Shown piece by piece: positions 1-38,726 of a stretch of 38,726 nt of DNA. Made by a program: the position numbers and the translations under genes. The DNA comes from a virus, in the IMG/VR virus record IMGVR_UViG_3300047322_000451, positions 1-38,726 of that record; one strand, written 5' to 3'. The notes beneath the pieces were generated by a model. The model saw only the letters and a list, made by a program, of their open reading frames with translations. It made no database searches and was not told where the DNA came from. Positions within the stretch are counted from its first letter, which is position 1; each line of letters begins with the position of its first letter.

Positions 1-83
1 TAAGCGACTCTATGAAGGGTAAGTCGTCTCCTTATGGAAATATGGCAACAGGAGCTGCACAAGCTGGAGGGATGTATCGATAA
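1..83 (+). CDS. 3' end of a virion gene (5' part outside the linear map)
   Basis: The frame beginning at base 3 is open from the window edge and stops at TAA 81-83, giving 26 residues rich in Gly, Ala, Ser and Met and ending GGMYR. The stop overlaps the ATG of the next gene (TAATG), which is the coupling used throughout this phage. Its composition matches the gene that starts at 38200 and runs off the other end, so it is probably that gene's C-terminus on a circular map. Direct joining of the two window ends does not keep the frame; a gap of 2 modulo 3 bases would be needed. Confidence 0.55.
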   Translation, partial: SDSMKGKSSPYGNMATGAAQAGGMYR

Positions 84-1411
84 TGGCTGGATATAAGGTA
101 AGTCAAGGTAGTCTTTTTGGAAGAATTGGAACCGAGATGGGTAAGGGACTTGCTGAGCAAATACCCAAGGAAGCTGAGCGTACTCGATTATCTCAAGGGC
201 TTGCAGAGTTAGGAAAGCAACAGGGGCTAAGTCCATTCGAACAATTTGCAAAATTGTCAGCTATTCCTGGAATTACACCGCAGATGATTCAAAGTGGATC
301 AGAATTGTTGAAGTCACAAGCCCAACGTAATGCATATCAAAGAGATCCTTTGTCAACTCGGCAAGAACCTTCCGTTACAGAATCAATAAAAAATACCCCT
401 TTCGAAGCTGGTCAGGGAAAAGGATCAACTAACAGAGTTTCTAATGAACCAAAGGAGCAAACGGGAGCGCCACAAGTTCAAGCCGACAATCCTTTAGCTC
501 CTGAATATACAACGAGATCACCATGGTCAAAGGAGAGAAATCAGCAAGAGGTAAAGGATTTACTTGATTTTTATCCAAACATGACCGTTCCTGAAGCTCA
601 GGTTCAAGCGAAAGAAAATGAGGCAAGAGAATTAGCTCAACCAATAGCAAAGCAAACTGAATATGACAGATTGCAAGGAAAAAAAGACGAGATAAGAACA
701 GAGCTTACTCGTCAGCTAGGTACAAAGCTTCAAAAAGATAAAGAAGGATCGTTTAAAGATATTTCTGGAGAGGATCAAATTCAACTAGAGAGAAATGTTG
801 AAAAAGACTTAAGGGAAAATCCTAAACTTTCCGTTTCCGATGCTGTTAATAAATGGACAAATAAAGCTACCGATTATGCGAAATCCAAAGATCAACTCAG
901 AGGTTTAGCAGGATCGAATATATTCGCTCTACCTTTAATATTTAATAAAGGTCAACTTCTAACCAATTTGAAAGAATATCAAAAAACGTTTGCAGATTTT
1001 GGTAATCTAGATGAGTTTTATAATATTCTTCAATCCGATGTCGGTCTATCACCGCAAGGAGCAGCTCAAGTCGCATATCCCCCAAGTCAAAAAATTAATG
1101 AATATTTGAATAAAATTAAAGTAAAAGGTATTAACGAAGGTGGAATTAAAAATAGTGTTAACAGATCTAAAAGATATGCAGATGACATATTAGCATTAGG
1201 GGTAACTAATCGAGATAGTCTCCTAGGTGTTATGAGATCGATACAAGAAAGAGATCCATATTTTGATCAGAACGCCTTTTTAGATATCTTTAAAGAAAAC
1301 AGGGAAGCGATTCCGGCATCAAAGCGATTCGATAGAGAATTACAGAAAGGGTCACAAGTGTTACCGAGTTGGCCAGATGTTTTAATTTTACCAACATTTA
1401 GGAAAGTATAA
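83..1411 (+). CDS. Predicted internal virion protein, 442 aa
   Basis: No family was recognised. The protein is hydrophilic, rich in Gln, Lys and Glu, with no signal peptide or membrane segment. Residues about 85-145 are low-complexity Pro/Gln/Gly/Asn-rich sequence, followed by long charged stretches that could be helical. It starts at the ATG overlapping the preceding stop (TAATG) and ends the same way onto the next gene, so the three genes from 38200 to 2016 are likely one translationally coupled group. Its place just after the tail-hub genes suggests a virion or DNA-ejection protein; that is inference from position only. Confidence 0.85.
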   Translation: MAGYKVSQGSLFGRIGTEMGKGLAEQIPKEAERTRLSQGLAELGKQQGLSPFEQFAKLSAIPGITPQMIQSGSELLKSQAQRNAYQRDPLSTRQEPSVTESIKNTPFEAGQGKGSTNRVSNEPKEQTGAPQVQADNPLAPEYTTRSPWSKERNQQEVKDLLDFYPNMTVPEAQVQAKENEARELAQPIAKQTEYDRLQGKKDEIRTELTRQLGTKLQKDKEGSFKDISGEDQIQLERNVEKDLRENPKLSVSDAVNKWTNKATDYAKSKDQLRGLAGSNIFALPLIFNKGQLLTNLKEYQKTFADFGNLDEFYNILQSDVGLSPQGAAQVAYPPSQKINEYLNKIKVKGINEGGIKNSVNRSKRYADDILALGVTNRDSLLGVMRSIQERDPYFDQNAFLDIFKENREAIPASKRFDRELQKGSQVLPSWPDVLILPTFRKV

Positions 1412-2016
1412 TGTCAAGTTCACCAAGATCTAGCGAAAAGGTAGCTGAATCAGAAATCGCAAACGCTCAAAAAATAAAGCGTGGATTAAAAGGGGTTGCA
1501 GGATTAGGAACGGCAGCTGTTGGAATTGGTTTAGGGTCTAAAATTATGCCTTTTTTGAATGAATATATCCCTACAGACATAGCTCTTAAAGGTATAAGTA
1601 AAGTGAGCCCTAAATTTGGTGATTTTTTAAATCGAGGATTGGCAAAAGGGTTGGATGCAAAGAGCGGTCTAGATTATATCAAAGAGAATTTATCGAAAAA
1701 ACAAGCTCCAAATGAAAGAAATATCATCGAACAATACTCTCCCGAACTCCACCAATTCCTAACGGGTGAAATCCAAAAAGGCCGTCAACCATTGGAAGCA
1801 GGAGCTTTAGCAGAAACTAGTGGTAAATACAAAAAAGCAATCCAAGATATGGTGAAAGATCACAAAGCTCCATTCTCATCAATTTTAGAATCGGTTTTTG
1901 GAAGTGCTCAGCAACCACAGCAACCTCAACAACAAGCTCCTCAACAAGGACAGCAACAGCCAGAAAATGGCGATCAAGCTTTAATGGCAGCTTTACAGAA
2001 AATATTACAGATGTAG
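1411..2016 (+). CDS. Small Gly-rich/Gln-rich protein, candidate ejection protein, 201 aa
   Basis: Function not recognised. Residues about 25-50 form a weakly hydrophobic Gly/Ala/Ile-rich stretch (GLKGVAGLGTAAVGIGLG) that could insert in a membrane. Residues about 167-188 are an almost pure Gln/Pro tail, followed by a short amphipathic end (ALMAALQKILQM). ATG 1411 overlaps the upstream TAA. The combination of an amphipathic Gly-rich segment with a position among internal virion genes is what podovirus ejection proteins show, but no homology is claimed. Confidence 0.8.
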   Translation: MSSSPRSSEKVAESEIANAQKIKRGLKGVAGLGTAAVGIGLGSKIMPFLNEYIPTDIALKGISKVSPKFGDFLNRGLAKGLDAKSGLDYIKENLSKKQAPNERNIIEQYSPELHQFLTGEIQKGRQPLEAGALAETSGKYKKAIQDMVKDHKAPFSSILESVFGSAQQPQQPQQQAPQQGQQQPENGDQALMAALQKILQM

Positions 2017-2017
2017 C

Positions 2018-2515
2018 ATGGATAATGAAGCTAAAATAGAAGAACTTAAAAATGCGTTACGGCAAATCATGATGATGGTAACCGAAAGAGGAAAACCTTT
2101 AGGTGAAGATCTCAAAATGGTTTTAGCTGATGTGATGCAGCATGTAGCTTCACGTATACAGCAATTAAGACAAGAGGGTAGTCCAGCAGAAGGAATGCCA
2201 CCGATTGGTGCGCCAGAACCTGAACTTAATGAAGGGATGCCATCATCTAATATAGCAGCATTTGGATACGATAAAGATAGTGGAAGATTACTTGTTCAGT
2301 TTCTTGGTAAATATCCTAATCGTCAGGGAGGTGTTTATGCTTATGAAGGAGTACCAAAGCAAATATTTGATTTGTTCAGAAAAGGAGCTGTTCCGGCAAG
2401 AACGAATGGACAAAATAGATGGGGGAAATGGTGGAAGGGAAAGGTTCCGTCAGCTGGAGCATCGATGTATACCCTCATAAAAGAAGGCGGATATCCGTAC
2501 AAAAAATTAAGTTAA
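2018..2515 (+). CDS. KTSC-domain-like protein, 165 aa
   Basis: Residues 1-75 are charged and helical-looking with a Pro-rich linker. Residues about 76-165 resemble the KTSC domain, a small beta-rich phage and bacterial domain: it opens with SSNIAAFGYD, continues LLVQFLGKYP and VYAYEGVPKQIFDLF, and closes ASMYTLIKEGGYPY. This copy has a longer insert (GAVPARTNGQNRWGKWW) than the compact form I know. KTSC domains have been linked to RNA or protein binding, but the role in phages is unsettled. ATG 2018 follows the previous stop by one base. The 84 bases after it hold only a weak AAATCA-TGG-TGATTT hairpin and the next ribosome site. Confidence 0.8.
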   Translation: MDNEAKIEELKNALRQIMMMVTERGKPLGEDLKMVLADVMQHVASRIQQLRQEGSPAEGMPPIGAPEPELNEGMPSSNIAAFGYDKDSGRLLVQFLGKYPNRQGGVYAYEGVPKQIFDLFRKGAVPARTNGQNRWGKWWKGKVPSAGASMYTLIKEGGYPYKKLS

Positions 2516-2599
2516 GAAAGCACGAAAAATCATGGTGATTTCTAGTGCAATTTAAAATTTAGAAGATTACATTTAAATTTCACCCAAGAGGGAATCAAC

Positions 2600-5038
2600 A
2601 TGACATTCAATTCATTCGTAAATAGCTCTCAAACGCAGCCTCCATTCATTGCAGCAAATAGACCGCCCACCGCGGCAGACATCTATTTTCCTGGTACACA
2701 ATGGCAAGACAATAGTGCAAATCCAGATGTTATCTACGAGACAACAGGTGGTGGGGTATGGAATGTTGGTTCTAACGCCTATGCATCGACATCATCACCT
2801 GGTATTGTAGAGTTAGCAACAGGCGCTGAAATGAGCGCTGGATCATCTACAACACTAGTTCCTCCAGTTAAAGCAGTATTCGATTATGTAAACGGTTTAG
2901 TAATTGCAGGCGCACCAATTGCTCAAACTAGTGTGACTGGTATTACGAACCTAGCTACCAATGCTCAAGCAGTAGCTGGGACTGCAACGGTTCCTGGTGT
3001 AACTGCTCTAGCTATCCAACCAAGTAACCTTGCATCAGTTTTTGCAGCGCCTCCAGCAATTGGTGGAACAACACCGGCAGCCGGATCATTCGCAGCTGTC
3101 ATTGGTACTACAGCTAACTTCTCCGGTTTGATTACAGGAACAGCTAGCGCAACCATTACAACTGGTGCAACAGCTCTAAACCTAGCTTCTGATGCATCTA
3201 CAGGTGCTGTAAATATCGGTACAGGAGCCGGTGCTAGAACAATCACAATTGGTAACGTGACAGGTGCTACTGCAGTGGCTGTCAATACAGGGACAGGTAG
3301 TTTTACAGTATCTACAACTGGTACTGGAGATATTGTATTAAATGCAGCAGATACAGTCCTGATCGACTCTGCAGGGGTTCTAGAACTTAATTCATCAGCT
3401 GGTGTAATTGGTATCGGTAACGATGCAGTTGCTCAGAACATCAATATTGGTACAGGTGCAGCTGCTCGTGTTATCACAGTAGGTAACTCATCAGGTGCAA
3501 CCCAGGTTGTTATCAATGGCGGAACAGCTGGAACAACAATTTCTGCTAACGCAATTGCTCAGCCTGTCGTTATTGGTAACCAGACAGGTGCTACACAAGT
3601 AACGATTGATTCAGGAACTGGTGCTATTAACATCGGTACTGCAATTGCAAAGACTGTGACAATTGGTAATATCACAGGCGCTACTGCAGTCAACGTAAAC
3701 GCAGGTACTGGTGGTTCGATCTGGACAACAACTAACGGAACACTGGCTCTACGTTCAGGAACTGGTGCTATCCAAATCGGTGCCGACGCCGCCGCTCATA
3801 TAGTTACGATTGGTAACGTGACAGGTGCTACTGCTGTTAACGTAAACACGGGTACTGGTGGAACTGTATATACAACAACTAACGGTGTATTCACAGTTGC
3901 AACAGGAACAGGCGCTATTGGTATTGGAACAGATGCCGCTGCCAAGACAATCACAATTGGTAACGTGACAGGTGCTACTAACGTCGTTATCAACGCTGGT
4001 ACCGGTGCGACATCTATCAATACTACAAACGGTGCTTTTGCATTAACAACTGGCACGGGAACAATATCTATCGGTGCTGATGCTGCTGACCATACAATCA
4101 ATATCGGTAACTCAACAGGTGTTACTGCAGTTTCGTTGAATGGTGGAACAGGTGGCGTTAACGTTGGTACAAACGCTATTGCCCATACTGTTACAATTGG
4201 TAATACAACAGGTGCAACAGCCATTACTCTTAATTCTGGTACTGGAGCTAACCTATGGACAACAACAAATGCATCGTGGGGTCTATCAACAGGCACAGGA
4301 GCGATTAACGTTGGTACGGACGCTGCTGCTAAAACTATTACAATAGGTAACGTCACAGGCGCTACTGCCATCGTTCATAACAGCGGAACAGGTACATGTC
4401 TTTGGACAACAACTAATGGTGTTTGGACATTGGCAACAGGCACAGGAGCGATTAACGTTGGTACTGATGCAGTAGCTAAGACGTTGACAATTGGTAACGT
4501 TACTGGTGCTACTGCTGTTGTGATTAACGCAGGTACAGGCGCTTCTTCAATCAACACCACTAACGGTGCATTGACTGTTGCAACAGGAACTGGTGCTATC
4601 AACATCTCAGCAGACGCTGCTGCAACAACTGTCAATATCGGAACAGGTGCTGCTGTTAAGGCCGTTACTTTGGGATCTACTAACACTACAAGCGCGACTA
4701 CCATTAACTCGGGATCTGGTAACGTTAACGTAACTGGTGGTCACCTAGCAATTGCATCGGTTGCAAAAACATTGCTCGTTAATGGCGGTGCTGTTACTGA
4801 CTTTATCGGTACAGGTGTTCTAACAGGTGGAACTCAAACCATTGCAAACACAAATATTGCAACGGGTGATGTGATTCTGTTGACAAGAACCGCATTGAAT
4901 GCAACACCAGCTGTAGGAACTTTGTTCTATACAATTGTTAACGCGACATCGTTTACTGTTACTTCGATAACTGCATTGGGTGCAACAGCCGCGACTGACG
5001 TTAGTTCGTACGCATATATGATCATCCGACCTACATAA
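2600..5038 (+). CDS. Long beta-repeat tail fibre, 812 aa
   Basis: Preceded by AAGAGGGA and ATG 2600. Residues 1-75 look like a virion-attachment head (PPFIAANRPPTAADIYFPGT), and residues about 75-100 have a fibre-type G-VELATGAEM segment. From about residue 205 to 700 the protein is a Thr/Gly/Ala-rich array of the form (T/N)IGN-x-TG-A-T-x-V-x-(I/V)N-x-GTG, about ten copies, alternating with W/Y-TTTNG-x-(W/L) and GTGAI-x-IGTDAAAK elements, as expected for a beta-helix or beta-prism shaft. The last 80 residues (TGVLTGGTQTI to YMIIRPT) resemble a C-terminal domain common in phage fibres. Role: receptor binding, inferred from architecture. The DNA repeats are nearly identical in places. Confidence 0.9.
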   Translation: MTFNSFVNSSQTQPPFIAANRPPTAADIYFPGTQWQDNSANPDVIYETTGGGVWNVGSNAYASTSSPGIVELATGAEMSAGSSTTLVPPVKAVFDYVNGLVIAGAPIAQTSVTGITNLATNAQAVAGTATVPGVTALAIQPSNLASVFAAPPAIGGTTPAAGSFAAVIGTTANFSGLITGTASATITTGATALNLASDASTGAVNIGTGAGARTITIGNVTGATAVAVNTGTGSFTVSTTGTGDIVLNAADTVLIDSAGVLELNSSAGVIGIGNDAVAQNINIGTGAAARVITVGNSSGATQVVINGGTAGTTISANAIAQPVVIGNQTGATQVTIDSGTGAINIGTAIAKTVTIGNITGATAVNVNAGTGGSIWTTTNGTLALRSGTGAIQIGADAAAHIVTIGNVTGATAVNVNTGTGGTVYTTTNGVFTVATGTGAIGIGTDAAAKTITIGNVTGATNVVINAGTGATSINTTNGAFALTTGTGTISIGADAADHTINIGNSTGVTAVSLNGGTGGVNVGTNAIAHTVTIGNTTGATAITLNSGTGANLWTTTNASWGLSTGTGAINVGTDAAAKTITIGNVTGATAIVHNSGTGTCLWTTTNGVWTLATGTGAINVGTDAVAKTLTIGNVTGATAVVINAGTGASSINTTNGALTVATGTGAINISADAAATTVNIGTGAAVKAVTLGSTNTTSATTINSGSGNVNVTGGHLAIASVAKTLLVNGGAVTDFIGTGVLTGGTQTIANTNIATGDVILLTRTALNATPAVGTLFYTIVNATSFTVTSITALGATAATDVSSYAYMIIRPT
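3180..4730 (+). repeat. In-gene tandem repeat array of the fibre shaft
   Basis: The element ACAATTGGTAACGTGACAGG followed by TGCTACT recurs with few changes at about 3244, 3805, 3953, 4336 and 4488, with more diverged copies between. Conservation extends to synonymous positions, which implies recent duplication or gene conversion rather than only protein-level selection. The full protein unit is roughly 48 residues (about 145 bp). Confidence 0.85.
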
Positions 5039-5049
5039 ATTTTCTCTTG

Positions 5050-5082
5050 CTCAACTGTATATCAATGCGATATACAGTTGAG
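5050..5082. other. Perfect 14-bp hairpin after the fibre gene
   Basis: CTCAACTGTATATC (5050-5063), loop AATGC, GATATACAGTTGAG (5069-5082). There is no downstream T-run on the plus strand (AAAAC follows), so it is not a standard intrinsic terminator. It may be an RNase processing site, or it may protect the 3' end of the fibre mRNA. Confidence 0.75.
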
Positions 5083-5104
5083 AAAACACAAATACGAGGA
5101 AAAA

Positions 5105-5302
5105 ATGATCTCGACAAAAGCACAAATGAAATCAGAGAAAGCTACAGGCGAACATACATACATATGCCCACATCTTGCGCCTCTTCACGAGGTTTATGAA
5201 GCATTAACAGAGTTTCGTACATATGTTTATGGTCGTATAAAAGAAGCTGAAGATCAACAAAAAGCCGCTGCAGAAGCACCTGCAGAACAACCTCAAGGTT
5301 AA
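5105..5302 (+). CDS. Small helical protein of the fibre locus, 65 aa
   Basis: ATG 5105 is chosen over an in-frame TTG at 5078 because GAGG lies just upstream of it and the TTG falls inside the hairpin. The sequence is charged; residues about 20-45 (ICPHLAPLHEVYEALTEFRT) are amphipathic and the tail is Ala/Glu/Pro/Gln-rich. It lies between a long fibre and a small beta protein, so it may be a fibre chaperone or a minor virion part. Function not recognised. Confidence 0.65.
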   Translation: MISTKAQMKSEKATGEHTYICPHLAPLHEVYEALTEFRTYVYGRIKEAEDQQKAAAEAPAEQPQG

Positions 5303-5304
5303 GA

Positions 5305-5628
5305 ATGGCAATCAATAACAGCGTTTTAGCAATACCTGCGCCTGAACTCATTCAAGTTATGAGTGGACTCACTTTACTAGGAACATTTGTTGAAGCACCT
5401 GTCATTATTATATTCGATAATCAGTCTACAACTTCATCAGGTGTGATTTCATTTGATGGTGGTGTAACATCCTGGAAAACGTTTACAGCAGGCGAAGCTC
5501 TTGTATTAGACATGAGAGCAAATCATGGACAAGCAGCTAATTTCACATTTCCGAAAGGCACATCTGTTCATGTAACAGGTTCTGCCGGGAATTTTTCAGT
5601 TTCCTATGTTTACGCACAGAACCAATAG
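5305..5628 (+). CDS. Small beta-rich virion-associated protein, 107 aa
   Basis: ATG 5305 comes two bases after the preceding stop. The sequence is dominated by alternating hydrophobic and polar residues with short Gly/Ser turns (APVIIIFDNQSTTSSGV, FTFPKGTSVHVTGSAGNFSV), suggesting a compact beta sandwich. No cysteine, signal peptide or catalytic motif is seen. Its place inside the fibre locus suggests a fibre-tip or fibre-adaptor subunit; this is inference. Confidence 0.75.
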   Translation: MAINNSVLAIPAPELIQVMSGLTLLGTFVEAPVIIIFDNQSTTSSGVISFDGGVTSWKTFTAGEALVLDMRANHGQAANFTFPKGTSVHVTGSAGNFSVSYVYAQNQ

Positions 5629-5634
5629 GATCGC

Positions 5635-6219
5635 ATGAGTCAGATTTATAAAGCCGGTATTGCAGGCAGTCCAAGCGTACCTACTTCTTTTATGGTGGAT
5701 CAGCAAGACACTGTAACAACAGCTCTTCCAGTAACCGTTTTCTCAGTTGTACCTCAATCTAATATTCTAAGACTTGGTGGAGACAACGGTATTGTCACAT
5801 ATCAAGTAACACAAAATGCCGGTGATCTTTTAATTGGATATATCCAAGGATCTGGAACTACAGATGGTTCAGGTGGTGCTGGGGATACTGTTGATCTGAT
5901 AACACAGCCTGTAAGCAATAATTCCTCAATGACATTTCAGTTTCAAGTAACGGGGTATTGTACAACTGACAATACCGCTTTAGGAGTATTTGGAGCAGGT
6001 ACGGTTATTAATGTAGCAGGTGCTGTGACGATTGCAAACACTGTAGAATTTTTTAGAAATGCAACATCACTTACTGTTGTAGCACCATTACTAGATCCAA
6101 TCAACACCTCTGTAATTTCTATTGTTCCTTCAGGATCAAATTTCATTGTCAGAGTAACTGGAGTTTTAGGTTTATCAATTGACTGGGGAGCTATTTTACC
6201 AGCAGTTGTAGCAATATAA
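5635..6219 (+). CDS. Beta-rich virion-associated protein, 194 aa
   Basis: ATG 5635 lies six bases after the previous stop, with GGATC just upstream. The sequence is Val/Thr/Asn/Gly-rich with many beta-type strands. It splits into an N-terminal half (TTALPVTVFSVVPQSNILRLGG) and a C-terminal half (TVEFFRNATSLTVVAPLLDP) of similar character. No known domain is recognised. Base composition and style match the neighbouring fibres, so it is probably part of the adsorption apparatus. Confidence 0.75.
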   Translation: MSQIYKAGIAGSPSVPTSFMVDQQDTVTTALPVTVFSVVPQSNILRLGGDNGIVTYQVTQNAGDLLIGYIQGSGTTDGSGGAGDTVDLITQPVSNNSSMTFQFQVTGYCTTDNTALGVFGAGTVINVAGAVTIANTVEFFRNATSLTVVAPLLDPINTSVISIVPSGSNFIVRVTGVLGLSIDWGAILPAVVAI

Positions 6220-6226
6220 GGATTAT

Positions 6227-7438
6227 GTGGCTGGATTCGATAATGATATACTTGTTGCAAGTAATGTCGATTTCAGCGGCATTACTCCAGTTTCTGGTCA
6301 AATGAATGTGAATGGCGAGCTTCTTGTAGGCTCCGCAGTCGCTCCTAATATACGACCTTATGTTCCGGTAGGATCTAACGGCGTTTCGATCGCTACAGGT
6401 CCAGGAACTATCGATTTCAGTCTTTCTGCAGTCCCTAACAGCGCTTTAGCAAATAGCACAATATCTGTAACGGCCGGTTCTGGAATAAGTGTATCGGGTT
6501 CACCAGTATCTTTAGGTGGAAATGTAACAATATCAACTACTTCTTCTGGTTCTACAGCAATAAAAACTACAAAGTTTACTGCAAGTGGTACCTGGACAAA
6601 AGCCACATCCCCTAGTCCTCAATATATTCGTATTATTGCATGGGGAGGAGGCGGAGGCGGAGGATCAGGAAGAAAAGGAGCGGCAAGCAGCTCACGCACA
6701 GGCGGTAGTGGAGGAAGCGGAGGGCAACTTATTAATTATTTGTTTCAAGCTAGTGGTTTTTCTTCTTCCGAAACAGTAACAATTGGTGGAACTGCATCAG
6801 GAGGAAATTCTCAATCAACAAATAGTACTAATGGAAATAATGGAGCAGTAGGAAATGATACATCAATAGGGTCTGTTATTATCGCCAAAGGTGGTAATTT
6901 TGGTGGAGGTGGAACAAATACAACAGTACCTGGAGGCGCTTCATTTCCTGTAATATTTGATGGTTCATTGGGTACTTGGTATACGTCTATTTTTAATAAA
7001 TTCTTACTTTCTGGAGAAGCTGGTGATGGTGGAGCTACAGCTGCAACAGCAGGTTTTTTTGGATATTTATCATTATATCCTTTAGGTGGTGGTGGGGCGG
7101 GTGGGATTTCTTCAGGAAATGCCGAAGGCGCAGGAACTGCTGGCGGTATTAATTATAAGTCAGATGGAATAACGGTTGCAATTGCCGGAGGACTAGCTGG
7201 AGCTATATCAGGAAACGGTGGAAATGGAAATGACTCTACAAGTAGTTATTACGTATTAGGCGCTACAGGTGGTGGCGGTGGTGGTGGAAGTAAAACCACG
7301 GTTGGGGGAACAGGAGGAAATGGAGGTACACCAGGCGGCGGTGGGGGTGGTGGCGGAGCATCTACTGATGCTGTTGGCAATTCAGGCGCTGGAGGAATTG
7401 GAGCGCGTGGTGAACTTTGGGTAATAGAATACTTTTAA
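6227..7438 (+). CDS. Tail fibre with Gly-rich tip, 403 aa
   Basis: It starts at GTG 6227, with AAGGATT upstream placing the ribosome there. Residues 1-35 (MAGFDNDILVASNVDFSG, then PVSGQM, GELLVGS) match the start of the next gene. Residues about 70-105 (NSALANSTISVTAGSGISV, then GSPVSLGG) also match an internal part of that gene. From residue about 115 the protein switches to TKFTASGTWTKA followed by an extreme Gly/Ser-rich region with GGGGGG runs, like the glycine-rich C-terminal domain of some phage fibres and adhesins. It is likely a receptor-binding fibre sharing an anchor with its neighbour. Confidence 0.88.
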   Translation: MAGFDNDILVASNVDFSGITPVSGQMNVNGELLVGSAVAPNIRPYVPVGSNGVSIATGPGTIDFSLSAVPNSALANSTISVTAGSGISVSGSPVSLGGNVTISTTSSGSTAIKTTKFTASGTWTKATSPSPQYIRIIAWGGGGGGGSGRKGAASSSRTGGSGGSGGQLINYLFQASGFSSSETVTIGGTASGGNSQSTNSTNGNNGAVGNDTSIGSVIIAKGGNFGGGGTNTTVPGGASFPVIFDGSLGTWYTSIFNKFLLSGEAGDGGATAATAGFFGYLSLYPLGGGGAGGISSGNAEGAGTAGGINYKSDGITVAIAGGLAGAISGNGGNGNDSTSSYYVLGATGGGGGGGSKTTVGGTGGNGGTPGGGGGGGGASTDAVGNSGAGGIGARGELWVIEYF

Positions 7439-7449
7439 AAGGATAGAAA

Positions 7450-9576
7450 ATGGCTGGTTTTGACAATGACGTCTGTTACGCTAATAATATCGATTTCTCT
7501 GGAGGCTCACCAGTAAGCGGGAAAATGCTTTTAGATGGACAACTTCTTATTGGAAGCACTGCACTAAATGCTGGTGGAACACATCTTAACGTTAATACTT
7601 TGACAGCTGGTTCTGGTATAGCCATTACTAATGGGGCAGGTACAATAACGATCTCAAACACCGGCGGCGGTGGGGGTGGTGGTGGTGCAACTTCGCTTTC
7701 AGGTAATACAGGGTCTGCACCTAATATTGCGGGAGTAATCAATGTTATAGGTTCTACGGGTCTTACCACAACTGGCGATGGAATTCAGACTCTTACCATC
7801 ACACCCACAGGTAATCTTCTAGCTTTGCATGGATTATCCGGAACTGGATATGTCGTACGTACAGGATCAAACACATTTATTGAAAGAACTTTTCTAGCAG
7901 GTTCTGGCATTTTATTATCTAATGCAGATGGTGTTGCAGGGGCTACTACTATCACAGCAGGCGCAACAGTTCCTACAACGTTTACTGAAGACACCGGAAG
8001 TGCAACACCTGCAGCAAATAACATCAATATTCTAGGAACGTCTGCTCAAGGTATATCCACAAGTGGTGCAGGGGCAACGGTAACTATTACTGCAGCAAAC
8101 GCGACTTCAATACAAAAAGGTGTCGCATCATTCAATGCAACAAACTTTACAGTAACAGCAGGAGCTGTAGCATCTAATGCTATTACAGTGACAGCAGGAA
8201 CTGGTCTAACGACCGGAGGTGTTGTCAACTTAGGTGGTTCGGTAACACTCGCTTTAGATATTCCAGTAACAGTTGCACATGGCGGAACTGGCGATATTAC
8301 ACTTACAAATCATGGTGTAATGTTAGGTCAAGGAACATCACCTGTAGTAGTAACAGCAGCCGGAACGAATGGTCAGGTGTTAATTGGTGGAACAGGAGTT
8401 GATCCAGCGTTTGCAACAATTGCAGGAACGCAGGGTGTTACTTTAACAGGTGGATCAAATACTCTTTCAATTGGACTTGTCAATGTACCTAACAGCGCTC
8501 TTGCTAATAGTTCTATAACGATTAATGCTGGTTCTGGGATTAGTGTTGTCGGGTCTCCAGTATCTCTTGGAGGTGCAGTCACTATTAGTGCATCAGGAAC
8601 GATTGTAACACAGTTTTCATCAGACTCTGGAACTGCAACGCCATCTGGAAATAACATTAACCTAGTAGGTACAGCAGCTCAAGGTTTGACTACATCGGCT
8701 ACAGGATCGACTGTAACATTTACGAATACAGATTGGTCTATCATTCAGAAGGGTGTTGGAGCTCTTGCAACTAACGCAGAAACGATCGCGGGAACCGTCA
8801 GTAATAAAGCGGTATCACCGTCTACATTAGCAGCAAAGCTAGGAACGCAAACAGCACATGGAGTTGCTATATTCGAAGGAACATCAAGCGCCTTAGTCCC
8901 TGTAGGACCAAATGCAGCATCTGGTATTCCATTGATCAGTCAGGGAGCAGCTTCAGATCCAATATTTGGAACTGCTATAGTGCCAGGTGGAGGAACGGGT
9001 GCAACATCCTTTACAGCTTACAGCGTAATAACAGGCGGAACGTCATCTACAGGTGCATTACAAAATGTTTCGGGGGTTGGTACTTCAGGGCAAGTTCTTA
9101 CAAGCAATGGTGCTGGAACTCTTCCTACCTGGCAAGGCGTGTCTATTTCAACTCAACCAAGCTTTAACGCATATCTTGTACCGACATTGAGTAATGTCAC
9201 GGGTGATAATACTGGCTATGTCATTCCTTTTACGAATGTTATTGCAAATAACGGTTCTGGATGGAATGGAAACACAACATTTACCGCACCTTCAACAGGT
9301 ATTTATATTTTTGGCCATAACATAAGTGTTAGCGGATTGACAGCTTCTCACACTTATGGGGCTTTTTATATGATAACTACATCCAAAACAAACACAAGTC
9401 CTGCAGTTAATCCTTATGCCGTAAGAGCAACTATTGGCGGTGTATTGAATCTTCCGTATTCAGGAATGTTCAGTATGACTGCAGGTGATACAATGACATT
9501 AACAATTGTTGTAGATGGTGGCACGAAGGTTGTCGATCTTGTAAATGGAAATATATGGGGATTCAAAATAGTGTAA
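7450..9576 (+). CDS. Tail fibre with C1q-like tip, 708 aa
   Basis: AAGGATAG precedes ATG 7450. Residues 1-35 are a MAGFDNDVCYANNIDFSG anchor paralogous to the 403-aa fibre. The shaft has repeated blocks ((T/S)G(S/T)ATP-x2-NNIN(I/L)x-GTxAQG twice, plus a degenerate first copy), a poly-Gly hinge near residue 75, and two IQKGV elements. Residues about 570-708 begin PSFNAYLV and contain TGYVIPFTNVIANNG, TFTAPSTGIYIFG and a final IWGFKIV, the layout of a C1q/TNF-like jelly roll. It is probably a trimeric receptor-binding protein with a different tip from its neighbour. Confidence 0.88.
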   Translation: MAGFDNDVCYANNIDFSGGSPVSGKMLLDGQLLIGSTALNAGGTHLNVNTLTAGSGIAITNGAGTITISNTGGGGGGGGATSLSGNTGSAPNIAGVINVIGSTGLTTTGDGIQTLTITPTGNLLALHGLSGTGYVVRTGSNTFIERTFLAGSGILLSNADGVAGATTITAGATVPTTFTEDTGSATPAANNINILGTSAQGISTSGAGATVTITAANATSIQKGVASFNATNFTVTAGAVASNAITVTAGTGLTTGGVVNLGGSVTLALDIPVTVAHGGTGDITLTNHGVMLGQGTSPVVVTAAGTNGQVLIGGTGVDPAFATIAGTQGVTLTGGSNTLSIGLVNVPNSALANSSITINAGSGISVVGSPVSLGGAVTISASGTIVTQFSSDSGTATPSGNNINLVGTAAQGLTTSATGSTVTFTNTDWSIIQKGVGALATNAETIAGTVSNKAVSPSTLAAKLGTQTAHGVAIFEGTSSALVPVGPNAASGIPLISQGAASDPIFGTAIVPGGGTGATSFTAYSVITGGTSSTGALQNVSGVGTSGQVLTSNGAGTLPTWQGVSISTQPSFNAYLVPTLSNVTGDNTGYVIPFTNVIANNGSGWNGNTTFTAPSTGIYIFGHNISVSGLTASHTYGAFYMITTSKTNTSPAVNPYAVRATIGGVLNLPYSGMFSMTAGDTMTLTIVVDGGTKVVDLVNGNIWGFKIV

Positions 9577-9578
9577 TT

Positions 9579-9875
9579 ATGAAAATATCTCAAGAGATTG
9601 TAAATACAAAAAGAATGAAAAGAAATCTAGCTATGGAATATCTCAGAGAGGTATTTCCGGGTTGTACTATTTGTTTTGATGAAAAATGTATATCGAAAAT
9701 AAAATTCTCGATTAATTCCTGTGTCCAGCCAAATGCTGAGATGGGATACGATAAATTATCTATTACGTCTAATGGTCTTAAATTTTATTGGCCTATAGAG
9801 GAATATAGCGAAGAAATGTCTTCTGAAAAAGCTATGGAGTTTCTGATAAAAGCAAATTCAAAATTAGTGGAGTGA
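9579..9875 (+). CDS. Small protein of unknown function, 98 aa
   Basis: ATG 9579 is preferred to ATG 9555 because the longer form overlaps the fibre gene and neither has a strong ribosome site. The N-terminus is basic (KTKRMKRN-type residues). The middle has three Cys (CTICFDEKC region and NSC) and the C-terminus is acidic and helical (EEYSEEMSSEKAMEFLIKA). No family recognised. It opens the group of tiny genes behind the fibre locus. Confidence 0.7.
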   Translation: MKISQEIVNTKRMKRNLAMEYLREVFPGCTICFDEKCISKIKFSINSCVQPNAEMGYDKLSITSNGLKFYWPIEEYSEEMSSEKAMEFLIKANSKLVE

Positions 9876-9877
9876 AT

Positions 9878-10030
9878 ATGAAATATTTATCCGTTGTACT
9901 ATTAGTCCTAACCAGCTGCACAGCTACATTCAGGGGCACTTTGATCGACATCGAAGAGCTTTCTTTGCAACCAGCATGGGCAGCACAAGGAAAGAAAACG
10001 ACCGTAAAAGAAACTGTGAGCGAGGATTGA
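9878..10030 (+). CDS. Tiny lipoprotein, possible Rz1/spanin-like lysis factor, 50 aa
   Basis: GTGGAGTGAAT precedes ATG 9878. The N-terminus [14 protein letters not shown] is a lipoprotein signal: one Lys, a hydrophobic run and lipobox L-T-S-C with Cys14, so the mature part is only 37 residues. Small phage lipoproteins of this size are often the outer-membrane spanin subunit (Rz1). Here the mature part is not Pro-rich and no inner-membrane Rz partner overlaps it, so the spanin role is only a guess. The host would need a lipoprotein pathway. Confidence 0.7.
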
Positions 10031-10031
10031 G

Positions 10032-10172
10032 ATGCCGTTGAAAAAGGGAAATAGCAAGAAAGTTATTAGTGAGAATATACGTACAGAGATGCATTCAGGA
10101 AAGAACCAGAAGCAAAGTATTGCCATAGCTATGTCTAAGGCAGGAAAATCTAAAAAGAAAAAGAAAGGTTGA
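10032..10172 (+). CDS. Small basic protein, DUF6496-like, 46 aa
   Basis: ATG 10032 follows the lipoprotein stop by one base. The body [20 protein letters not shown] then SKAG matches a pattern I know from small phage and bacterial proteins with an E-M-H-x-GK-x2-KQ-x-(I/V)AIA-x3-AG motif (the DUF6496 type), and it ends in a KSKKKKKG tail. It is strongly basic and may bind nucleic acid. Function unknown; the family assignment is from memory of the pattern. Confidence 0.7.
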
Positions 10173-10174
10173 TA

Positions 10175-10321
10175 ATGATACCTGCAGTCATTCCTAAACA
10201 AGAACTATTTCTTGTAAAACCTGAACGAACATTCGTCTACAATGTGTTGACAGCGACAATTCATTATATCGCCATTATTACATTTGCCATACTCGGAATA
10301 ATCCTGCTTGGTAAGATATAA
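10175..10321 (+). CDS. Single-helix membrane protein, possible holin-like, 48 aa
   Basis: ATG 10175 overlaps the tail of the preceding gene region (TGATAATG). Residues about 26-46 (TIHYIAIITFAILGIILLG) form one clear membrane helix, with a charged 25-residue N-terminal part containing KQELFLVKPERTF and a C-terminal KI. Next to a tiny lipoprotein it could be a holin-type or pinholin-type lysis protein. No endolysin is next to it, so lysis is a hypothesis. Confidence 0.65.
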   Translation: MIPAVIPKQELFLVKPERTFVYNVLTATIHYIAIITFAILGIILLGKI

Positions 10322-10394
10322 CAAGATATTCCTAGTTATCCTTGAAATCAGGTATAAGTGGGTATAAATAGGAATAAATCGGATAGAGGTGATT

Positions 10395-10802
10395 ATGTAC
10401 AATATCATGAGAGATATCGTTATAGGCCCGTCAGCACATCTAAAAGACGAAATCGAAGATCTTAAAAAAACACAAGCCAAACCTCAGAATGATATCAATG
10501 CAAACATGATAGCTCGCATGGATGCAATGAGAGACAATATAAATAACCTCAATATGCAAGCAGGGGTTCTGAAGAGTACTGTAGACGCTTATTCTTCAGT
10601 TGTTGATCTACAGGTAATCACAAACCGAATCAAGAATATGGAGAAGGATCTAGCAGATATCCGTAAAGTATACGTGGTTAACACAGCTCAAACACTTATG
10701 CAGGTTGCGGATATGAAGATTCAGCATGACAAAGACAAGGAAGTGTTTGTGAATATGCTAGAGATTTTGAGTAGACGAATTGAGGATGTGTCGAAAAAAT
10801 GA
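10395..10802 (+). CDS. Coiled-coil protein at the end of the rightward operon, 135 aa
   Basis: AGAGGTGATT places the start at ATG 10395 rather than GTG 10389. After residue 15 the protein is continuous heptad-like helix (HLKDEIEDLKKTQ, ITNRIKNMEKDLADIRKVY, VFVNMLEILSRRIEDVSKK) with no Cys and few aromatics. The upstream 70 bases have two GGTATAA elements and an AT-rich, promoter-like TTGAAA. The last seven codons lie in the first copy of a 41-bp tandem duplication. Function not recognised. Confidence 0.75.
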   Translation: MYNIMRDIVIGPSAHLKDEIEDLKKTQAKPQNDINANMIARMDAMRDNINNLNMQAGVLKSTVDAYSSVVDLQVITNRIKNMEKDLADIRKVYVVNTAQTLMQVADMKIQHDKDKEVFVNMLEILSRRIEDVSKK

Positions 10803-10860
10803 AGGAAATTGTGCATTTCATTGAGGATGTGTCGAAAAAGTGACGGAAATTGTGCATTTC
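10779..10860 (+). repeat. 41-bp tandem duplication, two copies, at the 3' end of the gene
   Basis: Copy 1 is 10779-10819 and copy 2 is 10820-10860; they differ at two positions. Each starts ATTGAGGATGTGTCGAAAAA and ends GGAAATTGTGCATTTC. Each copy carries the last codons IEDVSKK, a TGA and a GAAAT-TGTGC-ATTTC hairpin, so the second copy is a duplicate of the gene tail with its own stop. Confidence 0.9.
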
Positions 10861-10873
10861 GTCGTTTATTCTT
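10842..10873 (+). terminator. Terminator-like hairpin at the convergent junction
   Basis: GAC-g-GAAAT, loop TGTGC, ATTTCGTC (10842-10863) followed by the T-rich GTTTATTCTTT. It lies between the rightward gene ending 10802 and the leftward gene ending 10899, where rightward transcription should stop. The stem has one bulge, so confidence is moderate. Confidence 0.5.
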
Positions 10874-10898
10874 TAGGCTTATACATTAGATTCGGGTC

Positions 10899-11144
10899 TC
10901 ATGAATTCTCTCTCCAAATCTCTATCATTTTACTAATAACAACGTGTGGATTTTCATATTCATAAAACTTAAAGATATGACTATGTAACTCATTCCATTT
11001 TTCAAGTAATTCTGATTCTTCATTATAATTTGGACCAAAAGCCCACTCAGAAAATTCCGAAACTTTATTTTCTGTCAACGTATAGATGGTTTCTCGTAGA
11101 TATAATGAAAGAAAAACATCATCAACGTCATCTTCGAAGCTCAT
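10899..11144 (-). CDS. W-A-F family protein, 81 aa (paralogue 1)
   Basis: The start at 11144 makes an ATGA overlap with the upstream gene and has GGAGG eight bases before it; an in-frame ATG at 11159 would place that GGAGG inside the gene. The protein is acidic. It contains EFSEWAFGPNYNEESE, then EKWNELHSHIFKFYE, then VISKMIEIWREN. The same pattern, F-x2-W-A-F, W-x3-H and a C-terminal I-x2-M-x3-W, occurs in the genes at 11141, 21742 and 22550. No known family recognised. It is the last gene of the leftward operon. Confidence 0.85.
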   Translation of the reverse strand: MSFEDDVDDVFLSLYLRETIYTLTENKVSEFSEWAFGPNYNEESELLEKWNELHSHIFKFYEYENPHVVISKMIEIWRENS

Positions 11145-11359
11145 GAAAAAATCCTCCATACAACTATCATACTAGGAATATCATCAGAAGGTTTTCCAGA
11201 TCCACATAACATTAAACAATCTCCATGCAATTCATTCCAATTCTTCCAGATTTCAGTTTGAGAGATCGACTTGAAGTTAGGTCCAAAAGCCCATTCTGCG
11301 AATTCTTCTGATTTATCACCTAGAATAGACTCAACTATATCTCTAAAATGTTCAGCCAT
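11141..11359 (-). CDS. W-A-F family protein, 72 aa (paralogue 2)
   Basis: It has an excellent AGGAGG site five bases before ATG 11359. It contains EFAEWAFGPNFKSISQTE, then KNWNELHGD and IPSMIVVWRI, closely matching its downstream neighbour (WAFGPN and WNELH identical). The two probably arose by tandem duplication; the stop overlaps the neighbour's start (ATGA). Function unknown; small size and acidic charge suggest a protein-binding partner. Confidence 0.88.
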   Translation of the reverse strand: MAEHFRDIVESILGDKSEEFAEWAFGPNFKSISQTEIWKNWNELHGDCLMLCGSGKPSDDIPSMIVVWRIFS

Positions 11360-11371
11360 AAAAACCTCCTA

Positions 11372-11572
11372 TTATCTTTTGTCTTCTTCAGTCAATCTTT
11401 CGAGTAGGACAATGATAATTCTCATCATATTATGCTGGTAATTTACCTCTTTGAGCATATCTATGAGGTTTTTTGTAGAAGTACTTCGTAAATCCTCCCA
11501 TTCATAGAAACCAGAATAAGCCCAGCAAGCTGTTTTATCTTTACGAAAGTATTTCATGATTTTCTTGAACAT
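11372..11572 (-). CDS. Small basic-then-helical protein, 66 aa
   Basis: AAAGGAG six bases upstream supports ATG 11572 rather than ATG 11587. The N-terminus MFKKIMKYFRKDK is basic and amphipathic. The rest has a Trp/Tyr patch (CWAYSGFYEWEDL) and a helical end (MMRIIIVLLERLTEED). No family recognised. It lies between the serine recombinase and the two W-A-F genes in the same operon. Confidence 0.75.
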   Translation of the reverse strand: MFKKIMKYFRKDKTACWAYSGFYEWEDLRSTSTKNLIDMLKEVNYQHNMMRIIIVLLERLTEEDKR

Positions 11573-11593
11573 TTTAACTCCTTTCATTCATAG

Positions 11594-12271
11594 TTATGTG
11601 TTGTTTTGGAGAACTCTATTTACGGCTGCATAGCTCCAAAAAGTATTGTCCCGGCTTAAAAAACCTTTTAAGTTAAGTTTCTCTGCGATTTTTCTTAAGG
11701 ACATTCCTGAATTTTTCATCTCTATCATTTCAGAAAGAACAGATTTTTCTCTTTCGCATACTTCTAGATGTAATTTATCGTCATTCAGTTTGTATCCAAA
11801 AGGGATTCTTCCAATACGCTCGCTTCTTTTCTTCTTTACATTCAGAGCTACTTTAGTCCTAGCACCGATGATCAATCGTTCATATTCGGCGAATGAATCG
11901 ATTAGCCTTTTCATTAAGATTGAGGATGGATCGGAATCTCCACTGAAATCTCCGCTAGCTGATACAATCCTAGCTTTTTTTCTTTGAATGGCACTTTCTA
12001 TCATGGCATTCACTATAACATCTCTACCTAAGCGATCTCTTTTTGCAACAAGAAATATATCTCCACAGTCCAACTCCTTCAAAGCAAGTAGAAGACCTGG
12101 ACGTTTATCCATAGAAAGAGCGCCGCTATATCCTTCATCCATAAATTCAATGTAAGGATGGTTTCCGTTTTTGGAAATATATTCTACGCACATATTTCTT
12201 TGTGCTTCTAAACCAAGACCGGATTGAACTTGCTGGTCGGTGCTAACTCTCAAATAAATTATATATTTCAT
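11594..12271 (-). CDS. Small serine recombinase (resolvase/invertase superfamily), 225 aa
   Basis: It catalyses site-specific DNA strand exchange through a 5'-phosphoserine link. The N-terminal resolvase domain (residues 1-145) has YLRVSTDQQ with nucleophile Ser10, Q-RNMCVEYI, and AKRDRLGRD with the conserved arginines at about 78-84, then FAEYERLIIGARTK. Residues about 155-222 (GRIPFGYKLNDDKLHLE, GMSLRKIAEKLNLKG, WSYAAVNRVL) match the Recombinase domain of large serine integrases. The zinc-ribbon and coiled-coil parts of those enzymes are absent, so it is a short form. It lies beside a 17-bp perfect palindrome that may be its site. Confidence 0.93.
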   Translation of the reverse strand: MKYIIYLRVSTDQQVQSGLGLEAQRNMCVEYISKNGNHPYIEFMDEGYSGALSMDKRPGLLLALKELDCGDIFLVAKRDRLGRDVIVNAMIESAIQRKKARIVSASGDFSGDSDPSSILMKRLIDSFAEYERLIIGARTKVALNVKKKRSERIGRIPFGYKLNDDKLHLEVCEREKSVLSEMIEMKNSGMSLRKIAEKLNLKGFLSRDNTFWSYAAVNRVLQNNT

Positions 12272-12298
12272 ATAAAGACCTAAAGCTAAAATGTTTAT

Positions 12299-12338
12299 GT
12301 TTATTGTTACGGTACGGGGCGGTACCGTAACAATAAAC
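12299..12338. repeat. Perfect 17-bp inverted repeat, candidate recombination site
   Basis: Arms GTTTATTGTTACGGTAC (12299-12315) and its exact reverse complement (12322-12338) flank an asymmetric 6-base centre GGGGCG. It lies between the serine recombinase start (12271) and the integrase-fragment stop (12375). No T-run follows on either side, so it is a poor terminator. Size and position suit a crossover or attachment site, or an RNase III-type processing hairpin. Confidence 0.9.
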
Positions 12339-12374
12339 AGTCACTCCTACTTCCCCTTATTTAAATCATCAGAC

Positions 12375-12971
12375 TTAGCACTCTACACCAAAAATATCCT
12401 CGTTCATCCTTCTAACAGCAGAATCTAAGACTTCCTGATCTACCTTTGGTCGCATTTTCCTCTCAAGTTCTCTTAATATAGTGTGAGGGTGGTTTGCTAG
12501 GGAAAGGCCATTATCTATCATAAAAGAGTATACGATAGACAGATATCTGAATTTCTTATAGACGGTGTAAATGGACTGTTGAACTGGCTTTCCTTTTTCG
12601 GCGCTTCCCCCTCTTAAAACAATTGTATTTAACATACGCTCACATATCTTTGAATAGTCGTCTAAGGATATGTCAGAGAGTGGTTTATCTGAAACTGTAG
12701 AAAATATCTCTTTTAACTTTAAGGTATCCAATATAGTTTTCGCAGCCGAATCCTTTTCCTTTAATGATCGAGCTTTTAAATCTATAGCATCGCTTAACTT
12801 GAAAAGCTCCGTAGGAGGAACGTTAAAATGTTCCATTTCGTCGTATAGATCTTCTTTGTATTTAGCCCATAACTCTGCCGTTTCTTTATCGGAAAAAGTA
12901 GCGCTTAACTTCAAATTCTTTTTCCTTATCATAACATTCCATTTACCACTAGCCATGCGAATGTGAGCCAT
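12375..12971 (-). CDS. Tyrosine-integrase-like DNA-binding protein without catalytic domain, 198 aa
   Basis: AGGAGAAAAT precedes ATG 12971. Residues 1-45 (RMASGKWNVMIRKKNLKLS, SDKETAELWAKYKEDLY) look like the three-stranded arm-binding domain of phage integrases. Residues about 65-170 (KPLSDISLDDYSKICERM, QSIYTVYKKFRYLSIVY, NHPHTILRELERK) look like the SAM-like core-binding domain. The protein stops there: no R...H-x2-R...Y catalytic part exists in the remaining 28 residues or in the 100 bases downstream. It overlaps the helicase gene by 23 bases. It may be a remnant, or a DNA-bending partner of the serine recombinase. Confidence 0.85.
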   Translation of the reverse strand: MAHIRMASGKWNVMIRKKNLKLSATFSDKETAELWAKYKEDLYDEMEHFNVPPTELFKLSDAIDLKARSLKEKDSAAKTILDTLKLKEIFSTVSDKPLSDISLDDYSKICERMLNTIVLRGGSAEKGKPVQQSIYTVYKKFRYLSIVYSFMIDNGLSLANHPHTILRELERKMRPKVDQEVLDSAVRRMNEDIFGVEC

Positions 12972-14280
12972 ATTTTCTCCTTAAATTTTCTTTCCATATG
13001 ATAAAAGCCGCTTCTAGTGCACTTGGAGGGCTTGGTAAATTCCTACCTAATAATTCCAATTGCGAATCCAAAGCATTCGTTTCGTTAAACCATGAATCAA
13101 GTACGGAATTTGATTTAAACACATCAAACTCTTCCTTTTTTATGATCATTGTCTCAATAGACAGACCGTCTGCTTTTTTCTTGAGATCCGATAGCTTTAT
13201 CCCGGGTTGATAATCAACAATAAGGGACACTTCATTGTCTGTAGCTGTGTTAAAATTGCATATATTATGGTTGTTATCTGTCAATTCGTATAGGTGACAG
13301 AATTCTTTCCCTGGGTGAATTCTTAATCCACGACCAATCATTTGGCAGTACAACGCTTTTGATCTTGTAGGTCTAGCAATGATAAGAGCGTCGATGGATG
13401 GTTCATCAAACCCCTCTGTTAGAAGTTGGCAATTCGTTAAGACATGAAGTTTACCTGTCTTGAAATCTTCGATAATTTTCTTCCGTTCATTTATAGGCAT
13501 ACGACCATGGATGCATGAAGAGCGAAAACCGGCCATCTTTAGCGAACTGTCTATTCGTATAGAATGTTCAATATCAATACAAAAAATTAAAGTTTTCCTA
13601 TCCTGACAATGATTCTTATATGTATTCAATATCAGATTGTTTCTAGATTCTATATCTAATTTCTTTATTGAATGATGGACAAAATCTCCTCCTGCTTTCG
13701 TTATACTTTCAAGCTCACAACCTGTTTTGATACGCCAACCTTTCATGTCACAAAGGTACCCAGCTTCGATCATTTCATAAATATTTCGACTAAAAGAAAT
13801 TTGTCCAAAAATTTCATCAAGGGATTTTCGATCCATTCGCTCAGGTGTTGCCGTGAATCCTAATAGCTTAAACTCATGATTCTTGGAATATCTCTCTAAG
13901 AATCTTTCATAGGTTTGGCTTTGAGCATGGTGAGCTTCGTCTATGATAATAAAATCTACTTTATGCTCTAATAACGCCTTGCAAGACAGTTCGAAATTTA
14001 AAGAAGCTGCTGTAACAACAAAAAAATCCTTATTTTCTTGTCTAGGTCTTATGGATATCCTATCACCCAAAAAGAACTTGCCCCATTCATAAATTTGGTT
14101 TAGAAGATCTCTTGAAGGACATGTAATGATAGCCTTCTTTCCATAACGTTTAAGATAATTTAAGAAAATAAAAGTCTTTCCAGAACCGGTAGGGAGTTGA
14201 ACAAGTTGTTTGTCCGACTCCTTAAATGTTTCGTGGATTACATCTATACATTCTTCTTGATAATCGTGAAGTTTTATCAC
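12949..14280 (-). CDS. SF2 DEAH-box helicase (UvsW/Type III res-like), 443 aa
   Basis: It starts at GTG 14280, overlapping the upstream stop (GTGA). RecA-like domain 1 has a Q-motif-like LHDYQEECI, Walker A PTGSGKT (residues 30-36), DEAH near residue 135 and TATPER near 164. Domain 2 has TLIFCIDIEHS, TNCQLLTEGFDEPSIDALI and QMIGRGLRIHPG. It should be an ATP-driven DNA (or RNA) translocase for branch migration or fork restart, in keeping with the adjacent Exo/Erf/SSB genes. The last 75 residues are unassigned. Confidence 0.93.
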   Translation of the reverse strand: MIKLHDYQEECIDVIHETFKESDKQLVQLPTGSGKTFIFLNYLKRYGKKAIITCPSRDLLNQIYEWGKFFLGDRISIRPRQENKDFFVVTAASLNFELSCKALLEHKVDFIIIDEAHHAQSQTYERFLERYSKNHEFKLLGFTATPERMDRKSLDEIFGQISFSRNIYEMIEAGYLCDMKGWRIKTGCELESITKAGGDFVHHSIKKLDIESRNNLILNTYKNHCQDRKTLIFCIDIEHSIRIDSSLKMAGFRSSCIHGRMPINERKKIIEDFKTGKLHVLTNCQLLTEGFDEPSIDALIIARPTRSKALYCQMIGRGLRIHPGKEFCHLYELTDNNHNICNFNTATDNEVSLIVDYQPGIKLSDLKKKADGLSIETMIIKKEEFDVFKSNSVLDSWFNETNALDSQLELLGRNLPSPPSALEAAFIIWKENLRRKYGSHSHG

Positions 14281-14447
14281 TCAGAATCCCTTTCATCTTT
14301 ATCATTCAACAACCTATAAGCCAACGCTAAAGCCGACCGTTCCTCATCATCCAGAGTCACAGCCCAGTATATCAGATCGCAAATCGCTTGAGGGTGATTT
14401 TTGTAAAGAGAGACCGCGTCTCTAATCAGCTCGGTCATATTGGTCAT
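14277..14447 (-). CDS. Small helical protein, 56 aa
   Basis: This small frame has an excellent GGAGAGGAA site before ATG 14447 and its TGA overlaps the helicase GTG (GTGA), so translational coupling is likely. The protein (MTNMTELIRDAVSLYKNHP, then LTLDDEERSALALAYRLL-type helix, acidic end) is all-helical. It has no recognised family. Position suggests an accessory of the helicase. Confidence 0.72.
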   Translation of the reverse strand: MTNMTELIRDAVSLYKNHPQAICDLIYWAVTLDDEERSALALAYRLLNDKDERDSE

Positions 14448-14467
14448 TTCCTCTCCTTTTTTATTTT
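14443..14467. repeat. Direct repeat A of a ribosome-binding region
   Basis: TCATTTCCTCTCCTTTTTTA plus TTT (plus strand) is the reverse of an AAAAAAGGAGAGGAAATGA ribosome site and start. The same block recurs at 14664-14688. This copy serves the 56-aa gene starting at 14447. Confidence 0.85.
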
Positions 14468-14775
14468 TCTAGATCCTTACCGTTTTCAAAGTCATAGCAT
14501 TCCTGCATTTTCCTTTGATGCGATAAACGATGTTTTGCCCACATTTTATTTACTTTAGGAGCGCATTTTGAGCAAAAATTCCCTGCATGAAACTCTTCTT
14601 CAGACTGTTCTACTTTGCATCTCATACATATATTTGGACGCCCATAGCAAGAATATTTAATAGTCATTTCCTCTCCTTTTTTATTTATAGAGTTAGCATA
14701 TGGCTTTCCATTTTCATCGCTTTTTAGAACATCACCATCTCTTAAAATGAATGTTGGTAAAGAAATCATTTCCAT
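14461..14775 (-). CDS. Zinc-ribbon-like protein, 104 aa (or 68 aa from 14667)
   Basis: The long form starts at ATG 14775, overlapping the upstream stop. An in-frame ATG at 14667 has a much better ribosome site (GGAGAGGAA), copied from the one at 14447, so the main product may be the 68-residue C-terminal part. That part has two CxxC pairs (CMRCK, then CSKC) spaced about 20 apart, with Lys/His/Arg-rich sequence after them (HRLSHQRKM), an HNH-like or treble-clef zinc site. The N-terminal 36 residues (PTFILRDGDVLKSDENGKPY) look unrelated, possibly a small gene fused in frame. Confidence 0.75.
   Translation of the reverse strand: MEMISLPTFILRDGDVLKSDENGKPYANSINKKGEEMTIKYSCYGRPNICMRCKVEQSEEEFHAGNFCSKCAPKVNKMWAKHRLSHQRKMQECYDFENGKDLEK
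14664..14688. repeat. Direct repeat B of a ribosome-binding region
   Basis: Second copy of the block at 14443-14467, identical over about 24 bases. It lies inside the 104-aa frame, where it encodes KKGEEMT and provides an internal start at 14667. Confidence 0.85.
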
Positions 14776-15065
14776 TCACTCATTATTTTCTTAAAATAAT
14801 CCCTGTCTCTTTTTTTCATTTCATCTACTATTTCTTCGCAATCATCTTTATTACCTTTAAATAAAATAAAACAAGTTCCTGTATGATGGTCTCCTGAAAA
14901 CATTCTTTGTCCTAACTTATTGAAAAGAAGGATAGCCGCTTCTAGATGATCACAAAGATCTTTATTCTTATGATCTTCACCAGGCTCAGTCCAATATCCG
15001 CATGAACAATCGCCATCTTGAATCTTAGAACCGCAGACATTACAATGCGTTCGTTTTTCAGTCAT
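14766..15065 (-). CDS. N-terminal zinc-ribbon protein, 99 aa
   Basis: AAGGAG eight bases upstream supports ATG 15065, which overlaps the previous TAA (TAATG). Residues 8-23 contain CNVCGSKI and CSCGYW, two cysteine pairs making a compact zinc ribbon. The remainder is charged and helical (CDHLEAAILLFNKLG; EEIVDEMKKRDRDYFKK) with HHTGTCFILFKG in the middle. No family recognised. One of three Cys-rich genes in a row beside the recombination genes. Confidence 0.8.
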   Translation of the reverse strand: MTEKRTHCNVCGSKIQDGDCSCGYWTEPGEDHKNKDLCDHLEAAILLFNKLGQRMFSGDHHTGTCFILFKGNKDDCEEIVDEMKKRDRDYFKKIMSEWK

Positions 15066-15250
15066 TACCACTTCTCCTTCATTTCGTCTCGCACAATTGC
15101 TCTCATATAGCATTCAACATGCATTGCTTCATCTGGTTTCATCAATGAAAAATCACCCTCACAATTCCTAAAAACCCACCCTTTTGTAGTGGAAATCTTA
15201 CATCCTGATAGAGCGCATGGTTTATAATCTTCATTATCAACATCACTCAT
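15065..15250 (-). CDS. Cys/His zinc-site protein, 61 aa
   Basis: AAGGAG nine bases before ATG 15250 and an ATGA overlap with the Erf gene fix the start. It has CALSGC near residue 12 and HVECYMRA near residue 48, a C-x4-C...H-x2-C arrangement that could hold one zinc ion, similar in style to LIM or PARP-type fingers. No specific family is claimed. It may be a nucleic-acid-binding accessory to the recombination module. Confidence 0.78.
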   Translation of the reverse strand: MSDVDNEDYKPCALSGCKISTTKGWVFRNCEGDFSLMKPDEAMHVECYMRAIVRDEMKEKW

Positions 15251-15873
15251 TTCTGCTTCTCCTTCCACTTCTCAAAAGCCTTCACAGTATTCTCGCCACC
15301 TTTCTTGCATAGTGCCGCAGCTTCTAGGACTGTGCATTTCTTAGCTTCTTTAACAAAGTCTACGTAACCTAAGAACTTAGTGCAGTCATCACCAAAAGAT
15401 TCTGCGTATTCGAAGTATTCTTCGTTGGTCATAGCTGCAAGTGTTGGTTTGGGAGGAACGTATACAGAAACTTGGTCTTGATCTGGATCATCACCAGTCT
15501 CTAGGCAAAAAGTCTTAAGAAGAGCGTACTTGAATGCATAGCTAACCGCTTTTCCTATTCCTTTATCGGAGGTGTCGATACCATAACCCCAATAAATCAC
15601 AGAGAAATTATCTTTGGGTTCATCTATATTGACAAATCTAACTTCTAACTTTACTTCTGTCCGGTTTCCGTCTTGCTTCATCTCTATAATAGAAGACGTG
15701 CAAACGATACCGTTTTTAGTCATAGGCGCATGGAGAGCAGCAGTTACTTGGTCATGACTTACAAACCGATATTGACCTGCTACCTTCTTCTCACCTTTCT
15801 GTATGTAATCTACCTCTTGCATCACCGCATTGATTCGTTGGTAGATATTCTTAATTTGTGTTGTGGATTCCAT
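15247..15873 (-). CDS. erf: Erf-family single-strand annealing protein, 208 aa
   Basis: It promotes annealing of complementary single strands in phage recombination. The start at 15873 overlaps the exonuclease stop (TAATG) with GGAG upstream. The Erf core is clear: KVAGQYRFVSHDQVTAALH, NGIVCTSSI, and the signature DTSDKGIGKAVSYAFKYALL followed by KTFCLETGDDPDQ. The C-terminal 60 residues are a variable helical tail ending KWKEKQK. With the exonuclease upstream and SSB before that, it forms a Red-like recombination set. Confidence 0.92.
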   Translation of the reverse strand: MESTTQIKNIYQRINAVMQEVDYIQKGEKKVAGQYRFVSHDQVTAALHAPMTKNGIVCTSSIIEMKQDGNRTEVKLEVRFVNIDEPKDNFSVIYWGYGIDTSDKGIGKAVSYAFKYALLKTFCLETGDDPDQDQVSVYVPPKPTLAAMTNEEYFEYAESFGDDCTKFLGYVDFVKEAKKCTVLEAAALCKKGGENTVKAFEKWKEKQK

Positions 15874-16481
15874 TATTCCATCTCCAGATTGCAAACTTGA
15901 TTCTTGAAAAACCTATGGTACATTTCATAGGCGCAGTAAAATAAATCCACGTCGTGCGCTATCTCGATAATCTCAGGCATTTTACCGTCTTTATCCAGGC
16001 GAACAAACAGCATCGTATCAATGACAGCTCCGTAGTTTTCTTCATATAACATGGTGTATCCGTTAGCTTGGATATTCCAGCTTTCGGCTTTTGCAGCTGT
16101 ACACTTCCAATCTATAAGGAGACGCTCACCATCTAGCTGGGTGACTAAGTCCACTTCGCCCGTAGTCTTAAGGATATCCTCATATAGACGCTCGGGGAAT
16201 TCGTAAGCACTCTGCTCATATGGCTGCCAGAATCTTTGAAAAGACTCTATGTATCCTTTGAGCGAAATGATATCGACATCCCCATTCATCTTAGTGTTGT
16301 GCCAGACATAACGCTCATCTTCGACCGGAATGTCTTGGATCAAATCCTTAACAATTGCGTGCACGGCAGTACCGCGCTCTCTAGCATTATTAAGTATGAC
16401 TTTAGGAACACTCCCATAACCAGAGAAAGCGCCAGCTATTGACGAGATTCTCGTATATCCTGGCGTAATTACTTCTTCCAT
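15873..16481 (-). CDS. PD-(D/E)XK exonuclease (RecB/Cas4-like), 202 aa
   Basis: Start ATG 16481 has AGGTGAT upstream. Motifs run in the expected order: RERGTAVHAIVKD (residues about 35-47, the G-x3-H helix), GEVDLVTQLDGERLLIDWKC (about 107-127, with the E...D...DWK metal site) and QANGYTMLYEE (about 139, Q-x3-Y). The enzyme should resect double-stranded ends to give the single strands used by the Erf protein downstream. The stop overlaps the erf start, so the two are coupled. Confidence 0.9.
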   Translation of the reverse strand: MEEVITPGYTRISSIAGAFSGYGSVPKVILNNARERGTAVHAIVKDLIQDIPVEDERYVWHNTKMNGDVDIISLKGYIESFQRFWQPYEQSAYEFPERLYEDILKTTGEVDLVTQLDGERLLIDWKCTAAKAESWNIQANGYTMLYEENYGAVIDTMLFVRLDKDGKMPEIIEIAHDVDLFYCAYEMYHRFFKNQVCNLEME

Positions 16482-16488
16482 ATATCAC

Positions 16489-16893
16489 CTAAAATGGTAG
16501 TTCCTCATCAGATTCCGACGCTTTACCTTCACCAAAGTTAGACTGAGATGGTGTATGTGCCGGCTTTGCTCCATCAGCACCTTTACTAGACGGCATAAAA
16601 TGAAGCGCGCTCGCCGTCACTTCGACCTGGATCTGAGCTTTACCTGTCTTATCTGTATAGATCTCAGGCTTTGATAGTTCTCCTACCACAACTATATAGC
16701 TACCTTTCTTCAAGTGAGTCATCATCTTGTCAAATCGATCGCCCCAAATAGTGATCTTGAACCAAGAAGTGATGTCCTCGCCGCCCTTACGCGCTCTAGT
16801 TGCTACATTAAATGATGTGACCTTTTGGCCTGTCGTTGTAAACCTAGCAACAGGGTCTTGTCCTAGGTTCCCGATAATAGTAATTGTGTTCAT
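16489..16893 (-). CDS. ssb: Single-stranded DNA-binding protein, 134 aa
   Basis: The N-terminal OB fold opens MNTITIIGNLGQDPVARFT and contains FNVATRARKGGEDITSWFKI, WGDRFDKMMTHLKKGSYIVV and GELSKPEIYTDKTGKAQI. A Ser/Pro/Gly-rich linker (about 110-125) leads to the acidic tip DEELPF, the protein-docking tail of bacterial-type SSBs. ATGA overlap with the upstream gene. It coats single strands for replication and for Exo/Erf recombination. Confidence 0.95.
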   Translation of the reverse strand: MNTITIIGNLGQDPVARFTTTGQKVTSFNVATRARKGGEDITSWFKITIWGDRFDKMMTHLKKGSYIVVVGELSKPEIYTDKTGKAQIQVEVTASALHFMPSSKGADGAKPAHTPSQSNFGEGKASESDEELPF

Positions 16894-17081
16894 TTATTTT
16901 CCTCGTCAAAACATTTTAGTAAAGCGTCAGTAAGATCGTCTATTGATTCAGCAGGATCGTTTTCTAGAACATCCTTAAATTTTCTTCTGAAATATTCTTT
17001 GTCAATAGAATATGTTACATAGTGTTTATTACCAGAAATTGGTATAGGAAAAAAATCACATTCCATTCCTTCTAAATCCAT
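16890..17081 (-). CDS. Small acidic protein, 63 aa
   Basis: GGAGAGACC lies before ATG 17081. The sequence is acidic with a Phe/Tyr-rich centre (FFPIPISGNKHYVTYSI, EYFRRKFKDVLEND) and a helical acidic end (DDLTDALLKCFDEE). It overlaps SSB by ATGA and so is probably co-translated. No family recognised. Confidence 0.75.
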   Translation of the reverse strand: MDLEGMECDFFPIPISGNKHYVTYSIDKEYFRRKFKDVLENDPAESIDDLTDALLKCFDEENK

Positions 17082-17350
17082 TATGGTCTCTCCTTAAGCA
17101 TTTCGACGCAAATTTGGTATAAGTGATCTATACGTACATTGATAGCAGCTCTATCTTCTCTTAAGTCCTTTAATTGAGCGTTAGACACCATCCTATCGTC
17201 TCTAATTTCTCTTAGTTCTTTATGGATTCCAGCTGTCATGTATCCAACGATACACACCATTGAAATAATTATTGTTAATATAGAGGCTATCGTTTGGTGA
17301 TTCACAAATAGATCCTCAACAAAACTCATATCTCTTTTTTCTTCGTTCAT
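17081..17350 (-). CDS. Membrane-anchored coiled-coil protein, 89 aa
   Basis: ATG 17350 overlaps the upstream stop (ATGA). A single membrane helix at residues about 21-41 (TIASILTIIISMVCIVGYMT) is followed by a charged helical tail (KELREIRDDRMVSNAQLKDL, IDHLYQICVEMLKE). The layout resembles the two FHGRLC membrane proteins at 21551 and 30307 and the 105-aa protein at 29990, although this one lacks the FHGRLC motif. Role unknown. Confidence 0.8.
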   Translation of the reverse strand: MNEEKRDMSFVEDLFVNHQTIASILTIIISMVCIVGYMTAGIHKELREIRDDRMVSNAQLKDLREDRAAINVRIDHLYQICVEMLKERP

Positions 17351-17592
17351 AGTCCTCCGGTCATGTAAAATCGTTCTGGGTTAGTGTATTGCTCATCCAT
17401 CTCTACAAATGTCTTGTAGTTTCTCTTCAGGTCATCAAGCTCATAAGAGCTCAACTCCTCAAAGTCTCTCTCTATATTATGAGGTCTGATCTTATACCAA
17501 TAGTCCTCAAGTTTATTCCAGTACAGATCATCTTCGATGTCCTGCACTACATCGGATATATCCAGTTCTTCTGTTAGATCGTAGTACCACAT
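17347..17592 (-). CDS. Acidic first gene of the leftward operon, 81 aa
   Basis: GGGAG precedes ATG 17592 (MWYYDLTEELDISDV); an in-frame start at 17625 would lie in the promoter. The protein is very acidic and Tyr/Trp-rich (DIEDDLYWNKLEDYWYKI; FEELSSYELDDLKR). It is the first gene after the divergent switch and so is probably expressed earliest. Acidic leader-gene products often bind host factors or mimic DNA; no such family is recognised here. Confidence 0.78.
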   Translation of the reverse strand: MWYYDLTEELDISDVVQDIEDDLYWNKLEDYWYKIRPHNIERDFEELSSYELDDLKRNYKTFVEMDEQYTNPERFYMTGGL

Positions 17593-17611
17593 ATTGTCTC
17601 CCTTGTTTGTA

Positions 17612-17641
17612 TTGACGAGAATCACGCTTTTCTCGTATGAT
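17612..17641 (+). promoter_or_regulatory. Rightward promoter of the HTH gene
   Basis: TTGACG (17612-17617), 18-base spacer, TATGAT (17636-17641). The start would fall near 17648, about 20 bases before ATG 17669, inside the operator palindromes, so autoregulation is likely. Confidence 0.55.
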
Positions 17642-17665
17642 ACCTATCATATATTACAGGTATCA
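17615..17665. promoter_or_regulatory. Palindromic operator cluster of the divergent switch
   Basis: There are three inverted repeats: ACGAGAA-8-TTCTCGT (17615-17636), TATGATA-CC-TATCATA (17636-17651) and TGATACCT-12-AGGTATCA (17638-17665). They cover both promoters. The 8-bp half-sites centred about 20 bases apart suit a dimeric helix-turn-helix protein such as the product of 17669. Confidence 0.65.
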
Positions 17666-17674
17666 ATAATGCAA
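17646..17674 (-). promoter_or_regulatory. Leftward promoter of the recombination operon
   Basis: Read leftward: TTGCAT (17674-17669), 17-base spacer, TATGAT (17651-17646). It overlaps the palindromes of the switch and would start transcription about 45 bases before the 81-aa gene. The -35 lies over the start codon of the divergent HTH gene. Confidence 0.55.
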
Positions 17675-17995
17675 GCTAAAAATAATTCAGATGCAATAAA
17701 AGCTCTCACACTATGGCTTAAACGAGAAAAAATATCGTTGTATAAGTTCACAAAATTGATAGGGATTGATTATACTGGGGTATGGAAATGGATGAAAGGA
17801 CAGTCACATCCAACGCTAGCTTTTGCTATTATCATAGAGGAAGCAACGAATGGATCCATACCTTGCATTCTATGGAAAGAGAAACCTCAGTTACCCGAAG
17901 AGCAACTTAAAAAAAGCCGTACCAAGAACTCCACAAACCCCAAGAGCCATGATACAAAGAAACACAACAAAAGCAGTCCTAAAGGCAGGAAATGA
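17669..17995 (+). CDS. Cro/CI-like HTH regulator, 108 aa
   Basis: The start is set at ATG 17669 because the in-frame upstream sequence is the promoter/operator region. Residues about 8-65 form an XRE-type helix-turn-helix: LTLWLKREKISLYKFTKL, IGIDYTGVWKWMKGQSHP as the recognition segment, then LAFAIIIEEATNGSIP. After residue 72 the tail is Lys/Ser/Asn-rich and probably disordered. No cleavage or peptidase domain is present, so it is closer to Cro in type than to a LexA-like CI. It probably binds the palindromes in its own leader and controls the leftward operon. Confidence 0.82.
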   Translation: MQAKNNSDAIKALTLWLKREKISLYKFTKLIGIDYTGVWKWMKGQSHPTLAFAIIIEEATNGSIPCILWKEKPQLPEEQLKKSRTKNSTNPKSHDTKKHNKSSPKGRK

Positions 17996-18102
17996 AGTAA
18001 ACCAACACCAGCATTCTTTAAAAACATTTCTCACACAATCCCCCTTACGTTTTGGGTCAAGAAAAACCTATTATTCTCTTTTAGCTGACATTATCAAATC
18101 AT

Positions 18103-18164
18103 ACAACACAAATACCCCGCCACGATAGCGGGGTAGCACACTTGAACAGCATGAATCTGTGCAA
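18103..18164 (-). terminator. Leftward hairpin unit E: stem-loop plus terminator
   Basis: The terminator stem is TACCCCGC (18113-18120) and GCGGGGTA (18128-18135), with TTTGTGTT following in the leftward direction, a weak T-run. To its right a GCACA/TGTGC stem (18136-18164) encloses a 17-base loop containing TTCAT as read leftward. Confidence 0.5.
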
Positions 18165-18188
18165 CTGAAAATGTATAATGAATTGTAT

Positions 18189-18256
18189 AAAAAGAAAAGC
18201 CAGCATTTCTGCTGGCTTTAACTCTGCGTAAACGAAGATCAAGGGAGACCAACGTT
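18189..18256 (-). terminator. Leftward hairpin unit D: strong terminator
   Basis: AAAGCCAGC (18196-18204), loop ATTTCT, GCTGGCTTT (18211-18219); leftward it is followed by TTTTCTTTTT, a strong intrinsic terminator. To the right is a short AACG/CGTT stem whose loop reads CU-rich leftward (GGTCTCCCTTGATCTT). A weak leftward promoter TTAATT-17-TATGCT lies just beyond. Confidence 0.7.
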
Positions 18257-18280
18257 AGCATAACCTTACCATATGACTGA

Positions 18281-18348
18281 ATTAAAAGAAAGAGCGCCAA
18301 TGGAGGAGGCGCTCTCTCTCCAGATAGGAAATGAAGGAAACCTATCTG
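18281..18348 (-). terminator. Leftward hairpin unit C: stem-loop plus terminator
   Basis: AGAGCGCC (18291-18298) and GGCGCTCT (18308-18315), followed leftward by TTCTTTTAATT. Immediately right is a perfect 8-bp stem CAGATAGG (18321-18328)/CCTATCTG (18341-18348) whose leftward loop is TTTCCTTCATTT, pyrimidine-rich. The two together look like a small RNA. Confidence 0.65.
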
Positions 18349-18390
18349 CCACAAAACCAAACTCACTTTAGGAATGTAGGGGATTGAAGT

Positions 18391-18461
18391 AAAGCAAAAA
18401 GGCCCGAGGATTTTAACCCTCAGGCCTACAACAGAATTACAGCCCCGGAAGTTGAGATGAA
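18391..18461 (-). terminator. Leftward hairpin unit B: strong terminator
   Basis: Leftward the RNA would read GGCCTGAGG, loop, CCTCGGGCC (18426-18401, with one G-U pair), then TTTTTGCTTT. The pair is C-A, unpaired, on the other strand, which shows the hairpin works leftward. To the right a CCGG/CCGG element encloses TTTCATCTCAACTT. Confidence 0.7.
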
Positions 18462-18540
18462 ACCGGAAACCATGCTTATATTATCATAGGAAAGTTTTTA
18501 GTCCACGAAAAAGAAGGCTTTAGGTATTGTGATCATACTG

Positions 18541-18604
18541 AAACGAAAAACGCGGCTTGGCGGCCGCGTCTCGTGAGATATAATCTCTGTAGGATATGAA
18601 AGTG
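18541..18604 (-). ncRNA. Leftward hairpin unit A: candidate 60-nt small RNA with promoter and terminator
   Basis: Leftward promoter TTGCAA-17-TATATT (18638-18610) would start near 18604. The RNA begins with a GTAGG-CACTTTCATAT-CCTAC stem-loop (the pairing extends to six bases as TGTAGG/CCTACA). It ends with ACGCGGC (18569-18563), loop CGCCAA, GCCGCGT (18556-18550) and TTTTCGTTT. It is the only unit of the five with a good promoter. It overlaps the start of the rightward leader by about 14 bases. Confidence 0.45.
18557..18584 (+). promoter_or_regulatory. Rightward promoter of the replication operon
   Basis: TTGGCG (18557-18562), 16-base spacer, perfect TATAAT (18579-18584). Expected start near 18591, about 70 bases before ATG 18661. 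The -10 lies in the left arm of an inverted repeat. Confidence 0.6.
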
Positions 18605-18620
18605 CCTACAATATATCTCA
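18574..18620. promoter_or_regulatory. Nested inverted repeat holding two face-to-face -10 boxes
   Basis: Outer arms TGAGATATA (18574-18582) and TATATCTCA (18612-18620); inner arms TGTAGG (18588-18593) and CCTACA (18605-18610). The left arm carries the rightward TATAAT and the right arm the leftward TATATT, so a regulator bound to the repeat could affect both. TTTCGTTTTTT follows at 18624. Confidence 0.7.
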
Positions 18621-18660
18621 ATCTTTCGTTTTTTGCAACAACAGAAAACAGGATTGCGTT

Positions 18661-19629
18661 ATGTCAAAAATATTCACACAACTTCCCGAAGAACTTTTCG
18701 AACACAAACTTTTCCAAGAAATTAAAAACAATGACTGGCGTTGGGGAATTGCAATTATTCTAAGAAGGGCTTCATATATAGACCAGAGAGACTTAAAAAA
18801 AGGCCAAGTTAGAATATCTCTTCGACAGCTTAGCGAGGAAGCAAAAATAACAAAAAAACAAGCTGAAAACCTAATCAGACACCTTTTAGGTATGAATACA
18901 CATAATAAAATCCGCGGCGACATTGCGGCTGGCATGCGGCCGATATTAGGGGGACAGTTAGAGGGACAAGAAAGGGGACAGAAAAAAGGAAGAGAAATAC
19001 CAGTCTATAATATACTACTAAAAGGATTCTATGAAATAGAAGAAATGGAAAAGGGGACAGAAAAGGGGACAGAAAAGGAGACACCAAAGGGGACAGCAAG
19101 GGGACACAAAGGGGACACATCCCCTAGAGAAATCGCGACAGAAGCTAAGAAGCTAGAAGCTATAAAAAATAACCAACCACCTAACGCGACAAAGTCGCGA
19201 ATGGTGGCTGATGCTTTGGAATCAAAAGGATTTAACGAAGACGAGATTCGACAAGTCAAAGCAATGAGGAAATCAACAGAACTGATTCTTCAAGCGCTTC
19301 ATTATATTTTTGCTGACGGCTACGTGATAGAGAAAACTCCAATCCAAGCCTTAAAGTTCGCTATTCTTAACCAGCCATGGACTTGGAAGGTCAATGACCC
19401 TAAGAAAGACCCAAAAGAAGTGATCATGGAATACTTTTCTGATGGGAAAATATACAATGGCTACACCTGCGGTATAAACTCAAAAGGGATCTGGTTCTAC
19501 TCAGGAAATTATACGATAGCAGAATTATCTTTCGATGCACCGCTTTTCAAAGCAAATTTTCAGAAGCTTTGTGAAAAAATAAATATCGATAATCCATTTG
19601 ATAAAACATTTAAATTTAAGGAGGCGTAA
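18661..19629 (+). CDS. Replication initiator / replisome organiser (lambda O-like role), 322 aa
   Basis: Residues 1-80 form a winged-helix type start seen in phage replication proteins: FTQLPEELFEHKLFQEI, AIILRRASYI, KKGQVRISLRQLSEEAKITK and QAENLIRHLL. Residues about 95-150 are low complexity (GTEKGTEKETPKGTARG) because the DNA carries GGGGACA iterons. Residues about 180-322 (ESKGFNEDEIRQVKAMRK, FDKTFKFKEA) are a second domain of unknown fold. As with lambda O, origin repeats inside the initiator gene suggest it binds its own gene to start replication. First gene of the rightward operon. Confidence 0.82.
   Translation: MSKIFTQLPEELFEHKLFQEIKNNDWRWGIAIILRRASYIDQRDLKKGQVRISLRQLSEEAKITKKQAENLIRHLLGMNTHNKIRGDIAAGMRPILGGQLEGQERGQKKGREIPVYNILLKGFYEIEEMEKGTEKGTEKETPKGTARGHKGDTSPREIATEAKKLEAIKNNQPPNATKSRMVADALESKGFNEDEIRQVKAMRKSTELILQALHYIFADGYVIEKTPIQALKFAILNQPWTWKVNDPKKDPKEVIMEYFSDGKIYNGYTCGINSKGIWFYSGNYTIAELSFDAPLFKANFQKLCEKINIDNPFDKTFKFKEA
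18950..19117 (+). other. Candidate replication origin: phased GGGGACA iterons
   Basis: GGGGACA or a one-base variant occurs at 18950, 18962 (variant), 18974, then at 19053, 19065, 19077 (GGAGACA), 19089, 19100 and 19111. Spacing is 12, 12 and then 12, 12, 12, 11, 11 bases, about one helical turn, with an A-rich 70-base stretch between the two groups. Such phased repeats within an initiator gene are typical of iteron origins. A CGCGAC-AAA-GTCGCG palindrome follows at 19185-19199. Confidence 0.65.
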
Positions 19630-19631
19630 AT

Positions 19632-19958
19632 ATGGGACCAATAAACCCTTTTGAGGAATTTTCTAAAGATCTTGTAGAAAATCTAGAAAAAACAAAAATA
19701 ACAATCGAACACATGACAAAAAGTTTTACTTTCGCGGAAGGCACAATGGATTCTTCCATTCCTTTCGTAAAAATGGAAAATAAGTTAGATGCTTTTGTCT
19801 ATTGCATTCAATGTGTTCAACATGAACTTGATGAATCTTTTTTGCTTGCTATTCAAGATCTTTATTATCAAATCGAAAAAGAAGAAAAAAATCAGAGGGA
19901 AAGTTATAAGAAATGGAAAGAAAAAGAAGGGGAGGAAAATGCTAATCCTGAACCTTGA
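19632..19958 (+). CDS. Acidic helical protein, 108 aa
   Basis: Start ATG 19632 has GGAGGCG just before it. The protein is mostly helical: FEEFSKDLVENLEKTKITI, LDAFVYCIQCVQHELDES, and a very charged C-terminus (EKEEKNQRESYKKWKEKE). No motif or family is recognised. It follows the initiator by two bases and overlaps the next gene by 20, so it probably belongs to the replication operon. Confidence 0.78.
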   Translation: MGPINPFEEFSKDLVENLEKTKITIEHMTKSFTFAEGTMDSSIPFVKMENKLDAFVYCIQCVQHELDESFLLAIQDLYYQIEKEEKNQRESYKKWKEKEGEENANPEP

Positions 19959-20136
19959 ATTCGAAGACACACTCCTTCGCTTCCATGCCAAAGAGAACTG
20001 CTGCGTGCTCGACATCGCGCATGACGACATTCACGTGGCTAAATGCCACTTGGATTTGCGGGATATGATATTCTTGCGATCGAACTTAAACGAAATAATC
20101 GAAACGATGAGAGGTGACGATGATCTCGATGAATGA
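19939..20136 (+). CDS. Small protein of unknown function, 65 aa
   Basis: GGAGGAAA before ATG 19939 fixes the start; the open frame further upstream is an out-of-frame shadow of the preceding gene. The sequence is beta-like then helical (MLILNLEFEDTLLRFHA, CCVLDIAHDDIHVAKCHLDL, NLNEIIETMRGDDD). It is visibly GC-richer at third positions than its neighbours. No family recognised. Confidence 0.75.
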   Translation: MLILNLEFEDTLLRFHAKENCCVLDIAHDDIHVAKCHLDLRDMIFLRSNLNEIIETMRGDDDLDE

Positions 20137-20368
20137 AGAAGAATTGAGAGATCGAGCTGATAGAATTTTGAATATTGCAATGGAATCCAAAACCCCAAAC
20201 GAAGCGATAATTGTTCTTTGCGGAGCTCTAGCCTGTTACGCGGCGAGGCATGCTGAAGACCATGAAAAAGTAAAAGAGAATTTACATTTCTTGATTGACG
20301 AAACTTATGAAGGCAATAAAGAATTAATTTTAAAAGAGGCAGCTAATGAATCAAACGACGTTACTTAG
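20120..20368 (+). CDS. Small helical protein, 82 aa
   Basis: AGAGG five bases upstream favours ATG 20120 (GTG 20114 and ATG 20129 are alternatives). The protein is helical with an Ala/Cys-rich centre (EAIIVLCGALACYAARHAED) and acidic flanks. It overlaps genes on both sides. No family recognised; membrane insertion is unlikely because of the charges. Confidence 0.75.
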   Translation: MISMNEEELRDRADRILNIAMESKTPNEAIIVLCGALACYAARHAEDHEKVKENLHFLIDETYEGNKELILKEAANESNDVT

Positions 20369-20621
20369 CAAGCAAGAGCTTTACGACAACCTTGCGGATT
20401 ACTTGCTACCTGATCTTAGGCCTTACAAAGGCACAAAGCCGTACGGAGAGCTTGTAGACGCTCTCTTCGACTACGTCAAAGCCAAGGGTGAAGAACGTGA
20501 CGTAAAACGACAAATCATGTACCATGCCAAGGAGAATTTCGAGGATTATTGCGCTTTTGAAAATCGAAGGGTAAATGGGCCTGCGATGAAAGATTGTGGT
20601 TGGGGATCGATTAATGGATAG
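20346..20621 (+). CDS. Small protein of unknown function, 91 aa
   Basis: AAGAGG lies before ATG 20346. It is helical and aromatic-rich (LYDNLADYLLPDLRPYKGTK, GELVDALFDYVKAKGEERD, AKENFEDYCAFENRRVNGP) and ends CGWGSING. No known motif. It sits in the string of small replication-side genes and shares eight bases with the next. Confidence 0.75.
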   Translation: MNQTTLLSKQELYDNLADYLLPDLRPYKGTKPYGELVDALFDYVKAKGEERDVKRQIMYHAKENFEDYCAFENRRVNGPAMKDCGWGSING

Positions 20622-20835
20622 AAGGGAACGTTATTCTCTTGCCCGCCAGCCCGCTATAAAGACGTTAGTAATACGTACCCACCAGTCGACTTTGAATAGA
20701 GCGACTGAAGCGAAATATGTGAGTTCTTTGGAATTAGATGAAAAGTCTGAAGGGTTGACTTGTACTTGCGATCGTTGTTTGATTGTTAAGGATTACGAAA
20801 ACTTCAAAAAACGGAAATTTGGCGATGCAAGTTAA
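20614..20835 (+). CDS. Small basic protein with half of a zinc ribbon, 73 aa
   Basis: ATG 20614 overlaps the previous stop (ATGGATAG); GTG 20596 is less likely. The N-terminus is basic (MDRRERYSLARQPAIK). Near the end it has CTCDRCLIVKDYENF, which resembles the first knuckle CMRCKVEQSEEEF of the 14461 gene, but the frame stops before a second CxxC. It could be a truncated zinc-ribbon protein or use a partner for metal binding. Confidence 0.68.
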   Translation: MDRRERYSLARQPAIKTLVIRTHQSTLNRATEAKYVSSLELDEKSEGLTCTCDRCLIVKDYENFKKRKFGDAS

Positions 20836-21205
20836 AGTCCCGATCCGTCTAGTCCCCGAATCAAACTCATCCGAGCATTGGACTAAAAAAGCAAAGCGTC
20901 ACAAAATCCAAAAGGTGATTGTCAAAAGCTACCTTACTCGGGAAAAGATGCCGCCGCTTCCTTGCGTTGTTACACTAACTCGCTACTCACCTCGTGAGCT
21001 TGATCGTGCCGATAACCTAGGTTACTCGTTCAAGTGGGTACTTGACCAAGTCTGTGATTGTTTAATACCAGGACTAGCCGCAGGCCGCGCAGACTCAGAT
21101 CCAAGAATACGCGTAGTCTATAAGCAGGAAAAGACTAAAGCTGCCGAGCACTATATCACGATCGAAATTGTCGCCGACGTGCCAAAGAAAGAGATTCAAG
21201 AGTGA
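20825..21205 (+). CDS. rusA: RusA-like Holliday junction resolvase, 126 aa
   Basis: It should cut four-way DNA junctions left by recombination. ATG 20825 (MQVKVPIRLVPESNSSEHW) is preferred over 20783. Family hallmarks: SSEHWTKKAKRHKIQK near the start, then CVVTLTRYSPRELDRADN with the D-x2-D acidic pair, DQVCDCLIPG and ADSDPRIRVVYKQEKTK, the DD-x-I...K pattern. Length fits RusA (about 120). It overlaps the upstream gene by 11 bases and ends the first block of the rightward operon. Confidence 0.82.
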   Translation: MQVKVPIRLVPESNSSEHWTKKAKRHKIQKVIVKSYLTREKMPPLPCVVTLTRYSPRELDRADNLGYSFKWVLDQVCDCLIPGLAAGRADSDPRIRVVYKQEKTKAAEHYITIEIVADVPKKEIQE

Positions 21206-21250
21206 TTTATTCTCGATCACATGCGTTTCTAGTGTAAAGATATATCGCTT

Positions 21251-21475
21251 TCACTTCGATGTATCTTGATTAACATAACAACTCAACCCAAGCTGAACCT
21301 TCAAAAAGTCAAGTTCTTCTTGTTGTCTCATGATCATTTTCATCATCTCGGATTGCTGACCAAACAATTTTCTGCGGACAGCATGATGAGATTCTTTTAA
21401 TGAAGAAATTTCCCCTTGCAATAAATCCGTATCTGTGGTTTCTCGAAATAAATCGTACTGTATTTGTGCTGTCAT
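21251..21475 (-). CDS. Coiled-coil protein, divergently transcribed, 74 aa
   Basis: The only leftward gene in this right-hand block apart from the one at 28478. It starts at 21475 with a strong promoter just upstream. Its sequence is a near-continuous coiled coil (EISSLKESHHAVRRKLFG, EMMKMIMRQQEELDFLKVQL). No other feature recognised. Being divergent from the 21551 operon, with shared promoters, it may be a regulator of it. Confidence 0.72.
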   Translation of the reverse strand: MTAQIQYDLFRETTDTDLLQGEISSLKESHHAVRRKLFGQQSEMMKMIMRQQEELDFLKVQLGLSCYVNQDTSK

Positions 21476-21490
21476 GACCGTTTTTTTGTT

Positions 21491-21519
21491 TTGTGTACAA
21501 ATATCCTATCTGATATATT
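21491..21519 (+). promoter_or_regulatory. Rightward extended -10 promoter
   Basis: TTGTGT (21491-21496), 17-base spacer ending TGA, TATATT (21514-21519), i.e. TGATATATT. It serves the operon starting at 21551, which has AGGAG at 21541. The same ATCTGATA string occurs in the 29723-29752 promoter. Confidence 0.6.
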
Positions 21520-21531
21520 GATTAGTGTCAA
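21503..21531 (-). promoter_or_regulatory. Leftward promoter with consensus -35
   Basis: Read leftward: TTGACA (21531-21526), 17-base spacer, TAGGAT (21508-21503). It overlaps the rightward promoter. A TATTGA-6-TCAATA inverted repeat at 21516-21533 could be an operator. Confidence 0.6.
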
Positions 21532-21550
21532 TACTTACGTAGGAGAATGT

Positions 21551-21745
21551 ATGGAATGGTATCAAGTCGGGACAATAGTCCTTGCAAATCTTGGGCTCTT
21601 TTTATGGACTGTGAGACAGAGCAGGACTGATTATTTGCATTGCCAGCGCTCTATCGATTCATTCAAAGATGCAATGTTAAAAGAAACAAAAGAATTCCAC
21701 GGAAGACTTTGTTCTATTGAAGAATCAAGGAAGTGTCAGAAATGA
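21551..21745 (+). CDS. FHGRLC membrane protein, 64 aa (paralogue a)
   Basis: AGGAG lies before ATG 21551. Residues 1-22 (MEWYQVGTIVLANLGLFLW) are a membrane helix with a short N-terminal end. The rest is a charged helix ending EFHGRLCSIEESRK. The gene at 30307 has the same plan and the same ending (DFHGRLCKIEENRK), so they are clear paralogues. The TM-plus-helix layout suggests a holin-like or membrane-tethering role, but none is known. It precedes a W-A-F gene with an ATGA overlap. Confidence 0.85.
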   Translation: MEWYQVGTIVLANLGLFLWTVRQSRTDYLHCQRSIDSFKDAMLKETKEFHGRLCSIEESRKCQK

Positions 21746-22050
21746 GCTCAAAAATAGATATTGTATATTCATGTTCTATGGAGATTAAGTGTCGAGACAA
21801 TCTCAAAGCTTTTGATCGCAAACTTTATGTCATAGATCAAGTAGGTCGGCTAAACATACCTGCATTCGAGCGTTGGGCTTTTCATTACGAGCTAGGAATG
21901 GTCTACGATACACGAGTGCCATTCATGTGGTCTTGCGCCCATTCTAAGGCGCCTGTTTCCGAGGATGTCGACGAAGCTTTGAATACTATAATTAAGCTAT
22001 GGAAGTGCACGTATGAACCTGAATGGCCTGGAATTATTTATGGAGATTAA
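21742..22050 (+). CDS. W-A-F family protein, 102 aa (paralogue 3)
   Basis: AAGGA before ATG 21742 and the ATGA overlap with the membrane-protein gene set the start. Residues about 22-65 (AFDRKLYVIDQVGRLNIPAF, ERWAFHYELG, FMWSCAHSK) align with the gene at 22550 and, around W-A-F and W-x3-H, with the two leftward members at 10899 and 11141. The C-terminal NTIIKLWKC matches their I-x3-W ending. Function unknown. Confidence 0.85.
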   Translation: MSSKIDIVYSCSMEIKCRDNLKAFDRKLYVIDQVGRLNIPAFERWAFHYELGMVYDTRVPFMWSCAHSKAPVSEDVDEALNTIIKLWKCTYEPEWPGIIYGD

Positions 22051-22383
22051 ATGAAGCTTCTCATCCCAACACTTTTGTCAATCTGTCTTTCATGCTTTTC
22101 TGAATCTTTCCAAGACGCGAACTTTGTTTTTGATGTTCAAGAAGAAGAGCGGCTTTTGCATGTTGGTTGGTACATCAAAGAAAACTGCTACATAATCACG
22201 GTCATTGAAGGAAAAGATCAATGGTTTCAAGAAGTCTGTTACGGACTAACACCTGTTATTTCTTCAAAAGAATTCGTGCTTCACGATAAATATATGGTCC
22301 ATTATTATCCTTCATTTGCTGTATATTCGACAGAAGAAACACAGCGCATAGTCTTCACCAAGGATAGAAAATGTTCGGAATAA
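22051..22383 (+). CDS. Secreted or lipid-anchored protein, 110 aa
   Basis: It starts right after the previous stop. MKLLIPTLLSICLSCFSES is a signal peptide: one Lys, a hydrophobic core, and Cys15, whose C-L-S-C context is a poor lipobox, so secretion by signal peptidase I is also possible. The mature part is beta-rich (FVFDVQEEERLLHVGWYI, CYIITVIEGKDQWFQ) with two more Cys. It is exported early in the rightward operon, so it could alter the host envelope (for example superinfection exclusion); this is inference. Confidence 0.75.
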   Translation: MKLLIPTLLSICLSCFSESFQDANFVFDVQEEERLLHVGWYIKENCYIITVIEGKDQWFQEVCYGLTPVISSKEFVLHDKYMVHYYPSFAVYSTEETQRIVFTKDRKCSE

Positions 22384-22550
22384 AGACTCGTCACAATCAA
22401 CTCCTAGAAGCTCTTGCAACAAAAGAATACGCCTACGAAAAGCTTGCAAGCGAGATCTCTTACAGCATCGACAAGCTCTCCGAAATCCTCCAAGATGCCG
22501 ATATTTCTATATTTGACGAGTTCCCCGAGTGCGAGGGGGATGAGGGTTGA
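22371..22550 (+). CDS. Small helical protein, 59 aa
   Basis: AAGGATAGAAA precedes ATG 22371, which lies 13 bases inside the end of the previous gene. The product is helical (QLLEALATKEYAYEKLASEI, SYSIDKLSEILQDAD) with an acidic tail (FDEFPECEGDEG). Its TGA overlaps the next ATG (TGATG). No family recognised. Confidence 0.75.
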   Translation: MFGIKTRHNQLLEALATKEYAYEKLASEISYSIDKLSEILQDADISIFDEFPECEGDEG

Positions 22551-22825
22551 TGGCTTCACCCGTGGGATTAAAAGACTTTTCTCAGCTTTATTTTGCATCG
22601 AATGAAAACTTTGATGCGCGCAAATATATTATTGACAAAATTGGCGAAGAGAATTTACTTTCCTTCGAGCTTTGGGCTTTCAAAGCTAACGCGCCAATTC
22701 AATATGACGAGTCTGCTCGATTTCTATGGAATCAAGTTCATCGAAACTGTCCTCTAATTGGATCACTAAAATCATCGATTATGCGTATGGTCGACTACTG
22801 GCAAGAAAGGTTTAAAGATGTTTGA
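22550..22825 (+). CDS. W-A-F family protein, 91 aa (paralogue 4)
   Basis: ATG 22550 overlaps the previous stop (TGATG). It contains FDARKYIIDKIGEENLLSFE then LWAFKAN, FLWNQVHRN and MRMVDYWQERF, matching the family pattern F-x2-W-A-F, W-x3-H, I/M-x3-W. It is closest to the 21742 gene, from which it is separated by two small genes. Function unknown. Confidence 0.87.
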   Translation: MASPVGLKDFSQLYFASNENFDARKYIIDKIGEENLLSFELWAFKANAPIQYDESARFLWNQVHRNCPLIGSLKSSIMRMVDYWQERFKDV

Positions 22826-23042
22826 AGACTCAATCAAAGAATTCACCGAGATAAAAGCACTTCATAGCGAGAGATCTTTGGCTTTAGCTAAGATGGTTTA
22901 CAAAGACATTGAAGCTGCCATCAAGAAGTTCGAGCATCAACCTCTAGGCGCTCCTTACATTTCTTGCAATTGGAGTGGCACAATAACCATTGACAATGAG
23001 ATGTACTACTCAGCGGACTTGACCGACGAGACTAATGAATGA
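22818..23042 (+). CDS. Small protein of unknown function, 74 aa
   Basis: AAGGTTTAAAG is upstream of ATG 22818, which overlaps the preceding gene by eight bases. The N-terminal 45 residues are helical (SIKEFTEIKALHSERSLALA, KDIEAAIKKFEHQ). The C-terminal part is beta-like (ISCNWSGTITIDNEMYYSAD). No family recognised. Confidence 0.75.
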   Translation: MFEDSIKEFTEIKALHSERSLALAKMVYKDIEAAIKKFEHQPLGAPYISCNWSGTITIDNEMYYSADLTDETNE

Positions 23043-23242
23043 TTGAATGGATAAGCTTTGAAGATCATCCTGTTCCTGACGATATAAGAGGTTTGTTTTT
23101 CAAATATCCAGACGGTTCTATTTTCCTTGATAGGTATTACGAAGATTCGTCGCGAAAGTTTCATGATGGAATTTTACCCACTCATTGGAGATTTATGGAG
23201 CGCAGGAATCCAAATGAAAGGACTGTTCAGGCTTCTTCATGA
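23039..23242 (+). CDS. DUF551-like small protein, 67 aa
   Basis: It starts MIEWISFEDHPVPDDIRGL and ends with THWRFMERRNP, with FLDRYYEDSSRKFHDG between. This is the plan of the DUF551 phage family (W-I-S-x-E-D...P, yy-x-F, T-H-W-x-P). The usual final PLPEPP is replaced by MERRNP. The role of the family is unknown. ATGA-type overlaps on both sides. Confidence 0.75.
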   Translation: MIEWISFEDHPVPDDIRGLFFKYPDGSIFLDRYYEDSSRKFHDGILPTHWRFMERRNPNERTVQASS

Positions 23243-23697
23243 TTGAATGGCATATCGAGTCACGTAAGCTCAAAGATCTGCATCCGCATCCAAAGAATCC
23301 TCGTCAGCTTACCAAAGATCAAGAGCGTCAGCTTAAAATGAGCATAGAGACTTTTGGTATGGCAGAAGCTCTTGTCATTAATACCGACAATATGATCATT
23401 GGCGGACATCAACGCTTCAACATTCTAAAGAAACTTAAGTTCAAAGAAGCTAATTGCTGGGTGCCATCAGAAACGTTGACTGACATTCAGTGTGATGAGC
23501 TTTGTGTGCGTTTAAACCGCAATCATGGCGACTTTGATTACGATATTTTAGCCAACGAATTTGAGCTTTGCGATCTATTAGATTGGGGGTTTCGACCCGA
23601 AGAGCTTGAACTTATTGTGCCCGAAGAGCTAGAGTCGGAAGAGAAAGATAAGAAAAAGAACTTGAAAACCTGTCCGAAATGTGGTTATGAACTCTAA
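23239..23697 (+). CDS. ParB/sulfiredoxin-like nuclease-domain protein, 152 aa
   Basis: The ParB N-terminal fold is clear: SRKLKDLHPHPKNPRQLTKD, MSIETFGMAEALVINTDNM and IIGGHQRFNILKKL (the GGHQR nucleotide-binding box), then ELCVRLNRNHGDFDYDIL. The C-terminal 25 residues hold a CPKCGYEL zinc-like knuckle. Such ParB-like proteins are very common just upstream of phage terminase genes, where they may act in DNA binding or as CTP-switch or nuclease factors. The exact role here is not known. Confidence 0.88.
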   Translation: MIEWHIESRKLKDLHPHPKNPRQLTKDQERQLKMSIETFGMAEALVINTDNMIIGGHQRFNILKKLKFKEANCWVPSETLTDIQCDELCVRLNRNHGDFDYDILANEFELCDLLDWGFRPEELELIVPEELESEEKDKKKNLKTCPKCGYEL

Positions 23698-24172
23698 TGA
23701 ATCCACACAATCCAAAAAAAAAATAAAGCGTCATCCTAAATCGGGAAGACCAAAAGCTATTATCGATTGGGAAAAAGTCAAAGTATGGTTACGTGCCAAT
23801 TCGACTGCTACCGAAATTGCGGGGAAGTTAGGGATTGATCGAGATACACTTTATAATAGAAGTTATTTGGATCATAAGATGGACTTTTCGGCGTGGGCAC
23901 AAGAATTTCGAGAATACGGTGCATTAGATTTACGGCTTGTAGGCTATGATGAGGCCGTTCGTAACAGAAATACGCGTATGTTGATTCATCTACATGAATG
24001 GACTTTGGGACAGCGTGAAAAAAGAGAAACCGAAGACGAAAAACCCTCACGTGATGAAGTTGTGAAGCATGAAAACGAAAACATGATGCTCAAAGCACAA
24101 CTTGCACTTCTTAATAAGAAAATAGACGACTTACAGGCTAAAATTGATAACGAGTCCAAAGCAGGATCTTAG
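23687..24172 (+). CDS. terS: Small terminase subunit, 161 aa
   Basis: It begins within the end of the ParB-like gene; ATG 23687 is preferred to GTG 23681. Residues about 25-65 are a helix-turn-helix (KVKVWLRANSTATEIAGKLG, IDRDTLYNRSYLDHKMDF) for recognising the packaging site. Then come helices (YDEAVRNRNTRMLIHLHEWT) and a C-terminal coiled coil (MMLKAQLALLNKKIDDLQAK) for oligomerisation. It overlaps the large terminase by 29 bases, the usual TerS-TerL arrangement. Confidence 0.85.
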   Translation: MNSNESTQSKKKIKRHPKSGRPKAIIDWEKVKVWLRANSTATEIAGKLGIDRDTLYNRSYLDHKMDFSAWAQEFREYGALDLRLVGYDEAVRNRNTRMLIHLHEWTLGQREKRETEDEKPSRDEVVKHENENMMLKAQLALLNKKIDDLQAKIDNESKAGS

Positions 24173-25424
24173 CTTTCTTCAAGCTACACACCGCTTTAAC
24201 ATATGGGTAGGGTCTATTCGGGCGGGAAAGACTTTTGCAAGTATTCGTAGATTCATTCACGAAATGCAATCTGGACCGCCTGGTGATGTGATGATACTTG
24301 GTGTCAACCGTCAAGCTATTGACAGAAACGTTCTAGATCTACTCTACAAGACTATCGGATTTCCAATACCTAACCACAAGACTATGAAGACTAGGCTTTA
24401 TGGTAGAAACGTATATTTTGTTGGCTGCCCAGATATTAGCGCTGTATCTACTATTAAGGGGTCAACATTAGCTTTAGCGTATGTTGATGAGATTACAGAG
24501 ATACCTGAGCCCGTATTTAAGATGTTAGAGGGTCGTCTGAGTGTTCCGGGAGCTAAATTGATTGGTACAACTAATCCAGATGGCCCCGCACATTGGTTTA
24601 AGAAACAGTATATTGACAATGCAGAAAACATTGACCTTGTGCATTGGGATTTTAATCTAGAGGACAATCCTGTTCTTGATGAAGAATATAAAAAGCGTAT
24701 TAAGGCTTCATACACTGGGTTGTGGTACAATCGTTACATTCTTGGTGAGTGGGCTTTAGCCTCAGGAGCTATCTATGACACGTTTGATCATGACAATGAA
24801 TATACGCAACCGTATCCGCCTCCAGATTATTATATTGTTGGTATAGATTATGGAACAACAAATGCAACAGCCGCAGTCTTATGTGGTATCTCCCCAAACA
24901 AATGGCCGCAGATACATATTGAAGCGGAGTATTACTACGACAGCGCGAAAGTGGGTAGAGCTAAAACAGATGCCGAACTCGTCCGAGATATCAAAGATTT
25001 CATCGGTTACAAAAACGTATCTGCTATATATGTCGATCCTGCCGCAGCTTCTTTTAAGATAGCTCTAAGGCAGGCTGATTTACCTGTTCTTGATGCTAAC
25101 AATGATGTCTTGCTAGGTATCAAGATCGTTGGAAAGTTTATCTCGGGAAAGAATCTCGTTATCCATAAAAGTTGCAGTATCATCAAAGAACAATTACAAA
25201 GCTACGCTTGGGATCCAAAGGCTGCAGCGCGTGGAGAGGATAAACCTATAAAGAAAGATGACCACGGAAATGACGCAACGCGCTATGCCTTATGTAGCGC
25301 ATTTCCTCGTGGTGAGTTCAATAGTCCAGACGAGAATTTAACCATTGATCAGCTTCGTAAGAAGGTTTATGGGGACGATGGATATGGATTCATGAATCCT
25401 AATATGGGAGGAGGATATTTCTGA
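24144..25424 (+). CDS. terL: Large terminase subunit (packaging ATPase-nuclease), 426 aa
   Basis: It pumps DNA into the prohead and cuts it. The ATPase domain has Walker A GSIRAGKT (residues 23-30) and Walker B LALAYVDEITEIPE (about 109-122, VDE), followed by the coupling motif LIGTTNPDGP. The RNase H-like nuclease domain has IVGIDYGTTNATAAVL near residue 232, YVDPAAASFKIAL near 294 and the last acid in DDHGNDATRYAL near 372. Length fits the family. The start overlaps terS. Confidence 0.95.
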   Translation: MITSPKQDLSFLQATHRFNIWVGSIRAGKTFASIRRFIHEMQSGPPGDVMILGVNRQAIDRNVLDLLYKTIGFPIPNHKTMKTRLYGRNVYFVGCPDISAVSTIKGSTLALAYVDEITEIPEPVFKMLEGRLSVPGAKLIGTTNPDGPAHWFKKQYIDNAENIDLVHWDFNLEDNPVLDEEYKKRIKASYTGLWYNRYILGEWALASGAIYDTFDHDNEYTQPYPPPDYYIVGIDYGTTNATAAVLCGISPNKWPQIHIEAEYYYDSAKVGRAKTDAELVRDIKDFIGYKNVSAIYVDPAAASFKIALRQADLPVLDANNDVLLGIKIVGKFISGKNLVIHKSCSIIKEQLQSYAWDPKAAARGEDKPIKKDDHGNDATRYALCSAFPRGEFNSPDENLTIDQLRKKVYGDDGYGFMNPNMGGGYF

Positions 25425-25480
25425 TATGAATAAAATCTTTGAAATATGCTATAACACATTCTTAATCACTACGGTCTTTC

Positions 25481-27487
25481 ATGCCTTCCTATGAATCGGG
25501 GAATTATTCTTTAGGTTATGTCGATCCAACGGATCGTTCAAATAAAGACTTAAAGCAGATGATGGATGGATTCTATCAATCTAATTATACCGGAAATTCC
25601 GCCCTTTGGATTCAAGGGGCAATTGACAAACGCTTCAAAGTCGGTGATCAGTCCCTCTACTCATATATGGGAGGGGCAAACTACAACAATAATTCAGCAA
25701 GATTCTTCTTCAATTTGATTCGCAGGCATATCAATATGATATGCGGATACCAGAGAAAGAACAGAAAATCTACGATATCTCTTCCAATACATGAAAATGA
25801 TGACGCGCTAGCCGACGATTATAACAAAGTTTTAAGATGGTGTGAGAACCGTGATGGTTTTCAGGAGTATTTGAGCCAGGCTTTTGAAGGTTCATGCGAT
25901 ACCGGTATGACTCTTTTATATATGTATCCAGACTATGCTATGGATCCTATCTCTGGCGACTATTACACAGATTGCGTGTCTTACAATAACTTCTTGATAG
26001 ACCAGTATTTCAGAAAGCAAGATCTATCTGATTGTAATGGTATTTGGAGGAGACGGTGGACTTCTAAAGAAGGTGCAAAGCTTTTACTTCCAGGATATTC
26101 TGAAGAAATAGATAAGATGAATCCTCAGAAGATGAAAGACGGCCGTTTTCCTGTCCAAGCCGAGCTTCAAAACGTGTCAGTGAATAACTTATTCACTTAC
26201 GACGAATATCATTATAGAACGACAAGAGAAGCTACAATTGTTTTAGATCCGATGACAGGTGAAGCTGTTGAATGGGAGCAAGACGATTCTGATGAAGATG
26301 ATTTGATGGAAAGAACTTTAGCTCAGCAGCCCTGGCTAAAGGTTACTAAGACACAAGTTCCAACTGTTAAGCTTGTGATATGCTTAGGAGATAAGGTCGT
26401 CTATCACGGGAAGAATCTTCTTGGGATAGATTCATACCCATGCGTGCCATCTCTTTGTTATCATGAGCCAGATATTTCTCAATACTCACAGCGTGTTATG
26501 GGGGTTATTCGAAACCTACGAGATCCTCAGTTTCTTTACAACATGAGAAAAGTTATAGAGCTTGAGATTCTACAATCTCAAATTAATAGTGGATGGATTT
26601 ATCCAGTAGATGTTGTGACAGATCCAAAAGCCTTTAGACAGACAGGTCAAGGATTCCTAGTACCTCTTAAATCAGGGCATCTACCTAGTGAGATTCAGCG
26701 TATAGAACCAGCAGCAATACCTCAAAGTTTGCTAGAACTGTCTGCTAGCTTAGCAGAGGATATAACTAAAATCTCTGGTGTGAATGAAGAGCTTCTTGGA
26801 TCAGCAACAGATGACAAGAGTGGTATTCTATCTATGCTTAGACAAGGAGCTGGGCTTGTTACGCTACAGACCATCTTTGACAAACTGGACTATACCCAGA
26901 GACTTTATGGAAAGATACGTCTTCAAGCAATACGCAAGAACTTTAGCAAAGGTAAGATTCGTAATATTCTAGGTCATGATGCAGACCCACGATTCTTCAC
27001 CTCACATTCAATGAAGTATTCAATCGAAGTTGATGAAGGAAACTACTCTGCAACACAGCGTCAGATGGAATTGCAGCAACTACTTAACTTCAAAGAAATC
27101 GGTATGCCAATACCAAATAAATCTATTCTCAGAGCTTCGTTTATATCAAACAAGAAGCAAGTTATCGCTGATATGGAAGAAGAGCAACAGCAGCAAGCTC
27201 AAGCACAACAAGCTCAGATGCAGCAGCAGCAGCAAATCGATCAGTCTAAGATCATGGCAACGATGGCAAAGGCGCAGTTGGATACAGCAAAGATCCAAGA
27301 GACATTTGCAAAGGTTCACGATCTAGAAGCTGGTGCAGAGCATAAGGGAATGCAATCTGATCTCGACCTGGTTAAAATGATGGTGGAGTTAGAAGATATG
27401 CAGTTTAACCAGTTTAAGAATGCTTTTGAGTATGCTCAGGCTGTAAAGTTATCGAATCAACAAGAAAACCAAGTCCCATTGGGCTAA
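25481..27487 (+). CDS. Portal protein, P22-like, 668 aa
   Basis: It forms the dodecameric DNA channel at one capsid vertex. P22-type features: INMICGYQRKNRKSTISLPI and WCENRDGFQEYLSQAFEGSC early, LQSQINSGWIYPVDVVTDP in the core, SGVNEELLGSATDDKSGILS with MLRQGAG in the wing/stem region. The C-terminal barrel region is Gln/Ala-rich (QQQAQAQQAQMQQQQQ) and coiled (about 560-650), as in portals with a long barrel. An AT-rich 56-base gap with TGCTATAAC, a weak promoter-like box, separates it from terL. Confidence 0.93.
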   Translation: MPSYESGNYSLGYVDPTDRSNKDLKQMMDGFYQSNYTGNSALWIQGAIDKRFKVGDQSLYSYMGGANYNNNSARFFFNLIRRHINMICGYQRKNRKSTISLPIHENDDALADDYNKVLRWCENRDGFQEYLSQAFEGSCDTGMTLLYMYPDYAMDPISGDYYTDCVSYNNFLIDQYFRKQDLSDCNGIWRRRWTSKEGAKLLLPGYSEEIDKMNPQKMKDGRFPVQAELQNVSVNNLFTYDEYHYRTTREATIVLDPMTGEAVEWEQDDSDEDDLMERTLAQQPWLKVTKTQVPTVKLVICLGDKVVYHGKNLLGIDSYPCVPSLCYHEPDISQYSQRVMGVIRNLRDPQFLYNMRKVIELEILQSQINSGWIYPVDVVTDPKAFRQTGQGFLVPLKSGHLPSEIQRIEPAAIPQSLLELSASLAEDITKISGVNEELLGSATDDKSGILSMLRQGAGLVTLQTIFDKLDYTQRLYGKIRLQAIRKNFSKGKIRNILGHDADPRFFTSHSMKYSIEVDEGNYSATQRQMELQQLLNFKEIGMPIPNKSILRASFISNKKQVIADMEEEQQQQAQAQQAQMQQQQQIDQSKIMATMAKAQLDTAKIQETFAKVHDLEAGAEHKGMQSDLDLVKMMVELEDMQFNQFKNAFEYAQAVKLSNQQENQVPLG

Positions 27488-27496
27488 GGAGTAAAT

Positions 27497-27694
27497 ATGG
27501 TACATAGTAAAGAAGCTCATGGCAAAAAGAATGCTATGGCTCAATTCAACGAAGGTCACTGGGAAAAGAAGCCAGGACAGTTAGATACAAGCAATCTAAA
27601 ATATACCGGTTCTGAAATGGGTAATCCTGAAGAACTCAAGAAATCAAACGATGCTCTTGCAAGTTATGCAAAAAACCATAAAATGAAGTATTAA
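27497..27694 (+). CDS. Small hydrophilic protein, 65 aa
   Basis: AAGGAG lies seven bases before ATG 27497. It is a basic, low-complexity protein (MVHSKEAHGKKNAMAQFNEG, EELKKSNDALASYAKNHK) with no hydrophobic core. Its place right behind the portal suggests a minor head factor. No family recognised. Confidence 0.75.
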   Translation: MVHSKEAHGKKNAMAQFNEGHWEKKPGQLDTSNLKYTGSEMGNPEELKKSNDALASYAKNHKMKY

Positions 27695-27765
27695 TTCGTG
27701 TCAGGGAACGGCTTGTTGTCTATAAGAACCAAGGTTGGCCCTCCCTGCACTTTATACGAGGGTAT

Positions 27766-27939
27766 ATGAAGAAAGAAAAGTACAAAGGTTTGGTAAAGCA
27801 GAGTAACGAACATTGGGTAAAAGATGTTTCGGACAGTGTTTTTCCTGAATACAAAGATACACCAAAAGACGCTTTTATGGCGGGAAATGGAAGTATAAGA
27901 CCACAACCTCACAAAAAGATAAATGAGTGTGACCATTAA
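27766..27939 (+). CDS. Small basic protein, 57 aa
   Basis: CGAGGG is just upstream of ATG 27766. It reads MKKEKYKGLVKQSNEHWVKD through KDAFMAGNGSIRPQPHKK to a stop at 27939, overlapping the next gene by 17 bases. The frame stays open upstream to 27682 but without a standard start. Its style (basic, no core) is like the preceding 65-aa gene. Confidence 0.6.
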   Translation: MKKEKYKGLVKQSNEHWVKDVSDSVFPEYKDTPKDAFMAGNGSIRPQPHKKINECDH

Positions 27940-28669
27940 ACACGTCACTGCTGGCGAGCTTTCAAGTAAACTAGCCAAAGACAAAACTAAGTACAATGCA
28001 TTAGAAGTCGGTCATTTCATGGCCGATAGCATTGATAAGCAGCTTAGAGATTCGATAGAGATCTATAAGCCTATGATCGATGAGAACGAGTTTTGCGTTG
28101 TCATGCTCATAGCAAAAGATCCTCTTATTGCAAATGTTCTAAGAAGAAAATTCTTTTGCTGGCCATATTTGCCAAAGCCAAGACCTAATCAAAGCGTGTT
28201 CTTATACAACAAGGGCTTAGATAGGATTACTAAGCGATTATGGGTACTGCCTTCTGATTGTGTTATGGCGGAGCTTACATCATTAGACTTAGTAGATCCT
28301 AGATATCAAACCATGAAGATGTGGTCAGACTGGTTTTTTCATGGATGGAAGATATTTCCTAATAACGATCCAAACAGCAAAGACAAGCATCGTTGGATTA
28401 ACACAACACCTGGATATTTCTTTAAAAAGATAAGAGAACAGCATGAAATATCATTACTTGCAGAGCATGAGTATATTTCATTGCATAAGGAAGAACTCAT
28501 CAAGGCGGGATGTAAGATGGTCGATCCTGGCTTTACCGAGTCCTTTGATTTTAGTAAGATCGCGATCAAAAAAGTCATAGATTCTGTCAATCCCATTATT
28601 GATAAGGATGGTCTCGATAGTCTTGGGAAGGCAGAGAACACCGATAGGGAGATCAGCACTCATGTATGA
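27923..28669 (+). CDS. Head-region protein of unknown function, 248 aa
   Basis: ATG 27923 lies inside the end of the previous small gene. No family recognised. It is an alpha/beta-looking protein with FCVVMLIAKDPLIANVLRRK, FFCWPYLPKPRPNQSVFLYN, RLWVLPSDCVMAELTSLDL and a Trp-rich MWSDWFFHGWKIFP. It lies between portal and scaffold, where several podoviruses carry a protein of similar size. Its last 64 codons overlap, on the other strand, a frame resembling the RNA polymerase alpha C-terminal domain. Confidence 0.82.
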   Translation: MSVTIKHVTAGELSSKLAKDKTKYNALEVGHFMADSIDKQLRDSIEIYKPMIDENEFCVVMLIAKDPLIANVLRRKFFCWPYLPKPRPNQSVFLYNKGLDRITKRLWVLPSDCVMAELTSLDLVDPRYQTMKMWSDWFFHGWKIFPNNDPNSKDKHRWINTTPGYFFKKIREQHEISLLAEHEYISLHKEELIKAGCKMVDPGFTESFDFSKIAIKKVIDSVNPIIDKDGLDSLGKAENTDREISTHV

Positions 28670-28672
28670 CAT
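28478..28672 (-). CDS. Antisense small gene, RNA polymerase alpha-CTD-like / HhH domain, 64 aa
   Basis: Leftward frame with AGGA five bases before ATG 28672. It reads MSYMSADLPIGVLCLPKTIE, then TILINNGIDRIYDFFDR, then DLTKIKGLGKARIDHLTSRL and DEFFLMQ. This matches the alpha-CTD plan: a short L-x-L lead, a helix, GI-x2-I-x-D, DL-x-KIKGLGKARI (the helix-hairpin-helix) and a last helix. The frame stays open upstream with protein-like sequence (LDDFVKLNEKEFAVIQKK) in what is otherwise intergenic DNA, and a possible leftward promoter TTGAAT-16-TAATAC lies there. It fully overlaps the 3' end of the 248-aa gene, so either reading or both could be real. Confidence 0.5.
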   Translation of the reverse strand: MSYMSADLPIGVLCLPKTIETILINNGIDRIYDFFDRDLTKIKGLGKARIDHLTSRLDEFFLMQ

Positions 28673-28691
28673 CACTTTCCTATAACTTTCC

Positions 28692-28735
28692 AAAGAGTTC
28701 ACTAGTTTTTTTTGTATTACAGCGAACTCTTTTTC
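28692..28735 (+). terminator. Rightward terminator-like hairpin before the scaffold gene
   Basis: AAAGAGTTC (28692-28700) pairs perfectly with GAACTCTTT (28724-28732) and is followed by TTC; the long 23-base loop contains a run of eight T. It may lower read-through between the portal block and the scaffold, or be an RNA-processing site. Confidence 0.5.
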
Positions 28736-28771
28736 ATTCAATTTTACAAAATCATCCAAAAGGTAACCTAT

Positions 28772-29548
28772 ATGCAGCCAGAAGCACAGGATAAGAAGGA
28801 AGAAAAAAAAGAGCAACAACAAAATCCTGTTCAAGGACAGCAGCAAGTGCCGCAGAATCAAGCGGTTGAAAAGAAGGAAGAGAATTCCCCTCATATAAAA
28901 ACAGAAGAGAACCAAGAAAATTGGAAGGTTTTTAGAGCTCAAAGAGATATAGACAGGAAAGCTAAGCAAGAAGCTGAGAAGATGGCAGCGCAAAAGGCAG
29001 CTGAAGCAGAGGCGTTGAAAGCAGCCCTTGAAGCGATAACAAATAAACCAGTTCAGAGAACTAAAGAACCTGAGTATGGTTATTCAGAAGAATCCGACGA
29101 CGAGGTCTTACAGAAGAAGATTGATTCTGCAGTAGAGCAAAGACTTGAAAGAGAAAGAAAGAAGTATCAAGAAGAGCAAAGAGAAAGAGAAAAGGTAGAG
29201 ATACCAACTAAGCTTCGTCAAGCATTTCCAGATTTTAGCCAGGTATGTAGTGCAGAAAATACAGATTATCTGGAATATCATTATCCAGAGGTGGCAGCAG
29301 CTTTTGAATACATGCCAGATAGCTTCGAGAAGTGGGCTAATGTATACAAGGCTGTAAAAAGATTCGTTCCTAACACGGATACGAGAAAAGAGCAGGCAAG
29401 GGCCGAAAAGAATATGCAGAAGCCAAACTCAATCTCAGCTTCTGGTGCTACTCAAGGAAATAGTGCAATGCCACAAGCCAAGCTTGATGAGCAAAGAAAA
29501 TCAGACAACTGGGCCCGTATGCAGAGAACCCTTAAGGGATTAAATTGA
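28772..29548 (+). CDS. Scaffolding-like protein, 258 aa
   Basis: AAAGGTAACCTAT precedes ATG 28772; the upstream in-frame TTG would lie in the terminator loop. The sequence is typical of scaffolds: a Gln/Glu/Lys-rich N-terminus (KKEEKKEQQQNPVQGQQQVP), long charged coiled coils (AKQEAEKMAAQKAAEAEALK; EQRLERERKKYQEEQRER), a globular part about 170-215 (PDFSQVCSAENTDYLEYHYP, SFEKWANVYKAVKRF) and a basic end. It should help build the prohead. A cassette separates it from the capsid gene. Confidence 0.8.
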   Translation: MQPEAQDKKEEKKEQQQNPVQGQQQVPQNQAVEKKEENSPHIKTEENQENWKVFRAQRDIDRKAKQEAEKMAAQKAAEAEALKAALEAITNKPVQRTKEPEYGYSEESDDEVLQKKIDSAVEQRLERERKKYQEEQREREKVEIPTKLRQAFPDFSQVCSAENTDYLEYHYPEVAAAFEYMPDSFEKWANVYKAVKRFVPNTDTRKEQARAEKNMQKPNSISASGATQGNSAMPQAKLDEQRKSDNWARMQRTLKGLN

Positions 29549-29549
29549 T

Positions 29550-29726
29550 GTGAAATACGCATGTTATAAATGCCGCGCCGATTCAGACGGAGGGGAAAGC
29601 TACTTCATGGATGGAGTAGCTTATAAGCTCTGTTCTTCTTGCTCCACAGAAAAGTCGATGTCTGACGACTTTAAGATATTCTTAGCCGCCGATGAATCCG
29701 ATAATATAAAAATTCCTTTTCCTTGA
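29550..29726 (+). CDS. Tiny zinc-ribbon protein, 58 aa
   Basis: It starts at GTG 29550, two bases after the scaffold stop (TTGATGTG). MKYACYKCRADSDGGESYFM then YKLCSSCSTEKSM shows two CxxC pairs (Cys5/8 and Cys28/31), enough for one zinc ribbon. The tail DDFKIFLAADESDNIKIPFP is acidic. No family recognised; probably nucleic-acid or protein binding. Confidence 0.68.
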   Translation: MKYACYKCRADSDGGESYFMDGVAYKLCSSCSTEKSMSDDFKIFLAADESDNIKIPFP

Positions 29727-29752
29727 ACATTTCCACATACATCTGATAAGAT
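29723..29752 (+). promoter_or_regulatory. Promoter of the cassette between scaffold and capsid
   Basis: TTGAAC (29723-29728), 18-base spacer ending TGA, TAAGAT (29747-29752), an extended -10 promoter (TGATAAGAT). It would start near 29759, about 20 bases before GTG 29782. Confidence 0.6.
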
Positions 29753-29781
29753 ACTACCAATCTACCAAATGGAGTGTTTAG

Positions 29782-29976
29782 GTGGTAAGAAAAAAGAAAC
29801 TTATTGATAGTGTTCGATTATCGGTCGTAATGTCAAAAGCACAAGCCGAAAGAATACGTCATATAGCTATACGATTGAGCTCACAAGAAGGGAGAGTAAT
29901 AACGGTTTCAGAGGCGATTAGATCTGTACTCGAAGCCGCTTATCCAGTCATGAAGTCTCAAGGTAAGCTTTTTTAA
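29782..29976 (+). CDS. Ribbon-helix-helix-like regulator, 64 aa
   Basis: GGAG seven bases before GTG 29782 sets the start. After a basic lead (MVRKKKLIDS) comes a strand VRLSVVMSK, helix AQAERIRHIAIRLSSQE and helix ITVSEAIRSVLEAAYPV, the Arc/CopG-type ribbon-helix-helix order. It would bind DNA as a dimer, perhaps its own promoter 30 bases upstream. A regulator in the middle of the head genes is unusual. Confidence 0.72.
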   Translation: MVRKKKLIDSVRLSVVMSKAQAERIRHIAIRLSSQEGRVITVSEAIRSVLEAAYPVMKSQGKLF

Positions 29977-29989
29977 ACATGGAGGAAAC

Positions 29990-30307
29990 ATGAAAACTAA
30001 TTATATTACAGTTTGTTTGACTATAGTGAATATACTTACTTCTTTATTTTGCTGTTTCTGTTTGATGAAAATGGCAGATACGTTGTCGGATATTAACATA
30101 AGAAATCAAGAGCGTAATTTTCATTGGATGGAAGGAAGATTTCAAGAAAATAAAGAAGCGATTGATCACATGTTAGAGTGGGTTAAAATTGGACATTCCT
30201 GGGATATTGCTATAAAGGAAGAGATTTCTGCTACTCAAGAAATGGTTAATAGAGAGAAATATATAGAGCATTTAACTAAACAAATTGGAACTAAGGAGAA
30301 ATCATAA
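29990..30307 (+). CDS. Membrane-anchored helical protein, 105 aa
   Basis: GGAGGAAAC lies before ATG 29990. Residues about 5-28 (YITVCLTIVNILTSLFCCFC) form one membrane helix. The rest is charged helix (ERNFHWMEGRFQENKEAIDH, EEISATQEMVNREKYIEHL). The stop overlaps the next start (TAATG). It has the same TM-plus-helix plan as the genes at 17081, 21551 and 30307, without the FHGRLC motif. Confidence 0.78.
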   Translation: MKTNYITVCLTIVNILTSLFCCFCLMKMADTLSDINIRNQERNFHWMEGRFQENKEAIDHMLEWVKIGHSWDIAIKEEISATQEMVNREKYIEHLTKQIGTKEKS

Positions 30308-30501
30308 TGGACTGGACACAATTTATAATATTTTTCATCGGGGTATTTGGTCTGTTCATCTGGAATAGGACTGAATCTAGAGCTGATATCCGTCACATGG
30401 ATAACAAAATGGATTCAATGAGAAATCTCATCCAAGCTATTCACGATGAGATGAAGGATTTTCATGGACGTCTTTGTAAAATAGAAGAAAATCGTAAATA
30501 A
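30307..30501 (+). CDS. FHGRLC membrane protein, 64 aa (paralogue b)
   Basis: MDWTQFIIFFIGVFGLFIW is a membrane helix. NRTESRADIRHMDNKMDSMR continues as a charged helix, and the protein ends MKDFHGRLCKIEENRK. It aligns end to end with the 21551 gene. The strictly kept FHGRLC-x-IEE-x-RK ending suggests a partner-binding site. ATG 30307 overlaps the previous stop. Confidence 0.85.
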   Translation: MDWTQFIIFFIGVFGLFIWNRTESRADIRHMDNKMDSMRNLIQAIHDEMKDFHGRLCKIEENRK

Positions 30502-30502
30502 A

Positions 30503-30597
30503 AATATCGGTATTCAGCTATATTAAAAATTTAGCTGAGTACCGCACGTCGCTAGTGCATAGACAGAATGCACGTCTCGTCAACGTAGGCCGATATT
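30503..30597 (+). ncRNA. Candidate multibranched structured RNA in the capsid leader
   Basis: Closing stem AATATCGG (30503-30510) with CCGATATT (30590-30597). Inside are hairpin P2, CAGCTA (30515-30520) with TAGCTG (30532-30537), which can extend outward with TACCG, and hairpin P3, GTGCAT (30555-30560)/ATGCAC (30568-30573) with a 7-base loop. The CGG of the closing stem can pair either with CCG 30590-30592 or with CCG 30542-30544, so two folds compete. GCACGTC occurs twice (30544 and 30570). It lies 50 bases upstream of the capsid start; no known riboswitch class was recognised. Confidence 0.5.
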
Positions 30598-30647
30598 GAT
30601 TGATTCGCCATCGATCATAACATCAACTACTTTAACGAGGTCATCCC

Positions 30648-31631
30648 ATGTCTTTTCAGACTGGTATTACAAATATCAACAATATGGCTCCGGAATTGCC
30701 CGTACAGGCGTCCGAAGACCTTTTATCAACACCAATGTTCAACCTAATCCATTCATTTGGGGTTGACATGCATCATGCCGATGCTTACATCGGTAAAACT
30801 ACACGTATGTCACGTTTTGAGCGTCTATCTACAGATGGAGGCCAACTTGACGGTTCTGGTATTGATCCAGCATCAGAAGTGCCGCAAAGAACAGACATCG
30901 ACGCTACAATGGAAATCTATGCGAAATCCATCGTAACAAACGAGCAAGTAGTTCTATGGGAAAATTCTAAGACTCTAACCAAGTTCACAGCGTTGCTAGG
31001 ACAGTGGTTGAGAGAAAAAGAAGATCTTCTAATGCGCGACTTATTTGCTTCTTCTGTATCCTACATCAATGCTACAGGCGGAACAAACGGCGATCAACCA
31101 TCAAATATTACGCTTGTTGATATCAACAACATCGAACGTATCTTACTCAACAACGATGCTAGAACGATGCTAACAAATATCGAATCTCAGAATAAATTTA
31201 ACGTAGGTCCTGTTCGTGATGCGTTTATTGCGCTTGCAAACACAAACCTAACGTCTGATTTACAAGCTGTTGGTAGTGTTGGCGGTGTTGGCGTTATTAT
31301 GAAGGCTGCATACCCTTCTCAAGAAGGTTTGAGACCAGAAGAATATTGCTCTATCAGTAGATTCCGTTTCTTTGTGTCTTCAAAAGGCGCTAAGACTCCT
31401 GGTATCTCTACACTTGGCCGTACTGTCTATACCATCCCAATGTATGGTCTAGAAGCAGCAGCAAAAGTGGAACAGAACAGTTACACAGCACAGATTGGTT
31501 ATAGACCGCCATGGGTTGTGTCTTCCGTAGCTCAAAACAGTCAGCTATACGCCAAGTTTGCAATCGCTAGAGCGATTACAAACCAAAACTGGATCTCTGG
31601 TCTGAACGTAACTACAACCATAGCATCATAA
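30648..31631 (+). CDS. Major capsid protein (N4 gp56-like, HK97 fold predicted), 327 aa
   Basis: CGAGG eight bases before ATG 30648. No N-terminal delta domain is obvious. It contains TRMSRFERLSTDGGQLDG, EVPQRTDIDATMEIYAKSIV, LTKFTALLGQWLREKEDLLM and late YRPPWVVSSVAQNSQLYAKF, which resemble the N4 gp56 group of capsid proteins. Length, gene order (after scaffold) and a strong leader support this being the main shell protein. The family name is my reading of the pattern and not a search result. Confidence 0.85.
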   Translation: MSFQTGITNINNMAPELPVQASEDLLSTPMFNLIHSFGVDMHHADAYIGKTTRMSRFERLSTDGGQLDGSGIDPASEVPQRTDIDATMEIYAKSIVTNEQVVLWENSKTLTKFTALLGQWLREKEDLLMRDLFASSVSYINATGGTNGDQPSNITLVDINNIERILLNNDARTMLTNIESQNKFNVGPVRDAFIALANTNLTSDLQAVGSVGGVGVIMKAAYPSQEGLRPEEYCSISRFRFFVSSKGAKTPGISTLGRTVYTIPMYGLEAAAKVEQNSYTAQIGYRPPWVVSSVAQNSQLYAKFAIARAITNQNWISGLNVTTTIAS

Positions 31632-31640
31632 GGAGAGATC

Positions 31641-32654
31641 ATGCCTTTTACTATTATTACAGGTGGATCGTTTACATCTACTGGTGCAGGAGTTAAGATT
31701 CCTCTCCCAAGTTCAGCAGATTATTTCGAAACGTTTAACGTAACGCAATTAGCTGCAGCAAACCCAAATACAGTAGCTAAAGGAATTTGGTTCGGCTCTA
31801 AGTTCGGAGCCGGGGCATCGCCTGCAGGGCAAGGTATTAAGACGGTTAAAACAACCGCCATGCTAGATTCTGCTTTTTCTGCAGGTACTGGTTTTACATA
31901 CGTAACATCAGTTCCTGTTATCGAAGCTCAGAATGCTAGCGCTATCACTGCAATTACTGCAGCAAGTCCAGGTGTTGTATCCCAGACAAATACATATAGC
32001 GAAGGCGACGTCCTTCAGTTTTATGGCACTACCGGTATGCCTCAGATTTCAGGAATGACATTCCAGATTTCAACGGTTTCTGGAGCTGGTTACACGCTTC
32101 TTGGTCTAAGAGCTGCTGGTTTTTCAGCACCAGCAACTGCTGGATTCACAAGAAGAATTTCTAAAATGCTAGCTGTAGAACCACAGTTTCTTTATGTCAC
32201 TGCGGTTACACAAGCAGCCCAAGCCGTTGTTACTTGTTCTGTTGATCCTTCACAATACTATGTTGTCGGTATGAAGATTCATTTCAGCATCCCTCAATCA
32301 TTTGGTATGAAAGAGCTAGATCAATTGACAGGTACAATTGTTAGCATGGCAAACGCAGCGACTGCATATCAAATGGTAATTGATATCGACACGACAGCGT
32401 TTACAGCTTTTGCGTTTCCAGTACCTGGAACATCTACTTTGACAGGTCAAACTCTATTTGCAACACTAGCTCCTGCTGGCTCAGCAACTAAGAGAGATCC
32501 TGTTACTTTGGTAGAGACAGGTTACAACTTCCAATATCAAAGCTTTAGAACAGGTGAGTTCGTTCCTTACATGTTCTTAACTGGTGGAGCGCAATCTCCG
32601 GCAGGTGCTGCAAGCGATGTTGTAAATTGGCTCGCATACAAGCTAGAGAACTAG
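31641..32654 (+). CDS. Second major virion protein (capsid-associated), 337 aa
   Basis: AAGGAGAGATC precedes ATG 31641. The protein is beta-rich (Thr/Ala/Gly), with no TM. Residues about 195-290 (VVTCSVDPSQYYVVGMKIHF, SIPQSFGMKELDQLTG, TLFATLAPAGSAT) match the 133-aa protein of the next gene, so this domain is duplicated. It could be a decoration or head-completion protein. A strong terminator follows directly, suggesting capsid and this gene are one high-level transcript. Confidence 0.83.
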   Translation: MPFTIITGGSFTSTGAGVKIPLPSSADYFETFNVTQLAAANPNTVAKGIWFGSKFGAGASPAGQGIKTVKTTAMLDSAFSAGTGFTYVTSVPVIEAQNASAITAITAASPGVVSQTNTYSEGDVLQFYGTTGMPQISGMTFQISTVSGAGYTLLGLRAAGFSAPATAGFTRRISKMLAVEPQFLYVTAVTQAAQAVVTCSVDPSQYYVVGMKIHFSIPQSFGMKELDQLTGTIVSMANAATAYQMVIDIDTTAFTAFAFPVPGTSTLTGQTLFATLAPAGSATKRDPVTLVETGYNFQYQSFRTGEFVPYMFLTGGAQSPAGAASDVVNWLAYKLEN

Positions 32655-32667
32655 AAACTACAAATAT

Positions 32668-32697
32668 AAGGGGTAGGGAAATCTCTACCCCTTTTAG
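32668..32697 (+). terminator. Strong intrinsic terminator after the capsid transcript
   Basis: AAGGGGTAG (32668-32676), loop GGAAATCT, CTACCCCTT (32685-32693), then TTAGG; the T-run is TTTT from 32692. The next gene starts only seven bases later, so partial termination (lower expression of the tail genes) is likely. Confidence 0.82.
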
Positions 32698-32703
32698 GTA
32701 AAA

Positions 32704-33105
32704 ATGATCGTACCAAATGACTCTAACACCTATCTACCAGGGACTATACAGATACCAAGTTCCATAGATATTATAGCTGCAACCAATGCCTATCCTATGG
32801 TTGTAACTTTGGATGTAAACGATTTGACAGAATCTAACACCTACATACCAGGCCAATTGGTTAGGTTGACTATCCCGATTACATACAAAATGTTTCAAGC
32901 AGATGGTTTAGTTGTGAGGGTATTAGAGGTTAATGGATCCGATCTTAGCTTAGATGTGGACTCAAGACAATTCGATCCGTTTGTTTTACCGGCAGCAGGA
33001 CAACAACAGCCGGCAAGTTTAGCTCCATCAGGTTCAAGGAACCTATCATTAAATAACCTAACGGGCCAAGTGCCTTTCCAATCCTTAAACAATAGAGGAA
33101 ATTAA
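32704..33105 (+). CDS. Small virion protein, single copy of the shared head domain, 133 aa
   Basis: Residues about 20-115 (YPMVVTLDVNDLTESNTYIP, RLTIPITYKMFQADGLVVRV, DSRQFDPFVLPAAGQQQPA, LAPSGSRNL) match the C-terminal part of the 337-aa protein. The start ATG 32704 has GGTAAAA in the terminator tail as its only ribosome signal. No further function is recognised. It is likely a head or connector protein. Confidence 0.8.
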   Translation: MIVPNDSNTYLPGTIQIPSSIDIIAATNAYPMVVTLDVNDLTESNTYIPGQLVRLTIPITYKMFQADGLVVRVLEVNGSDLSLDVDSRQFDPFVLPAAGQQQPASLAPSGSRNLSLNNLTGQVPFQSLNNRGN

Positions 33106-33106
33106 T

Positions 33107-33532
33107 ATGGCTACAGTAGTTCAATACACGGCATCAGGAGAAGAACATGGGTTAGTAAACACCCTCTCAAACTCTGTTGTCAACAATGATTTTAAGCATA
33201 TGGACCCAAAGACAAAAGCGAAATTGCAGAAAGAAAAAGAAGAAGATGCTCAGTTAAAAAAGGTTCGTTACATCAATATGAGAGGTCCTCATGAGCGTTT
33301 GTCAAAACCTTACTGCAAATATGCTGGGGATTCTATTTTGATGTATCATTTGATCCCAAACCAAGTCTATGAATTGCCTTATGGAATGGTTAAGGAAGTA
33401 AACGAAGTAAAGGTTCCTAAGCGAAGTGGGTTAGTTAGCGTGGACGGAAAAGATATTAGAAGAGACGGATCACCTTTAGATAGTGACACAAAGGGCGAGT
33501 CTATTCACATGCTAGTGCCAGCAGAATTTTAA
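33107..33532 (+). CDS. Head-tail region protein, 141 aa
   Basis: GAGGAAATTA precedes ATG 33107. The N-terminal half is charged and helical (HMDPKTKAKLQKEKEEDAQL). The C-terminal half is beta-like (NMRGPHERLSKPYCKYAGDS, NQVYELPYGMVKEVNEVK) and ends HMLVPAEF. No named family. Position between capsid and adaptor suggests a head-completion or connector role. Confidence 0.78.
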   Translation: MATVVQYTASGEEHGLVNTLSNSVVNNDFKHMDPKTKAKLQKEKEEDAQLKKVRYINMRGPHERLSKPYCKYAGDSILMYHLIPNQVYELPYGMVKEVNEVKVPKRSGLVSVDGKDIRRDGSPLDSDTKGESIHMLVPAEF

Positions 33533-33541
33533 AGGATATTT

Positions 33542-34825
33542 ATGACATCGGTAGCGCCAGCAGATTCAACAGTTGCTTTCATAAGAAGAAAGATTCGACG
33601 GTTAACATCATCGCCGTCAGAGTCTGCGCTACCGACTACGATCATTGATCAGTATATCAATAATGCTTACAACAACGATTTTCCTTACGCGATAAAAATA
33701 GACCAAATGAGGTCTGTTTTCACGTTTTTCACATCGCCCTACATAGATAGATATCCTGTAGACGTAAATTACGCACAAGGATTTAGATCGCCTGTGTATG
33801 TGGAAGGGATTCAAGGGAATTTCTTTAAAGATAGACAGCAGTATTACAACGTATGGCCTAGGTTTCCAACTCAGTTTCAGATCGGTGGAGAGACTTTAAC
33901 TGGTGTTATAACAGCCATTGCTCAACCTACAAACCCAACGTCTATAACAAGTGTCGCTCATGGACTAACAACGGGTGCCGTTATTACGGTAACAGGCGTA
34001 GTGGGTATGACGGAGCTGAATGGGAATGATTACGTTATAACGGTTGTAGATGCAAATACTTTTACCCTAGATGGAGTAGACAACACGTTTTTTGTAGCTT
34101 ATATTTCAGGTGGTGCATGGGCAACAACAAATCAATTCTTTGAATTTACAATACCTGGGCCTTTTTTGAGTCGTGAGGTTGTGATTGGAGGTGTTGATAC
34201 CAATGGTGCACCTCTTAGAATTAACGACAATGGCGACGGCGTATTGCAGCTTCTAACCCCAAACCCTGTTGTGTCAATACCTCCCCAAAGTACAAATCCT
34301 GCTGTTCCTGGAATGTATAACAAAAACACAGGAAACCCAGGGTTAAATAATCCTGTAAATATCGGTAGCGTAAATTACGTTACAGGAGATATTTCATTCA
34401 CTCTTCCTCCTAGTATTTCATTAGGAACTGGAGAGGTATTTACGGTATGGGTAAGTCAATATCAGACAGGAAGACCATACTCACTTTTATTTTGGAATAA
34501 TGAGATAACCATTCGACCAGTTCCAAAGTTAGTCCATAAGATTGAAATCGAAGTGTACTTAACGCCCGTACAGTTTATGGAATCCACTGATGTTCCAATT
34601 CTCAATCAGTGGGCTCAATACTTAGCATATATAGCATCAAGAGAGATCTTGCGTGACAGGGGTGATTTTGCGGCAGTAGATGCGTTAGGAGAAGGGTTTG
34701 CCCGTCAAGAAGCGCTTGTTTTGGAAAGACAGAGTGTAGAAGAGATCGGTGTTCCAAACTATCAGATGTTTAATTCAACCCAACCTTTTTATATAAATGG
34801 TGGTCTTGGGAATGGGTGGTATTGA
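33542..34825 (+). CDS. Head-to-tail adaptor protein with inserted beta domains, 427 aa
   Basis: Residues 1-115 (TVAFIRRKIRRLTSSPSESA, DQYINNAYNNDFPYAIK) and 320-427 (LVHKIEIEVYLTPVQFMEST, WAQYLAYIASREILRDRGDF) together look like a gp4/adaptor-type connector. Residues about 120-200 (ITSVAHGLTTGAVITVTGVV, GMTELNGNDYVI) are an FCCH-like beta domain. About 200-310 is a second beta domain with VNYVTGDISFT. Both domain types recur in the next gene. The stop overlaps the next start (TGATG). Confidence 0.82.
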   Translation: MTSVAPADSTVAFIRRKIRRLTSSPSESALPTTIIDQYINNAYNNDFPYAIKIDQMRSVFTFFTSPYIDRYPVDVNYAQGFRSPVYVEGIQGNFFKDRQQYYNVWPRFPTQFQIGGETLTGVITAIAQPTNPTSITSVAHGLTTGAVITVTGVVGMTELNGNDYVITVVDANTFTLDGVDNTFFVAYISGGAWATTNQFFEFTIPGPFLSREVVIGGVDTNGAPLRINDNGDGVLQLLTPNPVVSIPPQSTNPAVPGMYNKNTGNPGLNNPVNIGSVNYVTGDISFTLPPSISLGTGEVFTVWVSQYQTGRPYSLLFWNNEITIRPVPKLVHKIEIEVYLTPVQFMESTDVPILNQWAQYLAYIASREILRDRGDFAAVDALGEGFARQEALVLERQSVEEIGVPNYQMFNSTQPFYINGGLGNGWY

Positions 34826-37110
34826 TGAGTTATCAGCCTCTTTATATCAAGGGTATGCAAACAGGCTTGGTTCAAGAGCGCGAAGAATTCATATTGCCAA
34901 ATGACGCCTATCCTATTCTTCAAAACGCTTACGTATGGAGAGAAAGGATACTCAGAAAACATGGATATCAACTCTTAGGTCGTTTAAGACGAATCCTTAC
35001 AGCGCAAGCATTAGGAAATACTACAGGAGCTGGGAGCTTTGAAGGTTCTCTTAAAATTATTTTTTCTTTGGAAACAAATGCAAGTATAGAAGTGGGATCT
35101 GTTGTAATAACGGATGGAACTAACACCTACACAGACAACGGTACTGGTATATTGGTAGGTGTTCCTGGAGGTTCTGGAACGATAAATTATTCTACAGGGG
35201 TTATCACTATAACTGGTGGTGCTATAGCTTCGCCATTACTTGTGACGTTTAATTATTTCCCCGGCCTTCCCGTAATGGGTCTAAGATCTCGTGAGTTGAA
35301 CGATATCAATAACGAACAGTTGATAGCGTTTGATCAAGTCTATGCTTATAATTTTGGAGCAACAGGTTGGGAAGAATTTCTTCCAGGTACTGTGTGGACT
35401 GGTTCTGACTCGGAGTTTTTCTGGTCTACCAATTACTGGGTAGCTAATAACAATAATAAAATATTCTGGGTGACAAATTTTAATAACACTGACCCTATTC
35501 GTTATACAAACGGAACGGGAAATTGGGTTAATTTCGCTCCTCAGATAAATGTAGCTGGTGATCTTCTAAATCAATGTCTTGCTTTACTTCCATTTAGAGG
35601 TCGTCTTGTTGCTTTCAATACGCTTGAAGGGGCAACTCTTGCAGGGTCCGTTCAATATAGTAACAGAATACGCTGGGCATCAATAGGTAATCCATTTACT
35701 ACCGTATCGCCAATTGTTTCTACTGTTTCAGCAGATGCCTGGAGAGATGATATAAGGGGTAAGGGTGGGTTCTTAGATATACCAACATCAGAAACGATTG
35801 TATCGGTTGGTTTTGTAAGAGATAACCTTGTGATATACTGTGAAAGAAGTACATGGCAGCTGAGGTATACTGGAAGATCGATCGCTCCATTCCAAATTGA
35901 GAAGGTCAACTCAGAACTTGGTGCAGAAAGTACTTTCAGCGCAGTTCAATTTGATACCTCTCTCGTAGGAATTGGTGACAAAGGAGTTGTTGAGTGTGAT
36001 AGCTTTAAAAGCCAGAGGATAGATGTTAAAATACCCGATCTTGTATTTACTTTTAACAATGATGCAGACGGTCCTAGAAGAGTTCACGGAATAAGGGATT
36101 TTCAGAAGCGATTAGCTTTCTGGACATATCCTTATAAACCCGATGAAAGACCTACAGACTTCTTTCCTAACCGTCGCCTAGTCTATAACTATGAAAATGA
36201 CTCATGGGCTATTTTTACAGATTCTTTGACAGCTCTTGGAACCTATCAACCTCAAAGCGGAAGACGTTGGCAAGATTTTACCAGACCAGACGTAGACACA
36301 TGGGAAAACCAAAATTATCCTTGGATTGATAGACAATCTCGTTTTCCATCTATTGTTGGAGGGAATCAACAGGGATTTGTTGAGTATCTCGACAGCCAGG
36401 TAAAGAACGACATAAGCCTTTCTATATTTGGAATAACAGGAAACACAACAACTTCAACCACAATAACTAGCCCTAGCCATAATCTAGAGACCGGTCAAGT
36501 TATTGAAGTGTTAGGAATCCCGACAGGAACACCGTTTGCAACAAGCTTAAATGGTAATAAATTCGGTGTGGTAAGAGTCACAGCTGATGTGTTTGAGCTT
36601 AAAGTTTACGATCCGTCAACAGGACAGTTTTCATTACCTCAATTAGATTCGCCTGCTGTGTACATAGGTGGCGGAAGTATAGCGATCTTAGATAATTTCA
36701 GGATTGTGAGTAAGAGGTTTAATTTCTTAGATTTGGGACAGACGATTCAGTTAGGTTATGTCGATGTTTTAATGGATCAAACGACAGAAGGAGCCGTGTC
36801 AATAAATGTCTATATTGACTATAACAACAACTCTCCTGTAAATATTACACCTCAAAATCTAATTCCTACATCCACAAACACACCTGATTTATTCTTTAAT
36901 TCTGTCGTTCCAACTTCATCGGAAGGCGGTATTGATAGCACAAAACATTGGCATAGAGTTTTTTCGCAATCAAGAGGTTCTTTCTTGGCTATAGAATGGA
37001 CTCTTTCTAATGCCCAGATGATAGGACCAGAACAGCAAAGTGATGTTCAAATAGACTCGCAGATTCTATGGATGAGACCTGCAGGAAATCAATTAAACAA
37101 CGTGTTTTAA
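34825..37110 (+). CDS. Tail hub / DNA-stabilisation protein (P22 gp10-like), 761 aa
   Basis: ATG 34825 overlaps the adaptor stop; GTG 34816 is less likely. N-terminus YIKGMQTGLVQEREEFILPN, then AYPILQNAYVWRERIL. Residues about 60-130 are an inserted beta domain (INYSTGVITITGG). The core (IPTSETIVSVGFVRDNLVIY, TWQLRYTGRS, VGIGDKGVVECDSFKS) looks like the beta-propeller hub of podovirus tails. An FCCH-like domain is at about 545-610 (TITSPSHNLETGQVIEVLGI). It seals the portal and anchors fibres, by analogy. Confidence 0.85.
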   Translation: MSYQPLYIKGMQTGLVQEREEFILPNDAYPILQNAYVWRERILRKHGYQLLGRLRRILTAQALGNTTGAGSFEGSLKIIFSLETNASIEVGSVVITDGTNTYTDNGTGILVGVPGGSGTINYSTGVITITGGAIASPLLVTFNYFPGLPVMGLRSRELNDINNEQLIAFDQVYAYNFGATGWEEFLPGTVWTGSDSEFFWSTNYWVANNNNKIFWVTNFNNTDPIRYTNGTGNWVNFAPQINVAGDLLNQCLALLPFRGRLVAFNTLEGATLAGSVQYSNRIRWASIGNPFTTVSPIVSTVSADAWRDDIRGKGGFLDIPTSETIVSVGFVRDNLVIYCERSTWQLRYTGRSIAPFQIEKVNSELGAESTFSAVQFDTSLVGIGDKGVVECDSFKSQRIDVKIPDLVFTFNNDADGPRRVHGIRDFQKRLAFWTYPYKPDERPTDFFPNRRLVYNYENDSWAIFTDSLTALGTYQPQSGRRWQDFTRPDVDTWENQNYPWIDRQSRFPSIVGGNQQGFVEYLDSQVKNDISLSIFGITGNTTTSTTITSPSHNLETGQVIEVLGIPTGTPFATSLNGNKFGVVRVTADVFELKVYDPSTGQFSLPQLDSPAVYIGGGSIAILDNFRIVSKRFNFLDLGQTIQLGYVDVLMDQTTEGAVSINVYIDYNNNSPVNITPQNLIPTSTNTPDLFFNSVVPTSSEGGIDSTKHWHRVFSQSRGSFLAIEWTLSNAQMIGPEQQSDVQIDSQILWMRPAGNQLNNVF

Positions 37111-37122
37111 AGGAAGTATATT

Positions 37123-37719
37123 ATGTCCGCATATCTCCCCGGAATTCCTCTGCCAGGAGACCTGCTCTCCGATAGTCAGAACGATATCAAAAATAACTTC
37201 ACAGCAGCCAACACTAGTTTTGGTAGGAATCATTTTGCATTTGATAATGGAACTGCCAATAACGGTTTTCATAATCATATGACCACTCCGCAAATAGATC
37301 CTGTTGGTCATCCTGTAACAGCGGCTGGATATTGTGAATTATATGCAATGCAAGACAGCGCAAACCTTGGTTTGTTGCAATATTCAAGAGGGCCTAGCAA
37401 TGCAGCAACTTCCCCTGTAACATATTTACAGTCCCCTGTTGCGGCTATTTCTTTAAGTACAGCGTCAACTACGCCTGTTTTAGATGCTACCGGTTTAACA
37501 AAATTAAATGGAATATTATACGCAAGTAGCAATATTGCTCCATTAGGTATAGGTGTTTTTGCAGTAACTTGGACTGGGAGTGTGTGGTTAGCTTCTACTA
37601 TGACAAATGCTACTTCAATAGGCGTAACGATTACAGGGAATACCATAAATATAAAGAATAATTCAGGTAGTAATTTTACAGGTCTTTTCTGGACCTTGCA
37701 AATTTATAGGGTGAATTAA
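37123..37719 (+). CDS. Tail-associated protein, 198 aa
   Basis: AAGGAAGTATATT precedes ATG 37123. It begins MSAYLPGIPLPGDLLSDSQN, then IKNNFTAANTSFGRNHFAFD, a phage pattern in which a Pro-rich start and N-N-F-x3-N-x2-F lead into NHMTTPQIDPVGHP. The C-terminal half is beta-rich. It is probably a tail needle/knob-type or fibre-attachment protein, by position and style. Confidence 0.78.
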   Translation: MSAYLPGIPLPGDLLSDSQNDIKNNFTAANTSFGRNHFAFDNGTANNGFHNHMTTPQIDPVGHPVTAAGYCELYAMQDSANLGLLQYSRGPSNAATSPVTYLQSPVAAISLSTASTTPVLDATGLTKLNGILYASSNIAPLGIGVFAVTWTGSVWLASTMTNATSIGVTITGNTINIKNNSGSNFTGLFWTLQIYRVN

Positions 37720-38198
37720 TGACATTGTCTAGCCAAGAATTCGAAAGTTTTGTTCCTGTTTACGATACAGTTCCAGAGGAGTGGAATGACGCTAGGGAAT
37801 TTCTTGTAGAGCATTTGAAAAAGATTAGCAACGCTGTCAATGCTAGAGAGATTGGATTTTATCTAGATGAAGAGTTGTTGAGCGGGAAACAGTTCATCCC
37901 AACAACGTCTATGAGTGGTCCATCTTCTTCTACTTCACAGCAGTTTAGAACGGTACTTAGAAAGGTTATAAATGTTTCTCCTTTGGTTGCAGGTGCAAAT
38001 TCATTTCCTCATGGGATTACATTTGATGCTAACTTCACCTTGCTAGACTTATGGGTTGCAGCAACAAATTCAGGAACGTTAACGGCAAGAGTTATTACGA
38101 ATGCGGATGTTACGATGACATCGACAAACATAAATATAACATCACCAGGCGCGTTTGATCGTGCATATGCGGTGATTGAATACATCCAGGAGATTTAA
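37719..38198 (+). CDS. Tail-associated protein, 159 aa
   Basis: ATG 37719 overlaps the previous TAA (TAATG). Residues 1-60 are helical (QEFESFVPVYDTVPEEWNDA, REFLVEHLKKISNAVNAREI). Residues 75-159 are beta-rich and end GAFDRAYAVIEYIQEI. Short helix-then-beta tail proteins of this size occur next to tail hubs in many podoviruses. No named family. Confidence 0.78.
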   Translation: MTLSSQEFESFVPVYDTVPEEWNDAREFLVEHLKKISNAVNAREIGFYLDEELLSGKQFIPTTSMSGPSSSTSQQFRTVLRKVINVSPLVAGANSFPHGITFDANFTLLDLWVAATNSGTLTARVITNADVTMTSTNINITSPGAFDRAYAVIEYIQEI

Positions 38199-38199
38199 T

Positions 38200-38726
38200 A
38201 TGGGATTTTGGGACTTGTTTACAGGATCGCCTGAGGTTCATGAGAGGCAATCTTCTCTTATGCCAGATCAAGAAAGGTTTAGAAAGTCTCTTACCAAGGC
38301 TGCAAAAGGTAAGGGAGCGGGTGGAGCATTTGGAGAGTCGGCAGATTATTATAGAGATCTGCTAGACCCCAACAGTCAAACTGCTCAAATGATGATGAAT
38401 CCTGAAATGCGACAATATAACGAGCAAATCATACCAGATTTGGCCGAGCAGTTCGCTGGAATGGGATCAGGTGGATTATCTAGCTCTGGCTTTAGAAACG
38501 CAGCTGTTGGGGCTGGAACTGACCTTTCTGAGCGTTTAGGAGCAATACGTGCTCAGCTTAGAAGTCAAGGAGCTGCAGGGCTTGCAGGTATAGGTCAACA
38601 AGCATTAGGGAATTATAGTCAAGATGTTGTGACACAACCAGGAACTCAAGGTATCTTAGCGCCTGCATTAGGTGCTTTAGGAACCGCTGCATTAGGGCCA
38701 ATTGGAGGAGCTGGGGGTTCGGCTGC
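38200..38726 (+). CDS. Virion protein, 5' part of 175 codons (3' end off the map)
   Basis: ATG 38200 follows the previous stop by one base. It begins MGFWDLFTGSPEVHERQSSL, then DYYRDLLDPNSQTAQMMMNP. From residue 85 it is rich in Gly/Ala/Ser (FAGMGSGGLSSSGFRNAAVG, LGALGTAALGPIGGAGGSA). The frame is open at the window edge. It is likely an internal or ejection protein; its C-terminus is probably the 26 residues at 1-83. Confidence 0.8.
   Translation, partial: MGFWDLFTGSPEVHERQSSLMPDQERFRKSLTKAAKGKGAGGAFGESADYYRDLLDPNSQTAQMMMNPEMRQYNEQIIPDLAEQFAGMGSGGLSSSGFRNAAVGAGTDLSERLGAIRAQLRSQGAAGLAGIGQQALGNYSQDVVTQPGTQGILAPALGALGTAALGPIGGAGGSA

Follow-up and report, generated by a model that had tools for sequence, protein, structure and literature searches.

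The stretch of DNA analysed here (the window, an entire IMG/VR virus record of 38.7 kb) has the gene content of a temperate-type phage. A leftward block with serine recombinase, helicase, ERF and SSB genes ends at 17625, and further along come rightward packaging and structural genes. Between them lies a small rightward gene (17669–17995) for a repressor-like HTH protein, which matches phrog_35 (transcriptional repressor, E 2.9e-6), has an orthologue of 38% identity in the relative L126 and resembles the regulator of another, L009. The next gene considered here, also rightward (18661–19629), occupies by position the place of a replication initiator. Its product found no direct match in the family search; it is 61% identical to its counterpart in the related contig L170, with a nearly identical start, and the five relatives' proteins tested from the same position match replication-initiation PHROGs, several of them O-like. 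The host search gave a single genome match, a contig in a Bacteroidetes MAG that is possibly misbinned. Further to the right, a conserved gene present in 67 loci (20783–21205, rightward in the window) encodes a product with no Pfam or PHROG family match; its pattern D..DNL....K....D...PG..D.DK.I resembles that of RusA-type resolvases.

The gap between the HTH gene and the putative replication gene is 665 bp long and holds five leftward intrinsic terminators within 18113–18571, every one with its T-run at the left, just where five such hairpins had been placed by the original prediction. From right to left they are designated A (18548–18571), B (18400–18427), C (18287–18319), D (18196–18219) and E (18113–18135), all on the minus strand; the G-U pair claimed for the hairpin of B is present as U-G. 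These five are the majority of the eight leftward terminators found across the window. The gap yielded none in the rightward direction, and dinucleotide shuffles of the same 665 bp yield a mean of 0.02 leftward terminators and a maximum of 1. Compared with one another, the five units have no sequence in common (alignment scores of 24 between adjacent units reflect 12 nt shared by construction), and they are therefore not homologous siblings. A coding explanation was considered and dropped, in agreement with the earlier claim that no reading frame accounts for the structure: the overlapping frames lack family matches, and the sole open frame across the array (18094–18366, minus strand, GTG start) belongs to no Pfam or PHROG family. 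A sequence similarity search of the array against phages and plasmids found nothing, and at the curated threshold Rfam has no match in the window, nor in the loci of seven relatives.

Each terminator is preceded, on the leftward strand, by a stretch that may comprise a promoter and a short RNA body. In unit A (18572–18638), TTGCAA (18638–18633) is followed after 17 bp by TATATT (18615–18610), with a predicted +1 near 18603; the body reads ACUUUCAUAUCCUACAG... and so on. Unit B (18428–18504) has the promoter block GGACTAAAAACTTT..TATG.TAA (18504–18481) ahead of its body. In unit C (18320–18393) the promoter-like site is TTTACT (18393–18388) with TAAAGT (18370–18365), and the body carries an 8-bp hairpin with the loop UUUCCUUCAUUU. 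The sites of unit D (18220–18286; TTTAAT at 18286–18281 and TATGCT at 18262–18257; body with UCUCCCUUGAUCUU) and unit E (18136–18198; TTTTCT at 18198–18193 and TACATT at 18175–18170; body with AUUCAUG) are weak, no better than background. Combined, the five promoter p-values come to about 0.05 on a matrix that approximates E. coli sigma-70 and may not suit the host, so that the promoter model is uncertain.

The second stem-loops, said to be strong in units A and C and weak in the others, are indeed uneven. Against shuffled sequence, that of A is strong (z −4.1) and those of B and E are no better than chance, as claimed; C is only modest (−1.2) and so is D (−1.4). The 5′ arm of the hairpin in A lies upstream of the +1 of the best leftward promoter, so that the hairpin may be absent from the RNA.

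The closest comparison is with L170, a contig that ends 300 bp upstream of its homologue of the 18661 gene and covers units A and B only. What is kept there is the frame of each unit. The promoter of A, TTGCAA-17-TATATT in the window, is TTGCAT-17-TATGAT in L170, and the promoter block of B is common to both. In terminator A all 9 of 9 pairs are kept, four of them by changes on both sides; in terminator B all 10 of 10, two by changes on both sides; none is broken in either. As only two sequences are compared, stem retention is shown, with little statistical weight. The RNA bodies diverge: UUUCAU in unit A becomes UUCCCAU, and the unit B hairpin with the loop UUUCAUCUCAACUU is missing. The requirement in the original prediction that relatives keep both loops and strand asymmetry is thus answered in two ways, the asymmetry being kept and the loops lost. 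Unit A also aligns, through its promoter and first RNA bases, with the first unit of L126 (score 45 versus a shuffled mean of 15). At least A and B would on this evidence be separate leftward transcription units, and in the array promoter and terminator are conserved while the RNA body between them is free to change.

Such units are not peculiar to this phage. A search with the terminase brought together 54 loci that have a structural module in common, and about 15 of the relatives are whole genomes; the typical arrangement is a small regulator gene, then a leftward terminator, then a gene for a protein of 280–350 aa. In a set of 31 gaps assembled by hand, 26 contain at least one leftward terminator (23 contain one and three contain two), a count that is if anything too low, since one member, L152, was possibly read in the wrong orientation. 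The 31 gaps together hold 29 leftward terminators where 1.3 are expected, and four rightward ones where 0.9 are expected. Leftward promoter-like sites precede these terminators (Fisher p 4e-9 versus shuffled sequence; 0.91 for the rightward strand) in a scan from the replication gene to the terminator, made with the same approximate E. coli matrix. A wider automated set, drawn from a search with the RusA-like gene, cruder in its definition of the gap and richer in distant relatives, has leftward terminators in 23 of 65 gaps and rightward ones in four. Promoter and terminator at the same place in relatives, with A and B kept in L170, support the proposal of a leftward multi-unit small-RNA locus.

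Among phages with an HTH regulator like that of the window, two leftward terminators close to the replication gene are seen in L009 and in L126. The stretch from regulator to replication gene in L208 contains three, with small genes in between; no five-unit array was seen among the relatives examined. A regulator family of about 91 aa (MIIRQDF...PPKMF...), one member of which was searched and found no Pfam or PHROG match, adjoins the terminator in eight loci (L088, L080, L084, L087, L096, L098, L102 and L044), its stop codon no more than about 10 nt from the leftward terminator.

One way to understand the array is to set it beside OOP-like control, best known from lambdoid phages. In lambda, the promoter pO is convergent to pR, lowers transcription from pR and affects replication (PMC3985674); the OOP RNA, which terminates at tO, overlaps cII and is able to suppress the activity of CII (PMC5869508). 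The likeness is one of anatomy. In both phages a leftward promoter lies just before the replication initiator and is followed by a short RNA, promoter and RNA being predicted ones in the window, and by an intrinsic terminator; in both the unit is flanked by a small regulator gene on one side and an O-like gene on the other, and faces rightward transcription. The leftward terminator between regulator and replication-initiator genes is found in the window as well as in the 26 of 31 relatives, and a leftward promoter beside the replication gene is indicated, at the level of sequence, by unit A in L170 and by the enrichment among relatives. The differences are also plain: lambda has one unit and the window five; OOP overlaps cII, whereas in the window about 118 bp would separate the end of the RNAs from the regulator gene (18113 versus 17995), so that overlap with the 3′ end of the upstream regulator is absent in the window; and the regulator is a repressor-like HTH protein, which need not be a CII.

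Because position, orientation and anatomy match pO-oop-tO, the reading we prefer, and consider somewhat probable, is that OOP-like leftward units, each a promoter with its terminator, are repeated five times here and would act in cis on transcription from regulator to replication gene. Each unit would consist of a promoter (putative in C, D and E), a variable body of roughly 30–80 nt and an intrinsic terminator, and would yield a short RNA of roughly 55–110 nt. The array would oppose rightward transcription that is assumed to start before the array, at the regulator gene, and to continue through it into the replication gene: leftward initiation may interfere with it, and each RNA would be a perfect antisense match to the leader of the message for the replication gene. 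The outcome would be that expression of the replication gene is tuned and separated from that of the regulator, as in lambda. Action in cis needs no conserved seed, which agrees with bodies that diverge between conserved promoters and terminators. With one such unit at the OOP position in most relatives and five here, the array resembles a control element of known type that has been multiplied. A limited search of the open-access literature found no report of a tandem array at that position, though one may exist. As judged from sequence, a leftward promoter-terminator unit at the OOP place is spread across a large group of uncultured phages, with up to five units in tandem, and the group offers a natural dose series (0, 1, 2 and 5 units) for convergent transcription and antisense control of phage replication. 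The order of preference places this OOP-like cis array first, small RNAs acting in trans second, a terminator barrier third and DNA-level elements last.

The second perspective, which was that of the original prediction, supposes that the RNAs act in trans, a CU-rich or UUCAU segment, placed in each unit within a loop or close to the 5′ end, blocking start regions of phage or host mRNAs. The loop sequences quoted for it are correct. TTCAT occurs five times leftward and never rightward in the gap (shuffle p 0.007), and UUCAU hairpins precede the terminators of four of the five units, as well as one terminator each in L126, L009 and L048, compared with 11 of about 324 terminators elsewhere; the motif was, however, picked after the window had been seen. 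Recurrence in the three relatives leaves room for some role. Strand-specific enrichment of TTTCAT, TCTCCT and CTCCTT, which complement start codons and Shine-Dalgarno sequences, is seen upstream of terminators across the phage group, while their own complements are not enriched. This enrichment arises in part because leftward terminators often directly precede rightward genes, and the hexamers were rejected as proof of anti-ribosome-site RNAs, as many lie opposite real gene starts. When sites with a gene opposite are removed, TTTTTTCAT is still enriched (11 versus 0.4) and Shine-Dalgarno complements only weakly; TTTTTTCAT is absent from the array of the window. Against the proposal stand the altered segment of A and the lost loop of B in L170, and the predicted pairing between unit bodies and start regions of the same phage, which is no better than that of shuffled RNAs; the targeting claim fails its best test, the comparison with L170, and the target prediction suggested for it gave no signal in this phage. 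Targeting by the loops is possible, though not the best-supported reading, and trans-acting RNAs as a whole we regard as unlikely.

Two further known systems may be compared. Listeria LhrC1-5 are homologous copies that share CU-rich target sites, and the sar RNA of P22 prevents translation of the ant message from starting by pairing with it. LhrC resembles the window in that there are several short RNAs, predicted ones here, each ending at a terminator, and in that some loops contain CU-rich segments; LhrC is a poor analogue nonetheless, because its copies are homologous, whereas the five units here share no sequence and their segments change in L170. Conserved CU-rich sites that bind Shine-Dalgarno sequences were found neither in the L170 segments nor against the phage's own start regions. 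With sar the array would share cis-antisense control of a phage regulatory operon; unlike sar, no unit of the window overlaps the start codon of a recognised gene. A related and rather doubtful idea sees in the array a bank of phage small RNAs, each under its own promoter and in an exchangeable cassette, whose targeting segments turn over quickly from one close relative to another as promoters and terminators persist; if true, a phage could hold several different RNA effectors in one array.

A further perspective dispenses with functional RNA: five stacked terminators would merely shield the regulator gene from leftward transcription. No feature is better conserved than the terminators, and many relatives have their single terminator a few bases from the end of the regulator gene. 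One terminator suffices for most relatives, however, and the conserved leftward promoter blocks between terminators (A and B) would be needless in a pure barrier, which makes this explanation quite improbable. That the palindromes are operators or parts of a replication origin, with incidental T-runs, is suggested by the overlap of the unit A palindrome with two sites, the leftward −10 and a rightward promoter-like TATAAT site (18557–18584), and by long palindromes between terminator and replication gene in several relatives. It is very unlikely, as the T-runs are strand-specific in all five units and the stems persist through compensatory changes and not through a constant sequence, like an RNA and unlike a protein-binding site.

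Some observations on the relatives stand apart. The long imperfect palindromes just mentioned (arms of roughly 20 bp; L096 on the reverse strand, L080, L044, L084, L101 and L040) may be operators or origin elements. The 11 sites with TTTTTTCAT 10–50 nt upstream of an intrinsic terminator and no gene opposite (0.4 expected) are L003 5186(+), L130 7392(+), L080 13250(+), L109 72(+), L009 892(+), L083 13972(+), L102 3027(+), L036 613(+), L085 8417(-), L132 3785(+) and L048 2627(-); several fall between convergent operon ends. Within each of two homologous pairs, L003/L130 and L080/L109, the run is one T longer in one member than in the other, so that any frame on the opposite strand would shift; the sites may represent small RNAs of one family, or else conserved 3′ ends. 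Finally, L048 has a four-unit leftward terminator array (2627–2939) about 1 kb upstream of its terminase gene, which is taken as a separate case because its relative L057 has no array there; the last unit shares TTTTTTCAT.GAACATCCTTGG with the second unit of L132.
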